Of a stretch of DNA of 64,000 nucleotides, positions 1 to 64,000 are shown piece after piece. The notes under the pieces are model-generated. The model did not search any database, was not told where the DNA came from, and saw only the letters and a list, made by a program, of their open reading frames with translations. The translations under genes were made by a program, and so were the position numbers. This DNA is from Streptacidiphilus sp. PB12-B1b. Lineage in GTDB: Bacteria; Actinomycetota; Actinomycetes; Streptomycetales; Streptomycetaceae. The first letter of the stretch is position 1. Every line of letters begins with the position of its first letter. Where the stretch lies: contig NZ_CP048405.1 of NCBI RefSeq assembly GCF_014084125.1, forward strand, positions 3,100,001 through 3,164,000, written 5' to 3'.

Positions 1-252
1 GACGCCCTGGCCACCCTGGCGGAGATCCCCGGCCCCGTCGGCCTGGTGCTGCTGGACGGCTGGAAGGACCTCTACCTGCCGGTGCTCAAGCTGCTCGAGG
101 ACCGGCTCAGCCCCGGTGCGCTGGTGGTGGCCGACGACATCACCCTCGCCGGCACCGCCCCCTACCTCGCCCATGTCCGCGACCCGGCCAACGGCTACGT
201 CAACGCCACCTTCCCGGTCGAGGACGGGATGGAGATCAGCTGCCGCGTCTGA
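1..252 (+). CDS. O-methyltransferase, C-terminal part (5' end outside window)
   Basis: Only the last 83 residues are present; the frame is open from base 1 to the TGA at 250-252. The segment with LLDGWKDLYLPVL followed by GALVVADD matches the last Rossmann strands of class I SAM-dependent O-methyltransferases of the caffeoyl-CoA/catechol type (pfam Methyltransf_3 or Methyltransf_24), where the Asp of LLDG and the ADD pair line the metal and acceptor site. The family methylates small hydroxylated molecules in the cytoplasm. The SAM-binding glycine motif would lie upstream, so the substrate cannot be judged. A 159-bp gap separates it from the MFS gene downstream. Confidence 0.8.
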   Translation, partial: DALATLAEIPGPVGLVLLDGWKDLYLPVLKLLEDRLSPGALVVADDITLAGTAPYLAHVRDPANGYVNATFPVEDGMEISCRV

Positions 253-411
253 CCTCAGGCGCCATGGAGCCGCCCGCGGTGCGGCAGCGAGCCGGGCAGG
301 CCCGAGAATGTTCCCGGTGACCCCCGGGCTCCTGTCCGCGCCCGGGGCGGCGCACCTTCTTTTCCGACGTCGACCGGGGCGCGACCGTGCCCTCCAGGGA
401 GCTGAGCACTG

Positions 412-1782
412 ATGTGTGCGGCCTGCGGTATACCCACCCACATCCTCGAATCCGAGGCCCCGCCACCGGCCCCGGCGCCGGTGCCCGGGCCGGCGGCCTC
501 GCGGAAGTTCGCCGCGCTGCGCAACCGCGACTGCCGCCCCTACCTGATCGGCGCCGCCCTGGCGATGATGGCCGACAACATCGAACACGTCATCACCTAC
601 TGGGTGCTGTGGCAGAAGTTCCACTCGGTGGCGCTGACCGGCTTCGAAGTGGTCAGCCACTGGGTGCCGTTCCTGCTGTTCTCGGTGTACTTCGGCTCGC
701 TGGCCGACCGCTACGACTGCCGTCGGCTGATCCAGGGCGCCCAGGTCCTGTTCATGCTCGTCTCCGCCGCCTGGGGCGTGCTGTTCCTGACCGGCTCGCT
801 CCAGGTGTGGGAGGCGTGCGTGCTGCTGGTCCTGCACGGCTGCGCCGGATCCCTGTGGGGGCCGGGGGAGCAGCTGATGCTGCACGACTTCGTCGGCCGG
901 GAGGACCTCCCCAGCGCGGTGCGGCTCAATGCCACCTTCCGCAGCCTGGGCATCCTGTTCGGGCCGGTCGTCGGCTCCGCGCTGCTGCTGGGGCTCGGCC
1001 CCACCGCCGGGATCTTCGCCAACATCGCCTTCTACCTGCCGCTGACGCTGTTCCTGTTCCGTACCCGCTTCACCGGGCACCTGCGCGACGGCGTGGTCGC
1101 CCGGGCGCGCGTGGGCATGCTGGACTCGCTGCGGGTCTTCCGCGACGTCCGCTCCGACCGCACCCTGGTCAGCATGATCATCCTGGCCGGACTGGGCTCG
1201 TTCTTCGTCGGCGCGTCGCTGCAGACGTCCATGCCGATCTTCGCCCACGACCTCGGCGCGGGCGGCGCCGGGCTGGCCTACGGCTCGCTGCTGTTCGCCA
1301 ACGGCGCCGGCGGGGTGATCGGCGGGATCCTGCTGGAGGCCACCGGCCGGATCAGGCCGAACGTGCCGGTCGCCGTCGCCAGCACCGCCGTCTACGGCCT
1401 GACCGTGCTGGTCTTCGCGGTCACCTCCAGCTACCTGCTGGCGCTGCTGATGCTGCTGGTCAGCGGGGTGGCCAACCTGGCGTCCATGTCCATCGGGCAG
1501 ACCGTGGTGCAGCTGCGCGCCCCGGCCGCCGACCGCGGCCGCATCGTCGGCCTGTACGGCGTGTCCGCCAACGGGCTGCGCGCGGGCAGCGGCTTCACCG
1601 TGGGCCTGCTCGGCGCCGCCGTCGGCGTGCACGTCTCGCTCGGCGTCAGCGCCGCGGCCCTGTGCGCGGGCACCGCCGCGGCGGGCTACCTCGCGCTGCG
1701 CGACCGCAGTGACGGCAGCGGCCTCGGCGACCGCAGTGACACCGGTGACCGCAGCGCCCTGAGCGGACAGGCCGGTGCGTAG
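412..1782 (+). CDS. MFS transporter (EntS/MFS_3-like exporter)
   Basis: 456 residues, the usual length for a 12-helix major facilitator. Hydrophobic segments recur from about residue 45 to 430, and the loop GSLADRYDCRR near residue 95 is the MFS motif-A loop between helices 2 and 3. Overall composition resembles the MFS_3 branch that includes enterobactin-type exporters, which expel small molecules by proton antiport. The N-terminus is unusual: a CxxC (MCAAC) followed by a Pro/Ala-rich stretch before helix 1. I chose ATG 412 because the next in-frame ATG (547) lies inside helix 1; the ribosome site is weak. The C-terminal tail has DRSD/GDRS repeats. A TetR gene starts 46 bp downstream, so the pair is probably a regulated efflux unit. 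Confidence 0.85.
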   Translation: MCAACGIPTHILESEAPPPAPAPVPGPAASRKFAALRNRDCRPYLIGAALAMMADNIEHVITYWVLWQKFHSVALTGFEVVSHWVPFLLFSVYFGSLADRYDCRRLIQGAQVLFMLVSAAWGVLFLTGSLQVWEACVLLVLHGCAGSLWGPGEQLMLHDFVGREDLPSAVRLNATFRSLGILFGPVVGSALLLGLGPTAGIFANIAFYLPLTLFLFRTRFTGHLRDGVVARARVGMLDSLRVFRDVRSDRTLVSMIILAGLGSFFVGASLQTSMPIFAHDLGAGGAGLAYGSLLFANGAGGVIGGILLEATGRIRPNVPVAVASTAVYGLTVLVFAVTSSYLLALLMLLVSGVANLASMSIGQTVVQLRAPAADRGRIVGLYGVSANGLRAGSGFTVGLLGAAVGVHVSLGVSAAALCAGTAAAGYLALRDRSDGSGLGDRSDTGDRSALSGQAGA

Positions 1783-1828
1783 AGTCGACGCGTACCGCAG
1801 CAGCGGACGCGGCTGACAAGGAGGAGAC

Positions 1829-2416
1829 ATGGGGCACCCGCACCGTGGCAACCGGCACGGGCGCAGCGAACAGGCCCGGGAGGCGGTCCTGGAGGCCGCC
1901 GACGGGCTGCTGGTCGAGAAGGGCTTCGCCAGCGTCACGATGGAGGGCATCGCCACGAGCGCGGGCGTCGCCAAGCAGACCATCTACCGCTGGTGGAAGA
2001 CCAAGACCGAGGTGCTCCTGGACGCCTTCCTCGAGGACGCGGCGGAGTCGCTCACCCCGCCGGACCACGGCGACCTGGGCCGCGACCTGCGCGACCACCT
2101 GCGTCAGGTGGCCGTGTTCCTCAGCGAGTCGGACGCCGGGGCCGTCTTCAAGGCCCTGCTGGGGCAGGCGCAGCACGACCCGGCCTTCGCCGCCGTGCTG
2201 CGCGAGCGCTACCTGGACGAGCAGGGCCGGCGCGACCTCCTGCCGCTGCAACGCGCCCGGGAGCGCGGCGAACTCCCCGACGGCTTCGACCTCCAGGCCG
2301 AGACCGACCAGCTGATCGGTCCGATCCACTACCGGGCGCTGGTGACCGGCGGCCCGCTCGACCCCGCGTTCACCGACGGCCTGGTCGACCACCTGCTGCG
2401 CCGCCTGCCCTCCTGA
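1829..2416 (+). CDS. TetR family transcriptional regulator
   Basis: 195 residues with a standard TetR N-terminal domain: the helix-turn-helix spans roughly residues 30-55 (VTMEGIATSAGVAKQTIYRW) and the C-terminal ligand domain looks like TetR_C_16/MftR-like types. A strong ribosome site (AAGGAGGAG) lies 5 bp before the ATG. It follows the MFS gene on the same strand, so it probably represses that exporter and possibly itself, though no clear operator was found ahead of the MFS gene. A GC-rich hairpin directly follows the stop codon, so the unit ends here. Confidence 0.88.
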   Translation: MGHPHRGNRHGRSEQAREAVLEAADGLLVEKGFASVTMEGIATSAGVAKQTIYRWWKTKTEVLLDAFLEDAAESLTPPDHGDLGRDLRDHLRQVAVFLSESDAGAVFKALLGQAQHDPAFAAVLRERYLDEQGRRDLLPLQRARERGELPDGFDLQAETDQLIGPIHYRALVTGGPLDPAFTDGLVDHLLRRLPS

Positions 2417-2423
2417 CCGCCCC

Positions 2424-2466
2424 CGGGGCCGGGCCGGGCCGTAGCCACGGTCCGGCCCGGCCCGGG
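2424..2466 (+). terminator. GC-rich hairpin terminator after TetR gene
   Basis: Eight bases after the TetR stop, a run of CCGGGCC repeats pairs with GGCCCGG repeats across the short loop around GTAGCCAC, giving a stem of at least 11 G:C pairs. There is no T tract, as is common for Streptomyces terminators. It isolates the MFS-TetR unit from the riboswitch-controlled gene downstream. Confidence 0.6.
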
Positions 2467-2526
2467 CGCACGGGCTGCTCAACACCTCACCAGATATGCA
2501 GCCTTGTAGGCGTTGTCCGGCAGCCC

Positions 2527-2690
2527 CTACGATGACGAGGTCCCGACCGCCGTCGGGGCGGCGCAGCCTCAGCGAAGCCCGGTTCGAACCCGGTACTGTC
2601 CCGCAACGGTGAAGCCCCCTCAGCCCTGTGCCCAGGGGGACGAGTCCGGTCGCCTGCGGCTGCGTCCACGGAACCCCGCCTCGCAGGAGG
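2527..2690 (+). promoter_or_regulatory. Cobalamin (B12) riboswitch
   Basis: The conserved cobalamin aptamer core is visible: GAAGCCCGGT near 2574, then CTGTCCCGCAACGGTGA at about 2596-2612, a variable GGGG stem, and the B12-box-like GAGTCCGGTCGCCTGC at 2642-2657. An inverted repeat (CCCGCC/GGCGGG, about 2676-2696) follows and could be the expression platform. It lies about 70 bp before a NiCoT permease gene. B12 riboswitches ahead of cobalt transporters are established in actinobacteria: bound cobalamin shuts down cobalt uptake. The core motifs are strong; the exact ends are approximate. Confidence 0.88.
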
Positions 2691-2761
2691 GCGGGACCGG
2701 CCCAGGCCGCCACGGCTGGTCCAGGCCCGCCCGACCGTGAGCATCCCGAGGAGGATGCCCA

Positions 2762-3901
2762 GTGTCAGCCCTGACCGCCAAGACCCGATCGATCGTGCAC
2801 GCGCTGCACCCGTCCGAATGGGCCAGACTCGGGGTCATGACCCTGGTCATCCTGGCTCTGAACGGCTTCGGCTGGGGAATCTTCATCTTCACCGTGCTGC
2901 CGCACCACTTCCACTACCAGAAGCTGGGCGTGGGCCTCGGCGTCGCCTTCACCGCCTGGACGCTGGGCGCCCGGCACGCCTTCGACGCCGACCACATATC
3001 CGCGATCGACAACGTCACGCGCAAGCTGATGGCCGAGAAGAAGCGCCCGCTGGGCACCGGCTTCTTCTTCGCGCTGGGCCACTCCACCATCGTGGTCACC
3101 GTCGGGGTGGGCATCACCATCGCCGCCAAGGCGGTCTTCGGCGCGGTGGTGGACCCCAACTCCACCTACGAGACCCTCGGCGGGATGCTCGGCACGCTCA
3201 CGTCGGCCGGGTTCCTCTACCTGATCGCGCTGCTGAACCTGATCGTCCTGGCGGGCATCGCCAAGGTCTTCCGCGACATGCGCCGCGGCACCTTCGACGA
3301 GGAGGAGCTGGAACGCCGGCTCCAGGCCCGCGGCCTGATGTGGCGCTTCTTCGGACGCTTCATGCGCTCCATCAACCACACCTACCAGATGTTCTTCGTC
3401 GGCCTGATCTTCGGCATCGGCTTCGACACCGCCACCGAGGTGGTGCTGCTGGCCGCGACCGCCTACGCCGCCACCTCCGGCCTGCCCTTCTACGCCGTGC
3501 TGACCCTGCCGCTGCTGTTCTCCGGCGGCATGACGCTGTTCGACACCCTCGACGGCTGCTTCATGAACTTCGCCTACGGCTGGGCCTTCGCCAAGCCGGT
3601 CCGCAAGGTGTACTACAACCTGGTCATCACCGGCCTGTCCATCGCCGCCGCCTTCCTCATCGGCACCATCGAGGTGCTCGGCGTGCTCACCAGCGAGCTG
3701 CACCTGACCGGCGGCTTCTGGGACTTCATGGCCGACTTCAACATCAACGAAGCCGGTTTCGCCATCGCCATCCTCTTCGCCGTCACCTGGATCGTCGCCT
3801 ACGCCTTCTGGCGCTTCGGCAACGTCGAGAAGCGTTGGCAGAAGGGCCTGAACCCGGCCGCCCTCCCCGCCGCTGTCGAGGAGGCCCGGTCGGCGGGCTG
3901 A
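2762..3901 (+). CDS. NiCoT-family cobalt/nickel transporter (HoxN/NicO)
   Basis: 379 residues with about eight membrane helices. The signature RHAFDADH at residues 71-78 gives the HX4DH motif (His72, Asp77, His78) that defines the nickel/cobalt permease family and binds the metal in helix II; a second conserved region, GHSTIVV, follows near residue 106. These are secondary, high-affinity uptake systems in the cytoplasmic membrane. The start is GTG 2762, 5 bp after GAGGAGGATGCCCA, which overlaps a good ribosome site. The upstream cobalamin riboswitch argues for cobalt, needed for the corrin ring, as the physiological substrate. It appears monocistronic. Confidence 0.93.
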   Translation: MSALTAKTRSIVHALHPSEWARLGVMTLVILALNGFGWGIFIFTVLPHHFHYQKLGVGLGVAFTAWTLGARHAFDADHISAIDNVTRKLMAEKKRPLGTGFFFALGHSTIVVTVGVGITIAAKAVFGAVVDPNSTYETLGGMLGTLTSAGFLYLIALLNLIVLAGIAKVFRDMRRGTFDEEELERRLQARGLMWRFFGRFMRSINHTYQMFFVGLIFGIGFDTATEVVLLAATAYAATSGLPFYAVLTLPLLFSGGMTLFDTLDGCFMNFAYGWAFAKPVRKVYYNLVITGLSIAAAFLIGTIEVLGVLTSELHLTGGFWDFMADFNINEAGFAIAILFAVTWIVAYAFWRFGNVEKRWQKGLNPAALPAAVEEARSAG

Positions 3902-4031
3902 CAGAAGCAGCCGTCGGGTCAACCTCCTTCCCTGTCCGAGGACTTGGCTGCCGGGTCGGCTCCGTCGTGCCCGGCCCCGGCCAGGACCGTCGCGCTGGTC
4001 GCGCCCTGCCCCTTGCGCTGCCCCCTCCTGG

Positions 4032-4050
4032 TGAGGTTAGCCGGACCGGA
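4032..4050 (+). promoter_or_regulatory. Possible iron box (DmdR/IdeR-type)
   Basis: The 19-mer beginning TGAGGTTAGCC matches 13 of 19 positions of the actinobacterial iron box TTAGGTTAGGCTAACCTAA, with one half-site nearly complete. It lies 18 bp before the GTG of a siderophore-type binding protein, where an iron-dependent repressor would block transcription. Supported by context, but only one half-site is good. Confidence 0.45.
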
Positions 4051-4067
4051 CCGGCAGGAGCCGCCCA

Positions 4068-5048
4068 GTGAACACCCTCACGCCCACCCGGCCGACCGCC
4101 GACGCCACCACCACCGCCGACGCCGCCACCGACGTCGTTCTGCGGCCCACCCGCCGCGTCCTGCTCGGCTCGGCCGTCGCGGGCAGCGCCCTGCTCGGCC
4201 TGACCGCCTGCGGCAGCGGCCACGGCAGCCGGGCCGCCGCGCCCGCGTCCGGACCGGCCCCGGCGAACCGGCTGGTGGCACGGCCACGGGCAGGGTCACC
4301 GTCCTGGCGGCGCCGAGGCGGATCGTCACCATCCAGCCGTCGGCGCTGGCCACCGTGCTGGACGTCGGCCTGGGTGTGGTCGGCGCCTACGACCAGGGCG
4401 CGGAGTACATATCGCCGCGCTACCGGGGGCGGTGGCAGGCCGCCGCGAAAGTCGGCACCGGCGGCCAGATCGACCTGGAGAAGGTCGCCGCGCTCCGCCC
4501 CGACCTGGTCATCGGGGTGGACTACGCCTGGAACACCAGCGTCTCCAGCCAGCTCTCGGCGATCGCCCCGACCGTCATCGCACCCGGCGACGACTGGCAG
4601 GACACCGCCCGCACCGTCGCGGACGCGGTCGGCGGCGGCGCCCGGCTGGACGCCCTCGCCGCCCAACTGGCCAAGCGCAGCCAGGCGATCCGTACCGGGT
4701 ACGCCGCGCTGCCGGCCCGCTACCGCTGGGACATCCTCCAGGGCGGCTTCGACACCGGTCAGTACTGGCTCTACGGGCCGCAGTCGGACGCCGGACGCAT
4801 CCTGGCGGGCGCGGGGGTGCGCTTCGCGCGCGGCCGCGCGGCCAGCCCGGGCAACGGCGACCGCTCGCTGTCCTACGAGGACATCGACGTCCCGGCCGAC
4901 GCCGACGTGATCGGTTTCTACTCCGACTACGACGGAACGCCCCACAACGACGGCCCGCAACTGTTCGCGCAGAGCGGCTTCACGGAGCTCGCGGCGGTCC
5001 GGGCCGGGCGGCTGGTGCCGTTCCCGGACGTCCTGCCCGGCGGCTACA
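4068..5048 (+). pseudogene. Broken iron-siderophore ABC substrate-binding lipoprotein
   Basis: The GTG start (ribosome site GGCAGGAG) opens a lipoprotein signal: twin-arginine RRVLLGSAVAG followed by lipobox LTAC. That frame stops making sense near 4255-4290, where the +2 frame takes over with TGRVTVLAAPRRIVTIQPS and runs through a FepB/FhuD-like periplasmic-binding fold (KVGTGGQIDLEKVAALRPDLVIG; later LSYEDIDVPADADVIGFYSDY). It ends at FPDVLPGGY near 5045, about 20-25 residues short of a normal C-terminus, and passes straight into the tail of an ABC ATPase. Intact family members capture ferric siderophores outside the membrane. The frame change plus truncation make it non-functional unless the frameshift is a sequencing error. 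Confidence 0.75.
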
Positions 5049-5290
5049 AACCAGGCCGCGCGCTACGCCACGCACCTGATCGCCATGCGCGACGGCCGGG
5101 TGGTGGCGCAGGGCGCGCCGCGCGACGTCGTCACCGCCGACCTGGTCGAGCGGGCCTTCGACCCGCCCTGCCGGGTGATCGAGGATCCGGAGGAGGGGCC
5201 CCGCTGGTGGTGCCCGCAGCGCGCCGCCGGACGGCAGCGCCGGTGGCGGCGGCGGAGGGCTCTCGAACGTTCCGACAAACTATGCAATGA
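5049..5290 (+). pseudogene. C-terminal remnant of FepC-type siderophore ABC ATPase
   Basis: The frame from 5049 reads NQAARYATHLIAMRDGRVVAQG, the diagnostic segment after the H-loop in FepC/FhuC ATPases (normally LHDLNQACRYADHLIAMRDG), followed by APRDVVTADLVERAF and CRVIEDPEEG. The frame then shifts by one near 5190 and ends APLVVPAARRR...TMQ with TGA at 5288-5290. Walker A, signature and Walker B are missing, as are the two permease genes normally between binding protein and ATPase. An internal deletion fusing the first and last genes of a four-gene operon explains this best. The stop overlaps the ATG of the next TetR gene (ATGA), a relic of translational coupling. Confidence 0.75.
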
Positions 5291-5856
5291 TTGTCTGCAT
5301 GTTGGAAGACGAGAGGGTCGAGGCCATCCTCGACGCGGCCTACGACTGCTTCCGGATCCACGGGGTGCGGCGTACGACCATGGAGGACATCGCCCGGCGG
5401 GTCGGGCTGTCCAGGCCGGTGGTCTACCAGTACGTGCGCAACAAGGAGGACGCCTTCCACCGCCTGGCCGCCCGCCTGCTCCAGGAGACCCTGGAGAGGT
5501 TCCGGGCGGCCCTCGCCGGTGCCGGCTCGCCGACCGAACGGCTGGTCGCGGCCCTCGGCGCCAAGGTCGACCTGACCCTGCGGGTCTGGCGGGAGAGCCC
5601 GCACGCGCAGGAACTCCTGGGTGAGGGCGTCCAGTTGACCTCCGACCTGCTGGAGGACTTCCACGCCGCCCTGCGCCGGGAGCTGGTCGCCGCCGTCGAA
5701 GCCGACCTGCCGGACGCCGACGCCCCCGAGTTCGCCGAGCTGCTGCTGGCCCTGGCCCACGGGCTGGAGGTGCACGGCGCCGACCCGGACGTCCCGCTGC
5801 GCCGCCTGCGCCAGGGCGTGACCCTGCTCGTCGCCGGACTGCCCGGCAGCCGCTGA
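5287..5856 (+). CDS. TetR family transcriptional regulator
   Basis: 189 residues; helix-turn-helix at about residues 28-52 (TTMEDIARRVGLSRPVVYQY). ATG 5287 overlaps the stop of the ATPase remnant (ATGA), which favours this start over ATG 5299 and implies it was once the last gene of the siderophore operon. The C-terminal domain is hydrophobic and ends with LLVAGLPGSR. With the operon deleted, its remaining target is more likely the SDR gene 52 bp downstream on the same strand; that link is inferred from position only. Confidence 0.87.
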   Translation: MIVCMLEDERVEAILDAAYDCFRIHGVRRTTMEDIARRVGLSRPVVYQYVRNKEDAFHRLAARLLQETLERFRAALAGAGSPTERLVAALGAKVDLTLRVWRESPHAQELLGEGVQLTSDLLEDFHAALRRELVAAVEADLPDADAPEFAELLLALAHGLEVHGADPDVPLRRLRQGVTLLVAGLPGSR

Positions 5857-5908
5857 CCGGCGGCCCGCCGACCCCGTCCCGCCACCCTCGCCCGAGAAAG
5901 CCGAACCC

Positions 5909-6694
5909 ATGGACTTCACCGGCCGTACCGCCCTGATAACCGGCGCCAGCTCCGGCATCGGATCCGCCTTCGCCGACGCGCTCGCCGCGCGCGGCGCCCA
6001 CCTGGTCCTGGTCGCCCGGCGCGAGGACCGGCTCAACGCCCTCGCCGACGAGCTGCGCGCCCGCCACGGCCACGACGCCCATGTCGTCGCCGCCGACCTG
6101 GCCGCCCCCGGCGCCGGTGCCCGGCTCGCCGCCGAGCTCCAGCGGCGCGGCCTGAGCGTCGACGTCCTGGTCAACAACGCCGGTGTCGCCAGCCACGGCG
6201 ACCTGGCCGACACCGACCCGGACCGGCTGACCGGGCAGATCCAGCTCAACGTCACCACCCTGACCGACCTGACCCGCGCCTGCCTGCCCGGCATGCTCCG
6301 GCGCGGGTACGGGGCGGTCGTCAACGTGGCGAGTTCCGCCGCCTACCAGCCGGTCCCGCACATGGCCGTCTACGCGGCCACCAAGGCGTACGTGCTCAGC
6401 TTCACCGAGGCCCTGTGGGCGGAGACCCGGCGCACCCCGGTGCGGGTGCTGGCCATCTCCCCGGGGGCCACCGAGACCGAGTTCTTCGACATCGCCGGGG
6501 AGGCCGCGCGGGTCGGACGCACGCAGACGCCCGCCGCCGTCGTCGCCACCGCGCTGCGCGCGCTCGACCGCAGGAGCGGCCCCGCCAGCGTCGTCAGCGG
6601 CCTCGGCAACGCCGTCAACGCCGTCGCCGTCCGGCTGGTGCCCCGGCGCACCGCGGTGCTGGTCACCGGACGCCTGACCCGCGGCAACGCCTGA
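5909..6694 (+). CDS. Short-chain dehydrogenase/reductase (SDR)
   Basis: 261 residues of a classical SDR: cofactor motif TGASSGIG (11-18), NNAG (89-92), catalytic Ser in VVNVASSA (142/143) and YxxxK (Tyr155, Lys159). Basic residues after the second strand (VARRED, 36-40) suggest NADPH rather than NADH. The family reduces carbonyls or oxidises alcohols of many small molecules in the cytosol; the subgroup resembles the DltE/YqjQ-like oxidoreductases. It follows a TetR gene and converges on another TetR gene, with a long inverted repeat between the stops. Substrate unknown. Confidence 0.9.
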   Translation: MDFTGRTALITGASSGIGSAFADALAARGAHLVLVARREDRLNALADELRARHGHDAHVVAADLAAPGAGARLAAELQRRGLSVDVLVNNAGVASHGDLADTDPDRLTGQIQLNVTTLTDLTRACLPGMLRRGYGAVVNVASSAAYQPVPHMAVYAATKAYVLSFTEALWAETRRTPVRVLAISPGATETEFFDIAGEAARVGRTQTPAAVVATALRALDRRSGPASVVSGLGNAVNAVAVRLVPRRTAVLVTGRLTRGNA

Positions 6695-6750
6695 CCTGCG
6701 GCCCGCCCGCCCCGCGGCAGCGCCTGGCCCGCGCCGTCGCCGCAGGTCAG
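6691..6750. terminator. Inverted repeat between convergent genes
   Basis: A perfect 12-bp arm (CTGACCTGCGGC, 6691-6702) recurs as its reverse complement at 6739-6750 with a 36-base GC-rich loop. The arms contain the stop codons of both the SDR gene and the TetR gene facing it. It is placed as a bidirectional terminator, though the loop is long. Confidence 0.45.
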
Positions 6751-7367
6751 CGCGGGGTACGGGAGATCCCGAAGAGGATCACGTCGACCAGCTCGGCGGC
6801 GATCTCCTCGGCCGGGCCCTGGGGCACCGAGCTCTCGATGGAGCGGGTGATCAGCGGCCCGGACAGCATGTTGCCGATGGCGTCCGGATCGACGTCCGGG
6901 CGCAGCTCCCCGCTGGCGATCCCGGCGCGGACCACCTGGCGCATCGCCTCCCGGCGCGGCTCGATCACGTCGGCGTAGTAGCGTTCGCGCAGCTGCGGGT
7001 ACTTCAGCCCGGCGGCCATCACCCCGTTGATGATCTGGGTGGCCCGGACGTCCTGGAGCCGGGTGACCAGCGCGCTCAGCACCAGGATCATCCTCTCCCG
7101 GGTGTTCGCCCCGGTGACGGCGGGGACCGGCCGGTTGAGCGAGGCCAGCGCGTCCACCAGCAGCGCGTCCTTGTTGGGCCAGCGCCGGTAGACGGTGTTC
7201 TTGCCGGCTCCGGCGCGGGCCGCGATGGCGTTGATGCTGATGTCGCCCAGCTCGGTGCCCTCGGCGAGCAGGTCCAGCGCGGCCTGCAGGATGGCGAGTT
7301 CGGAATCGGTACTGCGCGGCCGCCCCCGGGTGGGGCGGCCGCCGGGTTCCGGTGCCTCAGTCGACAA
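6747..7367 (-). CDS. TetR family regulator of adjacent MFS exporter
   Basis: 206 residues: N-terminal RGRPRSTDSE basic arm, then the helix-turn-helix around residues 40-65 (ISINAIAARAGAGKNTVYRR), then a TetR_C_11-like effector domain. Its start overlaps the end of the MFS gene by 11 bp on the same strand, so both are made from one transcript and the regulator is translationally coupled to its probable target. The perfect inverted repeat at 9023-9054, ahead of the MFS gene, is the best operator candidate. Confidence 0.9.
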   Translation of the reverse strand: MSTEAPEPGGRPTRGRPRSTDSELAILQAALDLLAEGTELGDISINAIAARAGAGKNTVYRRWPNKDALLVDALASLNRPVPAVTGANTRERMILVLSALVTRLQDVRATQIINGVMAAGLKYPQLRERYYADVIEPRREAMRQVVRAGIASGELRPDVDPDAIGNMLSGPLITRSIESSVPQGPAEEIAAELVDVILFGISRTPR

Positions 7368-8967
7368 CGGGCACCTTCTCGTCGGCCCGCGTCTGCGCGG
7401 GGACGCCTGCCGCGCCCGGGGCGCCGTGGGCCAGGGCGTTGCGGCCGGGGAGCCAGAGCAGGGCGATCAGCACGCCCAGCGCTCCGACCGTGACCGAGCC
7501 GTACACGGCCAGGTGCATGGCGTGGACGAAGGCGTCGTTCGCGGGCCGGAGCAGCGGCTCGGCGCGGGGGCCGACCTTCTCCACGAACGCCTGGGTGGCG
7601 GTGATCGAGCCGGAGAGGTTCTTGACCGTGCCCGGGCTCGAGTGCAGCTGCGGCACGGAGTTGAGCACGGGGGTGATCTGGCTGCGGTAGGCGGAGGTGA
7701 GGATCGATCCGAGGACCGCGACCCCCAGCGCGCCGCCGACCTGGCGGACGGTGTTGTTGATGGCCGAGCCCTCACCGGCCTTCTCGCGCGGCACCGAGGC
7801 CATCACCGCGGCGGTGGCCGGCGGCATCACGTTGGCCATGCCCATGCCCATGGCGAACAGGGCGATCTCCAGGCGCCAGATCGGGGTGCCGGTGCCGACG
7901 AAGGCGTAGTAGCCCAGGGCGAGCGTGACCAGGGCCATGCCGGTGGCGGTGACCGCCTTGTGGCCCAGGCGCTTGACCAGACCGGCGCTGCGCGAGGAGA
8001 AGATCAGCTGGGCCACCGCCAGCGGGATCAGCAGCACACCGCACTTCAGCGGCGAGAAGCCGCGCACGGCCTGCATGTAGAACGAGAGGAAGAAGGTCAT
8101 GCCCATCAGGGCGAAGAAGACCAGGCCGACGACGGCCACGGCGGCGGAGAAGCTCCGGTGCCGGAACAGCTTGACGTTGAGCGCGGGGTGGTCGGTGCGG
8201 CGCTCCCACAGCACGAACAGCACCAGCAGCAGCACGCCGAGGGCGATGATGCCGAGCGCCTCGGGCTTGAGCCAGCCGATGTCGCCGGCCCGGATGATGC
8301 CGTAGACGAAGGCGGTGATTCCGGCGATGGACAGCGGCACGCCGACCGGGTCGAACTTGCCCGGCCTGGGGTTCTTGGAGTCCGGGACGAGGAAGACCAT
8401 CAGCGCGACGGCGAGCACCACGATCGGGATGTTGACCAGGAAGACCGAGCCCCACCAGAAGTGCTGGAGCAGGACGCCGCCGGTGATCGGGCCGATGGCG
8501 ATGGCGATGCCGACGGCGCCGGACCAGATGCCGATGGCCTTGGCCCGCTCCTTGGGCTCGAACACGTTGGAGATGATGGCCAGCGTGGTGGGCATGACCG
8601 CCGCGCCGCCGACGCCCATCAGGATGCGCGCGCCGATCAGCTCGCCCGGCGTCTGCGAGTAGGCAGAGGCCAGCGAGGCGATGCCGAACACCGTCATGCC
8701 GAGCAGCAGCAGCTTCTTGCGGCCGATCCGGTCGCCCAGGACGCCCCAGGTGAACAGCAGCCCGGCGAAGGCCAGGGTGTAGGCGTTGGTCGCCCATTCC
8801 AGGTCGGTCTCGGACGCGCCGAGGCCCTTCACCGGGTCGGCGATGGTCTTGAGGGCGACGTTGAGGATGCTGGAGTCGAGGACGACGACCAGCAGGCTCA
8901 GCACCAGGACGCCCAGGATCATCCAGCGGCGCTTGTGCACCGTGGGATCGACTGCGGGTGTGGTCAT
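7357..8967 (-). CDS. DHA2-family MFS drug exporter (EmrB/QacA type)
   Basis: 536 residues, the size of 14-helix drug:H+ antiporters. It shows LDSSILNVAL in helix 1 (the D1-type motif of DHA2), LGDRIGRKKLLLLG (motif A, near residue 80) and GVGGAAVMPTTLAII (helix 4). I set the start at ATG 8967 (MTTPAVDPTVHK, ribosome site GGAAA); the frame is open for 53 more codons upstream but that extension is low-quality and crosses the likely promoter. It exports hydrophobic compounds. It is divergent from the lanthipeptide genes, with 274 bp between the starts, so a role in exporting that peptide is conceivable but unproven; the coupled TetR suggests drug-inducible efflux. Confidence 0.92.
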   Translation of the reverse strand: MTTPAVDPTVHKRRWMILGVLVLSLLVVVLDSSILNVALKTIADPVKGLGASETDLEWATNAYTLAFAGLLFTWGVLGDRIGRKKLLLLGMTVFGIASLASAYSQTPGELIGARILMGVGGAAVMPTTLAIISNVFEPKERAKAIGIWSGAVGIAIAIGPITGGVLLQHFWWGSVFLVNIPIVVLAVALMVFLVPDSKNPRPGKFDPVGVPLSIAGITAFVYGIIRAGDIGWLKPEALGIIALGVLLLVLFVLWERRTDHPALNVKLFRHRSFSAAVAVVGLVFFALMGMTFFLSFYMQAVRGFSPLKCGVLLIPLAVAQLIFSSRSAGLVKRLGHKAVTATGMALVTLALGYYAFVGTGTPIWRLEIALFAMGMGMANVMPPATAAVMASVPREKAGEGSAINNTVRQVGGALGVAVLGSILTSAYRSQITPVLNSVPQLHSSPGTVKNLSGSITATQAFVEKVGPRAEPLLRPANDAFVHAMHLAVYGSVTVGALGVLIALLWLPGRNALAHGAPGAAGVPAQTRADEKVPVVD

Positions 8968-9022
8968 GGGGAGTTTCCGATCACTGCGATTACGAGACTT
9001 CTTAGTATCGAAAACAGTAGCA

Positions 9023-9054
9023 CGATTTACGAGACTGGCAAGGTCCGTAAATCG
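9023..9054. promoter_or_regulatory. Inverted repeat, probable TetR operator
   Basis: CGATTTAC at 9023-9030 is mirrored exactly by GTAAATCG at 9047-9054, 16 bp apart, an AT-rich island in a GC-rich genome and 56 bp upstream of the MFS start. A 10-bp direct repeat (TTACGAGACT at 8990-8999 and 9027-9036) overlaps it. Position and symmetry fit the operator of the TetR protein encoded behind the exporter. Confidence 0.6.
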
Positions 9055-9241
9055 GAGGGTATGCGAACGGTCGTCCCGGCCGCCGCCGCGCCCGCGCCCG
9101 CCGGGGTCGAGAATTCGCCAGTTCACTTGCCTCCCACCGCTGCTGACGTTGTATCAAGTCATCGCCGCCGGGGTCTGGTGTCGGCGTCGGTGAGCCGCGA
9201 GACTGGCGGCGCACACCCATCCGCCAAGAGGGGAGTCACCC

Positions 9242-9433
9242 ATGCACACCGTTCTTGAGGAAGCCGAGCTGACCGTCGCCGCGTGGCGCGACGGCACCGC
9301 CGACCACAGCCCGGCGGGCCCGCTGTTCACCAGCGGCGCGTACGCCGAGTCGGAGCTGACCGCGTCGGGCGCGGTACGCACCATCCAGTGCGGCACGGCG
9401 TGTTCGTACTCGGCGGGCCGCGAGTGCTGTTGA
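9242..9433 (+). CDS. lanA: Class II lanthipeptide precursor peptide
   Basis: 63 residues, directly before a LanM gene. The N-terminal part is acidic (MHTVLEEAELTVAAW...), as expected for a leader bound by LanM, and ends with a Gly-Ala at 43-44, a typical class II cleavage site. Cleavage there would leave VRTIQCGTACSYSAGRECC: 19 residues with four Cys (50, 54, 62, 63) and exactly four Ser/Thr (47, 52, 55, 57), enough for four (methyl)lanthionine rings. TIQCGT resembles TIECGT of actagardine, with Gln in place of the Glu important in the mersacidin group. A GAGGGGAG ribosome site precedes the ATG. Ring pattern and activity cannot be read from sequence. Confidence 0.88.
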   Translation: MHTVLEEAELTVAAWRDGTADHSPAGPLFTSGAYAESELTASGAVRTIQCGTACSYSAGRECC

Positions 9434-9439
9434 GCACCC

Positions 9440-12436
9440 GTGCCTGATCCGACACCCGTCGGTTTCGAACCCGTGCTGGACCGCCTGCTGGAGCCGGCCT
9501 CTGCCGACCTGGCGGCCCGGCTCGGGGACGTCCCCGGGCTGGAACCGAGCGAGCAGGACGCCATCCGCGAGGGCGCGGCCCGCGCCCTCGGCGCGAGCGT
9601 GCTGCGCAAGGTCAACCGGGTGCTGCTGCTGGAACTCAACGCCGCCCGCGTCTCCGGACGGCTCACCGCCGCAGACCCCGCCGCGCGCTGGGACCAGTGG
9701 ATCGCCGAAGCCTGCCGCCCCGGCTTCTGGGAGGCGCTGACCGACCACTACCCCGGCCTGCTCCGACGCCTGCGCGCGGTCATCGGCAACGCCTGCGACG
9801 CTGCGCTCACCACCGGCGTCCGCTTCGCCGAGGCCCGCGACTCGCTGGCGCGGCTGCCCGGCGCCGGAAGCGGCACGCTGACCGGCATCACCTTCGGCGC
9901 GGGCGACACCCACCGCGGCGGACAGAGCGTCGCCCTGCTCACCACCACGACCGGGCAGGTCGTCTACAAACCGCGCTCCGTCGACGTCGACACCCGGCTC
10001 GCCCGGCTGCTCGACACCGTCATTGCCGGACACCCGGCCGGTACCCGGATCCGGGTACCGCAGGTGCTGGCCCGGCCGGACCACGGCTGGTCCGAGCACG
10101 TCCAGCACCGCTACTGCGCGGACGAGCGCGAGCTGAACGCCTTCTACCTGGGCATCGGCCACTGGCTCGCGGTCATGCGCCTGCTCGGCGGCAGCGACCT
10201 GCACGCGGAGAACGTCATCGCGGCCGGCCCGGTGCCCGTGGTCGTGGACTGCGAGACCCTGTTCACCCCGCACACCGCCGTCGTCCCCTCCGGCTACGGC
10301 CGCGCCGTCGACCGCGCCGCCGAGCTCCTCGGCGACAGCGTGCTGCGCATCGGACTGCTGCCCGGACGCGGCCAGGCCCTGGGCTGGCGCGGCGTGGACC
10401 TCTCCGCCGTCGGCTCCCTGCCCGGCCAGCAGCCGGTCCTCTCCATGCCGGTCATCGTCGGCCTCGGCACCGACGAGGCCCGCATGGACTACGCGCAGGT
10501 GCCGATCGCCGCCTCCCGCAACCACCCGAGCCCCGATCCCGTCCTGCACCGCTACTGGGACCGGGTGGTCGAGGGCTTCACCGGGCTGACCGAGGAACTG
10601 CACCGGCTCGACCGCTCCGGGCACCTCGCCGAACCGCTGGCCGCCTTCGCCGACTGCCCGGTCCGGGTGGTGGTCCGGGCGACCGAGACCTCCCAGGAGC
10701 TCGCCCGGATGCTGTGGCACCCGGCCTCCCTGCACGACGAGCCCGCCTCGGTCGAGCGGGCCCGCGCGCTGCTGGCCGGACACGCCGCCAACGCCTCCGC
10801 CGCCCCCGGCGACCTGGCGGTGATCAAGGCCGAAGTCGCCGACCTGCTCGACGGCGACGTACCGGTCTTCACCACCACTCCGCGCGAGGGGCGGCTCACC
10901 GGCCCCCGGGGCACCGGCTTCGGACCCGCCCGCGACCTGATCGCCGACACCCTCGGACGCTGGCGCGCCGACGACTCCGTCCTGGACCGGCAGGTCATCC
11001 AGGGCACCCTGGTCAGCGCCTACCTCAACGAGGGCTGGCTGCCCGACCGCAAGCCGATGCGGCCCGCCCGCGTCACCGCCGAGCAGCTGGACCGGCGCCG
11101 ACGCGACCAGGCGTCCGCCATCGTCCGTCGGCTGCGGGACGCCGCAATCCGCGCCGACGACGGCACCGTCGCCTGGATCGCACCGGTGCTCGACGGCACC
11201 GGCTGGTCCATCCAGCCCATGGCGAACGACCTGTACGGCGGCCTGTCCGGCGCGGCCGTCCTGCTCGCCGCCTACCGGTTCGAAGCCGCCCGGGGCCGGG
11301 CCGACGCCGTCGACGGCCTGGACGTCCTGCTCGCCGACACCCTGCGCACCCTGCGCGCGACCGAGGCCCAGGAGGAGCGCGACCGGGCCGGGAGCATGGC
11401 GCTGCGGCCCGACGCCCCCGGCGGCTTCGTCGGCCTCGGCTCACGCATCTGGGCCTGGCTGCTGCTGGGCCGCATGGACGCCAGTGGCGTCGAACCGGAG
11501 CAGGCGCTGGCCCGGGCGCTCCGCCTGGCCGGGCGCCTGCCCGAGGCGGTCGCGGCGGACGACGCCCTCGACCTGTTCCGGGGCATGGCCGGGGCCGTCG
11601 TCCCGCTGCTGCGGCTGGCCCAGTACTCCGGCGAGCCCCGCTGGTCGGCGCTGGCCGACGACACCGGCACCCGCCTGGTGCGCGCCGCCGACGTCCGCGC
11701 CGCCGACACCGGATCGGCCGGTGGCGGTGGCGGCGGGAGCGCCGGAGCCGGTACCGCCGGTGCCGGTACCGCCCGCTGGGGCAGCCCCCACTTCCCGGAC
11801 GGCGTCGGCGGCATGGCGCACGGCGCGACCGGCATCGGCTGGGCGCTGGCGCGGCTGGCCGCTGCGGACACCGGCGTCCAGGAGGTGACCGCGGCCGTCG
11901 GCCGGACCGCCGAGGCGGCCTTCGCCTTCGAGGAGAGCACCTACGACCCGGCCCTGGCCGGCTGGATCGACCTGCGGGCCCCCGGCCACACCGGAGCCGC
12001 CTGGTGCCACGGCGCCGGAGGCATCGGCCTGGCCGCCGTCGACCTGATCCGGCACGGCCGCGACCCCGACTGCGGCCCCGACCGCCACCGCGACCGGTGG
12101 CGCGACGTGCTGCGCCGGGCCGCCGCCTCCTGCTGGGCCGACGGGGTCGGCTGGAACCACACCCTGTGCCACGGGGACTTCGGCGTCTGGGAGGTGGTCG
12201 ACCACGCGCTCTCCGCCGGCGTGGCCCCGGTCGGCCTGGACCGTCCCGCCCTGGACGCGCACCTGATCAGCGGCCTGGAGGAGTACGGCCCGATCAGCGG
12301 CCTGGCCCGGGACACCTTCGCACCCGGCCTGCTGCCCGGCGTCGGCGGCATCGCCTACCAACTGCTGCGGATGCACCCGGACAGCCCACTCCCCTCGGTC
12401 CTGCTACCCGACCCCGGCCACCCCACCCCGCTCTGA
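9440..12436 (+). CDS. lanM: Class II lanthipeptide synthetase LanM
   Basis: 998 residues, normal for LanM. The N-terminal dehydratase (DUF4135) phosphorylates and eliminates Ser/Thr; its kinase-like site is seen as GGSDLHAENVIA followed by VVVDCETLF (about 250-275). The C-terminal LanC-like cyclase has HGATGIG, WCHGAGG (Cys near 855) and LCHGDFG (Cys-His near 910), the three zinc ligands that activate the Cys thiols. A Gly/Ala-rich insertion (about 757-778) interrupts the cyclase before HFPDGVGG. GTG 9440 is 6 bp after the precursor stop with no separate ribosome site, so translation is probably coupled. No LanT, protease or immunity gene is next to it. Confidence 0.96.
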   Translation: MPDPTPVGFEPVLDRLLEPASADLAARLGDVPGLEPSEQDAIREGAARALGASVLRKVNRVLLLELNAARVSGRLTAADPAARWDQWIAEACRPGFWEALTDHYPGLLRRLRAVIGNACDAALTTGVRFAEARDSLARLPGAGSGTLTGITFGAGDTHRGGQSVALLTTTTGQVVYKPRSVDVDTRLARLLDTVIAGHPAGTRIRVPQVLARPDHGWSEHVQHRYCADERELNAFYLGIGHWLAVMRLLGGSDLHAENVIAAGPVPVVVDCETLFTPHTAVVPSGYGRAVDRAAELLGDSVLRIGLLPGRGQALGWRGVDLSAVGSLPGQQPVLSMPVIVGLGTDEARMDYAQVPIAASRNHPSPDPVLHRYWDRVVEGFTGLTEELHRLDRSGHLAEPLAAFADCPVRVVVRATETSQELARMLWHPASLHDEPASVERARALLAGHAANASAAPGDLAVIKAEVADLLDGDVPVFTTTPREGRLTGPRGTGFGPARDLIADTLGRWRADDSVLDRQVIQGTLVSAYLNEGWLPDRKPMRPARVTAEQLDRRRRDQASAIVRRLRDAAIRADDGTVAWIAPVLDGTGWSIQPMANDLYGGLSGAAVLLAAYRFEAARGRADAVDGLDVLLADTLRTLRATEAQEERDRAGSMALRPDAPGGFVGLGSRIWAWLLLGRMDASGVEPEQALARALRLAGRLPEAVAADDALDLFRGMAGAVVPLLRLAQYSGEPRWSALADDTGTRLVRAADVRAADTGSAGGGGGGSAGAGTAGAGTARWGSPHFPDGVGGMAHGATGIGWALARLAAADTGVQEVTAAVGRTAEAAFAFEESTYDPALAGWIDLRAPGHTGAAWCHGAGGIGLAAVDLIRHGRDPDCGPDRHRDRWRDVLRRAAASCWADGVGWNHTLCHGDFGVWEVVDHALSAGVAPVGLDRPALDAHLISGLEEYGPISGLARDTFAPGLLPGVGGIAYQLLRMHPDSPLPSVLLPDPGHPTPL

Positions 12437-12445
12437 CCGCCCGCT

Positions 12446-12463
12446 CTGCCCCGCGCGGGGCAG
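12446..12463 (+). terminator. Palindromic terminator after lanM
   Basis: CTGCCCCG-CG-CGGGGCAG is an 18-bp perfect palindrome 9 bp after the LanM stop, in the convergent gap with the oxidoreductase gene. No T tract. It supports lanA-lanM as a two-gene transcript. Confidence 0.6.
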
Positions 12464-12521
12464 CCCGTGCGGGGGCAGCGCGGCGGCCCGGCTCGGGTGC
12501 GCCCGGGTCAGGGGGCAGGGG

Positions 12522-13502
12522 TCAGGGGGCCACCCGCAGCACCAGCTTGCCCCGGGTGCGGCAGGTCTCGCCCCGGCTGTGGGCCTGGCCCACCTGCTCC
12601 AGCGGGAACACCTCCTCGACCTCCACCGCCACGGCCCCGGCGTCCACGAGCCCGGCGATGTGGGTCAGCGCCGGGCCGTCGGGCTCCACCAGGAAGGCAC
12701 TGACCCGGACGCCGCGAGCCTCCGCCGCCTCGCCCAGCTCGGCGGAGACCCCGGCCGGGACCGCGACCAGCAGGCCGCCGGGGCGCAGCACCTGGAGCGA
12801 GCGGGTGCTGGTGCGGTCGTGGCCGTCGCCCACCAGGTCGATGACCACGTCGACGTCGTCGATGACGTCCTCGAACCGGACGGCGGTGTAGTCGACGAGC
12901 TCGTCCGCGCCGAGCTTGGTCAGCCAGTCGTGGCTCCGGGCGCTGGCGGTGCCGATGACGTGCGCGCCCAGGTGCTTGGCGAACTGGACGGCGAAGTGCC
13001 CCACCCCGCCCGCGGCAGCGTGGACCAGCACCCGCTGGCCGGGACGCAGGTCGGCGGTGTCCACCAGGGCCTGCCAGGCGGTCAGCGCGGCCAGCGGTAC
13101 GGCGGCCGCCTGCTCGTGCCCGAGCGCGGCGGGCTTGCGGGCGAACTGGCGGGCCGGTGCGGTGACGTACTCGGCGTAGCCGCCGGCCGCGCGGGGGAAC
13201 CACGGCATGCCGTAGACCTCGTCCCCGGGCTTGAGAGTGGTCACCCCGAAACCGATCTCCTCCACCACCCCGGACACGTCCCAGCCGAGGGTGAACGGCG
13301 GCTCGCCGAGCACCTGGGCCATGCCGGAGCCGGCGCGGGTCTTCCAGTCCACCGGGTTGATCCCGGCGGCGTGCACCCGCACCAGGACCTCCGTCGGCAG
13401 CGGCGCGGGCCGGGGCACCTGCGCCACCCGCAGCACCTCCGGGCCGCCGAAGCGGTCCTGGATCACGGCGCGCATGGTGGGCGTGGACGGGGGAGTGGAC
13501 AT
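12522..13502 (-). CDS. NADP-dependent MDR oxidoreductase (quinone reductase-like)
   Basis: 326 residues, zinc-free medium-chain reductase: GroES-like N-terminal domain, then the nucleotide fold with VLVHAAAGGVGHFAVQFAK (AxxGxxG) around residues 155-173. No zinc-binding Cys or GHE motif is present. Such enzymes reduce quinones or alpha,beta-unsaturated carbonyls with NADPH in the cytosol. It is divergent from an HxlR regulator across 142 bp; such pairs are typically an electrophile- or quinone-sensing system. ATG 13502 chosen; MRAV at 13475 would also be possible. Confidence 0.88.
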   Translation of the reverse strand: MSTPPSTPTMRAVIQDRFGGPEVLRVAQVPRPAPLPTEVLVRVHAAGINPVDWKTRAGSGMAQVLGEPPFTLGWDVSGVVEEIGFGVTTLKPGDEVYGMPWFPRAAGGYAEYVTAPARQFARKPAALGHEQAAAVPLAALTAWQALVDTADLRPGQRVLVHAAAGGVGHFAVQFAKHLGAHVIGTASARSHDWLTKLGADELVDYTAVRFEDVIDDVDVVIDLVGDGHDRTSTRSLQVLRPGGLLVAVPAGVSAELGEAAEARGVRVSAFLVEPDGPALTHIAGLVDAGAVAVEVEEVFPLEQVGQAHSRGETCRTRGKLVLRVAP

Positions 13503-13584
13503 ACGGCAGCTCCAGTACAGGCGGAACGGCGGGAGACCCGGGCCTGGGCCTCCCCGGTGATGTCGGCGACGGTATCCCCGCGCC

Positions 13585-13624
13585 TATAGTTACCCGCAAG
13601 GTCCACTACTTTCCATCGGGAAGT
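13585..13624 (+). promoter_or_regulatory. Promoter and operator of the HxlR gene
   Basis: TATAGT at 13585-13590 is a good -10 for the HxlR gene. Downstream, ACTTTCC (13608-13614) and GGGAAGT (13618-13624) form an inverted repeat with six of seven positions paired around ATC, where a dimeric repressor would block initiation. It sits between the divergent reductase and regulator, so it may control both. Confidence 0.5.
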
Positions 13625-13644
13625 TTCCTGGTGAGAGGTGTCCC

Positions 13645-14028
13645 ATGACGATGAACTGCGAGTCCGGCCAGCACGGCGACCACGATGTCTACACCGCCCA
13701 GTGCCCCTGCCGCGCCATGCTGGACCTGCTGGCCAACAAGTGGTCCGCGCTGGCCATCGGCGCGCTCGAAGAGGGGCCGCGGCGCTTCGGCGAGCTGCAG
13801 CGGACGCTGCAGGGGGTCAGCCCCAAGGTGCTCACCCAGACCCTGCGCCGCCTGGAGGACTCCGCCCTGCTGACCCGCACCGTCTACCCCGCCGTGCCCC
13901 TGCACGTCGAGTACGCGCTCACCCCGCTGGGCCGCAGCGCCGCCGTCCCCCTCGGGCTGCTCCGCAGCTGGGTCGAGGAGAACCTCGACCGCACCGCAGC
14001 CGCCCCCTGCGACCCGGTGGCCGGCTGA
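13645..14028 (+). CDS. HxlR family transcriptional regulator
   Basis: 127 residues with the HxlR winged helix: an early CPC (Cys21, Cys23), then LLANKWSALAIGAL, RRFGELQRTLQGVSPKVLTQTLRRLE (recognition helix, about 50-72) and the wing VEYALTPLGR. Family members sense electrophiles or redox stress, often through the N-terminal Cys, and control a neighbouring reductase, here the divergent MDR gene. A ribosome site (GAGAGGTG) precedes the ATG. Confidence 0.92.
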   Translation: MTMNCESGQHGDHDVYTAQCPCRAMLDLLANKWSALAIGALEEGPRRFGELQRTLQGVSPKVLTQTLRRLEDSALLTRTVYPAVPLHVEYALTPLGRSAAVPLGLLRSWVEENLDRTAAAPCDPVAG

Positions 14029-14183
14029 CGGCGCGTTCCGCCGGTGATGACCAACTCGCTTGCAGAGAAAGTGAATTCAGGCTGCCAGGACGGTGAACCC
14101 ATCCCAGATTCTGTCGTGTCCATGGATAGAGTCTCATGTCCGGATCCGCGCTGGACGGACCCGGCCTCCGAAAGGACGACAGG

Positions 14184-14567
14184 ATGAGCATCACCCGTTC
14201 CGTCAAGCGCCTGACCACCGCCCTGGCCTGCTCCGTGCTCGCGGCAGGGGCCCTCGTCGGCGTCAACGCGACCAGCGCCTCCGCCTCCACCATCAGCAAC
14301 GGCTACGTGCAGCTCTGCGCCCAGGGCGACTACCCGGCCTACATCGTCTTCCCCTACCGCGGCGGCTTCTCCAGCACCATCGTCCAGCCCAAGACCTGCT
14401 GGTACACCTACATGGGCGGCAACTCCTGGGAGCCGATCGACATCTACGGCCTCGGCAACAACAGCGTCATCCCGATCGGCGAGGTCTGGTACGACGGCAG
14501 CGTCTCCGGCATCGGCATCGGCGCCGAAGGCTACGCCTCGGACAACCCCTACTACTGGACCTGGTAA
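14184..14567 (+). CDS. Small secreted protein of unknown function
   Basis: 127 residues. The N-terminus is a Sec signal (basic SITRSVKR, hydrophobic LACSVLAAGALVGV, cleavage near SASA-ST, residue 34). The mature part of about 93 residues is rich in Tyr, Gly, Ser and Asn, contains two Cys (a likely disulfide) and ends YYWTW. I chose ATG 14184 because AAAGGACGACAGG precedes it; earlier in-frame starts would destroy the signal. I do not recognise the family. It stands alone between the HxlR gene and a small membrane protein gene on the other strand. Confidence 0.75.
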   Translation: MSITRSVKRLTTALACSVLAAGALVGVNATSASASTISNGYVQLCAQGDYPAYIVFPYRGGFSSTIVQPKTCWYTYMGGNSWEPIDIYGLGNNSVIPIGEVWYDGSVSGIGIGAEGYASDNPYYWTW

Positions 14568-14605
14568 CCCGCCCCACCCCTGCCCGCCTCGCGCCGCTGG
14601 TGCGG

Positions 14606-14758
14606 TCAGCGCGCGGCGGCGAAGGCGCGGACCAGGTGGGTGAGGCTGTCCAGGACGGCCGGGATGTCGGAGGGGTCGGCCCGGAGGACGGCGGCCAGGC
14701 CGAGGGCCAGGACGGTGCCGATGACGGCCAGCAGGACGGTCAACACGGAAAGCTGCAC
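14606..14758 (-). CDS. 50-residue single-pass membrane protein
   Basis: From GTG 14758, with GGGAG 6 bp before it, the frame encodes MQLSVLTVLLAVIGTVLALG, one hydrophobic helix, then a short soluble tail (LRADPSDIPAVLDSLTHLV). A longer upstream start (GTG 14824) is possible but lacks a ribosome site. No family recognised. It is divergent from the frameshifted DNA-binding-like gene, 192 bp between starts. Confidence 0.5.
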   Translation of the reverse strand: MQLSVLTVLLAVIGTVLALGLAAVLRADPSDIPAVLDSLTHLVRAFAAAR

Positions 14759-14950
14759 GGTGGACTCCCAGAGGACGGGCCGCCGGCCTGTGGTGCCGGC
14801 GGCGTTGGCCCCAGCACAGGCCACCGGGCGGCGGTCCGGCGCGTCCGGTCGCCGTCCGGAGCGTCAACTACGCTGGTGGCCCGGCACTTTCCGGTGTCCG
14901 GGGCGCCGGACGCACCGGACGCCCGGGGCGACCTGCGGACTGGGGGAGCG

Positions 14951-15463
<513 letters not shown>

Positions 15464-15576
15464 CGTCGTTCTGATGCTGCATCAAGTGTCGTTCCCCGCT
15501 CCCGCGCGCGGTTCGTCCTATGGTGGTCCAGCGCCGGGTGGCGGTGCCCGTGGAAGCGGCTGATTCGTGGAGTGGT

Positions 15577-16863
15577 ATGGCAACCGGGTTCCCCGCACGC
15601 GCCCCCGGGCCGGACGCGTCCGCCGGACGCGTGCTGCGTCGCTGGAAACTGTGGATCGCCCCAGGGGTGTTGAGCGCCCTGGCGGTCCTGCTGCTGTCGC
15701 TGCTCTACATGGGTGGCATCCTCACCCCCACCAGCAGCCTGCACCGGCTGCCGATCGCCCTGGTGGACGCGGACACCGGCGCTCCGCTGCCGGGTCAGGC
15801 CACTGATCTCGGGGCCCAGGTCAGCGCTGCCATCCTGGGATCGAGCCCGGCCGGGCAGGTGCAGTGGCGGCAGGTCGGCGCCGCCGAGGCGCAGGACCAG
15901 CTGGCGTCCGGCAGGGTCTACGGGGCGCTGCTGATCCCGCCCGGATTCACCGCCGAGGTAGCCCGACTGACGACCGGTCAGGCAACGGTGCGGCCGACGC
16001 TGACGGTGCTGACCAACCCCGGCTCGGGCAGCCTGGGCTCCTCGCTGGCCAGCCAGATCACCCAGAAGGCGGCCGGGCAGGCGTCGGCGGCCATCGGGAA
16101 GCAGCTGAGCACCTCGCCCGCACTGGCGGGGGCGGACGCCACCACCCGGCTGCTGCTGGCGGATCCGGTCGCGGTCGTGACCACGGTCGGGCACCCCATC
16201 GGCGCCCACAGCGGCCTGGGGCTGACTGCGTTCTACTACACGCTGCTGCTGGTGCTGGGCGGTTTCATCAGCGCCAACGTGGTGCACAGCGCGGTGGACA
16301 CCTCGCTCGGCTACGCGGACAGCGAGATCGGCCCCTGGCACACCCGGCGGCCCACCGTGCCGATCAACCGGACGCAGACGCTGCTGGTGAAGATGGGCAT
16401 GACGGCGGGCCTGTCGGTGCTGGCGACGTCCCTGATCATGGTGGCGACCATCGCCGTGCTGGGCATGGACGCCCCGCACCAGGCGCTGCTGTGGCTGTTC
16501 TCGATCTGCGCCTGCCTGACGGTCGGGCTGGGCGCCCAGGCCATCAATGCCGCCTTCGGCGGGATCGGGCAGCTGGTGTCGATGTTCGTGTTCATCGCGC
16601 TGGCGCTGCCCTCCTCCGGGGCCACGGTGCCGCTGGAGGCCACCCCCGGCTTCTACCACTTCCTCGCGGCCTTCGAGCCCATGCGGCAGGTGGTCGGCGG
16701 CGTCCGGTCGATCCTCTACTTCGACGCGCGCGCCGACGCCGGCCTCACCCGGGGCTGGATCATGATCGCGGTCGGTTTCGTGGTCGCGCTCGTCTTCGGC
16801 TTTGCGATGACCGGCTACTACGACCGCAAGGGCCTGGCCCGGATGGTGCCGCAACCCGGCTGA
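15577..16863 (+). CDS. DUF3533/YhgE-like membrane protein
   Basis: 428 residues. One membrane helix near the N-terminus (APGVLSALAVLLLSLLYMGG), a large extracellular domain starting LPIALVDADTGAPL, then four to five helices from about residue 220 (LTAFYYTLLLVLGGFISANVV onward). This is the ABC2-membrane/phage-infection-protein (YhgE/Pip, DUF3533) architecture; related proteins act in export or cell-surface functions that are poorly defined. ATG 15577 has a GTGGAG site; ATG 15520 lacks one. The end overlaps a convergent oxidoreductase gene by 46 bp. No ATPase gene is adjacent. Confidence 0.82.
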   Translation: MATGFPARAPGPDASAGRVLRRWKLWIAPGVLSALAVLLLSLLYMGGILTPTSSLHRLPIALVDADTGAPLPGQATDLGAQVSAAILGSSPAGQVQWRQVGAAEAQDQLASGRVYGALLIPPGFTAEVARLTTGQATVRPTLTVLTNPGSGSLGSSLASQITQKAAGQASAAIGKQLSTSPALAGADATTRLLLADPVAVVTTVGHPIGAHSGLGLTAFYYTLLLVLGGFISANVVHSAVDTSLGYADSEIGPWHTRRPTVPINRTQTLLVKMGMTAGLSVLATSLIMVATIAVLGMDAPHQALLWLFSICACLTVGLGAQAINAAFGGIGQLVSMFVFIALALPSSGATVPLEATPGFYHFLAAFEPMRQVVGGVRSILYFDARADAGLTRGWIMIAVGFVVALVFGFAMTGYYDRKGLARMVPQPG

Positions 16864-18017
16864 CCCGGCCCGGAGCGGCTCCCATTCCCGACCCGGGGCG
16901 GCTCCCGCCCGGACGGCCCCGGACGGCCCCGTCCGGTGCGGGCCGCGGCTCCGCTCGGCGTCCCTCGCGGCGCTGCCACGGCCGGTTGCGGGATCAGCAC
17001 GACCTTGCCGCTGACCGTGCCGGACTCGGCCAGGCGCAGCGCCTCGGCGGCCCGGGCCAGGGGGAGTTCGGCGGCGATGCCCGCGGTGACCTCGCCCCGC
17101 TGCATGGCCGCGAAGACCTGGCCCAGGTCGGTGCGCAGGCGGGCGCGGAAGCGGTCCCGGGCGAGGGCCTTGCCGGCCCAGACGTTGTAGAAGCAGGCGT
17201 GCCGCCGGTTGGGCAGGGCGTTCCACATCCACACCCGGCCGAGGAGCTTCAGCACGGGCCACTGCTTGGAGCCGCTGTCGTCGCGGGTCGAGGCGCTGCC
17301 GTAGGAGACGAGGGTGCCGCCGGGGGCGAGCAGGTGCCAGGAGTCGGTCAGGCCCCGGCCGCCGACGTGGTCGAAGGCCGCGTCGACGCCACCGGGCGCC
17401 AACTCCCGCACCCGCGCCGGGAGGTCCGGGTCGCGGTAGTCGACGGGCGCCACACCCCGGGCGCGCAGCGCGTCGTGGTGGCGGGCGGAGGCGGTGCCGA
17501 CGACCCGTACCCCGGCGGCCAGCGCGAGCTGCACCAGGATCGAGCCCACGCCGCCGTTGGCCCCGTGCACCAGGACGGTCTGCCCGGCGCGCACCCGGGC
17601 CCGGCGGTGCAGCATCTGCCAGGCGGTGATGCCGTTGACGACGGCGGTCTCCGCCTCGGCCGCGCTGATCCCCTCCGGCACCGGGACCAGGTCGGCCGCG
17701 TCCAGCAGGACGTGGCTGGCCCAGCCGCCGGTCTTGGTCAGCGCCGCGACCCTGCTGCCCGCCAGGCCGCCGGGGACTCCCGCGCCGACCGCCTGCACGG
17801 TGCCGACCAGGTCGTACCCGGGGACGAACGGGAAGGGCGGCTGGTCGTAGTAGCGGCCCCGGCGCATCTGCTGTTCGGCGAAGGAGACCCCGGTCGCCTC
17901 CATCCGGACCAGCGCCTGGCCCGGACCGGGGGCGGGCACCGGGCCGAGCCGCAGTTCCAGCCCCTCCGGCTCGACCTCGCCGGGTAGGACGACCTCGACA
18001 CGCTCTTCGATCCTCAT
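16818..18017 (-). CDS. Medium-chain (MDR) oxidoreductase
   Basis: 399 residues, zinc-less MDR: VLVHGANGGVGSILVQLALA (nucleotide-binding AxxGxxG) near residue 150 and the segment DAAFDHVGGRGLTDSWHLL. The catalytic part ends at about residue 345 (GKVVLIPQP); the last 50 residues are a basic, low-complexity tail that overlaps the convergent gene and may not be functional. The start is ATG 18017 with GGAGGT 6 bp before it. The TetR gene 109 bp upstream on the same strand probably controls it: a shared 14-bp motif lies ahead of both. Confidence 0.87.
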   Translation of the reverse strand: MRIEERVEVVLPGEVEPEGLELRLGPVPAPGPGQALVRMEATGVSFAEQQMRRGRYYDQPPFPFVPGYDLVGTVQAVGAGVPGGLAGSRVAALTKTGGWASHVLLDAADLVPVPEGISAAEAETAVVNGITAWQMLHRRARVRAGQTVLVHGANGGVGSILVQLALAAGVRVVGTASARHHDALRARGVAPVDYRDPDLPARVRELAPGGVDAAFDHVGGRGLTDSWHLLAPGGTLVSYGSASTRDDSGSKQWPVLKLLGRVWMWNALPNRRHACFYNVWAGKALARDRFRARLRTDLGQVFAAMQRGEVTAGIAAELPLARAAEALRLAESGTVSGKVVLIPQPAVAAPRGTPSGAAARTGRGRPGPSGREPPRVGNGSRSGPGQPGCGTIRARPLRS

Positions 18018-18060
18018 CACAGACCTCCGTGGATTTCCTGGCTTTGTCGGCATTGATTGT

Positions 18061-18074
18061 GTGGTCGATCACTC
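18061..18074 (+). promoter_or_regulatory. TetR operator candidate, copy 1
   Basis: GTGGTCGATCACTC, a near-palindrome, lies 44 bp upstream of the oxidoreductase start. Twelve of 14 bases recur, on the other strand, just upstream of the TetR start at 18696-18709. The pairing of both sites with the two genes suggests joint control by the TetR protein. Confidence 0.6.
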
Positions 18075-18126
18075 ACTCTTTGGCCCGAAGGCAGGGCGGA
18101 GCATGCTGCTCCGCCCGGTGGTGCGT

Positions 18127-18693
18127 TCAGTAGTGCCGGATGTCCGCCGTCAGCGTCCTCGCCCAGGGGGCGTCCACCTCGTCCGCGCCCATGGACACGA
18201 TCAGGTGGCACAGCATGCCGCGCGCGAAGAAGTCCTGCACCTGGTGCTCGCTGCCGCCTGAGGCCCCGCGCACGTACTCCACCGTGCGGGCGTAGCCCTG
18301 CCGGACGGCGTCGCGCACCGCCGGCTCGGACACCGCCGCCGCCTGCGCGTGCAGCTGCACCAGGACCAGGTCGCTGTCGGTGATCAGCCGGGCGTAACTG
18401 TCGCCCATGGCGCCGAGCACCGCCTCCGGGCTGCTGCCCGGGGCCTCGGCCGCTGCCTGCTCCAGGCAGCTGCGGACCAGCCGGAAGCACTGCTCGACCA
18501 CGGCCACGAACAGCGATTCCTTGTTGGGGAACAGCCGGTAGACGTAGGACTGGGAGATGCCTGCCTCCCTGGCGACCTCCGTCGTGGTGGTACCGAAGTA
18601 GCCGCGGGTGGCGAAAGTGCCGATCGCCGTGCGCAGCACGGTCTCGCGGCGCTCCTCGGCGGTGGACAGCTGGCGGATGCGTTCCGGACTCAT
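18127..18693 (-). CDS. TetR family transcriptional regulator
   Basis: 188 residues from ATG 18693; a TTG at 18705 would add four. Helix-turn-helix around residues 35-60 (TTTEVAREAGISQSYVYRLF), then a conserved FPNKESLF and a TetR C-terminal domain with an acidic last third. The start codon lies immediately beside the operator candidate at 18696-18709, consistent with autorepression and perhaps a short or absent leader. The MDR oxidoreductase follows on the same strand. Confidence 0.88.
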   Translation of the reverse strand: MSPERIRQLSTAEERRETVLRTAIGTFATRGYFGTTTTEVAREAGISQSYVYRLFPNKESLFVAVVEQCFRLVRSCLEQAAAEAPGSSPEAVLGAMGDSYARLITDSDLVLVQLHAQAAAVSEPAVRDAVRQGYARTVEYVRGASGGSEHQVQDFFARGMLCHLIVSMGADEVDAPWARTLTADIRHY

Positions 18694-18695
18694 AG

Positions 18696-18709
18696 GAGTA
18701 ATCAACCAC
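18696..18709 (-). promoter_or_regulatory. TetR operator candidate, copy 2
   Basis: On the minus strand GTGGTTGATTACTC, matching the copy at 18061-18074 at 12 of 14 positions. It overlaps the region just upstream of the TetR ATG, so binding would block its own transcription. Confidence 0.6.
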
Positions 18710-18826
18710 TCACACCTGTGGGTGTCAAGTTCCGGGGGAGTCGACCAGTCCGGTCGGAAGGTCGACGCCCCGCGGTGGCCGGCAGGTCGGGCCGACCGGC
18801 CACCGCGGGCAGAGTGCCGGGCGCGG

Positions 18827-20758
18827 TTACAGGGCGCGCTCGGCGCGCTCCGCCACCAGCTTGATGAAGCGCGAGGGGTCGGCCAGCTGGCCGCCCTCGG
18901 CCAACAGCGCCATGCCGTACAGCAGTTCGGCGGTCTCGGCCAGGGCCGGCTCGTCCGCCCGCTCGCCGTGCGCCTTGTTCAGGCCGCTGACCAGCGGGTG
19001 GTCGGCGTTGAGCTCCAGGATGCGCTTGCTGTGCGGGATCTCCTGCCCCATGGCGCGGTAGAGGTTCTCCAGGGCCGGGGTCGCGTCGTGGGTGTCCGAC
19101 ACCAGGCAGGAGGGCGAGACGGTCAGGCGAGCGGAGAGCCGCACCTCCTTGACGTCCTCGCCCAGCTGTCCGCCCATCCAGCTGAGCAGCTCGGCGTACT
19201 CCTGGCGGCGCTGCTCGCGCTCCTCGCCCTTCTCCTGCTCCTCCTCCGCGCCCAGCGGGACCTCACCCTTGGCGACCGAGCGCAGCTCCTTGCCCTCGAA
19301 GCCGGTGACCGCCTCGACCCACACCTCGTCGACGGGGTCGGTGAGCAGCAGCACCTCGACGCCCTTGGCCCGGAACGCCTCCATGTGCGGGGAGTTCTCG
19401 ATGACCTGCCGGGACTCGCCGGTCAGGTAGAAGATGTGCTCCTGGCCCTCCTTCATCCGCTCGACGTACTGCTTGAGCGTGGTCGGCGCCTCCGGGGCGT
19501 GGGTGGAGGCGAAGGAGGAGACGGCGAGGATGGTCTCGCGGTTGTCGTCGTCGCTCAACAGGCCCTCCTTGAGGACCCGGCCGAACTCGCCCCACAGCGT
19601 GGCGTAGCGCTCGGGCGAGCCGGTCATCATCTCCTTGACCGTGGAGAGCACCTTCTTGGCCAGGCGCCGGCGCATCAGCTGGATCTGGCGGTCCTGCTGC
19701 AGGATCTCCCGGGAGACGTTGAGCGAGAGGTCCTGCGCGTCCACCACGCCCTTCACGAAGCGCAGGTACGGCGGCATCAGCGCCTCGCAGTCGTCCATCA
19801 CGAAGACGCGCTTGACGTACAGCTGGATGCCGCGCTGGTAGCCCTGGCTGAACAGGTCGTGCGGCGCGTGCGCCGGGACGAACAGCAGCGCCTGGTACTC
19901 GAAGGTGCCCTCGGCCTGCAGCCGGATGGTCTCCAGCGGGTCGTTCCAGTCGTGGCTGATGTGCTTGTACAGCTCGTGGTACTCGTCGTCGGTGACCTCG
20001 TCGCGCGAGCGGGCCCAGAGCGCCTTCATGGAGTTGAGGGTCTCCGGCTCGCGGGGGGCGGCGTCCGCCTCCTCGGCCTCGCCCTCGGCGGCGGGCGGCG
20101 GGGTCGGCGCGGCCATCCGGATCGGCCAGGTGATGAAGTCCGAGTACCGCTTGACGATCTCGCGGATCTTCCAGGGCGCGGTGTAGTCGTGCAGCTGGTC
20201 CTCGGTGTCGGCCGGGCGCAGCCGCAGGGTCACGGTGGTGCCCTGCGGGGCCTCCTCGACCCGTTCCAGGGTGTAGGTGCCCTCGCCGCTGGAGGTCCAG
20301 CGGGTGCCCTCGCTCTCGCCGGCCCGCCGGGTGAGCAGCTCGACCTCGTCGGCCACCATGAAGCTGGAGTAGAAGCCGACGCCGAACTGCCCGATCAGGC
20401 CCTCGGCGGTGGCCTCGTCCTTGGCGCCCTTCAGCTCCTTGACGAACTTGGCGGTGCCCGAGTTGGCGATGGTGCCGATGAGCTGGATGACCTCGTCGTA
20501 CGACATGCCGATGCCGTTGTCGCGCACGATCAGGGTGCGCGTCTCCCGGTCCGCCTCGATCTCGATGTGCAGGTCGGACACGTCGGCGCCGAGGTCCTGG
20601 TCGCGCAGGGCCTCCAGGCGCACCTTGTCCAGAGCGTCCGAGGCGTTGGAGATGAGTTCGCGCAGGAACACGTCCTTGTTCGAGTAGATCGAGTGGATCA
20701 CCATCTGCAGCAGCTGGCGCGCTTCCACCTGGAACTCGAACGTCTCAGTCGCCACCAC
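18827..20758 (-). CDS. htpG: Molecular chaperone HtpG (Hsp90)
   Basis: 643 residues, typical for bacterial Hsp90. The GHKL ATPase domain is clear: SIYSNKDVFLRELISNASDA (motif I), DNGIGM, GQFGVGFYSSFMVAD and TTVTLRL, followed by the middle domain (LNVSREILQQDRQI, which carries the catalytic-loop Arg) and a C-terminal dimerisation domain. Hsp90 refolds and remodels client proteins in the cytosol under stress. I chose GTG 20758, 8 bp after GAGGAGG; the frame is open further but MLGSVPVIRRP is not homologous-looking. A Glu-rich insert (about 515-530) is typical of charged linkers. It appears monocistronic. Confidence 0.97.
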   Translation of the reverse strand: MVATETFEFQVEARQLLQMVIHSIYSNKDVFLRELISNASDALDKVRLEALRDQDLGADVSDLHIEIEADRETRTLIVRDNGIGMSYDEVIQLIGTIANSGTAKFVKELKGAKDEATAEGLIGQFGVGFYSSFMVADEVELLTRRAGESEGTRWTSSGEGTYTLERVEEAPQGTTVTLRLRPADTEDQLHDYTAPWKIREIVKRYSDFITWPIRMAAPTPPPAAEGEAEEADAAPREPETLNSMKALWARSRDEVTDDEYHELYKHISHDWNDPLETIRLQAEGTFEYQALLFVPAHAPHDLFSQGYQRGIQLYVKRVFVMDDCEALMPPYLRFVKGVVDAQDLSLNVSREILQQDRQIQLMRRRLAKKVLSTVKEMMTGSPERYATLWGEFGRVLKEGLLSDDDNRETILAVSSFASTHAPEAPTTLKQYVERMKEGQEHIFYLTGESRQVIENSPHMEAFRAKGVEVLLLTDPVDEVWVEAVTGFEGKELRSVAKGEVPLGAEEEQEKGEEREQRRQEYAELLSWMGGQLGEDVKEVRLSARLTVSPSCLVSDTHDATPALENLYRAMGQEIPHSKRILELNADHPLVSGLNKAHGERADEPALAETAELLYGMALLAEGGQLADPSRFIKLVAERAERAL

Positions 20759-20893
20759 TGGGAAGTCCTCCTCGGGTCGTCGGATGACGGGAACTGACCC
20801 GAGCACTGTAGATCAATCCGCGGCCCCCGCGTCCCGCCCTCCTCCGGATCCGGTGACCGGGGGCGGCGGGCAGGCGCGGGGGAGTGCGGCCGG

Positions 20894-21160
20894 TCAGCCG
20901 GGCCAGGTGCCGGTCAGCCGCTGGGTGGCGGCGGCGCCGCCCCGGTCGACGGCGGCCTTGACCACGGCGAAGATCGCCCCCTGCAGCGCTGCCGCCAGCA
21001 GGATCTCCTGCCAGCCGCGCTCGCGGTCGGTGGCCTCGGGGGCGGAGTCGCCGTGGCCGGTCAGCTTCCACGCCTGCTTGAACACGGCCCCGGCGAGCAG
21101 GCCGCTGACGGCGCCCAGGGCCATCCCGACGGGCTTGTAGGCGATCCGTGCGGCATTCAT
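20894..21160 (-). CDS. DUF4235 membrane protein
   Basis: 88 residues matching the actinobacterial DUF4235 pattern: two hydrophobic segments (MALGAVSGLLAGAVFKQAW and ILLAAALQGAIFAVVKAAVD) separated by a charged loop. Function unknown; such genes usually lie with other small envelope or stress proteins. Its ATG overlaps the stop of the upstream gene (ATGA), so the two are co-translated. Confidence 0.88.
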   Translation of the reverse strand: MNAARIAYKPVGMALGAVSGLLAGAVFKQAWKLTGHGDSAPEATDRERGWQEILLAAALQGAIFAVVKAAVDRGGAAATQRLTGTWPG

Positions 21161-21624
21161 CGACGCCCCCTGCGGACGAGCGCGGCCAGCACGGCCGCGA
21201 TGCAGAGCGCCGCCGCGATCACGGCGGCGGGGTGGCGGCGGGCGACGGCCCCGGCCTGGTCGGCCGCCGCGCCCACCTGCTCGGGCGTGGCCGCCCGGGC
21301 CCTGGCCGCCAGGGCGGTGCTGCGGTCCCCGAGGCCGGAGGCCACCGCCGCCGACTTGTCCAGCGCGGGCTGCGAGGTCACGCCGTGGACCACGTGCACG
21401 GCCTGGGCGACGGTGTGCCGGGCCGTCTCCTGCGCCCCCGAGGCGGCGTCCTTCACCTGCGAGCCCAGGGCGGCGCCGGTGGCCTTGGCCCGGGCCCGCA
21501 GCTCGGCCTGGTCGCTCGCACTCTCCACCACCCGGCCCAGGCGCCTGCGCGTCCCCTTGGCCGCCTGCCTCAGCTCGCTGCTGACGTCCGTGCTGCGGTT
21601 GGCATGTCGTCGGCTGGAAGTCAT
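21157..21624 (-). CDS. Tail-anchored protein with long helical domain, unknown function
   Basis: 155 residues from ATG 21624 (GAAGGAGGAG ribosome site). The first 125 residues are Ala/Arg/Glu-rich and predicted helical, and a C-terminal helix (HPAAVIAAALCIAAVLAAL) closed by RRGRR anchors it in the membrane with the bulk in the cytoplasm. The layout resembles DUF3618 proteins, which are often paired with DUF4235 as here, but I do not see a firm family match. A SigB-like promoter candidate lies 108 bp upstream. Confidence 0.78.
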   Translation of the reverse strand: MTSSRRHANRSTDVSSELRQAAKGTRRRLGRVVESASDQAELRARAKATGAALGSQVKDAASGAQETARHTVAQAVHVVHGVTSQPALDKSAAVASGLGDRSTALAARARAATPEQVGAAADQAGAVARRHPAAVIAAALCIAAVLAALVRRGRR

Positions 21625-21731
21625 CGCTGCGTCTCCTCCTTCAATCTTTGGTGCCTTCGTGCCTTCGTTGCTTTTGTCGCCGGTCCCGGCTCCGGGCCGC
21701 TGCCTCTGCGCAGGTCGGCCGCGCTGCACGC

Positions 21732-21756
21732 CTACCCCTGCGCGCCGGGGTCAAGC
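21732..21756 (-). promoter_or_regulatory. SigB-like promoter, GCTT-N15-GGGTAG
   Basis: On the minus strand GCTT (21756-21753), 15 bases, then GGGTAG (21737-21732). This fits the SigB-family consensus GNNT-N14-16-GGGTA and the spacing of seven other sites in the window. It would transcribe the helical protein and DUF4235 gene with a leader of about 100 bases. Confidence 0.5.
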
Positions 21757-21856
21757 TGCCGCGCCTGAGCAGGGCGGCAGGGCCGCCGACAGCCGGGCGG
21801 TGCGGTCGGGCCGGGGCCCGGGGACGGCAGTAGCCCGGCGGCGGGCGGCCCGGCGT

Positions 21857-22285
21857 TCACGGCGCCTCCGCCTCGGTCAGCACCGGCTCCAGCCGGGAGC
21901 GCTGCGGAATGAGCGAACGGGCCGTCAGCACCGCTGCGCCGTCGGCCTGGTGGACCTGCGCCACCCGGCCGACCGGCGGCCCGGAGAGCAGCGCCGCAGA
22001 CCAGGCCGCTGCCACGCCCGCGCTGGGCCGGGTCGGTTGCGCGGCGGCGCTGAGCAGCGCCCCGGGGCAGGCCCGGGCCGCCGTGCGCGCGTGGGCCGCC
22101 GGGCCGAGCGTGGGCCGGGCCGCGCGGTGCACCGCCCAGGCCCCGGCCGCGCCGAGCGCGGACGCTGCCGCCCCCACCACGGCCCCCAGCGGCGCGACCG
22201 TGCTGACGAAGACCAGGTAGAGCCCGAACAGCAGCGCCCACCAGGCGGCCAGCTCGACGGCCAGGCGCAGCCCGGGACTCGGCAT
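21857..22285 (-). CDS. Small integral membrane protein (two N-terminal helices)
   Basis: 142 residues starting at ATG 22285 with GAGGAGAA 6 bp before it. Helix 1 (AAWWALLFGLYLVFVSTVA) and helix 2 (LGAVVGAAASALGAAGAWAV) are followed by a soluble Ala-rich tail. The beginning faintly recalls subunit E (MnhE) of multisubunit Na+/H+ antiporters, but no other Mnh subunit is near, so I leave it unassigned. It lies 152 bp after the YihY gene on the same strand. Confidence 0.68.
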   Translation of the reverse strand: MPSPGLRLAVELAAWWALLFGLYLVFVSTVAPLGAVVGAAASALGAAGAWAVHRAARPTLGPAAHARTAARACPGALLSAAAQPTRPSAGVAAAWSAALLSGPPVGRVAQVHQADGAAVLTARSLIPQRSRLEPVLTEAEAP

Positions 22286-22437
22286 CGGCGTTCTCCTCGG
22301 GTTCCGTGGTGTGTTGGGGGGCGTCTTCCCCGCGCGCCGGGAACAAACGCCGCGCGCGTCCCGGGGGCTGCCGTATCCCCAGACGCTAGCCGACCGGGCG
22401 GGACGATCGCCGCAGGCACGGCGGGGGACGCCGCAGG

Positions 22438-23478
22438 TCAGGCCGGGCCCGGCGGCACGGTGCGGTGCCCGCGCCGGCGCCTGCCGGGCCGCCGCACCCA
22501 GGGCCGCGCCGGGTTCGACGGCCGGGTGGGCCGGGCCCGGCGAGCCGGGCGGTCGGCGCGGTCGGTGCGGGTCGGGACGCCGCCGGGGCGGCCAGTGGCG
22601 GTGGCCGGCGGGCGCGCCAGCCGTCGGCGGTAGCGGGTGTGCTCCTGGGGCGCCCGGGCCTCGATCCACTGGCGTCCCAGCAGCGCCCCGCCGAAGACCA
22701 CCGTGCCGACGCCGATCAGCCAGGTCTGCACCATCAGCACCGCGCCGATCGGGCCGTAGGTGACGGCGTTGGCCGCCAGCAGCGGCGCCAGCAGCAGCGA
22801 GCAGAGGGTGCGCAGCGCCGCCAGGCCCAGCGCGGTCAGCACCGCGCCGGGCAGCAGCTGACGCCAGGCCACCCGCCGTTCCAGCAGCAGCCACTGGCCC
22901 CACCAGCACAGGGCGGTGGCGCCCAGGTACGTCGACAGCGCCCGCACCGTCCCCTGCAGCCAGCCGTGGCGCAGCAGCGAGGCGCTGTGCACGTCCACGA
23001 ACAGCGCGCCGGTCAGCGCGGCCAGCACCGCGCCCCGGCGCCACACCGCGTGCCAGTGGCCCGGCGACAGCGCCCACACCCGCTCGTAGCCGGTCTGGAC
23101 GCAGGTGGCGAAGGACAGGCCGAAGCCGGCGGCGGCGACCACGCTGAACGCGCTGGTGGCGCTGAGCACGCGCTGCGGCGCGGAGAACAGCCGGCGCAGG
23201 GTGTCGGCGGGCGCGCCGGTCACCCCGAGCCCGTCCACCAGCCAGGCGGCGAACCCCTGGCCGCGCACCGGGTAGGCGGCGGCCACCACGATCAGCAGCG
23301 GCACCAGCGTGACCAGGGCCTGCGCGGCGAAGCTCAGCGCCCGGTTGGTCAGTTCGATCTCCTGGGCCGCCGCGAAGACCGACTGCGCCCAGGAGCGCTG
23401 CCAGACCCGCTGGGCGCGTCGCAGCCAGGGGAAGCGTCGCGGTTCCAGGGGGCGCACCGGAGTGGTCAGCCGCGGCAT
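22438..23478 (-). CDS. YihY/BrkB family membrane protein
   Basis: 346 residues with six hydrophobic segments between about residues 50 and 270, starting with the conserved ALSFAAQALVTLVPLLIVVA block and ending with YGPIGAVLMVQTWLIGVGTVV, the typical YihY/BrkB (formerly RNase BN) pattern. Function is uncertain; homologues are inner-membrane proteins linked to envelope stress. The C-terminal 75 residues are Arg/Pro-rich and probably disordered. ATG 23478 chosen (GGGAG upstream); GTG 23481 is the alternative. Confidence 0.87.
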   Translation of the reverse strand: MPRLTTPVRPLEPRRFPWLRRAQRVWQRSWAQSVFAAAQEIELTNRALSFAAQALVTLVPLLIVVAAAYPVRGQGFAAWLVDGLGVTGAPADTLRRLFSAPQRVLSATSAFSVVAAAGFGLSFATCVQTGYERVWALSPGHWHAVWRRGAVLAALTGALFVDVHSASLLRHGWLQGTVRALSTYLGATALCWWGQWLLLERRVAWRQLLPGAVLTALGLAALRTLCSLLLAPLLAANAVTYGPIGAVLMVQTWLIGVGTVVFGGALLGRQWIEARAPQEHTRYRRRLARPPATATGRPGGVPTRTDRADRPARRARPTRPSNPARPWVRRPGRRRRGHRTVPPGPA

Positions 23479-23619
23479 CACGGCACTCTCCCTCCCTCGC
23501 CCGCCGGCCGTACCGCGGAGTCTCGGTCCGTGCCGGGTGGGGCTAGGCCCATGCCTGCCCGCTGCCCGGCCCCGAAAACCGCTGCGGCGGCAGCCGGGCG
23601 GGCCGCGACCGGGGCCCGC

Positions 23620-24330
23620 TCAGCCGGCCTCGAGGGCCAGCAGCAGGTCGCCGAAGCCGCCGCGGGCCCGGGCCTGCCGCCGGGCCGAGGTGAGCACCGG
23701 GCAGGAGCCCCGGCGCATGATCCGGCTGCCCTGCGCGCCGAGGGCCCGGGCCAGCGCCCGGTCCTCGCCGACGGCCAGCGCCGGGAAGCCCCGCGCGGCC
23801 AGATAGGCGTCGGTGCGCACGCCCAGGTGCGCGCCGTGGATGTGCGGGTGGTCGAACGTCCTGACGTGGCGGTGGTACTGGCGCAGGTAGCGGTCCCGGG
23901 TCTGCGGGGTGTGCGCGGACCAGTCGGCGACCCGCACGGTGCCCAGCACCGCGTCGAAGCCGTCCGCCGCGTGCTGCAGCTGGTGGGCCAGCCAGCAGGG
24001 CGGCACCACGCTGTCCGCGTCGGTGTGGGCCAGCCACACCTGCTCGGCCGGCACCGGACCGCCGTCCACCCCGAGCAGTTCAAGCACGTGCGCGGTGCCC
24101 AGCGCCCGGGCCGCGCCGACGTTGGCCGTGGAGACCGCCAGGGTGCGGGCGCCGTGCGCCCGGGCGCGCGGCCCGGTGCGGTCCGTGCAGCTGTCCGCCA
24201 CCACCAGCACGGTCACCGGCAGGCCGTGGACGCCGGGATGGGCGGCGGCCCGGGCCACCGCGTCCAGGCAGGCGGCGATCAGCCGCTCCTCGTCGCGGGC
24301 GGGGACGACCACGGCCACGGCGCGGATCAT
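23620..24330 (-). CDS. Family 2 glycosyltransferase
   Basis: 236 residues, GT-A fold: VVVPARDEERLIAACLDAVA at the N-terminus and the metal-binding DxD as HTDADSVVPPCWL near residue 100. GT2 enzymes transfer sugars from nucleotide-sugars to lipid or saccharide acceptors. It has no membrane helix, so it acts on the cytoplasmic side. Its ATG overlaps the stop of the methyltransferase (ATGA). It is the last of four translationally coupled genes: acyl-CoA dehydrogenase, PIG-L, NodS-like methyltransferase, GT2. Confidence 0.9.
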   Translation of the reverse strand: MIRAVAVVVPARDEERLIAACLDAVARAAAHPGVHGLPVTVLVVADSCTDRTGPRARAHGARTLAVSTANVGAARALGTAHVLELLGVDGGPVPAEQVWLAHTDADSVVPPCWLAHQLQHAADGFDAVLGTVRVADWSAHTPQTRDRYLRQYHRHVRTFDHPHIHGAHLGVRTDAYLAARGFPALAVGEDRALARALGAQGSRIMRRGSCPVLTSARRQARARGGFGDLLLALEAG

Positions 24331-24959
24331 CGGAGCCCCTCGGCGGCGGCCACCGACAGCCCGGCCGGGTCGACCGGGCCGTCCGGCGCCGACCGGACCA
24401 GGACGTCCAGCAGGAAGTCGGGTTCGGCGTGGGAGGCGATCCGGACCAGCCCCGGCGTCCCGCGCACGGCCCGGTGCACCGCGTCCCCGGTCTGGCTGTG
24501 CTCGGCGACCGGCGGCCGCCAGTGCACGGCGACCAGGGAGCCGCCGGGCTCCAGCGAGGCCACCGCGCGGCCCAGCACGTCCCGCAGCCCGTCCGGGCCC
24601 AGGTAGTACAGGAACTCGGAGAGCACCACCAGATCGAAGCGCTCGTCCGGCCACTGCTCCGGCAGCAGCCGCTGCTCGACCCGTACCTGTCCGCGCCCGG
24701 CCAGCCTGGCCCGGGCGGCGGCGACCGCGCGCGGGGAGCGGTCGCAGCTGAGCAGCCGGTCGCAGCGGTCCGCCAGCAGCCCGCTCAGTACGCCCGCCGA
24801 GCAGGCCGGTTCGAAGCCGCTGCGGTAGCGCTCCCGGGGCAGCGCCGCCACCGTCAGCGCGTACTTGCGCTGCTCGTACCAGCGGTTGCCGAGCTGCCAG
24901 GGGTCGTCGGCGTCCCGGTACATGCGGGTGAAGTAGTCCTCGGGGGTGGGCGTGCTCAT
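24327..24959 (-). CDS. NodS-like SAM-dependent methyltransferase
   Basis: 210 residues. MYRDADDPWQLGNRWYEQRK near the N-terminus and FEPACSAGVLSGLLADRCDRLLSCDRS (SAM motif I) match the NodS group (pfam05401). Rhizobial NodS N-methylates the deacetylated amine of a chito-oligosaccharide. Here it follows directly after a PIG-L deacetylase gene, as if acting on the newly freed amine. ATG 24959 overlaps the stop of PIG-L; its own stop overlaps the GT2 start. Substrate unknown. Confidence 0.88.
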   Translation of the reverse strand: MSTPTPEDYFTRMYRDADDPWQLGNRWYEQRKYALTVAALPRERYRSGFEPACSAGVLSGLLADRCDRLLSCDRSPRAVAAARARLAGRGQVRVEQRLLPEQWPDERFDLVVLSEFLYYLGPDGLRDVLGRAVASLEPGGSLVAVHWRPPVAEHSQTGDAVHRAVRGTPGLVRIASHAEPDFLLDVLVRSAPDGPVDPAGLSVAAAEGLR

Positions 24960-25708
24960 CGCAGGACCACCTCGAAGTCGCGCACGAAGTGGGCGAGTTC
25001 CTCCGGGGGGAGGACCGCCGCGTCGGCCGGTTCGTCGCCGATCGGCCGGATCTGGCTGGCGAAGCAGTCCAGGGCCGCCCGCTTGCGCTCCCGGGCCTCC
25101 CGGTCCAGCGGGATCCGGGCCGCGCGCCGCCACGGCACCCGCAGGTCCCCGGGGCGGGCCCAGTGCCAGGCCCAGACCGGGTACTGCAGCACCGGGACGC
25201 CGGTCAGCGCGCCCGCAGCCACCGCGGCGCGTCCGGCGGCCTCGTGGTCCGCGTGCACATCGCCCCGCCAGGGCGCCGCGCAGACGTCGAAGCCCTCGGC
25301 CAACTCGGCCAGCTGCTGGACGAGTTCGGCCTCGTGCAGGCCGACCCGGGTGTCCGGCAGCCGCAGCCGCACCACCTCGGCGCCGTCCGCGCCGAGCGCG
25401 GCCAGGGCGCGGGCGGTCTCGTCGGTCCGGACCCGGGCCAGGTCGGCGGCGACGGGGGAGGAGCTGTGCGGGTGGGACGCCTCGCCGTCGGTGACCGCCA
25501 CCAGCCGCAGCCGGGTTCCGGCGGCGGCCAGCGCGGCCAGGGTGCCGCCGAGGCCGAGCACCTCGTCGTCCGGGTGGGCGGCCACCACCAGCACCCGGCG
25601 CAGGCCGGACAGGTCCAGCTGGGGCAGTGCGGCCAGGCCGGGCCAGGCCGTCCAGGCGGCCTCCGGCGTCCCCGCGGCCTGGATGGCGTCGGCGGGCCCG
25701 GCGGTCAC
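24956..25708 (-). CDS. PIG-L/LmbE family deacetylase
   Basis: 250 residues. The zinc motif AHPDDE is seen in VVAAHPDDEVLGLGG (about residue 43) and the second ligand set HADHEAAG near residue 140. PIG-L enzymes remove N-acetyl groups from GlcNAc-type sugars, as MshB does in mycothiol synthesis. The GTG start at 25708 overlaps the stop of the acyl-CoA dehydrogenase gene by 4 bp. The order deacetylase then N-methyltransferase then glycosyltransferase suggests stepwise editing of an amino-sugar conjugate. Confidence 0.93.
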   Translation of the reverse strand: MTAGPADAIQAAGTPEAAWTAWPGLAALPQLDLSGLRRVLVVAAHPDDEVLGLGGTLAALAAAGTRLRLVAVTDGEASHPHSSSPVAADLARVRTDETARALAALGADGAEVVRLRLPDTRVGLHEAELVQQLAELAEGFDVCAAPWRGDVHADHEAAGRAAVAAGALTGVPVLQYPVWAWHWARPGDLRVPWRRAARIPLDREARERKRAALDCFASQIRPIGDEPADAAVLPPEELAHFVRDFEVVLR

Positions 25709-26721
25709 TGCTGCCCCCGCGCCGCGTCCAGCAGGGCCGCGCCCAGTCCGGCCAGATCCCGTTCGCCGTGGTGCTGGCGCAGGTAGACGGTCAGGTCGGT
25801 GACCCGGCGGGCGTGTGCGGCGTCGTGGCCCAGCGGCCCCGCGCCCAGGGCCCGGCCGACGTGGTGCAGGACGGCAGCCGCCGCGTCCTCGGTCGCCGCC
25901 CGGACCCGCATCGAGCGCAGCGCGGCCCCGCCGCGGCGGTCCTGCGGATCGGCGTCCACCTCGGCGGCGGCCCGGTCCAGCAGGGCGCCGACGCCCTGGA
26001 GCCGGCTGTCCACGGCGCCCAGGTGGGCCAGGGTGTGCGGCTCCGGGCCGTGGTCGAGGGCGGCGCGCAGCAGGGCGTCCGCCACCGCCCGCGCGCCGCC
26101 GTACCAGCAGGCCGCCACGCCGATGCCGCCGTGCTGGAAGCCCGGCCGGTCCAGGTAGGCGCCCGGGCCCCCGACCGGTACCGCCGGGGTCTGGTCGAAC
26201 AGCAGGTCCAGGGTGTCGCTGGCGGCCATGCCCGCCGCCGGCCAGCTGCCCGGGACCGGCGCCACCCCCTGGGCGGTGGACACCGCGAACAACCGGCGCT
26301 GCTCGCCCACGCGGGCGGTGACCAGGGCGTCGGTGCACACCCGGGCGCCCGAGCAGTACGGCTTCAGCCCGGACAGGCTCCAGCCGGTAGCGGTCTGCGA
26401 CGCCTCCAGCGGCTGCCCCGGCGGTTCCGCCGCCCACACTCCCCAGCGCGAGCCGGCCGGGGCCTGCGGCACTTCTGCCACCCCCAGCGCGTCCAGCTCG
26501 GCCAGGATCGCCAGCGCGTCGGTGTGGCCCTCGCAGAGCCGGGCCAGGGCGAGGTCGTCCTCGGCGATCCGGGTGAGCGTGGACCACCGGGAGCGGGTGT
26601 GGCCCGCCCCGGGCAGCGGCAGTTCCAGCTCCTTGGCGTCCACCATCCGGGTGAACTCCGCCGCCACCGCCCGCCGGTGCCCTTCGACGTCCAGCCCGCC
26701 CCCGCGTGCCTCTTCCGCCAT
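25705..26721 (-). CDS. Acyl-CoA dehydrogenase-like flavoprotein
   Basis: 338 residues, shorter than the usual 380-400. Middle-domain features are present (WSLSGLKPYCSGARVCTDALVTA, SDTLDLLFDQ), followed by the C-terminal helical bundle (GGIGVAACWYGGARAVADALL; RVTDLTVYLRQHHGERDL). I do not find the usual catalytic Glu context with confidence. It may oxidise an unusual substrate rather than a fatty acyl-CoA. First gene of the coupled cassette; divergent from the ThDP-enzyme operon across 210 bp. Confidence 0.85.
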   Translation of the reverse strand: MAEEARGGGLDVEGHRRAVAAEFTRMVDAKELELPLPGAGHTRSRWSTLTRIAEDDLALARLCEGHTDALAILAELDALGVAEVPQAPAGSRWGVWAAEPPGQPLEASQTATGWSLSGLKPYCSGARVCTDALVTARVGEQRRLFAVSTAQGVAPVPGSWPAAGMAASDTLDLLFDQTPAVPVGGPGAYLDRPGFQHGGIGVAACWYGGARAVADALLRAALDHGPEPHTLAHLGAVDSRLQGVGALLDRAAAEVDADPQDRRGGAALRSMRVRAATEDAAAAVLHHVGRALGAGPLGHDAAHARRVTDLTVYLRQHHGERDLAGLGAALLDAARGQQ

Positions 26722-26772
26722 GGTTCCCGCCCATCTGTCTGCCCAAAGGAGTCGTTGCTACGTCTTCCCGCT

Positions 26773-26804
26773 GGTCAACGGCCAAACGTTCGGCCGGTCA
26801 ACGG
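26773..26804. repeat. Direct repeat GGTCAACGG in divergent intergenic region
   Basis: GGTCAACGG at 26773-26781 and 26796-26804, 23 bp apart (about two helical turns), in the only space between the deacetylase cassette and the ThDP-enzyme operon. The spacing would place two monomers of a direct-repeat-binding regulator on one face. No regulator gene is adjacent. Confidence 0.45.
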
Positions 26805-26931
26805 GTGGCGGCGGGCGGCGGGCGCGGGCCGCGGCCAGGTTTCGCCGCCGCCGCAGCGGCTAGGCGAGCAGCAGACCCCCGGGCCGACGACCGTCCATGG
26901 CCGACGACCGCGTATCACCGAGGAGACCGCT

Positions 26932-28746
26932 GTGGCTGTGAAGGTATCGGACTACATACTCCAACGCCTGCGGGAGTGGGGTGTCGAACACGTCTTCGGC
27001 TATGCGGGCGACGGCATCAACGGCCTGCTCGCGGCCTGGGGCCGGGCCGAGGACCGGCCCCAGTTCGTCCAGGCGCGGCACGAGGAGATGGCCGCGTTCG
27101 AAGCCGTCGGCTACGCGAAGTTCTCCGGCCGGGTCGGCGTGTGCGCGGCCACCTCCGGCCCCGGCGCCATCCACCTGCTGAACGGGCTGTACGACGCCAA
27201 GCTGGACCACGTGCCGGTGGTGGCCATCGTCGGCCAGACCAACCGCAGCGCCATGGGCGGCTCCTACCAGCAGGAGGTCGACCTGCTCAGCCTGTTCAAG
27301 GACGTCGCCTCCGAGTACTGCGAGATGGTGACCGTCCCCGAACAGCTGCCCAACGTGCTGGACCGGGCCATGCGCACCGCCTACGGCAAGCGCACCGTCA
27401 CCGCCGTGATCGTCCCCGCCGACGTGCAGGACCTGGAGTACTCCGCCCCCACGCACGCGTTCAAGATGGTCCCCTCCAGCCTGGGGCTGCCGCAGTACAC
27501 CGCCGTGCCCGACGAGGACGAGCTGCGGCGCGCCGCCGAGGTCCTCAACGCCGGGCAGAAGGTCGCCGTGCTGGTCGGGCAGGGCGCGCGCCGGGCCCGG
27601 CCGCAGGTGGAGCAGCTGGCCGAACTGCTGGGCGCGGGCGTGGCCAAGGCGCTGCTCGGCAAGGACGTCCTGCCGGACACCCTGCCGTACGTCACCGGCT
27701 CCATCGGCCTGCTCGGCACCCGCCCCTCCTACGAGCTGATGCGCGACTGCGACACCCTGCTGACCATCGGCTCCAGCTTCCCGTACACCCAGTTCCTGCC
27801 CGACTTCGACCAGGCCCGGGCGGTGCAGATCGACATCGACCCGTTCATGGTCGGCCTGCGCTACCCCTTCGAGGTCAACCTCGTCGGCGACGCCGCCGCC
27901 ACCCTGGACCGGCTGCTCCCGCTGCTCGAACGCAAGGACGACCGCAGCTGGCAGCAGACCGTGCAGGAGAACACCTCCCGCTGGTGGGAGGTGATGGAGC
28001 GGCGCGCCGCCGTGGCCGCCGACCCGGTCAACCCCGAGCACGTCGTGCACGCGCTGGACGCCCTGCTGCCCGAGGACGTGATGCTCAGCGCGGACTCCGG
28101 CTCCTCCGCCAACTGGTACGCCCGGCACCTGCGGATGCGCGGCAGCATGCGCGGCTCGCTGTCCGGGAACCTGGCCACCATGGGCCCCGGCGTGCCGTAC
28201 GCCATCGGCGCGAAGTTCGCCCACCCCGACCGCCCGGCCATCGCCATCGTCGGCGACGGCGCCATGCAGATGAACGGCCTGGCCGAGCTGATCACCGCGG
28301 CCAAGTACGCCCCGCAGTGGAGCGACCCCCGGCTGATCGTGGCCGTCCTCAACAACCGCGACCTGAACCAGGTCACCTGGGAGATGCGGGCCATGGAGGG
28401 CGCGCCGCAGTTCCTGCCCTCGCAGGAGCTGCCGGACATCCCCTACGCCCGGGTCGCCGAGGACTTCGGCCTGCTCGGCATCAGCGTCGACAAGCCCGAC
28501 CAGGTCGAGGCGGCCTGGCAGCGGGCGCTCGCCGCCGACCGGCCCTGCCTCATCGAGTTCCGCACCGACCCCGGCGTCCCGCCGATCCCGCCGCACGCCG
28601 ACTGGGACCAGATGAAGGCCACCCTGTCCGCCGTGCTGCACGGCGACAGCGACCGGCTGGGCATGATCCGGCAGGGGGCCAAGGCCAAGCTGCAGGAGTT
28701 CCTGCCGGGCAGCGGCGGCAAGAGCGACAACGGGGACGACGCATGA
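26932..28746 (+). CDS. Thiamine diphosphate-dependent enzyme (pyruvate oxidase/PoxB-like)
   Basis: 604 residues in the three-domain ThDP order: Pyr domain with VEHVFGYAGDGINGLLAA and the catalytic Glu in RHEEMAAFEAVGYAK (residue ~49), a central domain, and the PP domain with GDGAMQMNGLAELITAAKY...NNRDLNQVTWE (Mg/ThDP motif GDG-NN). It resembles pyruvate dehydrogenase (quinone) and related decarboxylases, but lacks an obvious C-terminal lipid-binding peptide. GTG 26932 is set by GAGGAG 6 bp upstream. The stop overlaps the next ATG. It begins an operon of five coupled genes. Confidence 0.92.
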   Translation: MAVKVSDYILQRLREWGVEHVFGYAGDGINGLLAAWGRAEDRPQFVQARHEEMAAFEAVGYAKFSGRVGVCAATSGPGAIHLLNGLYDAKLDHVPVVAIVGQTNRSAMGGSYQQEVDLLSLFKDVASEYCEMVTVPEQLPNVLDRAMRTAYGKRTVTAVIVPADVQDLEYSAPTHAFKMVPSSLGLPQYTAVPDEDELRRAAEVLNAGQKVAVLVGQGARRARPQVEQLAELLGAGVAKALLGKDVLPDTLPYVTGSIGLLGTRPSYELMRDCDTLLTIGSSFPYTQFLPDFDQARAVQIDIDPFMVGLRYPFEVNLVGDAAATLDRLLPLLERKDDRSWQQTVQENTSRWWEVMERRAAVAADPVNPEHVVHALDALLPEDVMLSADSGSSANWYARHLRMRGSMRGSLSGNLATMGPGVPYAIGAKFAHPDRPAIAIVGDGAMQMNGLAELITAAKYAPQWSDPRLIVAVLNNRDLNQVTWEMRAMEGAPQFLPSQELPDIPYARVAEDFGLLGISVDKPDQVEAAWQRALAADRPCLIEFRTDPGVPPIPPHADWDQMKATLSAVLHGDSDRLGMIRQGAKAKLQEFLPGSGGKSDNGDDA

Positions 28747-29195
28747 ACGCCACCAGGGGCGGCCGACTGCTGGCCGCGGAGCTGGAGAACGTCCGCACCG
28801 GCCGCTTCCAGCGGGCGCTGTCGCTCGCCACGGCGGTCGGCGCGGTGGTCACCGCGGCCGAGATCTACTTCGAGCACGACCGCGCCGGGTTCGGCAACCG
28901 GATGATGTGGTGGCCGGTGGTGCTGGGGCCGGTGGGCGCGGTCGCCGGGGTCGCCGGGGTCTGCAACGAGCGGCTCGCCAAGACCCTGCTGCCGGTGGCC
29001 TCGGCGGCGATCACCGCCAACGGCATCCAGGGCACCTACCTGCACCTGCGCGGCATCGCCCAGAAACCCGGCGGCTGGCGCATGGCCCGCTACAACATCG
29101 AGATGGGGCCGCCGATGCTCGCCCCCGCGCTGATGAGCCTGGTCGGCGGCATGGGCCTGGTCGCGGCCCTCCTGCGCCGGGAGGGCAGCCGATGA
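28743..29195 (+). CDS. Membrane protein of unknown function in ThDP/GMC operon
   Basis: 150 residues with about four hydrophobic segments (ALSLATAVGAVVTAAEIYF; WPVVLGPVGAVAGVAGV; LLPVASAAITANGI; LAPALMSLVGGMGLVAALL). Its start overlaps the ThDP gene stop and its stop overlaps the next start. The position beside a gluconate dehydrogenase-like pair suggests a membrane anchor or quinone-side partner; there is no heme-binding CxxCH. I do not recognise the family. Confidence 0.82.
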   Translation: MNATRGGRLLAAELENVRTGRFQRALSLATAVGAVVTAAEIYFEHDRAGFGNRMMWWPVVLGPVGAVAGVAGVCNERLAKTLLPVASAAITANGIQGTYLHLRGIAQKPGGWRMARYNIEMGPPMLAPALMSLVGGMGLVAALLRREGSR

Positions 29196-29866
29196 CCCCG
29201 ACCGCACCGGACCCGGCGGAGCCCCCGGACCCGGACCGCTTCCCCGGGTACGACGTCCTGAGCCAGTCCGCGCACTGGGACCGGGCCACCCAGGGGGTGG
29301 TCCTGTCCCGGATCGGCCCGCAGCCCGCCCTGCGCTTCTTCACCCCGGCCGAACAGGCCACTGCGGCGGCCCTGTTCGACCTGCTGCTGAACCAGGGGCA
29401 GCCGACCGACCCCCGGCCGCCGGTCCCGGTCCTGCAGATGGTCGACGCCCGGCTGGCCGAACTGCAGACCGACGGCTGGCGCTACGCCGACATGCCGTCC
29501 GACGACCAGGCGTGGCAGCGCTCGCTGACCGCCCTGGACCTCGACGCCCAGCACCACTGCGACGCCGAGAGCTTCGCCGCTCTGCCCCGGGAGCAGCAGG
29601 CCGCGCGGCTGGAGGCGGTCCAGGGCCTGGGCGACAAGCACTGGTACGGCCTGCCCGCCTCGCACGTGTGGAGCCTGTGGACCCGCTACGCCTGCACCGC
29701 CTACTACGCGCACCCCCAGGCGTGGAGCGAGATCGGCTTCGGCGGCCCCGCCTACCCCCGCGGCTACCTGCGGCTGGGCGTGGACGCCCGCGAACCCTGG
29801 GAGGTCGCCGACCGCGCCCCCGCCGACGACCCCGTCCCGCACCGCACCCCTGGGGAGAGCGCATGA
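29192..29866 (+). CDS. Gluconate 2-dehydrogenase subunit 3-like protein
   Basis: 224 residues. FFTPAEQATAAALFDLLLNQ near residue 50 is the hallmark opening of the gluconate 2-dehydrogenase subunit 3 family, the small partner that assembles with and helps export a GMC flavoprotein. Here, unlike many homologues, no Tat or Sec signal is visible, so the complex may be cytoplasmic or rest on the inner face of the membrane. WTRYACTAYYAHPQAWSEIG is typical of the C-terminal part. Overlapping starts and stops link it to the GMC gene. Confidence 0.88.
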   Translation: MTPTAPDPAEPPDPDRFPGYDVLSQSAHWDRATQGVVLSRIGPQPALRFFTPAEQATAAALFDLLLNQGQPTDPRPPVPVLQMVDARLAELQTDGWRYADMPSDDQAWQRSLTALDLDAQHHCDAESFAALPREQQAARLEAVQGLGDKHWYGLPASHVWSLWTRYACTAYYAHPQAWSEIGFGGPAYPRGYLRLGVDAREPWEVADRAPADDPVPHRTPGESA

Positions 29867-31701
29867 CCGGCCGCGACCGTCCCGCTTCCCCCGCCCCCGC
29901 CCCGTCGGCGAAGCCGTCGGCGAACCCGGCGCCGGACCCGACCCCGACCCCGGCCCAGGGCACGGGCGACCCCGGGCGGCGCTCAGGGCTGCGGGCCGCC
30001 CGGGAGACGCTGCGGCTGACCACCGCCTCGCAGCGCCGGGTCCGCGAGCGCAACGAGTCCGCCTGGCTGCTGCCCAACGACGGCACCCGCTTCGACCAGC
30101 GGCTGATCCACGACATGCGCCGGCACCGGGACGACGACGAGGTCGACCTGGTCATCGTCGGCTGCGGCGCCGGCGGCAGCGTCCTGGCCCAGCGCATGGC
30201 CCGGCAGGGCTGGTCGGTGGTGGTCCTGGAGGCCGGGCCGTTCTGGAACCCCGACACCGACTGGGTCAGCGACGAAGCCGGCTCGCACCACCTCTACTGG
30301 ACCGAGCCGCGGGTCATCTCCGGCGGCGACCCGGTGCCGCTGGGATCCAACAACTCCGGACGCGGCGTCGGCGGCTCCATGGTCCACTACGCCGGCTACA
30401 CCCCGCGCTTCCACCCCTCCGACTTCCGCACCTACACCGCGGACGGCGTCGGCGCCGACTGGCCGATCGAGTACGCCGACCTCAAGCCCTCCTACCAGCG
30501 GCTGGAGCAGGAGCTCCCGGTCGCCGGGCAGTACTGGCCCTGGGGCGACCCGCACCCCTACCCGTACGCCCCGCACCCGGTCGGCGGCAACGGCGAGATC
30601 TTCCTGCGCGGCGCCGCCGCCCTGGGCATCGAGGCCCGGGTCGGACCGGTCGCCATCGCCAACGGGCGGTTCGGCAACCGGCCGCACTGCGTCTACCGGG
30701 GCTTCTGCCTCCAGGGCTGCAAGGTCAACGCCAAGGCGTCGCCGCTGATCACTCACGTACCGGACGCACTGGCCCACGGCGTCGAGATCCGCGCCGAGGC
30801 CATGGCCACCGCCGTGGAGACCGACGCCGACGGCCGCTGGGCCACCGGCGTGCGCTACGTGCGCGGCGGCCGGGAGCACGTCCAGCGCGCCCGCACGGTG
30901 GCCGTCGCCGGATACTCCATCGAGACCCCCAGGCTGCTGCTCAACTCGGCCAACTCCCGCTTCCCGCAGGGGCTGTGCAACGACTACGACCTGGTCGGCC
31001 GGTACCTGATGGTGCAGGGCGCGCCGCAGACCGCGGGACGCTTCACCGAGGAGGTCCGCGCCTACAAGGCCCCTCCGCCCGAGGTCTCCAGCGAAGCCTT
31101 CTACGAGACCGACCCGGACCGGCCCTACCGGCGCGGCTTCTCCATCCAGACCGTCTCCCCGCTGCCCATCACCTGGGCCGAGCACGTCGCCGCCCAGGGC
31201 CACTGGGGCCGTGACCTGCGCCGCTACATGGCCGACTACATCCACTGGGCCACCCTCGGCGCGCTGTGCGAACTGCTGCCGCAGCCGGACAACCGGGTCA
31301 CCCTCGCCGACGAGAAGGACCGCTACGGCCTGCCGGTCGCCCACTTCTCCTACACCCAGTGCGACAACGACCGGCAGCTGACCAGGGCCGCCCGGTCGGT
31401 CATGGAGGACCTGCTGCGCGCCGCCGGGGCCAGCGAGGTGATGACCATCGAACGCTACGCGCACCTGGTCGGCGGCTGCCGCATGGGCGCCGACGAGCGG
31501 CAGGGCGTGGTCGACGCCGACCTGCGCAGCTTCGCCGTCCGCAACCTGCTGGTCACCGACGGCAGCGTGATGCCCACCCAGGGCAGCGCCAACCCGGCGC
31601 TCACCATCATGGCGCTGGTCGACCGGGCCGCCCGACGGCTGGCCGACGGGGCCCGCGCCGGGCTCCGGGCCCCCGCCGACCCGGCGCAGGCCCGCCCGTG
31701 A
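29863..31701 (+). CDS. GMC-family FAD oxidoreductase (gluconate dehydrogenase large-subunit type)
   Basis: 612 residues. A Pro/Ala-rich N-terminal 35 residues precede DLVIVGCGAGGSVLAQRMA (FAD dinucleotide fold) and LEAGPFW; the C-terminal GMC block reads HLVGGCRMGADERQGVVD and NLLVTDGSVMPTQGSANPAL. These enzymes oxidise sugar or polyol hydroxyls and pass electrons to a quinone or cytochrome. CVYRGFCLQGCK contributes paired Cys. With the subunit 3-like protein it should form a two-subunit dehydrogenase; the usual cytochrome subunit is missing nearby, and the Rieske protein at 32998 is one candidate acceptor. Confidence 0.92.
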   Translation: MTGRDRPASPAPAPSAKPSANPAPDPTPTPAQGTGDPGRRSGLRAARETLRLTTASQRRVRERNESAWLLPNDGTRFDQRLIHDMRRHRDDDEVDLVIVGCGAGGSVLAQRMARQGWSVVVLEAGPFWNPDTDWVSDEAGSHHLYWTEPRVISGGDPVPLGSNNSGRGVGGSMVHYAGYTPRFHPSDFRTYTADGVGADWPIEYADLKPSYQRLEQELPVAGQYWPWGDPHPYPYAPHPVGGNGEIFLRGAAALGIEARVGPVAIANGRFGNRPHCVYRGFCLQGCKVNAKASPLITHVPDALAHGVEIRAEAMATAVETDADGRWATGVRYVRGGREHVQRARTVAVAGYSIETPRLLLNSANSRFPQGLCNDYDLVGRYLMVQGAPQTAGRFTEEVRAYKAPPPEVSSEAFYETDPDRPYRRGFSIQTVSPLPITWAEHVAAQGHWGRDLRRYMADYIHWATLGALCELLPQPDNRVTLADEKDRYGLPVAHFSYTQCDNDRQLTRAARSVMEDLLRAAGASEVMTIERYAHLVGGCRMGADERQGVVDADLRSFAVRNLLVTDGSVMPTQGSANPALTIMALVDRAARRLADGARAGLRAPADPAQARP

Positions 31702-32819
31702 CCGCGACCGACCCGGCTGTGGACCGGCTCCGCGCCCGGGTGTTCACCGTGCCCACCGACGCCCCGGAGGCGGACGGAACCCTCACCTGGGACTCCACCA
31801 CCCTGGTCCTGGTGGAGGCCCAGGCGGCCGGGGTCACCGGCCTGGGCTGGACCTACGGCGCGCCCGCGACCGCCGGGGTGGTCCGCGACCAGCTGGCGCC
31901 GGTCGTCCTCGGGCGCTGCGCGCTGGACGTCCCCGAGGCCAACGAGGCGATGCGCCGCTCGGTGCGCAACGCCGGCGCCCCCGGCCTGGTGGCCGGGGCG
32001 GTCTCGGCGGTGGACATCGCCCTGTGGGATCTCAAGGCCCGGCTGCTCGGCCTGCCGCTGGTCCGGCTGCTGGGCGCGGCGCGCGCCGAGGTGGAGGTGT
32101 ACGGCAGCGGCGGATTCACCAGCTACGACCTGGCCACCACCGAGCGGCAGCTGGCCGGCTGGGTGCACGGCCAGGGCATCCCGCGGGTGAAGATCAAGAT
32201 CGGCGAGTCCTGGGGCGGTCGGGAGGCCCGCGACCTGGCCCGCATCCGCCACGCCCGCCGGACCGTGGGCGCCGACTGCGAGCTGTACGTCGACGCCAAC
32301 GGCGGCTACACCCGCAAGCAGGCCGTCCGGATCGCCGCCGGCTTCGCCGACCAGGACGTCCGCTGGTTCGAGGAACCGGTCTCCTCGGACGACCTGGACG
32401 GCCTGCGCGAGATCAGGGCGGCCGTCCTGCCCGACGTGACCGCCGGGGAGTACGGCTACGACCTGCAGTACCTGACCCGGATGGCGGCGTCCGGCGCGGT
32501 CGACTGCCTCCAGGCCGATGTCACGCGCTGCGGCGGGGTCACGGTCTGGATGCGGGTCGCCGCCGTCGCGGCGGGCCTGGGGCTGCAGCTCTCCGGGCAC
32601 TGTGCGCCGCACGCCCACGCCCACGCGGCCGCCGCCGCGCCCGGCGTCCGCCACCTGGAGTGGTTCCACGACCACGTGCGGATCGAGAACGCCCTCTTCC
32701 ACGGCACGCTGGACCCGGCCGGAGGCAGCATCCGCCCCGGACAGGACGGCGCGCCCGGCCTGGGGCTCACCCTGGACGAGCAGCGCGCGGCGGCCTACGA
32801 GACGTCCGCCGCCGGATGA
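31698..32819 (+). CDS. Mandelate racemase/muconate lactonizing-type enzyme (enolase superfamily)
   Basis: 373 residues. The barrel motifs are in order: the Lys pair in RVKIKIGES, metal ligands in YVDANGGY (Asp), WFEEPVS (Glu) and TAGEYGYD (Glu), and a late catalytic His in LQLSGHCAPHAHAH. This is the acid-sugar dehydratase/racemase arrangement, which removes a proton next to a carboxylate. GTG 31698 overlaps the GMC stop. Sequence suggests an aldonate dehydratase, giving a pathway with the GMC enzyme (sugar to aldonate) and the ThDP enzyme (2-keto acid cleavage); the exact sugar is not known. Confidence 0.92.
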   Translation: MTATDPAVDRLRARVFTVPTDAPEADGTLTWDSTTLVLVEAQAAGVTGLGWTYGAPATAGVVRDQLAPVVLGRCALDVPEANEAMRRSVRNAGAPGLVAGAVSAVDIALWDLKARLLGLPLVRLLGAARAEVEVYGSGGFTSYDLATTERQLAGWVHGQGIPRVKIKIGESWGGREARDLARIRHARRTVGADCELYVDANGGYTRKQAVRIAAGFADQDVRWFEEPVSSDDLDGLREIRAAVLPDVTAGEYGYDLQYLTRMAASGAVDCLQADVTRCGGVTVWMRVAAVAAGLGLQLSGHCAPHAHAHAAAAAPGVRHLEWFHDHVRIENALFHGTLDPAGGSIRPGQDGAPGLGLTLDEQRAAAYETSAAG

Positions 32820-32997
32820 CCGCCGGGGACGACGAGCACGGCGGGAACGCCGGTAACGCCGGGCACGGCCGGGGTGGCGACGCGGTGGCGGCCGTCCGCC
32901 GCCTGACGCAGGCTGGACCGCGGGCGGGCAGCCGGGCATGCCCCCGGCAGGACCGCCCGCCGCTCCCGCCTGACGCACGCACAGAAAGCCGGTTCCG

Positions 32998-33894
32998 ATG
33001 AAACTCACACAGGTGGCCCTGGACAGCGCGTCCGGCCGAGCGCCGGTCCGCGAGGCGCTGGACGGCATCGAGGAGTGGCGTCGCCTGGACGCCGTGGCCG
33101 CGCCCGTGCAGCGGATGGTGCGCGGGCTGCCGCTGGGCCGCTGGCGCGACGTGCTGCACGGCACCTGGCTGGGGCACCCGCTGCACCCGACGCTGGTGCA
33201 GATCCCGGTGGGCGCCTGGACCAGCGCCGCCGTGCTCGACCTGCTGCCGGGCCAGCGCCGCGCCGCCACGGTGCTGGTGGCCGTGGGCCTGGCCGGCGCC
33301 GGACCGGCCGCCTGGGCCGGCTGGGTGGACTGGTCGGAGCTGCACGAGCGGCAGCTGCGCGTGGGCCTGGTGCATGCCTCCGCCAACGCGGTCGGCGTGG
33401 CCTGCTACACCGCCTCGCTGGTGGCCCGGGTGCGCGGGCGGTCGCTGCGCGGCCGCGCGCTGGGCTTCGCCGGGCTCGCCGCAGTGGGCCTCGGCGGCCT
33501 GCTCGGCGGGCACCTGGCGTACCGGCAGGCGGCCGGCGCCAACCACGCCGAGGACGTGGCCCATGTGGCGGAGCCCGGACGGCACACCCTGGGCCCGCTG
33601 AGCGACTTCACCGTCAACGAGCCCACCCGGCGGCTGGTGGGCACCGTACCGGTGCTGGTGGTGCGGGAGCCCTCCGGCCTGGTGCGGGTGCTGGCCGAGG
33701 CGTGCAGCCACCTGTCCGGGCCGCTGTCCGAGGGCACGGTCCAGGACGGCTGCATCGAGTGCCCCTGGCACGGCAGCCGGTTCCGGCTCGCCGACGGTGC
33801 GGTCGTCCAGGGGCCCGCCACCTCGCCCCAGCCGGTGTTCGACGTCGAGGTCGTGGACGGCCTGGTGACCGTGCGTCCACCGGACGAATCCTGA
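32998..33894 (+). CDS. DUF2231 membrane domain fused to Rieske [2Fe-2S] domain
   Basis: 298 residues. The first 180 form the DUF2231 membrane unit (HGTWLGHPLHPTLVQIPVGAW, then four helices). The rest is a Rieske domain with Cys236-x-His238 and Cys255-xx-His258 (CSHLSGPL and CPWHGSRF). It should be an electron carrier held at the membrane. It lies 178 bp after the enolase-family gene, and 25 bp before a HAD gene. It could accept electrons from the GMC dehydrogenase, but the arrangement also occurs without one. Confidence 0.92.
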   Translation: MKLTQVALDSASGRAPVREALDGIEEWRRLDAVAAPVQRMVRGLPLGRWRDVLHGTWLGHPLHPTLVQIPVGAWTSAAVLDLLPGQRRAATVLVAVGLAGAGPAAWAGWVDWSELHERQLRVGLVHASANAVGVACYTASLVARVRGRSLRGRALGFAGLAAVGLGGLLGGHLAYRQAAGANHAEDVAHVAEPGRHTLGPLSDFTVNEPTRRLVGTVPVLVVREPSGLVRVLAEACSHLSGPLSEGTVQDGCIECPWHGSRFRLADGAVVQGPATSPQPVFDVEVVDGLVTVRPPDES

Positions 33895-33919
33895 AGTCGA
33901 ATCCTGAATCGGAGCCAGT

Positions 33920-34609
33920 ATGACGAAAGACAAGCAGCCCGAACCCGCCGCGGCCCTGTTCGACGTGGACGGCACCCTGGTCGACACCTCCTACCTGCAC
34001 GCCGTGACCTGGTGGGAGGCGCTGCGCCAGGCCGGGCACACCGTCCCGATGGCCGAGGCGCACCGGGCCGTCGGCCTGGGTACCGAGCAGCTGCTGGAGC
34101 AGCTGCTGGGCCCGGACCGCGACCGGAGCCGCGACGACGAGCTGGCCGCGGCCCACAGCGCCCTGTACGCCGCCTACTGGCCCTCGCTGCAACCGCTGCC
34201 GGGAGCGGCCCGGCTGCTGCGCGCCTGCGCCGAGCGGGGGTGGCAGGTGCTGCTGGCGACCTCGGCCAAGGAGGACGAGCTGCACGCCCTGCGCGCCGCG
34301 CTGGACGCCGACGACGCCATCGACGACGCGGTCTCCGCCGACGATGTGGACACCGCCAAGCCCGCGCCCGACATCGTCGAACAGGCGCTGGACAAGGCCG
34401 GGGCCCGGCCCGAGCGGGCGGTGTTCGTCGGCGACACGCCCTGGGACGTGAAGGCGGCGCACCGCGCGGGCGTGCGCTGCATCGGCGTCCTGTCCGGCGG
34501 TGTGAGCCGGGCCGAGCTGCTCGAGGCCGGCGCCGACGAGGTCTACCAGGACGCGGCCGAGCTGGCCGACCGGCTGGCCGACAGCCTGCTCGGCACCCCC
34601 GACCGCTGA
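33920..34609 (+). CDS. HAD superfamily hydrolase
   Basis: 229 residues with FDVDGTLVDTSY (nucleophile Asp15, acid Asp17), LLATSAKEDEL (motif II), the motif III Lys in DTAKPAPDI, and VFVGDTPWDVKAA (motif IV). It matches beta-phosphoglucomutase-like phosphatases with a helical cap. Likely a phosphatase for a small sugar phosphate or house-cleaning. It follows the DUF2231-Rieske gene by 25 bp and probably shares its transcript. Confidence 0.9.
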   Translation: MTKDKQPEPAAALFDVDGTLVDTSYLHAVTWWEALRQAGHTVPMAEAHRAVGLGTEQLLEQLLGPDRDRSRDDELAAAHSALYAAYWPSLQPLPGAARLLRACAERGWQVLLATSAKEDELHALRAALDADDAIDDAVSADDVDTAKPAPDIVEQALDKAGARPERAVFVGDTPWDVKAAHRAGVRCIGVLSGGVSRAELLEAGADEVYQDAAELADRLADSLLGTPDR

Positions 34610-34715
34610 CCGGCCCGGGCAGGTCGGCGCCCGCAGGTTTTCCCCCGGCGGTATCGGCTGGGCGCCGGTCCGGAAGGCACACCGGTCCGCATCATCACGA
34701 AAGGCGGGATGTCCG

Positions 34716-35675
34716 ATGACGTCCTTCGGCTTCTTCCTCTCCTGCGAGGAGTTCACCCCGCAGCAGCTGATCGAGCAGGCACGCCTGGCCGAGCAGGCCG
34801 GATTCACCGAACTGGCGATCTCCGACCACTTCCACCCGTGGAACGACGCCCAGGGCAGCAGCCCGTTCGTGTGGTCGGTCATCGGCGCGCTGGCGCAGGT
34901 CACCGACCTGCCGGTGACCACCCTGGTGACCTGCCCCACCGTTCGGCTGCACCCGGCCGTGACCGCCCAGGCGGCGGCCACCTCCAGCGTGCTGACCGAC
35001 GGCCGCTTCGCGCTGGGCGTCGGCACCGGCGAGGCCCTGAACGAGCACATCCTCGGCGACCGCTGGCCCGAGTACGACGTCCGCGCCGAGATGCTCGAAG
35101 AGTCCGTCGAGGTCATGCGGGCCCTGTTCACCGGTGAGCAGGTCAGCCACCACGGCCGCCACTACACCGTCGAGGACGCCCGCCTCTACACCGCGCCCGA
35201 GCGGCCGGTGCCGATCCACGTCTCCGGCTTCGGCCCGCGCTCGGCCCGGCTGGCCGGGCGGATCGGCGACGGCTTCGTCACCATGCAGCCGGACGAGGGC
35301 CTGGTCCGGACCTTCCGCGAGTCCGGCGGCGGCGACAAGCCGGTCCTGGGCGGCCTCAAGGTCTGCTGGAGCCCGGACCGGGAGTGGGCGGTGAAGACCG
35401 TGCACCGGCTGTGGCCCAGCGAGCTGCTGCCCGGCGAGCTCGCCCAGGTGCTGCCGACCCCGCGCCACTTCGAGCAGGCGTCCGAGCTGGTCACCGAGGA
35501 GCAGGTGGCGGAGGCGATCGTCTGCGGCGACGACGCGCAGCAGCACCTGGACGCGGTGCGCCAGTACGTCGACGCCGGCTTCGACCACGTCTTCGTCGGT
35601 CAGATCGGCCAGCACTACCAGGGCTTCTTCGACTTCTACCGGGACCGCGTCCTGCCCGGGCTGCGGGGCGCCTGA
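34716..35675 (+). CDS. F420-dependent LLM oxidoreductase (FGD/TIGR03557 type)
   Basis: 319 residues, close to F420-dependent glucose-6-phosphate dehydrogenase: SDHFHPW at 36-42 carries the catalytic His40 and Trp42, and VGTGEALNEHILGDRWPE carries the active-site Glu. The barrel ends with FFDFYRDRVLPGL. It uses coenzyme F420, typical of actinobacteria. It may not act on glucose 6-phosphate, since several TIGR03557 members have other substrates. Start ATG 34716 with GAAAGGCGGG upstream; 106 bp from the HAD gene. Confidence 0.92.
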   Translation: MTSFGFFLSCEEFTPQQLIEQARLAEQAGFTELAISDHFHPWNDAQGSSPFVWSVIGALAQVTDLPVTTLVTCPTVRLHPAVTAQAAATSSVLTDGRFALGVGTGEALNEHILGDRWPEYDVRAEMLEESVEVMRALFTGEQVSHHGRHYTVEDARLYTAPERPVPIHVSGFGPRSARLAGRIGDGFVTMQPDEGLVRTFRESGGGDKPVLGGLKVCWSPDREWAVKTVHRLWPSELLPGELAQVLPTPRHFEQASELVTEEQVAEAIVCGDDAQQHLDAVRQYVDAGFDHVFVGQIGQHYQGFFDFYRDRVLPGLRGA

Positions 35676-35700
35676 CCGCCCCGGGCGGCGGGGCGCGGCG

Positions 35701-36066
35701 TCAGCGTCGCCCGGTGGTGTCGGGCGGACCGCCCGGCCCGGGCGGACCGTCGTCCGAGCGGGGCGCCTGGTGCGGCACGAAGGCGTCCGGCGGCTGCTCG
35801 CCGCCGTCCTCCCTGGCGTTGGCGTACACCACCGCGATGTACGGCAGCACGCCTCCGCAGACCAGGGCGACCACGGCGACCGGCCGCGACTCCTGCCACA
35901 GGACGATCGCCAGGATCACGCACACGGTGCGTATCGCCATGGTCAGCATGTAGCGGTGCTGGCGGTGGCGCACCTCGTCGAAGCGGCTCGGGCGCGCACC
36001 GGTGATGGTGACGACGCCGTCCGGGCGGTGGTGGGTGATTCTGGCGATGGAGTCGAAGAGTCCCAC
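35701..36066 (-). CDS. DUF3099 membrane protein
   Basis: 121 residues. After ITGARPSRFDEVRHRQHRYM come two membrane helices (MLTMAIRTVCVILAIVLW and VAVVALVCGGVLPYIAVVYA), then a Pro/Gly-rich tail: the DUF3099 pattern found across Streptomyces. Function unknown. The GTG start at 36066 follows GGAGGTCGCC. It converges on the LLM gene with 25 bp between stops. Confidence 0.9.
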   Translation of the reverse strand: MGLFDSIARITHHRPDGVVTITGARPSRFDEVRHRQHRYMLTMAIRTVCVILAIVLWQESRPVAVVALVCGGVLPYIAVVYANAREDGGEQPPDAFVPHQAPRSDDGPPGPGGPPDTTGRR

Positions 36067-36151
36067 GGCGACCTCCTGCGGTGTCCCCCTCCCCCTACGA
36101 GGCTAGCCCCGATGGGCGCGATCACCCGCCCGGAGCACGGAGGACATCCGT

Positions 36152-37264
36152 TCAGCAGGGGGTGGCGGGCACGGCGAGCTGGTCCACCACGGCGGTCGGC
36201 GAGCCGGTCGCGCGGTAGGTGGCGCGCTGCCGCTGGGCGCCGTTGCCCTCGGCCAGCACCCGGGCCAGCTGGGTCCGGACCAGCGGGAGGTCCCCGGTGG
36301 CCCGGAGCGCCTCCCGGCCGCGCGCCACCAGGGAGCGCAGCAGCGACGCCATGGGCATCCGGCCGCCGGTGACCGGATCACGGGCGGCGCCGTCCAGGCC
36401 GTGCAGCGCGGCCTCGCGGTGCGCCGCCCGCAGCTGGGCCTCGCTGACCGGGGGAGGGGGCAGCCCGGCCCGGGCGTCGGCCAGCAGCGAGGTGGCCAGG
36501 GCCCGCAGCAGCACGGCCAGCAGGACGGTGGTGTCCAGGTCGGCGTTGACGTCGGCGACCCGCACCTCCAGCGTGGGCAGGTGCTCGCTGGGCCGGGAGT
36601 ACCAGTAGATCATCCGGCGGTCCAGGATGGTGCCGGAGGCGACCAGTAGGTCGGCCAGGGCGTCGTAGCCGCTCTCGTCCAGCAGCGGGGCCGGGCCGAC
36701 CGTGGGCCAGCGGTCGTACTGCAGCGCCCGCCAGCTCGCGCAGCCCCGGTCGCGGCCGTCGCAGATGGGCGAGTTGGCCGCCAGCGCCTGAAGTGCCGGC
36801 ATCCACGGGCGCAGGTGGTTGTTCAGGGTCAGCGCCTGGGCGCGGTCCAGGCTGCCGAGGTGGATGTGGCAGCCGCTGAGCTCGGCGCGGCAGGCCCGGA
36901 CCGTGGGGGCGAGGTGGCGGGCGATCCGCTGGTAGCGGTCGCCGCCGGTCAGCGGCAGCGGGTGCCGGGTCAGCACGGCGGCGGGGGAGGCCACCAGCAG
37001 GCAGTCGGCGCCCGCCGCCGCCCGCGCCGCGGTGGCCCGGGCGTGGGCCAGGTCGGCCCGCAGCGCCCCGGCCGAGGTCTGCGGGCGCGAGCAGATCTCC
37101 AGCTGGGTGGCGAAGAACTCGCTCTGCACCCGGCCGTCGAGCACCCGCGCGGCGTCGGCGATGACCTCCGCCGCGCGCGGCGCGCTGACCCGGGTGTGCC
37201 GGTCGACGAGCAGGAACTCCTCCTCGACGCCCAACTGGAGCGGTTGGCGCAGCTGGTCTGCCAT
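36152..37264 (-). CDS. YbdK-type carboxylate-amine ligase (glutamate-cysteine ligase 2 family)
   Basis: 370 residues. LQLGVEEEFLLVD near the N-terminus is the ATP/metal opening motif of GCS2; CHIHLGSLDRAQAL and LEVRVADVNADLDTTVLLA complete the active site. Family members ligate glutamate or a similar carboxylate to an amine with ATP, though actinobacteria use mycothiol, so glutathione is unlikely to be the product. ATG 37264 (GCGAGGAAG upstream) fits the homologous start. A SigB-like site lies upstream, back to back with one for the divergent DDAH gene. Confidence 0.9.
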   Translation of the reverse strand: MADQLRQPLQLGVEEEFLLVDRHTRVSAPRAAEVIADAARVLDGRVQSEFFATQLEICSRPQTSAGALRADLAHARATAARAAAGADCLLVASPAAVLTRHPLPLTGGDRYQRIARHLAPTVRACRAELSGCHIHLGSLDRAQALTLNNHLRPWMPALQALAANSPICDGRDRGCASWRALQYDRWPTVGPAPLLDESGYDALADLLVASGTILDRRMIYWYSRPSEHLPTLEVRVADVNADLDTTVLLAVLLRALATSLLADARAGLPPPPVSEAQLRAAHREAALHGLDGAARDPVTGGRMPMASLLRSLVARGREALRATGDLPLVRTQLARVLAEGNGAQRQRATYRATGSPTAVVDQLAVPATPC

Positions 37265-37355
37265 GGCTTCCTCGCTCGGCTCACAGGGCCCCGCCACGGG
37301 GGCGGCGGAGCAGGTCCGGTGATACGTCTGTAGGCGGGCCGCGCGTGTTGCCTGC

Positions 37356-37380
37356 GTGTGGCCTGCTGATGAACGGGTAC
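37356..37380 (+). promoter_or_regulatory. SigB-like promoter, GTGT-N15-GGGTAC
   Basis: GTGT at 37356-37359, 15 bases, GGGTAC at 37375-37380; directs transcription to the DDAH gene 70 bp downstream. Its -10 shares the palindrome GGGTACCC with the opposite-strand site. Confidence 0.5.
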
Positions 37381-37401
37381 CCGCCCAGAGCCGGAGGATC
37401 C
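37377..37401 (-). promoter_or_regulatory. SigB-like promoter, GGAT-N15-GGGTAC (divergent)
   Basis: On the minus strand GGAT (37401-37398), 15 bases, GGGTAC (37382-37377), directed at the YbdK gene 113 bp away. It overlaps the plus-strand promoter through GGGTACCC, so the two could compete for polymerase. Confidence 0.4.
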
Positions 37402-37449
37402 CCGTCCGCACCGGACGCCTGCGGCCGCACCGACTGACGGGAGCTGATC

Positions 37450-38388
37450 GTGTCGCTCGCTGGTCCCCTCGCCCGCACGGCGCGGCCCAGGCACTACCTG
37501 ATGTGCCGGCCCACCCATTTCGCCGTGGAGTACTCGATCAATCCGTGGATGGACCCCGGCCGGCCGGCGGACGCCGCCGTGGCGACCCGGCAGTGGGAGC
37601 ACCTGCGCGACCTGGTCACCGCCCTGGGGCACCGGGTGGAGCTGGTCGAGGCCGTGCCGGGCCTGCCCGACATGGTGTTCACCGCCAACGCGGCGACGGT
37701 GATCGACGGCCGGGCCCTGGTCGCCACCTTCCGGCACCCGCAGCGGGCCCCGGAGTCCGACGCCTTCGACGCCTGGTTCCGCCGCCACGGCTACCCGGAG
37801 GTGCACCGGGCCGCTTCGGTGAACGAGGGCGAGGGCGACCACCTGCTGGCCGGAGGCCACATCCTGGCGGCCGACGGCTTCCGCACCGAGCAGGCGTCGC
37901 ACCGTGAGACCGCCCGCTACTTCGGCCGGCCGACGGTGGAGCTGACCCTGGTCGACCCGCGCTTCTACCACCTGGACACGGCCCTCGCCGTGCTGGACGA
38001 GCAGCAGATCATGTACTACCCGCAGGCGTTCAGCCCCGGCAGCCGGGAACGGCTGCGCAGCCTCTTCCCGCAGGCGATCGAGGCGGACGAGGCCGACGCG
38101 GCGGTCTTCGGCCTGAACGCGGTGAGCGACGGGCGCCATGTCGTCCTGCCCGCCGCCGCGACCGCCCTGGCCGCCCGGCTCGCCGCGCACGGCTACCGAC
38201 CGATCGGCGTCGACCTGAGCGAGCTGCTCAAGGGCGGCGGCGGCCCCAAGTGCTGCATGCTGGAACTACGCGACGCCGCCCTCGCCCCCGCCGCCGGGCC
38301 CGCCGGACGCACCGCCGAGAGGCCCGCAGGCGTGCGGGCCCACCACCGGCCTCCCGGCGGGCGCAGGCCCGGCACCGCTCTCGGCTGA
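37450..38388 (+). CDS. Dimethylarginine dimethylaminohydrolase-like (DDAH) amidinohydrolase
   Basis: 312 residues, guanidine-modifying fold: MVFTANA (75-81), EGEGDHLL (126-133), catalytic His174 in FYHLDTAL and nucleophile Cys at 268/269 in GGGGPKCCMLEL. DDAH hydrolyses Nω-methylated arginine to citrulline and methylamine; close relatives act on arginine itself. The last 35 residues are a disordered Arg/Pro tail not needed for catalysis. GTG 37450 follows GGGAGCTG. A heme-oxygenase-like gene starts 16 bp downstream. Confidence 0.9.
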   Translation: MSLAGPLARTARPRHYLMCRPTHFAVEYSINPWMDPGRPADAAVATRQWEHLRDLVTALGHRVELVEAVPGLPDMVFTANAATVIDGRALVATFRHPQRAPESDAFDAWFRRHGYPEVHRAASVNEGEGDHLLAGGHILAADGFRTEQASHRETARYFGRPTVELTLVDPRFYHLDTALAVLDEQQIMYYPQAFSPGSRERLRSLFPQAIEADEADAAVFGLNAVSDGRHVVLPAAATALAARLAAHGYRPIGVDLSELLKGGGGPKCCMLELRDAALAPAAGPAGRTAERPAGVRAHHRPPGGRRPGTALG

Positions 38389-38404
38389 TCGGAGGATCAG
38401 GACC

Positions 38405-39493
38405 ATGGGTATCACCGCCCCCTCGGCGCCCGCCCTGCCCGGCGCGCGCGGCCCGCTGAGCCAGGCGCTGACCGCGCTGCTGCTCGGCGCCCCCGACGCG
38501 CCGCGAGCAGCGGAGCTGTGCCCGCAGGGCGGCCCGGAGAGCGCCCCCGGGGCCGATCCGTTCGGGGCCGATCCGTGGGGCGACGACCACCAGCTCGCCC
38601 TGTACCTCTGCTACGAACTGCACTACCGCGGTTTCGCCGGGGTGGACCCGCGCTGGGAGTGGGATCCGCAGCTGCTGGGCCTGCGCCGACAGCTGGAGGA
38701 CGCCTTCCTGGCCTCCCTGCGCGAGCGGCTCGGGCCCGTCCCCGGCCTGGCCGAGCAGCTGGACGCGCTGCTGGTCGAGCCGCCCACCGGCACCGGTCCG
38801 TCGTACCACCTGCTGGAGCAGGGCGAGCGCTGGCAGGCCCGCGAGTACCTCGCCCAGCGCTCGCTGTACCACCTCAAGGAGGCGGACCCGCAGGCGTGGG
38901 TCATCCCCCGGCTGCACGGGGACGCGCAGGCGGCGCTGGTCGCCATCGAGTACGACGAGTACGGGGGCGGGCGGCCCGAACGGGTCCACGCCCGGCTGTT
39001 CGCCGAGATGATGGCCGACCTGGGGCTGGACCCCGGGTACGGCCGCTACCTGGACGCCTCCCCGGCCCCGGCGCTGGCGGTGGTGAACCTGATGTCGCTG
39101 TTCGGCCTGCACCGCGCCCACCGGGGCGCGCTGGTCGGGCAGTTCGCCGCGGTGGAGATCACCTCCTCGCCCGGCTCGGAGCGGCTGGCCTCGGCGCTGG
39201 AGCGGCTCGGCGCGGGCCCGGCCGGCGTCCGGTTCTACCAGGAGCACGTCGAGGCCGACGCCGTCCACGAGCAGCTGGTGCGGCACGGGGTGATCGAGGC
39301 GCTTCTGCGGGACGAGCCCGCACTCGAGGCGGACATCGCCTTCGGGCTGGCGGCCAGCGGCCTGGTGGACGACCTCTTCGCCGAGCACCTGCTCGGCAGC
39401 TGGCGCAGCGGCCGCAGCTCGCTACGCGTCCCGCTGGCCGACGCGCCCGGCGCGGAGGTCGCTGCCGGGGGAGTCGGTGCCGGGGTCCGCTGA
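38405..39493 (+). CDS. Heme-oxygenase-like iron-containing redox protein
   Basis: 362 residues, Ala/Leu-rich and predicted all-helical. Candidate iron ligands appear in EYDEYGGGRPERVHARLF, FAAVEITSS and EHVEADAVHEQLV, the E..ExxH pattern of the iron-containing redox family (heme-oxygenase-like diiron oxidases and oxygenases). ATG 38405 is 16 bp after the DDAH stop. The last 24 codons are antisense to the CDGSH gene. Diiron members hydroxylate or cleave small molecules, including N-methylarginine in SznF, which makes its DDAH neighbour notable; the actual substrate is unknown. Confidence 0.85.
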   Translation: MGITAPSAPALPGARGPLSQALTALLLGAPDAPRAAELCPQGGPESAPGADPFGADPWGDDHQLALYLCYELHYRGFAGVDPRWEWDPQLLGLRRQLEDAFLASLRERLGPVPGLAEQLDALLVEPPTGTGPSYHLLEQGERWQAREYLAQRSLYHLKEADPQAWVIPRLHGDAQAALVAIEYDEYGGGRPERVHARLFAEMMADLGLDPGYGRYLDASPAPALAVVNLMSLFGLHRAHRGALVGQFAAVEITSSPGSERLASALERLGAGPAGVRFYQEHVEADAVHEQLVRHGVIEALLRDEPALEADIAFGLAASGLVDDLFAEHLLGSWRSGRSSLRVPLADAPGAEVAAGGVGAGVR

Positions 39494-39739
39494 GGCGCCG
39501 GGGTTCGCTGAGGCGTCCGCTTGGGTGTGCGCCGACGGCGGCAGCGACCGCCGTCGGTGGCTGGTGTCGCAGAACGGGTAGTGGCGGCTGCGGCGGCAGG
39601 CGCACAGCGCCACCACCGGCCGTTCGCTGACCCGCAGCGTGCCGTCCGGCAGCTGGACCTCGACCGGGCCCTCCACCAGGATCGGCCCGCTGTCCCCGGG
39701 CATCACCACCCGCGCCGGGCCGTCACGCCGCCCGGACAC
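39422..39739 (-). CDS. CDGSH iron-sulfur domain protein
   Basis: 105 residues. Cys46-x-Cys48, Cys57 and His61 in CACRRSRHYPFCDTSH are the 3Cys-1His ligands of a redox-active [2Fe-2S] cluster. Residues after 65 are a low-complexity tail encoded opposite the end of the heme-oxygenase-like gene (72-bp convergent overlap). The GTG start at 39739 lies inside the last codons of the methyltransferase gene, so the two are coupled. Probably an electron donor for the neighbouring iron enzyme. Confidence 0.9.
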   Translation of the reverse strand: MSGRRDGPARVVMPGDSGPILVEGPVEVQLPDGTLRVSERPVVALCACRRSRHYPFCDTSHRRRSLPPSAHTQADASANPGASADPGTDSPGSDLRAGRVGQRDA

Positions 39740-40376
39740 CGCGGATCACCACCAGCTCCTCCGCGCGCTGCCCCGGGGCGATCAGCCCGCGCTCCTCGAA
39801 CCAGGCTGCCCGGGCGGCCATCACCGGGCCGAACGGCTGCCGCACCCGGGCCACCACTGCGGTCTCCAGCCCGGACGCCGACAGCGCCTTCTGCGTCAGC
39901 TCCACGCCGCAGATCGAGGACTGGACCAGCAGCAGCACCCCGCCCGGGACGAGCACCTGCGGCACCTGGTGGCAGATCCGGTCCAGCAGCGTCCGCCCGT
40001 CCGGCCCGGCCTCCCAGGCGCGGGTGATGCCGTGCGCCGGCAGCCGCTCACTGAGGCCCGGGACGTACGGGGGATTGGACACCACCACGTCGAAGCGGCG
40101 GGAACGCACCGGCTCCAGCAGATCCCCGTGGCGTACCGAGATCCGCCGGCCGTGCAGCGCGCCGTTGATCCAGGCGGCGGCGAGCGCCCGTCGGGAGACG
40201 TCGACGGCCGTCACGGCGGCGCCCCAGCGTGCCGCCGCCACGGCGACCGCACCGCTGCCGGTGCCGAGGTCGAGCACCCGGCAGCCGGGGCTCAGGCTCT
40301 CCCGTCCGAGATGCTCGATCAGCAGAGCCGTATCGCCCTGGGCCGCGTACACACCAGGAGGCTGCATCAACCACAT
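39723..40376 (-). CDS. HemK2/PrmC-like class I methyltransferase
   Basis: 217 residues: SAM motif LDLGTGSG (35-42), acidic loop VDVS and the catalytic NPPY (101-104) typical of glutamine or nucleobase N-methylation (HemK/PrmC, MTQ2). Release factor modification is the classical role, but accessory copies like this one, coupled to a CDGSH gene and near a heme-oxygenase-like protein, may modify another target. ATG 40376; ATG 40364 is an alternative. Confidence 0.88.
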   Translation of the reverse strand: MWLMQPPGVYAAQGDTALLIEHLGRESLSPGCRVLDLGTGSGAVAVAAARWGAAVTAVDVSRRALAAAWINGALHGRRISVRHGDLLEPVRSRRFDVVVSNPPYVPGLSERLPAHGITRAWEAGPDGRTLLDRICHQVPQVLVPGGVLLLVQSSICGVELTQKALSASGLETAVVARVRQPFGPVMAARAAWFEERGLIAPGQRAEELVVIRGVRAA

Positions 40377-40423
40377 AGGTCACTTCTGCCCAGTTCTGCG
40401 CGGGCTAGCATCGGCCATCCGGG

Positions 40424-40705
40424 TCAGGTCCGGTCGTCGTCGGGACGGGTCGGGCCCCCACGGGGCGACTCGCCGGGCGTGGACGCCGGTGTGGACCACG
40501 AACCGCTGTCCGGGCGGCGGGCCTCCTGCGGCGGCCGTTCGGCCGAAGGGGTGAGCGGCGGCGGCTCCTTCTCCTTGCGGCGCGCTCCCCAGACGAACGC
40601 CGTGATCAGCGCGGCCACCACGACGATCCCGGCGACGAGGGCGATCGCGCCCGCCGATCCGATGCTCCCGGCCGCTGTCTGCACGTATGTCATGGAGGTA
40701 GTCAT
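40424..40705 (-). CDS. DUF6479 small membrane protein
   Basis: 93 residues: one helix (AGAIALVAGIVVVAALITAFVWG) then a charged, Pro-rich cytoplasmic tail (RRKEKEPPPL...). It matches Streptomyces DUF6479. Function unknown. Start ATG 40705 (other Met at 40693). Confidence 0.8.
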   Translation of the reverse strand: MTTSMTYVQTAAGSIGSAGAIALVAGIVVVAALITAFVWGARRKEKEPPPLTPSAERPPQEARRPDSGSWSTPASTPGESPRGGPTRPDDDRT

Positions 40706-40771
40706 GGCGATCGCCTGCCCCGTCCCTCTGCTCCCATGGGTTTCTCCGGGATCTTCTTCGGCGCGCCGACA

Positions 40772-40820
40772 GGCCGAGGGCCGTCGGCCTGCGGCTCACG
40801 CCGACCGACGGCCCTCGGCC
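40772..40820 (-). terminator. 16-bp perfect inverted repeat after hemerythrin gene
   Basis: GGCCGAGGGCCGTCGG (40772-40787) pairs exactly with 40805-40820 across a 17-base loop, 34 bp beyond the hemerythrin stop (minus strand). A strong hairpin without T tract; it should end that transcript before the DUF6479 gene. Confidence 0.75.
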
Positions 40821-40853
40821 GTCCGTTCTGTGCTCCGCCCGGGGGCGGCCCGG

Positions 40854-41405
40854 TCACAGGGCGTCGCGGGCCTTGTCCACCATGGCGGCGAAGGGGCCCA
40901 CGACCTTCTGCGCGGTGGGCGATCCGGCGGCCGACGCGTGCGGGTGCGTGGGGGCCTTGTCCTCGGCCTTCAGCAGGCGGCGGCCCATCTCCTGCCGCTC
41001 CTGCGGGGAGCAGTGCTCGCGTACCGCCGGGAACTCCTCGCGCTCCTCGTGCTCCGCGTGGGCCAGCACGGCCTTCTGGAACTCGGCGAACTTGGCCGCG
41101 AACTCCGCCCCGTCGACGTCCAGCTTCTCCAGCTCGGCGAGGACCTTGTTGGCCTCCTTCTCCTCCGCGTTGCGGGCGTCGGCCTCCTGCTCGCCTGCGG
41201 CCTTCTCCGCCACCGGCCGCAGGACGATCTCCTCACCGATCTCGTGGACGGCCAGGAGCTGCCGCAGCTCGTCGAAGCGCTCCTGCCGGGCCTGGCCGGT
41301 AGCGGCTTCCACCTGCGCGAACAGGTTCTTCACCCGGGCGTGCTGCCCGAGCAGTACCGCGATGACGTCCGGGTCCGTTGTGGCGGGACCGACAACCTGA
41401 GTCAT
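40854..41405 (-). CDS. Hemerythrin-like HHE domain protein
   Basis: 183 residues. Iron ligands are visible as LGQHARVKNLF (His22), LAVHEIGEEIVL (His54, Glu58) and VLAHAEHEEREEFPAV (two His plus Glu). This four-helix diiron fold binds O2, NO or iron and belongs to the stress proteins of actinobacteria. The C-terminal 35 residues are flexible. The start at ATG 41405 has GGGAGGCACGGC upstream. A SigB-like promoter lies 45 bp away and a strong hairpin follows. Confidence 0.93.
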   Translation of the reverse strand: MTQVVGPATTDPDVIAVLLGQHARVKNLFAQVEAATGQARQERFDELRQLLAVHEIGEEIVLRPVAEKAAGEQEADARNAEEKEANKVLAELEKLDVDGAEFAAKFAEFQKAVLAHAEHEEREEFPAVREHCSPQERQEMGRRLLKAEDKAPTHPHASAAGSPTAQKVVGPFAAMVDKARDAL

Positions 41406-41449
41406 GCCGTGCCTCCCAAGAGTGGGTCGAGTGCTTGCCGACGGTGCGC

Positions 41450-41474
41450 GTACCCCCGGCGACGCTCAGCACAC
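41450..41474 (-). promoter_or_regulatory. SigB-like promoter, GTGT-N15-GGGTAC
   Basis: Minus strand GTGT (41474-41471), 15 bases, GGGTAC (41455-41450), 45 bp before the hemerythrin ATG. Both boxes are identical to those of the DDAH site at 37356. Confidence 0.6.
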
Positions 41475-41502
41475 AACCTGTCGTCCGAGCCGGGGCGCTC
41501 GG

Positions 41503-43566
41503 TCAGGGTTCGAGCGCGTCGGCGCGGGCCACCAGGACGGCTATGTCGTCGTGCGCGCCGGTGCTGCCCAGCTCGCGGACCATGTGGTCGCACAGCTCCT
41601 CGGCCGAGGCGCCGTCGGCCTCGGCCAGGGTCTGCACCAGGACGGCCAGGCGCTGTTCGATGTCGGCGTCACGGGTCTCCACCAGGCCGTCGGTGTACAT
41701 GACCAGGGCGTCCCCGGGGCGGAAGTCGAAGTCCGCGGCGACCGCGGACAGGCCGCCGACGCCCAGCGGCGGCGCGGGGGCGACGTCCACCACCTCGGGG
41801 CTGCGCCCCGGGCGCAGCAGCACCGGCGGCAGATGGCCCGCGCTGGCCAGGCAGCAGCGGGCGGTGCGCGGGTCGTAGACGCCGTACATGCAGGTGGCGA
41901 TGGACTGGCCGAGGTTCTCGGTGATGGTGTCCAGGTGCCGCAGCAGCTCGCCGGGCGGCAGGTCCAGCGGCGCCAGCGTCGCCAGCGCGGTCCGCAGACG
42001 GCCCATGGTGGCGGCGGCGGGGATGCCACTGCCCATCACGTCGCCGACGGTGAGGGCGGTCTTGCCGCCGGGCAGGGTGATCGCGTCGTACCAGTCCCCG
42101 CCGATCTCGTCCGCGGCGTCGGCGGGCAGGTAGCGGGAGGCCAGGGTCAGCCCCGGCATGCGGTTGGGCGGGCGGGGGAGCAGGCTGCGCTGGAGCGTGA
42201 GCGCGGTGTCGCGCGCGTGCTGGTACCAGCGGGCGTTGTCGATGGCCACGGCGGCGCGGGCGGCGAGGTCGGTGGCGAGGAGCAGATCGTCCCCGTCGAA
42301 GGCCTGGGCGTTGCGGAAGCGCTTCAGGTCGAGCACGCCCAGGATCTCGCCCCGGGCGACCAGCGGCACCGCGAGGTAGGTGTGCACCCCGACCCGGGCC
42401 AGGGTCTCGGCGGAGTCCGCGTCGCGGGCGATGCAGGCCAGATCGCCCGGGCCGATCCGGGCGATGTGCACCGGCTGCCCGGTGCGGACGCACCGGGTGA
42501 CCAGCCGGTCCGACCCGTAGCGGGCTATCTCGCCGGCCTGGTCGGCCGCGGCCAGGGCCTCGGTCGGCACGGCGGCGGCGACCGCCAGCGCCCGGAACAG
42601 GGCGCCGCCCTCGGCGTCCGGACCGGCGTGCCGCCCGGGGATGACGGAGTCCAGCACGTCCACCGCCGCGATGTCGGCCAGGCCGGCCACCGCCACGTCG
42701 GCGAGTTCGGCGGCGGTCTGGTACAGGTCCAGGGCGGTGCCGATGCGGGCCGAGGCGTCCGCGATGACCGCCAGCCGGTGCTGGGCGCGCTGGGCCGCCG
42801 CCGCGGCCAGGTGCTGCTCGGTGATGTCGACGACGGACACGGCCAGGCCAAGGACGCTGTCACCCGGGTCCTCCAGCCGGTAGTAGGAGGCCGACAGGGC
42901 CAGCACGCCGTGCCGGCCCAGGCGCGTGTGGCCGAGCGAGCGCTGGTCCAGCACGGGCGTGCCGGTGGTCAGCACCTGCCGCATGGTGTCCTCGATGGCC
43001 TCGGTGTCCAGGAACGGCAGCACCTCGCCCAGCCGCTTGCCGGGGTGCGCCTCGGCCCGCAGGCCGTTGATCCGGGCCAGCGCCTGGTTGACCGAGACGT
43101 AGCGCAGGTCGTGGTCGAAGACGGCCAGCCCGATGGGGGACTGGTCGATCAGCTTGACGGCCAGCGCGCGCTCGCGCTCGACGGTGCGCACGGTGTACTG
43201 GTCGGCGGCCAGCGCCAGCACGAACGGCCGTCCCTGCTCGTTCTCCAGGCCCATGTCGCGGAACTCCACCAGCCGGGTGGTCCCGTTCTTGTGCCGGATC
43301 GGGAAGACACCCGCCCAGGTGCCGTGGTGGTCCATGATCTGCGCGAAGACGCTGGAGACGCGATCCTGGTGCTCGGGGTCGGCCAGCAGGCTGATCGCGT
43401 GGCGGCCCAGGGCCTCCTCGGCGGTGTACCCGAACAGGCCCTCCGCCTCCGGGCTCCACAGCACTATCCGGCCGTGCGGGTCCAGCACCACCGCCGCCAC
43501 CGCAAGCCGGTCCAGGAGCGTGCCGGGCGCCCCGGCCGCCGACTGAGCGGGATGCATGCGGTCCAC
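41503..43566 (-). CDS. PAS-PAS-GAF-PP2C (SpoIIE) serine phosphatase
   Basis: 687 residues. Two PAS domains (about 15-130, 135-265), a GAF domain (about 285-430) and a C-terminal PPM/SpoIIE phosphatase (455-685) with EIGGDWYDAI, VGDVMGSGIPAA and YTDGLVE, which contain the metal Asp residues. No kinase or membrane domain, so it is a cytosolic sensor phosphatase. Such proteins dephosphorylate STAS anti-anti-sigma factors to release a sigma factor; a STAS gene is at 44035, and SigB-like promoters surround the gene. GTG 43566 follows GGGAGTCGCTG. Confidence 0.93.
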   Translation of the reverse strand: MDRMHPAQSAAGAPGTLLDRLAVAAVVLDPHGRIVLWSPEAEGLFGYTAEEALGRHAISLLADPEHQDRVSSVFAQIMDHHGTWAGVFPIRHKNGTTRLVEFRDMGLENEQGRPFVLALAADQYTVRTVERERALAVKLIDQSPIGLAVFDHDLRYVSVNQALARINGLRAEAHPGKRLGEVLPFLDTEAIEDTMRQVLTTGTPVLDQRSLGHTRLGRHGVLALSASYYRLEDPGDSVLGLAVSVVDITEQHLAAAAAQRAQHRLAVIADASARIGTALDLYQTAAELADVAVAGLADIAAVDVLDSVIPGRHAGPDAEGGALFRALAVAAAVPTEALAAADQAGEIARYGSDRLVTRCVRTGQPVHIARIGPGDLACIARDADSAETLARVGVHTYLAVPLVARGEILGVLDLKRFRNAQAFDGDDLLLATDLAARAAVAIDNARWYQHARDTALTLQRSLLPRPPNRMPGLTLASRYLPADAADEIGGDWYDAITLPGGKTALTVGDVMGSGIPAAATMGRLRTALATLAPLDLPPGELLRHLDTITENLGQSIATCMYGVYDPRTARCCLASAGHLPPVLLRPGRSPEVVDVAPAPPLGVGGLSAVAADFDFRPGDALVMYTDGLVETRDADIEQRLAVLVQTLAEADGASAEELCDHMVRELGSTGAHDDIAVLVARADALEP

Positions 43567-43770
43567 CAGCGACTCCCTGCTCTCCCGGGACGGACGGTCC
43601 CCGGGCCGACGCGGATGCGGTGCGGCCGGTACGACCGAATTGCCCAGATCTGTTGACTATCTGCCCGTTCGTTGGCATCCCAATCGGTACCGGTGCCGGT
43701 CCGGCGGCAGATCGGCTGCATGACCGCCGTGCGCGGGGGCAGACGCGTCTCAACGAAGGAGGATGACGGC

Positions 43771-43929
43771 ATGGGTGCATTGCTGCTGGTTCTGTTGCTG
43801 GCTCTGATTCTGGGCGGTGTGGGCTTCGCGGTCCACATCCTGTGGTGGGTCGCGCTGGTGGTGCTGGTTCTGTGGATACTCGGGTTCGTCTTCCGCGGGT
43901 CGGGCGGGGGCCGCTGGTACCGCTGGTAG
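43771..43929 (+). CDS. 52-residue hydrophobic protein (DUF5670/Lmo0937-like)
   Basis: Starts ATG 43771 with GAAGGAGGATGACGGC upstream. Two helices (LLLVLLLALILGGVGFAVHI; WWVALVVLVLWILGFVFR) are followed by GSGGGRWYRW. This pattern matches the tiny hydrophobic stress-inducible proteins of actinobacteria and firmicutes. A perfect 40-bp palindrome follows 12 bp after the stop. Confidence 0.82.
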   Translation: MGALLLVLLLALILGGVGFAVHILWWVALVVLVLWILGFVFRGSGGGRWYRW

Positions 43930-43941
43930 GCAGACCGTCCA

Positions 43942-43981
43942 CATGCCCGGGGGCCACCGCATGCGGTGGCCCCCGGGCATG
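43942..43981. terminator. Perfect 40-bp palindrome between convergent genes
   Basis: Bases 43942-43981 equal their own reverse complement; each arm starts CATGCCCGGGGGCC and the centre is GCATGC. It lies between the stops of the small hydrophobic protein (+) and the STAS gene (-), so a bidirectional terminator fits. With essentially no loop it would form a cruciform or very long hairpin. Confidence 0.8.
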
Positions 43982-44034
43982 TCGTGCTGTGGGGCCCCGA
44001 CCCGGCCAGTCAGGCCCGCCCGCCCCGGTCCCGG

Positions 44035-44514
44035 CTAGACCGGGCCGCCGCCGGTGCTGCGCCCGGTCACCGGCTGACCCTGCTCCGGCTGCTCCGCGCG
44101 GTCGGCCCCGCCCCGGGGGTCGGGGCGGCCGATGGCGAAGAGGTGCGCGACGCCGCTGATCTCCAGCAGCCGCAGCACGGCCGGGCCGGCGGCCACGATG
44201 CACAGGCTGCCGCCACGGGCCAGCTGCCGCTCCCGGGCGGCCATCAGCACCCGCAGGCCGGAGCAGTCGCAGAAGGTGACCTCCCGCAGGTCCAGCTCGA
44301 GCGGCTGTCCGGCCGGGCAGCGGGACGCGGTGACGGCGATGAGCTGCTGAAGCGCCGGCGCGCAGTCCAGGTCGAGGTCGCCGCCGACGGCCACGGCGGG
44401 GGAGCCCGTCCCGGAGCGGACGACGCGCATGCTCACGGCGTCGCCGTCGGAACCGGCCCGGCAGCCGGCCAGGGAGGTGAGGAGGGCACGCCGATCGGGG
44501 TCTGTACGGCACAT
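44035..44514 (-). CDS. STAS-domain anti-sigma factor antagonist
   Basis: 159 residues. STAS core about 30-140: VAVGGDLDLDCAPALQQLI and the helix-start FCDCSGLRVLMAARERQLA, where Ser in CSGL is the residue phosphorylated in SpoIIAA/RsbV-type proteins. It would bind an anti-sigma kinase and free a sigma factor. Start ATG 44514 has AAGGAGCAACC directly upstream; the downstream MRVV start would remove the N-terminal arm. The PP2C phosphatase encoded at 41503 could dephosphorylate it. The C-terminal 20 residues are low-complexity. Confidence 0.9.
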   Translation of the reverse strand: MCRTDPDRRALLTSLAGCRAGSDGDAVSMRVVRSGTGSPAVAVGGDLDLDCAPALQQLIAVTASRCPAGQPLELDLREVTFCDCSGLRVLMAARERQLARGGSLCIVAAGPAVLRLLEISGVAHLFAIGRPDPRGGADRAEQPEQGQPVTGRSTGGGPV

Positions 44515-44606
44515 GGTTGCTCCTTGGCGTCCAGGAGGTTCCGTCATCGATCGTGCGGTCGGACAGTGCACCTGTCGCGCAACGCCTGAAGCATAGTACG
44601 CGTCTC

Positions 44607-44634
44607 TTGATACGTGAATCGCAGATCGTATGAT
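44607..44634 (+). promoter_or_regulatory. Promoter of winged-helix gene; predicts leaderless mRNA
   Basis: TTGATA (44607-44612), 16 bases, TATGAT (44629-44634): five of six positions in each box of the housekeeping consensus. The expected start site, 7 bases downstream, is at or next to A of ATG 44642. Confidence 0.6.
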
Positions 44635-44641
44635 GGTGGGC

Positions 44642-45004
44642 ATGGAGTCTGTACGGCAGCCGCGCATGGCGTGGACCTTCCTCACCAACCACGCGCGGGT
44701 GCTCTCGCTGGTCGCCCGGGATCCCGGCGCCCGGCTGCGCGACGTCGCCGAGGTGTGCGGGCTGACCGAGCGGGCGGTGCAGGCCATCGTGGCCGACCTG
44801 GAGGGCGCCGGATACCTGGAGCGCTCGCGCGTCGGCCGCCGCAACCACTACCGGGTGGTGCCCGACGCCCTGCTCCGGCACCCGGCGGAGGCCGGTCTGC
44901 CGGTCGGCGCGCTGCTGGAGGTGCTGGCCCACAGCCGGGGCCCCCGCGCCGTCCCCCGTACCGACCCCGCAACCGGCCTCCGGCAGGACCTGCCGGGAGC
45001 GTGA
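44642..45004 (+). CDS. Winged-helix (MarR-like) regulator
   Basis: 120 residues. The helix-turn-helix LRDVAEVCGLTERAVQAIVADLE (about 33-55) and wing YLERSRVGRRNHYRV resemble small MarR/ArsR-like regulators. A well-formed promoter puts the transcript start at ATG 44642, so I prefer it over ATG 44630 (which would lie inside the -10). Divergent from the STAS gene; may control it or the CYTH-CHAD gene downstream. Confidence 0.82.
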   Translation: MESVRQPRMAWTFLTNHARVLSLVARDPGARLRDVAEVCGLTERAVQAIVADLEGAGYLERSRVGRRNHYRVVPDALLRHPAEAGLPVGALLEVLAHSRGPRAVPRTDPATGLRQDLPGA

Positions 45005-45023
45005 GGGCACGGGCGCCGGGTAG
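44999..45023 (+). promoter_or_regulatory. SigB-like promoter, GCGT-N15-GGGTAG
   Basis: GCGT at 44999-45002, 15 bases, GGGTAG at 45018-45023, 51 bp before the CYTH-CHAD start. Partly overlaps the end of the winged-helix gene. Confidence 0.5.
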
Positions 45024-45074
45024 GCGCTGAGCGGAGGGGACGAAGCAGCTCTCAGCGCCGAGAGGAGTCGTACG

Positions 45075-46622
45075 GTGACGGCAAGCCACCTGGAGCACGA
45101 GAGGACGTTCGACGGCGGATCGGATGCGGTCCTGCCCGACCTCAGCGGGCTCCCCGGGATCAGAACCGTGGAACCGGCCGGTTCGGAGGAGCTGGACGCG
45201 GTCTACTACGACACCGCCGACCACCGCCTCCTGGCCCACCACATCACCCTGCGCCGCCGCACCGGCGGCCACGACGCCGGCTGGCACCTCAAGCTGCCCG
45301 AGGGCACCGACCGCCGACGGGAGGTACAGCTCCCGGTGGACGCGGGCGGCGCCCCCGACCACGTCCCGGCCGACCTGGAGCTGCGGGTCCGTGCGTACGC
45401 CCGGGGCCAGTCCCTCGGTCCGGTGGCCCGGCTGCACACGCACCGGCACCGCCGGCTGCTGCTCGACGGGGCGGGCAGCCCGATGGCCGAGATCGCCGAG
45501 GACACCGTCAGCGCGCGCGTACCCGAGCGCTCCCGCGGCTCCGAGATCGTCGTGCTGCGCGAGTGGCGCGAGGTGGAGGCCGAGCTGCACGAGGGCGATG
45601 TGGCCCTGCTGGACGCCCTGGAGGAGCGCTTCGTCGACGCCGGGCTGTCCCGGGCGGCCGTGCCCTCGAAGCTGGCCCGCGCGCTCAGGGACGACGCCGA
45701 CGCACCGGTGGTCGCCGCAGCTGCGGCGGCGCCCGAGCATCCGGCCTCGGTCGGGGACATGCTCACCGCCCAGGTCGCCGGGCAGGTGGCCGCCGTGCTG
45801 GACCTGGACGGTGCGGTACGCCGGGACCGGCCCGACGCCGTCCACCAGATGCGGATCGCCGTGCGCAGGCTCCGCAGCACGCTCCGGGCCCACCGGCGCT
45901 CGCTGGACCGGGCCACGGCCGACGCCATGGCCGGGGAGCTGCGCTGGCTGGGGCACTGCCTGGGCGACGCCCGCGACAGCGAGGTCCTCGGCAAGCAGCT
46001 GGCGGCCCAGGCCAAGGACCTGCCCAAGGCGGCCCGCCCGGGCCCCGTACGGCACCGGATCGCGGTCTGGTCCGCCGAGCGCCGCCGGGAGGCCCGCATC
46101 CCGCTGGACGCCGCCCTGGACAGCGCCCGCTACTACCAGCTGCTCACCGCTTTGGAGAGCCTGGCCGCCGCCCCCGTGGCCGCGTCCGCGGCGGACCGAG
46201 GGGCGCGCAAGGAGGTGCGGCGCGTGCTCACCCGCGAGCAGAAGCGCGTGGCCGCGCGCATGGACGCGGCGCAGGCCCTGCCGCCGGGGGAGGAACGCGA
46301 CGGCGCCCTGCACGCCGCCCGCCGGGCCGCCAAGCGGGCGCGCTACGTGGGCGAGGCGGCGGAGGCCGTCGTCGGCAGGAAGGCGCACCGCTTCGCCAAA
46401 CGGATGAAGGCGGTGCAGTCCGTGCTGGGCGACCGGCAGGACGCGGTGCTGGCGCGCCGGGCCCTGCCCGGGCTCGCGGCCGTCGCCCACGCCCACGGCG
46501 AGCAGGGCTTCGGCTACGGCGTGCTCTACGCCGCCCAGCAGTCCGTGCTGAGCCGGACCGATGCCGAACTCCCGGAGCGCTGGGCGGCCGCCGGCCGCCG
46601 CAGGCTCACCCGCAGCATCTGA
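45075..46622 (+). CDS. CYTH-CHAD domain protein
   Basis: 515 residues. The N-terminal CYTH domain (1-200) begins EHERTF, a variant of the metal-binding ExExK, and contains VYYDTADHRLLAHHITLRRR. The CHAD domain (230-510) has VHQMRIAVRRLRSTLRAHRR and HAARRAAKRARY, the conserved His/Arg/Lys surface. CYTH domains bind triphosphates, and CHAD domains bind polyphosphate granules. GTG 45075 follows GAGAGGAGTCG. A SigB-like promoter lies upstream. Confidence 0.95.
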   Translation: MTASHLEHERTFDGGSDAVLPDLSGLPGIRTVEPAGSEELDAVYYDTADHRLLAHHITLRRRTGGHDAGWHLKLPEGTDRRREVQLPVDAGGAPDHVPADLELRVRAYARGQSLGPVARLHTHRHRRLLLDGAGSPMAEIAEDTVSARVPERSRGSEIVVLREWREVEAELHEGDVALLDALEERFVDAGLSRAAVPSKLARALRDDADAPVVAAAAAAPEHPASVGDMLTAQVAGQVAAVLDLDGAVRRDRPDAVHQMRIAVRRLRSTLRAHRRSLDRATADAMAGELRWLGHCLGDARDSEVLGKQLAAQAKDLPKAARPGPVRHRIAVWSAERRREARIPLDAALDSARYYQLLTALESLAAAPVAASAADRGARKEVRRVLTREQKRVAARMDAAQALPPGEERDGALHAARRAAKRARYVGEAAEAVVGRKAHRFAKRMKAVQSVLGDRQDAVLARRALPGLAAVAHAHGEQGFGYGVLYAAQQSVLSRTDAELPERWAAAGRRRLTRSI

Positions 46623-46649
46623 CCGCCCAGCACCGCAGTCGGAGAGGGA

Positions 46650-47093
46650 TCAGCCGCCGTCCGGAGTGATGTGGACGGCGGCTTCCTCCGCCGAGGCCGC
46701 GGAGCCGTCGATGCCGACGTCGGTGCCCACCATGCCGTCGTGCTCCTCGTGCGCGCCCTCGCCGGGGGAGAGCAGCCGCCCCGAGCGCCGGTCCCCGACG
46801 TAGCCGTCGTCGTCCCCCGGGTCGTCGTCCTGCTCCGTGGCCTGGTTGTCGTCCGGCACCTCCTCGGCGAGGCGCTGGTCCAGGCTCTCGCCGCGCTGCT
46901 GCTCGTCCGCGGTGATGCCGTAGTGCTCCACGCCCCGCGGCCGCTCGGGCGGGGAGTACCCCTCGTCGAGGGCCTGGTCCACGCCGCGGTCCAGCAGCGA
47001 GTCCTCGGGGTCCAGAAGGCCCACGTCGTCCTGCTCCTCCTCGGTGGGGTCGGGCTGGTAGACCTCGTCGCCCCAGGCGTCGTCGTCGCTCAT
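46650..47093 (-). CDS. DUF5709 acidic protein
   Basis: 147 residues, very acidic (WGDEVYQPDPTEEEQDD, DDDPGDDDGYVGDR) and probably disordered; the LLDPEDSLLDRGVDQALDEGYSPPERP block and the late GDRRSGRLL identify the actinobacterial DUF5709 family, whose function is unknown and which is often linked to stress. It converges on the CYTH-CHAD gene. ATG 47093 follows GAGGAGGCACACC. Confidence 0.92.
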   Translation of the reverse strand: MSDDDAWGDEVYQPDPTEEEQDDVGLLDPEDSLLDRGVDQALDEGYSPPERPRGVEHYGITADEQQRGESLDQRLAEEVPDDNQATEQDDDPGDDDGYVGDRRSGRLLSPGEGAHEEHDGMVGTDVGIDGSAASAEEAAVHITPDGG

Positions 47094-47189
47094 GGTGTGC
47101 CTCCTCGGCTCTGTACGCCGGTGTCGGGTGTTCGCGTTCCAGGTGTTCGGGTGCCCGGTGTCCGTGTGTCGGGGCGGGCGGGGTCGGGC

Positions 47190-48122
47190 TCAGGCGACGG
47201 TCACGACCACCTTGCCGCGGGTGTGGCCCTCGGCGTTGAAGCGCTGGGCGTCGGCGGCCCGCTCCAGGGGGAAGGTGGCGGCGATGTCGACCCGCAGGCG
47301 TCCGTCGTCGGCGAGGGCCGCCAGCGCGTCCAGGTCGTGCCGGTCGGGGCGGACGAACACGTAGCGCCCGCCCCGGGCGGCGACCGCCGGATCGATGGTG
47401 GAGGCCACGCGGCCGTGGCCGCCGTCGCGGAGCAGGCCGAACGACGCCTCCAGCGCCTCGCCCCCGACCAGGTCGAGCACGGCGTCCACACCCTCGGGCG
47501 CATGACCGCGCACCGCCTCGGCCAGACCGTCGCCGTACGGCACCGGTTCGGCTCCGAGCGAGCGCAGGTAGGCGTGGTTGGCCTCGCTCGCGGTGCCGAT
47601 CACCCGCGCGCCCAGCGTCCGGGCGATCTGCACGGCGAACGACCCCACACCGCCCGAGGCCGCGTGGACCAGCAGCGTCTCGCCGGACCGCAGTTCCAGG
47701 CCCCGGTTCAGCGCCTGGTAGGCGGTGAGGCCGGCCAGGGGGACGCCCGCCGCCTGCTCGAAGGAGAGCCCGGCGGGCTTGTGCGCCAGGGTGCGCAGCG
47801 GCGCGGACACGTACTCGGCGAAGGTGCCCCGGCCGACCAGATCCTCACGCACATAGCCGAAGACCTCGTCGCCGGGGGAGAACTCGATCACCGCGGGCCC
47901 GACCTTCTCGACCACCCCGGCCACGTCCCAGCCGGGCACGACCGGGAAGACCACGTCCATGATCGCGTCCATGGCCCCCGACTGCAGCTTCCAGTCCACC
48001 GGGTTGACCGCCGCCGCCTTCACCCTGACCAGGACGGAGTCGGGGCCGACCTTGGGATCGGGGCGCTCGCCGTACTCCAGCGCCTCCGGGCCGCCGTACG
48101 CGCGGTAGCTGACCGCCTTCAT
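47190..48122 (-). CDS. Zinc-free MDR oxidoreductase (quinone reductase-like)
   Basis: 310 residues: GroES-like N-terminus (MKAVSYRAYGGPEALEY), then LLVHAASGGVGSFAVQIARTLG (nucleotide-binding, about 138-158) and GKVVVTVA at the end. No zinc ligands. It is the third such enzyme in the window and shares about the same architecture as that at 12522 but is not a recent copy. A SigB-like promoter 125 bp upstream is shared back-to-back with that of the DUF6328 gene. Start ATG 48122 follows GGGGGCGGCCGG. Confidence 0.9.
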   Translation of the reverse strand: MKAVSYRAYGGPEALEYGERPDPKVGPDSVLVRVKAAAVNPVDWKLQSGAMDAIMDVVFPVVPGWDVAGVVEKVGPAVIEFSPGDEVFGYVREDLVGRGTFAEYVSAPLRTLAHKPAGLSFEQAAGVPLAGLTAYQALNRGLELRSGETLLVHAASGGVGSFAVQIARTLGARVIGTASEANHAYLRSLGAEPVPYGDGLAEAVRGHAPEGVDAVLDLVGGEALEASFGLLRDGGHGRVASTIDPAVAARGGRYVFVRPDRHDLDALAALADDGRLRVDIAATFPLERAADAQRFNAEGHTRGKVVVTVA

Positions 48123-48246
48123 CCGGCCGCCCCCGTCCGCACCGCGCCTGCGGGCGGCAGCCCGCTCCTGCCGGACGCTGCGAGCTGATCCGCCATACGT
48201 TCCTCGCCTCCCTGGAGCTGTCCTGCGGGTGGACCCGCTCATGCGG

Positions 48247-48271
48247 CTACCCGAAGCAAAAACGGGCAAAC
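48247..48271 (-). promoter_or_regulatory. SigB-like promoter, GTTT-N15-GGGTAG
   Basis: Minus strand GTTT (48271-48268), 15 bases, GGGTAG (48252-48247), leading to the quinone reductase-like gene. GTTT/GGGTA with this spacing is the best form of the SigB-type consensus. Confidence 0.65.
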
Positions 48272-48311
48272 GACACCGTTCCCCGGCTGGACCTGCGATA
48301 ACGGGAGCGGC

Positions 48312-48336
48312 GGTTGCGGGTTTTCTGCCCGGGTAG
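48312..48336 (+). promoter_or_regulatory. SigB-like promoter, GGTT-N15-GGGTAG
   Basis: GGTT (48312-48315), 15 bases, GGGTAG (48331-48336), 60 bp before the DUF6328 start and divergent from the site at 48247-48271. Both continue GGGTAGCCG. Confidence 0.6.
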
Positions 48337-48396
48337 CCGAAGATCAGAAGCTGCGACGCGGCACGGTGCGGCAGAGCGGGGGCGAGGAGAGCCTGG

Positions 48397-48912
48397 ATGA
48401 ACGGCGCGAACGAGCAGGGCGGCGGCCCGGGCAGGCACGAGACGCCCGAGGAGCGGGCAGACCGGCTGTGGACCGAGATGCTGCAGGAGGTCCGGGTCTG
48501 CCAGACCGGTGCCCAGATCCTCTTCGGATTCCTGCTCAGCGTCGCCTTCACGCCCCGGTTCGCCGGGCTGGGCGGCTTCGACAAGGGCCTGTACGTGGTC
48601 ACCATGGTCCTCGGCGCCTGCGCCACGGGCGCCCTGATCGCCCCGGTCGCGTTCCACCGCTTCTTCACCGGCCACGACCTGAAGCCGGAACTGATCAAGG
48701 TCGGCGCACGGCTGATCACCATGGGCCTGTGTCTGCTGGGCCTGACCATCGGTACCGCCCTGCTGCTCCTGCTCCGCGTCGCCACCGGAAACGACGCCCT
48801 GGCCTGGGCCATCGCCGGCGCCGTTTTGGCCTGGTTCCTGGTCGGCTGGCTGTTGCTCCCCTACAGCGTGCTCCGCAACGCCGAACGCCGGCAGCGCCGG
48901 GCTAGAGGCTGA
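48397..48912 (+). CDS. DUF6328 membrane protein
   Basis: 171 residues. TPEERADRLWTEMLQEVRVCQTGAQILFGFLL is the typical start; four helices follow (QILFGFLLSVAF, LYVVTMVLGACATGALIAPVAF, LITMGLCLLGLTIGTALLLLL, AWAIAGAVLAWFLVGWLLLP). This is the DUF6328 family of actinobacteria, sometimes labelled sodium:proton antiporter without proof. It overlaps the convergent YhgE gene by 11 bp. Confidence 0.9.
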   Translation: MNGANEQGGGPGRHETPEERADRLWTEMLQEVRVCQTGAQILFGFLLSVAFTPRFAGLGGFDKGLYVVTMVLGACATGALIAPVAFHRFFTGHDLKPELIKVGARLITMGLCLLGLTIGTALLLLLRVATGNDALAWAIAGAVLAWFLVGWLLLPYSVLRNAERRQRRARG

Positions 48913-50845
48913 CGTCGGGGTGCAGCCGGGCGACGGTCCAGACCCGCTGGCGGCGCACGGTCAGGGCGGTGAGGCCGACGAACGCGAGGGTGAAGCCCAG
49001 CAGGACCACGGCGTCCCTGGCCAGGCTCGCCGTGGAGCCGCCGGAGATGGTGACCCGGAGCCCGTCGATCAGGTAGGTCATCGGCAGCAGCCCGTGCACG
49101 GTCTGGAAGAACACCGGTTCGGTGGGCATCGGGTAGAGCCCGCCGGAGGCGGTGAGCTGGAGGATCAGCAGCACCAGGGACAGCACGTCGCCGGGGACGC
49201 CCAGGGTGGTCCGCAGGCAGTGGTCGACCGCGGTGAACGCGCCCGCGGCCAGGAGCAGCAGGCCGATGGTGGCCCAGGGGTGGATCGGGTCCAGCCCCAG
49301 CGTGACGTCCACGACGCCGAAGAGGACCACCGCCGCGACGCCGCCGAGGGAGGCGGCCGGAAGCCAGCCGGCGGCGGCCACGGTCAGGGCGTTCACCCGG
49401 TTGGCCATGGCCCGCAGGTTCACCGGGCGCAGCAGGAGGTAGGCGAAGAGGCCGAACACCCACAGGGCGATGCCGAAGAAGAACGGCGCCATGCCGCGGC
49501 CGTACACCTTGGCCGGGTGCAGGTTGGTGTCGGTGATGTTCACCGGCGAGCCCAGGACGTCGGCCGCGCGGGCGGTGTCCTGCGGGCTGGTGGGGGGAAT
49601 CCGTTGCAGGGCCTGGTTGATGGTGCCGGAGAGGCTGGAGGCGCCGCTGTGGGCCTCGTCGGCGGCGCTGTTGAAACTCTGCGCGCCCTGGCTGAGCGTG
49701 CCCAGGCCCTTGCTGACCGTCGCGGCGCCGTCGGCCACCTGCGCCGTACCGGAGTCGGCGAGGTTCAACGCGCCCTGGGCGGTCAGAACTTGGCCTTGGA
49801 CGGCGTTGGCGGCGCTCTGCACGCTGTCGGCCTGGGTCAGCGCCTGCTGGGCGTTGGCCGCCGCGGTGGCGGCCTGGCCGTCGAGACGGCCGGCGGTGGC
49901 GTCGAGGTTCTTGGCGTCCTTGAGGGCGTTCTGGTAGAGCGGGTCGTCGGCCAGGCCGGGATGGGCGTCGGCCAGGGCGGTCAGGTCGGTGACGGCCTTG
50001 GAAGTCGCCTGGTGGACCTGGCCGGTGGCGCTGTGGATGTCGTCCAGGCCCTGCGCGGCCAGCCCGGCGGCATTCACCAACGTCGCTGCGGCGGTGGGCA
50101 GTTGCTGGGCCGCGCTCTGGTCCAGGCTGTTGAACAGGCCGTTGAGCTTGTCGGCTGCCTGGGAGATCTGGTCGGCGCCGGCGGCGGTCTGCGCGGCCCC
50201 GCTCTGCAGGTCGCCCGTTCCGGAGACCAGTGCGGCGCTGCCCTGGCGGGCCGTCTGCGTGGATGCGACCAGCAGGTCCGCCGCCCTGGAGGCGGTGTCC
50301 AGTTGCGAGCGCACGGTGGAGAGTTCGCCGTAGATGCTGCGCACGTAGGCGGCGTGGGCGGCGGAGTCGACCTGGTCCTGGAGCTTGGACTGCACCACCT
50401 CGGTCATGATCCCGGCGATGTAGTTGTTGGCGTCGTTCAGTTGCAGCGTGATGCCGGCCCGCTCGGGGGCGGAGGTGCCGGCCGTGGCCAGGTCGCTGCT
50501 GAAGTCGGCCGGGATGGTGACGGTGAAGTAGTAGCGGTTGTGCCGCAGCCCGTCCCTGGCCTGGGCCGCGCTCACGAAGTTCCAGTCGAACGTCGGTGTG
50601 GCCTTGAGCTGTTGGACGAGCTGGCTGCCCGCGTCGACCGGCTGGCCCTGCGGCCCCTCGGCCGGGCGGTCCTGGTCGACCACCGCGACCGGGATGCGCT
50701 CGGTCTTGCCGTACGGATCCCAGTTGGCCCACAGGTACATGGCGCCGTAGAGCAGCGGGATCAGGCACAGCAGCAGTGGGACGAGGCGGCGCATGGGGCC
50801 GCGGAAGCGCCGCAGTTCGAGCCAGGCGAGTCGGAACACGGTCAT
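48902..50845 (-). CDS. YhgE/Pip-like membrane protein
   Basis: 647 residues. Helix 1 (LVPLLLCLIPLLYGAMYLWA) and WDPYGKTERIPVAVVDQDRPA open the YhgE/Pip N-domain; a long Ala/Gln-rich coiled-coil extracellular stretch (about 180-430) carries heptad-like ADQISQAADKLNGL; five or so helices follow (FFFGIALWVFGLFAYLLL onward). Homologues are ESX-like/ABC-type membrane proteins needed for phage infection in lactococci. It is coupled (4-bp overlap) to an ATPase gene. Confidence 0.9.
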   Translation of the reverse strand: MTVFRLAWLELRRFRGPMRRLVPLLLCLIPLLYGAMYLWANWDPYGKTERIPVAVVDQDRPAEGPQGQPVDAGSQLVQQLKATPTFDWNFVSAAQARDGLRHNRYYFTVTIPADFSSDLATAGTSAPERAGITLQLNDANNYIAGIMTEVVQSKLQDQVDSAAHAAYVRSIYGELSTVRSQLDTASRAADLLVASTQTARQGSAALVSGTGDLQSGAAQTAAGADQISQAADKLNGLFNSLDQSAAQQLPTAAATLVNAAGLAAQGLDDIHSATGQVHQATSKAVTDLTALADAHPGLADDPLYQNALKDAKNLDATAGRLDGQAATAAANAQQALTQADSVQSAANAVQGQVLTAQGALNLADSGTAQVADGAATVSKGLGTLSQGAQSFNSAADEAHSGASSLSGTINQALQRIPPTSPQDTARAADVLGSPVNITDTNLHPAKVYGRGMAPFFFGIALWVFGLFAYLLLRPVNLRAMANRVNALTVAAAGWLPAASLGGVAAVVLFGVVDVTLGLDPIHPWATIGLLLLAAGAFTAVDHCLRTTLGVPGDVLSLVLLILQLTASGGLYPMPTEPVFFQTVHGLLPMTYLIDGLRVTISGGSTASLARDAVVLLGFTLAFVGLTALTVRRQRVWTVARLHPDVSL

Positions 50846-51567
50846 TCGGCGATCGCCTTCCTCGGTTCTGCGGTGACGACCGGCGGCAGCCGGTGGGCGT
50901 CCGTGGTGACGGCGGGCGGCAGCCGGTGGGCGCTGAGCTGCGGAAGGCTTACCAGCTCGACGGGTTCGCCCTGCGGCGGGGGCTCCTGGAGCGCGCCGGC
51001 CAGCACGGTGCAGCCCTGCTCATGGGCCAGGGCCACCGCCTGCCAGGCCTGTCGGCGCTGCTCGTCGGTGCACCCGGCGTCGACGTCGTCGATGACGAGA
51101 GCGGCCGGCCGCCCGGCGAGGGCCAGCGCCAGCGCCAGCCGGGTCTGGTCCAGCGCGGTCAACTCCTCGACCAGCAGCCGCTCGTCCAGCTCCAGCCCGA
51201 CGGCGGACGCGGCGTCGCGGATGCCCTGGCGGGTCACCGCCCGGGAGGTCCAGCACCGTTCGGACATCAGCTCGCCGACCCGGAGCCTCTCCTCCAGGGC
51301 GACGGCGGGCTCGGCGCGGGCCACGGTGACCAGGGCGGCGGCCTTCCGCGCCTGCGAGGGGACGGTGTAGGGCCCGATCCGGACCGTTCCGGCGTTCAGG
51401 CGCATCCGCCCGGACAGGGCCAACAGCAGCGAGGTGCGCCCGGACCGTGCGGTCCCGTGCACCACCAGCAGGCCGCCCGGGGGCACCTGGACGTCCACGT
51501 TCTCGAAGACCGGTCCCCGGGCCCCGCGCACGCTCAGACCGCGTGCGGCTATCTCGACACCATCCAC
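50842..51567 (-). CDS. ABC-type ATPase with degenerate active site (YhgE partner)
   Basis: 241 residues. The Walker A position reads GTARSGRTS, with Arg instead of the Lys of GxxxxGK(S/T). The signature LSGGQ is replaced by LTALDQ and Walker B reads LVIDDVDA. This suggests weak or no ATP hydrolysis, unless the Arg substitutes. The C-terminal 22 residues contain a duplicated 11-residue unit (AHRLPPxVT). It is coupled to the YhgE gene and should supply its cytosolic partner. A CRP-like palindrome lies 40 bp upstream of ATG 51567; the ribosome site is weak. Confidence 0.82.
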   Translation of the reverse strand: MDGVEIAARGLSVRGARGPVFENVDVQVPPGGLLVVHGTARSGRTSLLLALSGRMRLNAGTVRIGPYTVPSQARKAAALVTVARAEPAVALEERLRVGELMSERCWTSRAVTRQGIRDAASAVGLELDERLLVEELTALDQTRLALALALAGRPAALVIDDVDAGCTDEQRRQAWQAVALAHEQGCTVLAGALQEPPPQGEPVELVSLPQLSAHRLPPAVTTDAHRLPPVVTAEPRKAIAE

Positions 51568-51606
51568 CTACCAAGGAGTAACCCGGAATCGGCATCCCAA
51601 TCCCGC

Positions 51607-51622
51607 TGTGACCGCGTTCACA
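51607..51622. promoter_or_regulatory. CRP-like palindrome TGTGA-N6-TCACA
   Basis: TGTGACCGCGTTCACA matches the Crp consensus TGTGA-N6-TCACA exactly in both half-sites. It lies 40 bp upstream of the ATPase ATG. Streptomyces encodes a Crp that binds GTG-N6-G/T-N-CAC type sites. It could also serve the convergent-facing end of the radical SAM locus, but that is downstream. Confidence 0.5.
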
Positions 51623-51654
51623 TGGCGCCCGGGCGCGGCCGCTCGCCGTCGGGG

Positions 51655-52685
51655 TCAGATCAGGCGGAGCTGCGCGGGCCCGTCGGACTCCCCGGGCGCC
51701 TCGTCGGGCGGCGGTTGCGGCGCCGCGCCGGGGCGGCCGAGCCGGGCGGGGGCCATGCCGTGCTCTGCGGCCAACTCGCTTACCTGGCGGGTGATGCGGC
51801 GCTGGTACCAGTCGGGGGCGTAGGGGCCGCGGCGGTAGAGCGCTTCGTAGCGGCCGACCAGCGCCGGGTGGTGCTCGGCGAGCCACTGGAAGTACCACTC
51901 GCGGGCGCCGGGCCGCAGATGCAGGACGAGCGGGGTGACCGAGGTCGCGCCGCTGGCGGCGACGGCGCGGACGGTGGCGCTCAACTGCTCGGGGAGTCGG
52001 AGAGGTAGGGCAGGATGGGCGCCATCAGCACGGCGCAGGGTATGCCGTGGCCGGTGAGCGTGCGGCAGACCTCCAGGCGCTTGTCGGGGGAGGGGGTGCC
52101 GGGTTCCACGCTGCGCCACAGGCCGTGGTCGGTGAAGCCGACGGAGACGGCGGTGGAGACCTCGGCGACCTGCGCGGCCTGTACCAGGATCGGCAGGTCG
52201 CGCAGGATGAGCGAGCCCTTGGTCAGGATGGAGAACGGGTTGGCCCGGTCCCGCAGTGCGCTCAGGATGCCGGGCATCAGCCGGTAGCGGCCCTCGGCCC
52301 GCTGGTAGCAGTCGACGTTGGTGCCCATGGCGATGCGCTCGCCCCGCCAGCGCGGCGCGGCCAGCTCGCGCCGCAGCAGTTCCACGGCGTTGACCTTGAC
52401 GACGATCTGGCTGTCGAAGTCCCGCCCGGTGTCCAGGTCCAGATAGCTGTGGGTCTTGCGGGCGAAGCAGTAGACGCAGGCGTGGCTGCACCCCCGGTAG
52501 GGGTTGATCGTCCATTCGAACGGCACGTGGGAGTCGCCGGGAACCCGGTTGATGATCGACCGGGCGCGTATCTCGTGGAAGGTGATGCCGCGGAACTCCG
52601 GGGTGTCGAAGGTGCGGGTGACCGCGTCCAGGCCGAAGAGCGCCGGCGCGGTGCTGCTGTCGGCGCCGAGGTTCTGCCAGCGCAT
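51655..52685 (-). pseudogene. Rv2578c-family radical SAM protein, frameshifted
   Basis: The gene starts at ATG 52685 (GAGGAGGCGGC upstream). Cys66, Cys70 and Cys73 in RGCSHACVYCFAR are the CX3CX2C ligands of the 4Fe-4S cluster. The frame ends early at ...LPYLSDSPSS, but the other minus frame continues with PEQLSATVRAVAASG, TPLVLHLRPGAREWYFQWL and a basic C-terminus to 51655. One missing G in the run GGGG at 51991-51994 explains it. Intact homologues (SplB-like, Rv2578c) have about 340 residues. It is either a recent pseudogene or a read error. Confidence 0.8.
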
Positions 52686-52835
52686 GCCGCCTCCTCGGGG
52701 GTGTGGTGGGGACCGTTGTCGCTTCAGAATAGAACATGTGAGCGAATTCGGTTACCCGGGACCGGTTCGGCTTCGCACCGTTGCGGCGGCGGCGCCTGGG
52801 TAGGCGTCGGCCATCGGTCGAGGCGAGGGGTGGAC

Positions 52836-53018
52836 ATGGCGTGCGGCAAACGCGGGAGCAGTCACGGGCTGGGGCATGTTCTGGGGCACATGATCTTGCT
52901 GATCTGCCTGGTCGGCGCGCCTGTGGCCGCCACCCACGCGGCCGGGCCGGGCCACGCCCCCCGCACGGGGGCTCCGGCCCTCGGCGCCGCTCCGTCCGGC
53001 GGCGCGCCGACGAGATGA
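52836..53018 (+). CDS. Small hydrophobic or secreted peptide, unknown
   Basis: 60 residues from ATG 52836 (GAGGGGTGG upstream): a His/Gly-rich start, helix MILLICLVGAPVAATHAA, then an Ala/Pro-rich tail. Could be a signal peptide with a short secreted part or a membrane-anchored peptide. GGGTAG at 52798 is upstream but the matching -35 is one base off. Confidence 0.4.
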   Translation: MACGKRGSSHGLGHVLGHMILLICLVGAPVAATHAAGPGHAPRTGAPALGAAPSGGAPTR

Positions 53019-53147
53019 CGCGCCGACAAGATGATCAGCGTTTTATTGCGGTTTTTCCGTTTCTGCCCCGCTAGGGTCTGAGCTGAGCGGGCAGACGTAC
53101 CTCACTGGGCACCGTGTTCGGAGGCGCCGCAGCCCGGAGGAGGCACC

Positions 53148-53309
53148 ATGGCGGTCGTTCTGTTCATCCTGCTGGTCGCGGTCGTCTGCGGATTCCTCGG
53201 CGCCATCATCAAGGGCCTGCTCTGGCTCCTGGTGATCGGCTGCGTGCTCTTCGTGGCCGCGCTCGTCTACGGCGGCATCAGGCTGGGGCGGCGCGACGTC
53301 CGGCGCTAG
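53148..53309 (+). CDS. 53-residue hydrophobic protein
   Basis: ATG 53148 lies 5 bp after CGGAGGAGGCA. The frame encodes VVLFILLVAVVCGFLGAII and LLWLLVIGCVLFVAALVYGG, two helices, ending RLGRRDVRR, TAG at 53307-53309. It resembles the hydrophobic protein at 43771 in size and layout and is probably a stress-type membrane miniprotein. Confidence 0.68.
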   Translation: MAVVLFILLVAVVCGFLGAIIKGLLWLLVIGCVLFVAALVYGGIRLGRRDVRR

Positions 53310-53339
53310 CCGCCGACCGGCCGCCGGTCGCCGACCGGC

Positions 53340-53696
53340 CTAGCGGCGGGCCAGCCGCCGCTCCCCGGCCGCGCCGGTCTCGTAGGCCAGCTCGTAGTGC
53401 GCGAAGATCGCCGCCTCGTCCTCCACGGGCAGCACGTCGTCCGTCCCCATCGCCGGGGCGTCCTTCACCAGGGCCCGGGGATACTGCACCTGCAGGTAGC
53501 CCGGGCCCACGCGGGCCCCGGCCAGGGGTGCGAACACCAGCCGGTGCCGGGTCGGCAGCCCGATCGTGACGGTGGCGAAGGCGGGCTCGTCGGTGGCGGT
53601 GTCCACGTACACGGACTCCAGGGCGCCGATCTTCTTCTTGTCCACGTCGACCACGTCGTGGCCGCGGTACTCACGGATGTCATTCGCTTCGAACAC
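53340..53696 (-). CDS. PRC-barrel domain protein
   Basis: 118 residues from GTG 53696: FEANDIREYRGHDVVDVDKKKIGALESVYVDTATDEPAFA is a PRC-barrel, followed by RLVFAPLAGARVGPGYLQV and a C-terminal DDVLPVEDEAAIFAHY. Streptomyces PRC-barrel proteins of this type are common in stress regions. Function unclear; the domain binds partner proteins or RNA. The ribosome site is weak. Confidence 0.87.
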   Translation of the reverse strand: MFEANDIREYRGHDVVDVDKKKIGALESVYVDTATDEPAFATVTIGLPTRHRLVFAPLAGARVGPGYLQVQYPRALVKDAPAMGTDDVLPVEDEAAIFAHYELAYETGAAGERRLARR

Positions 53697-53886
53697 CGCT
53701 TCAGCCTCTCGCGTGCATGCCGACCACCGGGAAGGGCGAGCCTCCAGCCTCGGTGGCGCGGAGGGCTCGGGCGCGGCAGGCGCGCCGCGCCGAACGGATG
53801 ACATGCGGGCGGACGCTGAGGGGCCGCTGTGGGCGCTGTGGGGCCGCGAGGGAATGTCCGCCCGGTGCGCCCGCGTTAGTGCGGTG

Positions 53887-54270
53887 ATGAGCGGTTCGTC
53901 CCGCAATACCCGTCCTTCCCGTTCCCCGGCCCCCGGGCCCGAGCGCGCCCGGGAGCTGCTGCTGGCCGAGCGCGCCGGAGCGAGCGCGCAGATCGCCGTG
54001 CTGAGCCGCGACTACGACGGCATCGTCGAGGCGAACGCGCTGGTGGCCAACGACGACGAACACGATCCGGAGGGATCGAGCACCGCCTTCGAGCGCGCCC
54101 ATGTGGCCGCGCTGCTGGCCCGCGCCGAGGAGCAGCTGGGCGAGGTGGACCGCGCCCTGGAGCGGCTGGCGAGCGGCGGGTACGGGCGCTGCGAGCGCTG
54201 CGGCGAGCCGATCCCCGCGGAACGCCTGGAGGCCCGCCCGGCGGCGCGCACCTGCGTGCCCTGCAGCTGA
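53887..54270 (+). CDS. DksA/TraR-type C4 zinc-finger protein
   Basis: 127 residues. A coiled-coil N-terminus (RARELLLAERAGASAQIAVL) with FERAHVAALLARAEEQL leads to the zinc finger CERCGEPIPAERLEARP..CVPC. Such proteins bind the RNA polymerase secondary channel and modulate initiation with ppGpp. ATG 53887 chosen (GTG 53884 alternative). It is divergent from the PRC-barrel gene. Confidence 0.9.
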   Translation: MSGSSRNTRPSRSPAPGPERARELLLAERAGASAQIAVLSRDYDGIVEANALVANDDEHDPEGSSTAFERAHVAALLARAEEQLGEVDRALERLASGGYGRCERCGEPIPAERLEARPAARTCVPCS

Positions 54271-54418
54271 CGGCACGGCTGCGGGGCGGCCCTGCCGTGC
54301 ACCCCGGGCGTCCGCAGGGTTCCGCCGATCCGCCCGGCATGGGCGCGCGGATCAGGGACAGGCGACCCGTGGGGAGGCTTCCGGCCTCCGATCGGCTGAC
54401 AGAGAAGAGGGTGTTTCC

Positions 54419-54772
54419 GTGGAGAACGGCATGTGGGGCTACCAGGACAACGCGGGCTACCAGGCGGGCACCGACCTGACCGGCTTCAAGGTCGAGGCCA
54501 CCGACGGCCACATCGGCAAGGTCGACAAGTACTCCGAGGACGTCGGCGCCGGGTACATCGTCGTGGACACCGGCGTGTGGATCTTCGGCAAGCAGGTGCT
54601 GCTCCCGGCCGGAACCATCACCCTGATCGACACCGTCAACGAGACCATCCAGGTCGGCCGCACCAAGGAGGAGATCAAGAACTCCCCCGAGTTCGACAAG
54701 GAGAAGCACGTCGCCGACCCGACCTACCACGAGCAGGTCGGCACCTACTACGGCATCGCCGGCATGCACTGA
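54419..54772 (+). CDS. PRC-barrel domain protein
   Basis: 117 residues from GTG 54419 (AGAGGG upstream). LTGFKVEATDGHIGKVDKYSEDVGAGYIVVDTGVWIFGKQVLLP is a PRC barrel, and the acidic C-terminal half (EEIKNSPEFDKEKH) ends YYGIAGMH. It shares the fold but not close sequence with the PRC protein at 53340. A T-rich hairpin terminator follows. Confidence 0.9.
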   Translation: MENGMWGYQDNAGYQAGTDLTGFKVEATDGHIGKVDKYSEDVGAGYIVVDTGVWIFGKQVLLPAGTITLIDTVNETIQVGRTKEEIKNSPEFDKEKHVADPTYHEQVGTYYGIAGMH

Positions 54773-54801
54773 CCTGCCGGGCCGGGCGACCGGCGCCAGG
54801 G

Positions 54802-54834
54802 GCCGCCTCCGCGCAGCGCGCGGAGGCGGCCTTT
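54802..54834 (+). terminator. Rho-independent-like terminator
   Basis: GCCGCCTCCGCGC (54802-54814) and its exact complement at 54818-54830 form a 13-bp stem with loop AGC, followed by CTTTCTGT. It is the most canonical terminator in the window and ends the PRC-barrel transcript. Confidence 0.9.
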
Positions 54835-54930
54835 CTGTGTGCCCCGGACCAACTGCCGGGCCGGGCGCCGGGTTTGTCCCGCAACCGGGCAGATGCGGAC
54901 AAGTTCGCACCCTGCGCCGCTACTTGACAG

Positions 54931-54982
54931 TGTGTTACGCGGGCGTGACCATCTCATGTGTTACGCGGGCGTGACCATCTCA
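54931..54982 (+). repeat. Perfect 26-bp tandem duplication in promoter region
   Basis: Two identical 26-bp units (each starting TGTGTTACGCGGGCG) lie side by side at 54931-54956 and 54957-54982. A TTGACA box (54924-54929) precedes the first and the LacI-like operator follows the second. The repeat places regulatory bases two turns apart upstream of the malectin gene. Confidence 0.9.
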
Positions 54983-54986
54983 TCAA

Positions 54987-54998
54987 GAGAGCGCTCTC
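54987..54998. promoter_or_regulatory. LacI-family operator GAGAGCGCTCTC
   Basis: A perfect 12-bp palindrome with the central GCGC typical of LacI-family sugar repressors such as CebR (TGGGAGCGCTCCCA). It lies 65 bp upstream of the malectin gene start, next to the 26-bp repeat. No LacI gene is in the window, so the regulator acts in trans. Confidence 0.65.
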
Positions 54999-55063
54999 CG
55001 GATCAGGGCCGCCGTCGACGGAGGCCAACCCACCCGAACAACGAGATCAGCGGAGGGAATTCC

Positions 55064-56605
55064 GTGATCGCCAATTCAGCCAGTACCAGGCGACACCGAG
55101 GCTTGGGGAGTGTGCTGCTCATCGCCCTCGTGCTGGGCCTCATCGGCGCCGCCCCGGCGTGGGCCGGCGGGCCCGCCCGCGCGGCGGCGGCCGCAACCAA
55201 CGCCGGCGGGGTGAGCATCGACTCCGGCGGGGCGGGCGACCAGACCTTCGCTGCGGACGAGTACTACAGCGGTGGTACGGCGGGGGTGAACGCGTCCGGG
55301 TCGAACGGTTTCACCACCTTCAAGACGGTGGCGCACCCGATTCCGCAGGCGGACTGGAACTCGTTCCGCTCGTCCGCCTCGACGTACCAGATCCCCGGCC
55401 TCACCGTGGGCGGGGTCTACCAGGTGCGGCTGTACTTCCTGGACTGGCAGAACACCCAGGTCGGCAAGCGCGTCTTCGATGTCGACGTCAACGGCGCCCC
55501 GGCGCTGGAGAACTTCGACGCCGTGCAGGCGGCGGGCGACGCGGGCGGCGACGGCACGTACATCGGGGTGGAGGAGGACGTCAACGAGACGGCCGACGCC
55601 AACGGTGACATCACCGTGCAGTTCCTGCCGGGCCCGGTCGGCCAACCGCTGGTCAACGCCATCGCGTTGGCACCGGTGGCGGTGAACGCCCAAGGCGTCT
55701 CGGTCGACTCCGGCGGTCAGGGCGACAGCGGGGGCGCGGTCCCGGCCGGGGCAGCGCTGCCCGAGACCGGCTGGGTGGCCACCGCGAACACCAGCTCGGC
55801 CCCCGGTGACGCCCCGCAGAACGCGATCAGCGGCAACACCGGCGCCCGCTTCAGCTCCGACGCCGACCAGTCCTTCGGCATGTGGTGGCAGGCGGACATG
55901 GGCTCGACGCAGAGCTTCGACGAGGTCGAGCTGGACTCCGGCGGCTTCAACGCCGACTACGCCCGCGGCTACCAGGTCGAGGTCTCCAACGACGGCACGA
56001 CCTTCACCACCGTCTCCACCGACACCGGCACCGGCTCGCCGGAGACCGCCGTCTTCGCCCCGCAGACGGCGCGCTACCTGCGGATCGTGCTGACCGACAG
56101 CGTCAGGACCAACTGGTGGTCACTGGTCGACGTCACGGTCGACAGCAGCGGTTCGGGTGGCAGCGGATTCGCTGCGGACGAGTACTACAGCGGTGGTACG
56201 GCGGGGGTGAACGCGTCCGGGTCGAACGGTTTCACCACCTTCAAGACGGTGGCGCACCCGATTCCGCAGGCGGACTGGAACTCGTTCCGCTCGTCCGCCT
56301 CGACGTACCAGATCCCCGATCTCACCGCCGGTGGCGTCTACCAGGTGCGGCTGTACTTCCTGGACTGGCAGAACACCCAGGTCGGCAAGCGCGTCTTCGA
56401 CGTCGACGTCAACGGCGCCCCGGCGCTGACCGGTTTCGACATCGTGCAGGCGGCGGGCAATGCGGGCGGCGACGGCACGTACATCGGGGTGGAGGAGGAC
56501 GTCAACGCGACCGCCGACGCCAACGGTGACGTCACCGTGCAGTTCCTGCCGGGATCGGCGGGCCAGCCGCTGGTCAACGCCGTCGCGCTGGTACCGGCCG
56601 GCTGA
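55064..56605 (+). CDS. Secreted protein with two malectin domains and a discoidin-like domain
   Basis: 513 residues. A signal peptide (RRHRGLGSVLLIALVLGLIG, cleavage near AWA-GG) precedes three domains: malectin-like 1 (about 60-205), F5/8 type C discoidin-like (about 235-360, SFDEVELDSGGFN...YQVEVSNDGTTF) and malectin-like 2 (about 370-513). The malectin copies are almost identical, 151 bp in a row at DNA level. Malectin and discoidin domains bind carbohydrate; no catalytic domain is present, so it likely binds plant or fungal polysaccharide outside the cell. GTG 55064 follows GGAGGG. A LacI-type operator upstream fits sugar-dependent expression. Confidence 0.9.
   Translation: MIANSASTRRHRGLGSVLLIALVLGLIGAAPAWAGGPARAAAAATNAGGVSIDSGGAGDQTFAADEYYSGGTAGVNASGSNGFTTFKTVAHPIPQADWNSFRSSASTYQIPGLTVGGVYQVRLYFLDWQNTQVGKRVFDVDVNGAPALENFDAVQAAGDAGGDGTYIGVEEDVNETADANGDITVQFLPGPVGQPLVNAIALAPVAVNAQGVSVDSGGQGDSGGAVPAGAALPETGWVATANTSSAPGDAPQNAISGNTGARFSSDADQSFGMWWQADMGSTQSFDEVELDSGGFNADYARGYQVEVSNDGTTFTTVSTDTGTGSPETAVFAPQTARYLRIVLTDSVRTNWWSLVDVTVDSSGSGGSGFAADEYYSGGTAGVNASGSNGFTTFKTVAHPIPQADWNSFRSSASTYQIPDLTAGGVYQVRLYFLDWQNTQVGKRVFDVDVNGAPALTGFDIVQAAGNAGGDGTYIGVEEDVNATADANGDVTVQFLPGSAGQPLVNAVALVPAG
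55247..55397 (+). repeat. Intragenic duplicated block, copy 1 (151 bp, perfect)
   Basis: The 151 bases from 55247 (TTCGCTGCGGACG...) recur without change at 56168-56318, 921 bp downstream, inside the two malectin domains. A further 60-odd bases beginning TACCAGGTGCGG are also identical. Codon-for-codon identity shows recent duplication or gene conversion. Confidence 0.95.
56168..56318 (+). repeat. Intragenic duplicated block, copy 2
   Basis: Second copy of the 151-bp block at 55247-55397, in the same frame, encoding the second malectin domain from FAADEYYSGGTAGV onward. Confidence 0.95.
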
Positions 56606-56612
56606 ACTCCGG

Positions 56613-56653
56613 CGCCGGTGGCCCGGACACGCACAACGTCCGGGCCACCGGCG
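56613..56653. terminator. 16-bp inverted repeat between convergent genes
   Basis: CGCCGGTGGCCCGGAC (56613-56628) and its exact complement at 56638-56653, loop of 9 bases, 8 bp after the malectin stop. It serves the malectin gene and probably the convergent membrane protein gene. Confidence 0.75.
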
Positions 56654-56707
56654 GCTGTTGCCCGGCCCGTGGTGTGCGCCGGACGGTCCTGGCCGGCCCT
56701 GGCGGGG

Positions 56708-57100
56708 TCATGGGGTGGAGCTGGGCACGGGGGAGCCGAACTCGGCGTCCGGTGCCATCCCCAGGACCCTCTCCAGCTCGCGGGTGCGCTCCTGAAGGAT
56801 GAAGGCCCGCTCCCGGCGTTCGGCGGGGGTCAGCGGCGGACGGGCCGTGATGGCCAACTTGCAGAAGCGGTAGGCCAGGCAGGCGGGAAGCGCCACCGGC
56901 CACAGCAGCCCGGCGAGCAGGGCGAGCGCGGTCGCGTGCTCCTGGTCGTGCGAGCGGAAGTACTCGGCGCAGCTGCGCCCGCCCCGGGGCCCGGACCGGG
57001 TGATGAGAGCCGTCCGCTGTATCCCGTACACCTGTCGGGCCACGGCCAGCGAGCACAGCACGTAGGCGACGAGGGCTACCAGTACATACCAGCCGAACAT
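56708..57100 (-). CDS. Membrane protein of unknown function
   Basis: 130 residues. Helix 1 (WYVLVALVAYVLCSLAVA), a soluble loop with SCAEYFRSHDQEH, helix 2 (ATALALLAGLLWPVALPACL) and a cytosolic coiled-coil tail (PAERRERAFILQERTRELERVL). No family recognised. A near-ideal SigB-like promoter lies 115 bp upstream, so it is probably a stress-induced envelope protein. Confidence 0.78.
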   Translation of the reverse strand: MFGWYVLVALVAYVLCSLAVARQVYGIQRTALITRSGPRGGRSCAEYFRSHDQEHATALALLAGLLWPVALPACLAYRFCKLAITARPPLTPAERRERAFILQERTRELERVLGMAPDAEFGSPVPSSTP

Positions 57101-57214
57101 GTGATGCGGCCTCCCAATCCTGCGTACCGTGCCCGGGCTGCGGGCGGTTGCGTTCTCCGCGCGTTGGAACCGGCGCGCTGGGGTTGACAGTCAGGAAACT
57201 GAAGTGGCTGACGC

Positions 57215-57239
57215 GTACCCGGCGCCCCCGGGGGCAAAC
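57215..57239 (-). promoter_or_regulatory. SigB-like promoter, GTTT-N15-GGGTAC
   Basis: Minus strand GTTT (57239-57236), 15 bases, GGGTAC (57220-57215), aimed at the membrane protein gene ending at 56708. It is the best-matching SigB-type site in the window. The rest of 57101-57489 holds only this and the DeoR operator region; I see no gene in it. Confidence 0.65.
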
Positions 57240-57418
57240 TCCGCCGCGATCGGCGCATCCCACAGCATCCGGGCAGGGATCGCCCGCAACCAGGCCCGGG
57301 CCGCCCGGGCAGGGACGCCGCGGGCCGCCCCGGCGCTGCGACTCCCCCCCTCCGGATCCGGGCACGATCGGCCAATCTGTTGCCCGTAATGGGGCACCAC
57401 CCGGCTCGGGGAGGACGG

Positions 57419-57463
57419 TATAAATCTCTCGCGGGCACATTCGGGCTTCGGATGCCCGAATGT
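57419..57463 (+). promoter_or_regulatory. Promoter and operator of the DeoR regulator gene
   Basis: TATAAA (57419-57424) is the likely -10. It is followed by ACATTCGGGC (57437-57446) and its exact complement GCCCGAATGT (57454-57463), spaced by 7 bases. This 10-bp inverted repeat straddles the expected transcript start and is a strong operator candidate for the DeoR protein. Confidence 0.65.
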
Positions 57464-57489
57464 CTGACGAGGGATCAGGGCGGTTGTTC

Positions 57490-58251
57490 ATGAGGGCAGA
57501 AGAGCGGCAGCGCCGTATCCTCCTCCTGGCCCGCCAGGAGGGGAGCGTCGAAGTCGCGGTCGCGGCAGCCGACTTCGGGGTCGCGCTGGAGACCATCCGG
57601 CGGGATCTCAACGAACTGGAGCGCAGGGGGCTGGTCCGCCGTACCCACGGCGGCGCCTATCCCGTCGAGAGCGCGGGCTTCGAGACCAATCTGGCCCAGC
57701 GGGTCACGCTCCACGTGGAGAACAAGCGCCGTATCGCCGCCGAGGCGGTGGGCCTGCTCGGCGACGCGGAGACCGTGTTCGTGGACGAGGGCTACACGCC
57801 GCAGATCCTCGCCGCGCTGCTGCCCACCGACCGGCCGCTGACCATCGTCACCGCCTCGCTGTCCACCGCGGCCGCCATCGCCGACTCCAGCAACACCACC
57901 GTGCTGCTGCTGGGCGGCAGGGTGCGGGCGCGCACCCTGGCGACCGTCGGCTCCTGGGCCTGCGCGATGCTCTCGGGTTTCGTCATCGACCTGGCCTACC
58001 TGGGGTCGAACGGCATCTCCCGGGAGTTCGGCCTCACCACACCCGACCCGGTGGTGGCGGACGTCAAGGCCAAGGCACTGGAAGTGTCACGGAGACGGAT
58101 CTTCATGGGGGACCACAGCAAGTTCGGCGCCAGCAGTTTCTGCCGCTTCGCCGAGGTCTCCGACTTCGAGGCGATCGTCACCGACACCGGACTGTCCAGT
58201 GCCGAAGCCCAGCGCTACTCCCTGATGGGCCCCCACGTCATCCGGGTCTGA
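57490..58251 (+). CDS. DeoR/GlpR-family sugar regulator
   Basis: 253 residues from ATG 57490 (alternative ATG 57460 lies inside the operator). MRAEERQRRILLLARQEGSV and the helix-turn-helix VALETIRRDLNELERRGLVRRTHGG are typical, followed by the sugar-phosphate sensing domain (VTASLSTAAAIADSS; GDHSKFGASSF). It should repress the polyol operon that starts 117 bp downstream, and release on binding a phosphorylated ketose, the product of the kinase encoded at 62681. Confidence 0.93.
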   Translation: MRAEERQRRILLLARQEGSVEVAVAAADFGVALETIRRDLNELERRGLVRRTHGGAYPVESAGFETNLAQRVTLHVENKRRIAAEAVGLLGDAETVFVDEGYTPQILAALLPTDRPLTIVTASLSTAAAIADSSNTTVLLLGGRVRARTLATVGSWACAMLSGFVIDLAYLGSNGISREFGLTTPDPVVADVKAKALEVSRRRIFMGDHSKFGASSFCRFAEVSDFEAIVTDTGLSSAEAQRYSLMGPHVIRV

Positions 58252-58368
58252 CGCCCCCACACCACCACCCGTACGGCGCCGTTGCGACGCGCGCCCAGCC
58301 GACCATGCCCGCAGCGGGCCCCTCCCGGCCCGCTCCCCGTGAACCGACCGAGGACCGAAGGAAACACC

Positions 58369-59739
58369 ATGCCACCCAGCAACTCCCTCCTGCGCAGAAC
58401 CGCTCCGATCGGGGCCGTGGTGCTCTGCGGCGCCCTGCTGGCCGCCTGCAGCGGCGCCGGCGGCTCCGCCGGGACCGCCTCCGGCTCGTCGGACTCCATC
58501 AACGTGCTGATGGTCAACAACCAGCAGATGCTGGACCTGCAGAAGCTGACGGCCCAGTACTTCACCAAGTCCACCGGCATCAAGGTCAACTTCACCGTGC
58601 TGCCCGAGGACGACGTGCGGGACAAGGTCACCCAGGACTTCTCCAGCCAGGCCGGGCAGTACGACGTGGCGACCATCAGCAACTACGAGACGCCGTTCTT
58701 CGCCAAGGACGGCTGGCTGTCCCCGCTCAGCTCGGACGCCCGGTCCGACACGGCCTTCGACCAGAGCGACATCCTGCCCAACATCCAGCAGTCGCTGACC
58801 TACAAGGGCCAGATCTACGCCGAGCCCTTCTACGGCGAGTCGTCCTTCCTGATGTACCGCAAGGACGTCTTCGCGGCCAAGCACCTGACCATGCCGGCCC
58901 ACCCGACCTGGCAGCAGGTCGCCGCCCTGGCGGCCGAGGCCGACGGCGCCCAGTCCGGGATGAAGGGCATATGCCTGCGCGGCCAGCCCGGCTGGGGCGA
59001 GGTGATCGCGCCGCTGACGACCGTGGTGAACACCATGGGCGGCACCTGGTTCAACGACAACTGGCAGGCCCAGCTGACCAGTCCGGCGTTCGAGCAGGCC
59101 ACCGAGTTCTACGTCGACCTGGTCCGCGCCCACGGCGAGGCCGGCGCCGCCCAGGACGGCTTCACCGAGTGCCTGAACGACATGGAGCAGAGCAAGGTCG
59201 CCATGTGGTACGACGCCACCTCCGCGGCCGGCTCGCTGGAGGGCAAGGGCTCGCCGGTGGCCGGGAAGATCGGCTACGTGCCCGCCCCGGTCGACCAGAC
59301 CAAGAGCTCCGGCTGGCTGTACACCTGGGCCTGGGGCATCCAGAAGGCGAGCAAGCACCAGACCGACGCCTGGAAGTTCGTCTCCTGGGCGTCCAGCAAG
59401 CAGTACGAGGACCTGGTCGGCACGACCCTCGGCTGGGCGTCCGTCCCGGCCGGCAAGCGCGCCTCGACCTACTCCGACCCCGGCTACCTGAGCGCGGCCT
59501 CCGCCTTCGCCGGGCCCACCCTGACCGCGCTGAACGCCGCCAACCCGCAGGACCCGGGCGTGCAGCCGCGGCCCGCCCCGGGCATCCAGTTCGTGGGCAT
59601 CCCCGAGTTCGAGGACCTGGGCACCCAGGTCTCGCAGCTGATCAGCGACGCCATCGCCGGGCAGATCAGCGTGGGCACGGCGCTGAAGAACAGCCAGGCC
59701 CTGGCCGCGAAGGTCGGCGCCCGGTATGCGGGCCACTGA
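58369..59739 (+). CDS. Polyol/sugar ABC transporter substrate-binding lipoprotein
   Basis: 456 residues. The lipoprotein signal ends LLAAC (Cys27). ABC solute-binding family 1 features follow: DVATISNYETPFFAKDGWL, EPFYGESSFLMYRKDVF, MWYDATSAAGSLEG and AWGIQKASKHQTDAWKFVSW. Closest in kind to SmoE/MtlE-type polyol binding proteins. ATG 58369 (CGAAGGAAAC). First structural gene of the operon; two permeases follow. Confidence 0.93.
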   Translation: MPPSNSLLRRTAPIGAVVLCGALLAACSGAGGSAGTASGSSDSINVLMVNNQQMLDLQKLTAQYFTKSTGIKVNFTVLPEDDVRDKVTQDFSSQAGQYDVATISNYETPFFAKDGWLSPLSSDARSDTAFDQSDILPNIQQSLTYKGQIYAEPFYGESSFLMYRKDVFAAKHLTMPAHPTWQQVAALAAEADGAQSGMKGICLRGQPGWGEVIAPLTTVVNTMGGTWFNDNWQAQLTSPAFEQATEFYVDLVRAHGEAGAAQDGFTECLNDMEQSKVAMWYDATSAAGSLEGKGSPVAGKIGYVPAPVDQTKSSGWLYTWAWGIQKASKHQTDAWKFVSWASSKQYEDLVGTTLGWASVPAGKRASTYSDPGYLSAASAFAGPTLTALNAANPQDPGVQPRPAPGIQFVGIPEFEDLGTQVSQLISDAIAGQISVGTALKNSQALAAKVGARYAGH

Positions 59740-59757
59740 CGACACCAGAAGGCACCC

Positions 59758-60726
59758 ATGAGTACTCCCTCGATCACCCGGACCGCCCGCGTCCCCCGGG
59801 CCCGCCGCTCCGGCGCACCCGCCGAGTCGGGCAGGCAGCGCGGCGCGTGGGCCCGGCGGGCCCCGCTGCTGCCCGCCCTGATCTTCATGATCGTCGTCAC
59901 CCAACTCCCCTTCGTGGGAACGCTGGTGATCTCCTTCATGCGCTGGAACGCCCTCGATCCGGACGATGTCGGCTTCGGCGGCCTGACCAACTACACCAAC
60001 GCGTTCCGTGATCCGGCGCTGCGCTCCGCCATCCTCACCACCGTCGAACTGACCGTCACGGTCGTGCTGGTGAGCCTGGTGCTGGGCCTCGGCCTGGCGC
60101 TGCTGCTCGACCGGCGCTTCCTGGGGCGCGGCATCGTCCGCACCATGCTGATCACACCGTTCCTGATCGTCCCGGTCGCCTCCGCCCTGCTGTGGAAGGA
60201 CGCCATCTACAACGCCTCCTTCGGGCTCGTCGACGGCCTGCTCAGCTGGGTGTGGAAGCTGTTCGGCAGCACCCACCCGCCCCAGCCGGACCTGCTCACC
60301 AGCTTCCCGCTGGCCTCGGTCGAGGCGTCCCTGGTGTGGCAGTGGACCCCGTTCATGATGCTGATCCTGCTGGCCGGGCTGCAGAGCCGGCCCACCGACG
60401 TCGTCGAGGCGGCCCGGGTGGACGGCGCGGGCACCTGGCAGGTGTTCCGCTACCTCACCTTTCCGCACCTGCGTCGCTACCTGGAACTCGCCGCGCTGCT
60501 CGGCAGCATCTACGTGGTCCAGAACTTCGACGCGGTCTTCACCCTGACCTCCGGCGGCCTGGGGACGGCCAACCTCCCGTACGCCGTCTACCAGACCTTC
60601 TACGCGGGCCACGACTACGGCGAGGCGTCGGCGGAGGGCGTGATCGTGGTCGTCCTCTCCCTGGCCATCGCCACCTTCGCCCTGCGGACAGTCTCCTCGC
60701 TGTTCCGAGAGGAGTCCCTGTCATGA
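59758..60726 (+). CDS. Carbohydrate ABC permease (MalF-like)
   Basis: 322 residues, six helices; the EAA loop EAARVDGAGTWQVFRYLTFP docks to the ATPase. An unusual Arg/Pro-rich 40 residues precede helix 1. The stop overlaps the start of the second permease (ATGA). Together with the partner it forms the channel for the polyol captured by the lipoprotein. Confidence 0.93.
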   Translation: MSTPSITRTARVPRARRSGAPAESGRQRGAWARRAPLLPALIFMIVVTQLPFVGTLVISFMRWNALDPDDVGFGGLTNYTNAFRDPALRSAILTTVELTVTVVLVSLVLGLGLALLLDRRFLGRGIVRTMLITPFLIVPVASALLWKDAIYNASFGLVDGLLSWVWKLFGSTHPPQPDLLTSFPLASVEASLVWQWTPFMMLILLAGLQSRPTDVVEAARVDGAGTWQVFRYLTFPHLRRYLELAALLGSIYVVQNFDAVFTLTSGGLGTANLPYAVYQTFYAGHDYGEASAEGVIVVVLSLAIATFALRTVSSLFREESLS

Positions 60727-61619
60727 CTGCGGCCACTGTCCCCCCGTCCGCCCGCGCGACCGTCCACGCCAGTCGGCCCGGCCGCCACTCCCGGGCCGCG
60801 CGCCGCAACGGCCGGCTGCTGAGCCTGCTGGCCTGGGCCTGCGGCACGCTGTTCCTGCTGCCGTTCGCCTGGATGGTGCTCACCTCCCTGCACAGCGAAC
60901 CGGCGGCGGCGACCAACCCGCCCAGCTTCACCGCCCCGCTCACACTCCAGGGGTACCGGGAGTTCTTCGGCGCCGGCACCGGGGTGAGCCCCTGGCCGCC
61001 GCTGATCAACTCCCTGACCGCAAGCGTCGGTTCGACGCTGCTGGTGCTGGTCCTGGCGATCCCGGCCGCCTACGCGCTGTCGATCAGGCCGGTGCGCAAG
61101 TGGACGGACGTCATGTTCTTCTTCCTGTCCACCAAGATGCTCCCGGCGGTGGCGGCCCTGCTGCCGCTGTACCTGATCGCGCAGCACGCCGGCCTGCTGG
61201 ACAACATCTGGCTGCTGGTCGTCCTCTACACCTCGATGAACCTCCCGATCGCGGTGTGGATGATGCGCTCCTTCCTCTCCGAGGTCCCCAAGGAGATCCT
61301 GGAGGCCGCCTCCATCGACGGCGCCGGACTGCTCACCACCCTGGTCCGGATCGTGGCGCCGGTGGCCGCCCCCGGCATCGCCGCCACCGCGCTGATCTCC
61401 TTCATCTTCAGCTGGAACGAACTGCTGTTCGCACAAGTGCTGACCGGCGTCGTGGCGGGCACCGCGCCGGTGTTCCTCACCGGCTTCGTCACCAGCGAAG
61501 GCCTGTTCCTGGCCAAGCTGTGCGCCGCCGCCGTCTGCGTCTCCCTGCCGGTGCTCGCCGCCGGCTTCGCTGCCCAGGACAAGCTCGTCCAGGGCCTCTC
61601 CCTTGGGGCAGTCAAATGA
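60723..61619 (+). CDS. Carbohydrate ABC permease (MalG-like)
   Basis: 298 residues, six helices, EAA loop EAASIDGAGLLTTLVRIVAP. It is coupled to the MalF-like gene and to the alcohol dehydrogenase gene behind it. No ABC ATPase gene lies in the operon, so a shared multi-sugar ATPase (MsiK in Streptomyces) must power it. Confidence 0.93.
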   Translation: MTAATVPPSARATVHASRPGRHSRAARRNGRLLSLLAWACGTLFLLPFAWMVLTSLHSEPAAATNPPSFTAPLTLQGYREFFGAGTGVSPWPPLINSLTASVGSTLLVLVLAIPAAYALSIRPVRKWTDVMFFFLSTKMLPAVAALLPLYLIAQHAGLLDNIWLLVVLYTSMNLPIAVWMMRSFLSEVPKEILEAASIDGAGLLTTLVRIVAPVAAPGIAATALISFIFSWNELLFAQVLTGVVAGTAPVFLTGFVTSEGLFLAKLCAAAVCVSLPVLAAGFAAQDKLVQGLSLGAVK

Positions 61620-62605
61620 AAGCAGCCGTCATCAGCGCGCCCGGTGTCGTGGCCATCGAGTCGGTCGACGATCCCGCGCCCGGCCCCCGCGACGTCGTCG
61701 TCAAGGTCTCCGTGTGCGGCCTGTGCGGCACCGACCTGCACATCCTCCAGGGCGAGTTCGCCCCCACCCTGCCGATCGTCCCGGGGCACGAGTTCGCCGG
61801 TGAGATCGTCGCCGTCGGCGCCGAGGTCACCGGGCTGGCGACCGGCGACCGGGTCGCGGTCGACCCGTCGCTCTACTGCCACGAGTGCCACTACTGCCGC
61901 ATCGGCCGCAACAACCTCTGCGAGCGCTGGGCCGCGATCGGGGTCACCGTGCCCGGCGGGGCCGCCGAGTACGCCGTCGCCCCCGCCGCCAACTGCGTCA
62001 AACTGCCCGACCACGTCCGCACCGAGGACGCCGCCCTCATAGAACCGCTCTCCTGCGCGGTGCGCGGCTACGACATCCTGCGCAGCAGGCTCGCCTCCCA
62101 CGTGCTCATCTACGGCTCCGGCACGATGGGCCTGATGATGCTGGAACTGGCCAAGCGCACCGGCGCGGCAAGCGTGGACGTGGTCGACATCAACGCCGAC
62201 CGGCTCGCCACCGCGCGGCTGCTGGGCTGCTCCGGGACCGCGACCTCGGCCGACGAGATCCAGCGCCCGCGCGGCTGGGACGTGGTCATCGACGCCACCG
62301 GCAACGAGCAGGCCATCCAGGACGCCCTGGGCAGGGTCGGCAAGGGCGGCACCTACCTGCAGTTCGGCGTGGCCAACTACGCTGCGCGCACCACCATCGA
62401 GCCCTACCGCATCTACAACGAGGAGATCACCATCACCGGCTCCATGGCCGTCCTGCACAGCTACGAACGCGCGGCGGACCTCTTCGCCACCGGCGTGCTG
62501 GACCCGGAGGTCTTCATCAGCGACCGGCTCCCGCTGGACGACTACGCCGCCGCGCTCCAGCAGTTCCAGGCGGGCAAGGGCCGCAAGATCCTGGTGACGC
62601 CCTGA
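61616..62605 (+). CDS. Zinc-dependent polyol/sorbitol dehydrogenase
   Basis: 329 residues. Catalytic Zn: Cys37 in VCGLCGTDLH, GHEFAGE (His58-Glu59); structural Zn Cys in YCHECHYCRIGRNNLC. NAD site near GSGTMGLMMLELAK. It should oxidise the imported polyol to a ketose. ATG 61616 overlaps the permease stop. The final KILVTP is typical of this family. Confidence 0.93.
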   Translation: MKAAVISAPGVVAIESVDDPAPGPRDVVVKVSVCGLCGTDLHILQGEFAPTLPIVPGHEFAGEIVAVGAEVTGLATGDRVAVDPSLYCHECHYCRIGRNNLCERWAAIGVTVPGGAAEYAVAPAANCVKLPDHVRTEDAALIEPLSCAVRGYDILRSRLASHVLIYGSGTMGLMMLELAKRTGAASVDVVDINADRLATARLLGCSGTATSADEIQRPRGWDVVIDATGNEQAIQDALGRVGKGGTYLQFGVANYAARTTIEPYRIYNEEITITGSMAVLHSYERAADLFATGVLDPEVFISDRLPLDDYAAALQQFQAGKGRKILVTP

Positions 62606-62680
62606 CCCGGCCCTCACCCGGCCCTGACCCCGCCCCTGCCCGCGACAGCCGGGGCGGCCGTCCGCCCCGAAGGAGCACGT

Positions 62681-63673
62681 ATGCAGTCGACCCCACCGCC
62701 GACCCTGGTCGTCGGCGAGGCACTCACCGACATCCTGGTGGACCCCGGCGGCCGCCGGCAGGCCCACCCGGGCGGCAGCCCGGTCAATGTGGCGCTGGGC
62801 GTGGCCCGGCTCGGCCACCCCGTGCAGCTGGCCACCCGGGTGGGCACCGACCCCTTCGGCGAGGCGCTCCAACGCCACCTGCGGGACGGCGGGGTGCGGC
62901 TCACCGAGGGGTCCGTCGTCGATGCCCCGACCTCCACCGCGACCGCCACCCTCGACGCCCGGGGCGCGGCCGCCTACCGGTTCGACATCACCTGGTCGCT
63001 GCCGCCCTCCGCCACCGCGCCCGCCCGCACCGGAGCCGTCGCCCACCTGCACACCGGATCGATCGCCACCGCGCTCGAACCGGGCGCCGCGCAGGTGCGG
63101 GCCGCCGTCGAGGCGGCCCGGGCCACGGCCACCGTCTCCTACGACCCGAACATCCGGCCCCCGCTGCTGCGCTCCGCCGACGGGGAACGGCCGGGCGTCG
63201 AGGCGCTGGTCGCCGCCGCTGACGTGGTCAAGGCCAGCGACGAGGACCTGGCCTGGCTCTACCCCGGACGCGACCCCCGGGAGGCGGCTGCCGCCTGGGC
63301 CCGCAGCGGCCCCGCGCTGGTCGTGCTGACCCGGGGAGCCGAGGGCGCCACGGCCTTCTGGGACGGCGGCCTGCGCGAGGTCCCGCCGATCCCGGTCCGG
63401 GTCGTGGACACCGTGGGCGCGGGCGACGCCTTCATGGCGGGCCTGATCAGCGGACTCCTCCAGGCCGGGATGCTGGGTCCCGGGCCCGCCCCCCGCGCCC
63501 GGCTCCGGGCTGCGGTCGGCCGGACCCGGGCGGCCGACGAGGTGGTCGCGGCGCTGTCCCTGGCCGCCCGGGCGGCCGCCGTCACCTGCACCCGCCCGGG
63601 CGCCGACCCGCCGAGCCGGGAGCAGCTGCGCGCGGGCGCGGGCGCGGCCACCGGCCCGGTCGGCGGCCGCTGA
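62681..63673 (+). CDS. PfkB/ribokinase-family sugar kinase
   Basis: 330 residues. NVALGVARLGHPVQLATRVGTDPFGEAL (substrate lid) and DTVGAGDAFMAGLISGLL (catalytic Asp in GAGD, near residue 250) identify a PfkB kinase of the fructokinase type. It should phosphorylate the ketose made by the dehydrogenase. ATG 62681 follows GAAGGAGCACGT. Last gene of the operon. The C-terminal 40 residues are Arg/Gly-rich. Confidence 0.93.
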   Translation: MQSTPPPTLVVGEALTDILVDPGGRRQAHPGGSPVNVALGVARLGHPVQLATRVGTDPFGEALQRHLRDGGVRLTEGSVVDAPTSTATATLDARGAAAYRFDITWSLPPSATAPARTGAVAHLHTGSIATALEPGAAQVRAAVEAARATATVSYDPNIRPPLLRSADGERPGVEALVAAADVVKASDEDLAWLYPGRDPREAAAAWARSGPALVVLTRGAEGATAFWDGGLREVPPIPVRVVDTVGAGDAFMAGLISGLLQAGMLGPGPAPRARLRAAVGRTRAADEVVAALSLAARAAAVTCTRPGADPPSREQLRAGAGAATGPVGGR

Positions 63674-63739
63674 CGGACGTCGCCCGGCCGGCTCCCGGCC
63701 CGGGCGGCTTCCCGGACCGGGCGGCCGGAGCCGTCCGGG

Positions 63740-64000
63740 TCAGCGGGTGGCCCGGGCAGCTCGCTCCGGGTGCAGCGCGTCGACGACCAGGTCGAGCAGG
63801 CGTCCGGTCTGGTCCAGGGTGCTGTTGGTGGCCGTGGACATGAACACCCCGAGCAGGACCGCGGTGACGTCGTCGGGCTCGACGTCCGCGCGGAGCACGC
63901 CCGCCTCGGCCCCGGCGGTGAGGATCGTCCCGATCGCAGCGGTGATGCGCTCCCGGGTGGTCGGCGTGGCAATGCGCCCCGAGGCCCAGCCCGCGCGCAG
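63740..64000 (-). CDS. TetR regulator, C-terminal part (start outside window)
   Basis: 86 residues of a TetR ligand-binding domain: TTRERITAAIGTILTAGAEAG, EPDDVTAVLLGVFMSTAT and LDLVVDALHPER, which match TetR_C_33/SbtR-like C-termini. The minus frame is open from the window end to the TGA at 63740-63742. The DNA-binding part lies beyond the window. It converges on the kinase gene. Confidence 0.82.
   Translation of the reverse strand: MRAGWASGRIATPTTRERITAAIGTILTAGAEAGVLRADVEPDDVTAVLLGVFMSTATNSTLDQTGRLLDLVVDALHPERAARATR

Follow-up and report, generated by a model that had tools for sequence, protein, structure and literature searches.

A two-gene class II lanthipeptide locus of the DUF6229 family in Streptacidiphilus sp. 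PB12-B1b

A precursor gene and its LanM synthetase

The window, by which we mean the whole 64 kb stretch of DNA that was analysed, contains two adjacent genes on the plus strand that together make up a small lanthipeptide locus. The first (9242..9433, +) encodes a LanA precursor of 63 residues; it starts with ATG, immediately preceded by the ribosome-binding-like sequence GAGGGGAG, and comprises a leader of about residues 1-44 and a core of about residues 45-63, the cleavage site being approximate. In a Pfam search, precursor residues 6-63 matched positions 2-62 of the 62-position DUF6229 profile (PF19740) with 60 bits (cut-off 25) and E = 2e-16, and a match of this quality over this length demonstrates that the precursor is not a product of chance. 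The core region, VRTIQCGTACSYSAGRECC (9374..9430, +), consists of the 19 residues after Gly43-Ala44 and holds exactly four Cys (50, 54, 62 and 63) and four Ser/Thr (Thr47, Thr52, Ser55 and Ser57). A sequence-only reading of this DNA had proposed both this precursor and a compact core in which up to four rings are possible, and our analysis supports it on each point.

The second gene (9440..12436, +) begins 6 nt downstream and encodes a LanM class II lanthipeptide synthetase of 998 aa, with a DUF4135 dehydratase and a LANC_like cyclase domain. Its GTG start coincides with the position of the ATG start in an orthologue. The protein matches TIGR03897 with 492.7 bits (cut-off 304), PF13575 with 311.9 bits and PF05147 with 86.4 bits. 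When aligned with relatives it retains YKPR, GSDLHAEN, VDCETLF, AHG, WCHG and LCHG; that is, the K, DxHxxN and DxE motifs of the dehydratase and the C and CH zinc motifs are intact, and the roles we give to the catalytic motifs and to the zinc triad are those assigned to them in LanM enzymes. Directly 3' of the LanM stop lies a G+C-rich hairpin (12437..12486, +) that is at best a weak candidate terminator, given its fold z of -2.06, equally good folds in 7 of 200 shuffles, and no T run on its 3' side.

The gene pair, the DUF6229 precursor and the TIGR03897 LanM bear out the earlier proposal of a minimal class II lanthipeptide locus, and we consider it very probable that the locus is a two-gene class II module of the DUF6229 family. 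From these features we infer how the peptide would be modified, ringed and exported. LanM would bind the DUF6229 leader, in which W15...PAG...E36 is conserved, would phosphorylate and then eliminate at Thr47, Thr52, Ser55 and Ser57, and its zinc site would add Cys 50, 54, 62 and 63, yielding a compact polycyclic peptide.

Related loci, core pattern and ring topology

DUF6229 is sparsely distributed. Among the genomes sampled, at least 24 of 391 in the order and at least 6 of 394 in the class carry it, both being minimum counts because at most 15 first-look candidates were scored per genome; within the genus 4 of 14 do. The present genome is included each time. This genome encodes three LanM-type dehydratase domains and two DUF6229 matches above the cut-off. 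We compared 41 loci, 30 located with the precursor model and 11 by BLAST with LanM or precursor, counting L031 and L075, which are one place, once and leaving out L006 and L007, which fell below the cut-off. LanM lay 3' of the precursor on the same strand in all 41, with -52 to 274 nt from the precursor stop to the first aligned LanM residue; genes in the relatives were called by a simple GC-frame script, not taken from annotation.

Closest to the window locus is one from another species of the genus (G745), whose LanM is 70.7% identical by BLAST and whose core is DQVKTVQCGTVCSYSAGRDCC. Next is G029 (65.5% LanM identity), followed at 50-56% by Planomonospora sp. ID67723, Nonomuraea gerenzanensis and others, while the remainder, Embleya included, share about 42-45%. 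In a LanM tree of 31 rows the window groups with G745 (100/100) and G029 (100/100), inside a clade of 8 rows (99/99) whose other members include loci of Nonomuraea, of Planomonospora type and of SSCTCxR type; Embleya loci with a CGTxC core fall outside this clade, and therefore CGTxC cores do not correspond to one LanM clade. Compared with the G745 core, 4 of 19 residues differ, all conservatively, and all eight Ser, Thr and Cys residues are kept. Between the two precursor genes there are 15 codons with nonsilent and 14 with silent changes, and with 11 of 44 leader residues changed the leader is not tellingly more variable than the core.

The pattern [ST]-x(0-2)-CGTxC[ST]xSx4CC is common to 12 precursors (9 distinct 17-mers), the window's included, from its own genus, an f3 genome, Planomonospora and a relative, Nonomuraea and Embleya-type genomes. 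Other actinobacterial groups have cores of the form CSSC[TS]xS...CC or CSSP[TS]GS...CC. Across a set of 42 precursors, all of which end in Cys-Cys by construction since the set was built from such precursors, C-x(2,3)-C-[ST]-x-S occurs in 29 (19 of 27 distinct cores) and the looser C-x(2,3)-[CP]-[ST]-x-S, in which Pro may replace the second Cys, in 38; the four outside even this pattern are of SSCT and SPCTGS types. Among the 33 Pfam DUF6229 matches above the cut-off, 31 end in Cys-Cys and two are Cys-free repeats.

Published DUF6229 lanthipeptides place the window locus within a recognised kind. DUF6229 peptides are described as LanM substrates that span at least two lanthipeptide groups, among them WP_043693394.1, the precursor of rhodanocin, the LanII product of Dyella sp. 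333MFSha (PMC9576775). In Lysobacter, DUF6229 is likewise a common precursor family of class II clusters, judging by the published description: 21 of 27 unique class II precursors carry this annotation, and the authors report six precursor families that apparently differ in ring topology (PMC11451712). In the open-licence main texts searched, the window core string was not found; it may be among the 8405 peptides listed for PMC7268733 or the class II predictions that PMC7601586 makes for Streptacidiphilus.

Rhodanocin is reported to carry four dehydrations and three rings (Thr6-Cys11, Thr12-Cys23 and Ser14-Cys8), with Thr18 as Dhb (PMC9576775). It resembles the window peptide in its DUF6229 precursor and class II synthetase and, comparing by the residue positions published there, in the order T6-x-C8-xx-C11-T12-x-S14...C, which aligns with the subgroup's [ST]-x(0,2)-C-x3-C-[ST]-x-S-...-CC. 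It differs in having three Cys within a 23-residue AspN fragment from a gammaproteobacterium, whereas four Cys, two of them forming a terminal Cys-Cys, and CGTxC mark the window core. Both have the order C-x(2,3)-C-[ST]-x-S, yet the first two Cys of the window core stand one residue further apart than those of rhodanocin, whose exact two-residue gap is present in just 17 of the 42 precursors; Nonomuraea, with TVCGTVCTDS, comes closest to rhodanocin in spacing. Shuffled 23-mers of rhodanocin make-up contain C-xx-C-T-x-T at a frequency of 0.0057, or 0.0014 if the last residue is fixed as Cys, the T must also stand upstream and the gap may be 2 or 3, both figures being flattered by a pattern that was picked after seeing both sides.

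By this analogy, which is drawn from residue positions alone, we tentatively favour crossed rings like those of rhodanocin: Thr47-Cys54, Ser57-Cys50, in which the Cys precedes the Ser, and Ser55 to Cys62 or Cys63. Thr52 would then be joined to whichever Cys of 62 and 63 remains, or be left as Dhb. A working LanM could instead close rings in simple N-to-C order (Thr47-Cys50, Thr52 to Cys54 or Cys62, and Ser55 or Ser57 to Cys62 or Cys63), an arrangement that we regard as possible while somewhat doubting it. Thr-x-x-Cys is a common lanthionine spacing, the window's Thr47-x-x-Cys50 permits such a first ring, and [ST]xxC recurs in 5 of the 12 subgroup cores (the window, G745, G029, G443 and Planomonospora). 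However, in 6 of the 12 a Ser or Thr directly abuts the first Cys (TC or SC), so that this ring is impossible with the nearest Ser/Thr and an actagardine-type ring from i to i+3 is not the ring that the subgroup shares; it is also unlikely in Nonomuraea (TxC). The spacing appears to suit the crossed rings of rhodanocin better than an actagardine-type first ring.

Neighbourhood, export and leader removal

The genes on either side are probably unrelated to the locus. A DHA2-type MFS drug exporter (7357..9126, -; TIGR00711, 255.3 bits, cut-off 230.2) is divergent and begins 115 bp upstream of the precursor, and a quinone-oxidoreductase-type dehydrogenase (12522..13502, -; PF08240/PF00107/PF13602) is convergent with LanM. 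At E <= 1e-15 neither is matched by a gene flanking any of the other DUF6229 loci in the comparison, and the same holds for every window neighbour from about 1 to 21 kb except LanM. Relaxing the threshold to 1e-8 gave clusters of generic families only, one of them shared with L049 and another with L031. PADLOC returned no matches.

The sequence-only reading held that the locus lacks a transporter and a protease. This stands in so far as the 64 kb window has no match to the genome's own C39 transporters and the genes annotated from 5909 to 20806 include no lanthipeptide protease or transporter; it needs the qualification that an MFS exporter adjoins the precursor. The genome's two C39 transporters are 2.3-2.4 Mb away, one of them beside NRPS-type genes. 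When they were searched by BLAST against the whole window there was no match at E <= 1e-5, and their C39 part went unmatched in 31 flanked loci and the window, all matches being to the ATPase part. A C39 domain was likewise unmatched in all 28 flanked loci with Cys-containing cores. An ABC exporter gene adjoins LanM in 10 of these 28 (L035, L037-L041, L074, L075, L079 and L080), L042 shows weaker ABC similarity at that place and L036 is cut by a contig end; in the four exporters checked against Pfam (L037, L079, L080 and L031, the last being identical with L075), PF00005 is present and C39 absent. No ABC exporter is found beside the window LanM, and the 69 matches to that exporter in the window's own genome, the best at 36% identity, single out none as an orphan copy. 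With no C39 match in the 28 loci and an ABC exporter in 10, the missing dedicated transporter is not special to the window locus.

Export and leader removal would accordingly fall to proteins encoded elsewhere. The earlier suggestion that Gly-Ala marks the end of the leader does not survive comparison: in the closest orthologue, G745, Asp-Gln stands where the window has Gly-Ala, and G[AGS] occurs near there in only 3 of 12 subgroup precursors, which thus have no conserved GG, GA or GS site. The rhodanocin precursor, which like the window's has a possible double-Gly motif, is reported to be left uncut by the C39 protease LahT150 (PMC9576775). Given these three observations, cleavage at Gly-Ala is unlikely and the site is probably elsewhere.

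Alternatively, the locus could be a degenerate or silent remnant that has lost its expression or export. In support of this, no more than 4 of the 14 genus genomes have the family, a dedicated transporter is missing, and the flanks differ even from those of the same-genus orthologue (E <= 1e-15). Both reading frames are intact, however, the core and the catalytic motifs are conserved against an orthologue of 71% identity, and the two-gene layout is general (41 of 41 loci), making decay an improbable account.

A place in the mersacidin/actagardine group had been suggested by the segment TIQCGT. Actagardine carries TIECGT, the ring motif of mersacidin is CTLTxEC with Glu, and the mersacidin leader style loosely resembles that of the window. 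On this account TIQCGT would be a lipid II-binding ring with Gln for Glu, and a C39 transporter would cut after Gly-Ala. The likeness extends to class II, a short core and the local string TI[EQ]CGT, and Gly-Ala is indeed present in the window precursor. We consider the account very improbable: no mersacidin-family profile model matched; the CTLTxEC-type ring motif is absent from the window core, its upstream CTLT part missing; TIQ is variable or missing among the 12 subgroup cores, where the first Cys is preceded by Q, Q, F, R, R or V in six and by the Ser/Thr itself in the other six; and the locus has neither an adjoining C39 transporter, the nearest being the distant pair described above, nor a conserved Gly-Ala site. 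We therefore rejected this kinship on conservation, the supposed 'Gln for Glu' position being variable or a Ser/Thr.

Cys-free repeat systems and the DUF6229 family

The second DUF6229 gene of the genome, 2.1 Mb from the window locus at about 5.250 Mb, encodes a precursor of 167 residues in which a leader matching DUF6229 with 41 bits over residues 4-37 is followed by AFVTIED-type repeats with zero Cys, 52 nt before a LanM of its own. Among the best-scoring places in the 14 genus and 200 family genomes searched, G753, G819 and G765 have the same layout, with Thr repeats VTTESLRD, VTTEAVRD and ITIEEPS in precursors of 167, 268 and 276 aa, respectively; the sole Cys in the four precursors is one in the G765 leader. 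The LanMs of these three are 57-62% identical to the repeat-system LanM of the present genome. All four retain the dehydratase motifs and the WC and CH zinc ligands, and all four lack a stretch of about 12-16 residues on the N-terminal side of WCxG. In the AHG motif of the cyclase, the His, which we take to be the counterpart of NisC His212, is replaced by Arg in G753 and by Asn in G765, falls in an unalignable stretch in G819 and is kept in the present genome. These sequence features suggest that the repeat-system LanMs may dehydrate without cyclising, while the zinc site kept in all four and the His kept in this genome's copy argue that the cyclase is not fully dead. Substrates without Cys have precedents in some cyanotin cores (PMC7268733) and among the peptides accepted by the prochlorosin synthetase (PMC11251773).

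This Cys-free system is stranger than the window locus itself. One speculative possibility is that a DUF6229 leader with its LanM constitutes a portable two-gene platform with an exchangeable core. A single genome would then make an interlocked four-Cys cage and, from a gene 2.1 Mb distant, a peptide of tandem Thr repeats that lacks Cys; the LanM of this second system, perhaps acting as a dehydratase only, would yield a long Dhb-rich product free of thioether rings.

As for function, an antimicrobial role is a default guess, made by analogy with the weak activity of a rhodanocin AspN fragment (MIC 126 uM against K. pneumoniae; PMC9576775).

Altogether, the window locus is a further member of the known DUF6229 lanthipeptides and not of the lantibiotic group first suspected. 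With it the family, for which rhodanocin is the ring structure we found reported in open-licence texts, gains an actinobacterial subgroup (CGTxC...CC), and the window core yields a ring prediction that can be tested. Since DUF6229 loci commonly lack a dedicated C39 transporter, removal of the leader is a question for the family as a whole, and the Cys-free sister systems would probe whether a LanM can act on repeat peptides purely as a dehydratase.

Thr-repeat precursors with DUF6229 leaders

In four genomes, we found Thr-rich tandem-repeat precursors that carry DUF6229 leaders, lack Cys in their repeats and are each adjoined by their own LanM. The example in the window's own genome (G000) lies on contig C1 at about 5250.1-5250.6 kb (L032:10117-10617, minus strand), and its paired LanM occupies L032:7222-10062 on the same strand. 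The others are encoded at L071:7651-8151 (plus strand), L107:9489-10292 (minus strand) and L108:8113-8940 (minus strand); the repeat part of the L071 precursor also scores 50.1 bits, against a cut-off of 45, with the Pfam entry PF25296 ('Decapeptide repeat region'). The LanMs of all four systems retain the zinc ligands and have a reduced cyclase region.

A third LanM in the genome, and features of the window

The third LanM of the own genome (G000:C1:5183275-5184405, locus L033) is only very distantly related to the LanMs of the DUF6229 loci, with an end branch of 3.94 in the LanM tree, and no precursor for it was recognised within the upstream stretch inspected. Within the window, a 143-aa ORF near the HxlR regulator (14136-14567, plus strand) has an N-terminus that appeared signal-like by eye and had no match at E <= 1 in NCBIfam and Pfam searches. 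Low-complexity DNA at about 15370-15470 gives (EQ)n, (AG)n or (PA)n, depending on the frame.

Variation among DUF6229 precursors

At L072, one LanM is preceded by two tandem DUF6229 precursors (9517-9699 and 9757-9960, both minus strand), whose cores end in SSCTCSRFCC and SSCTGAHTIACC. The DUF6229 cores at L047-L051 and L070 have Pro in place of the second Cys (CSSP[TS]GS...CC), leaving three Cys.
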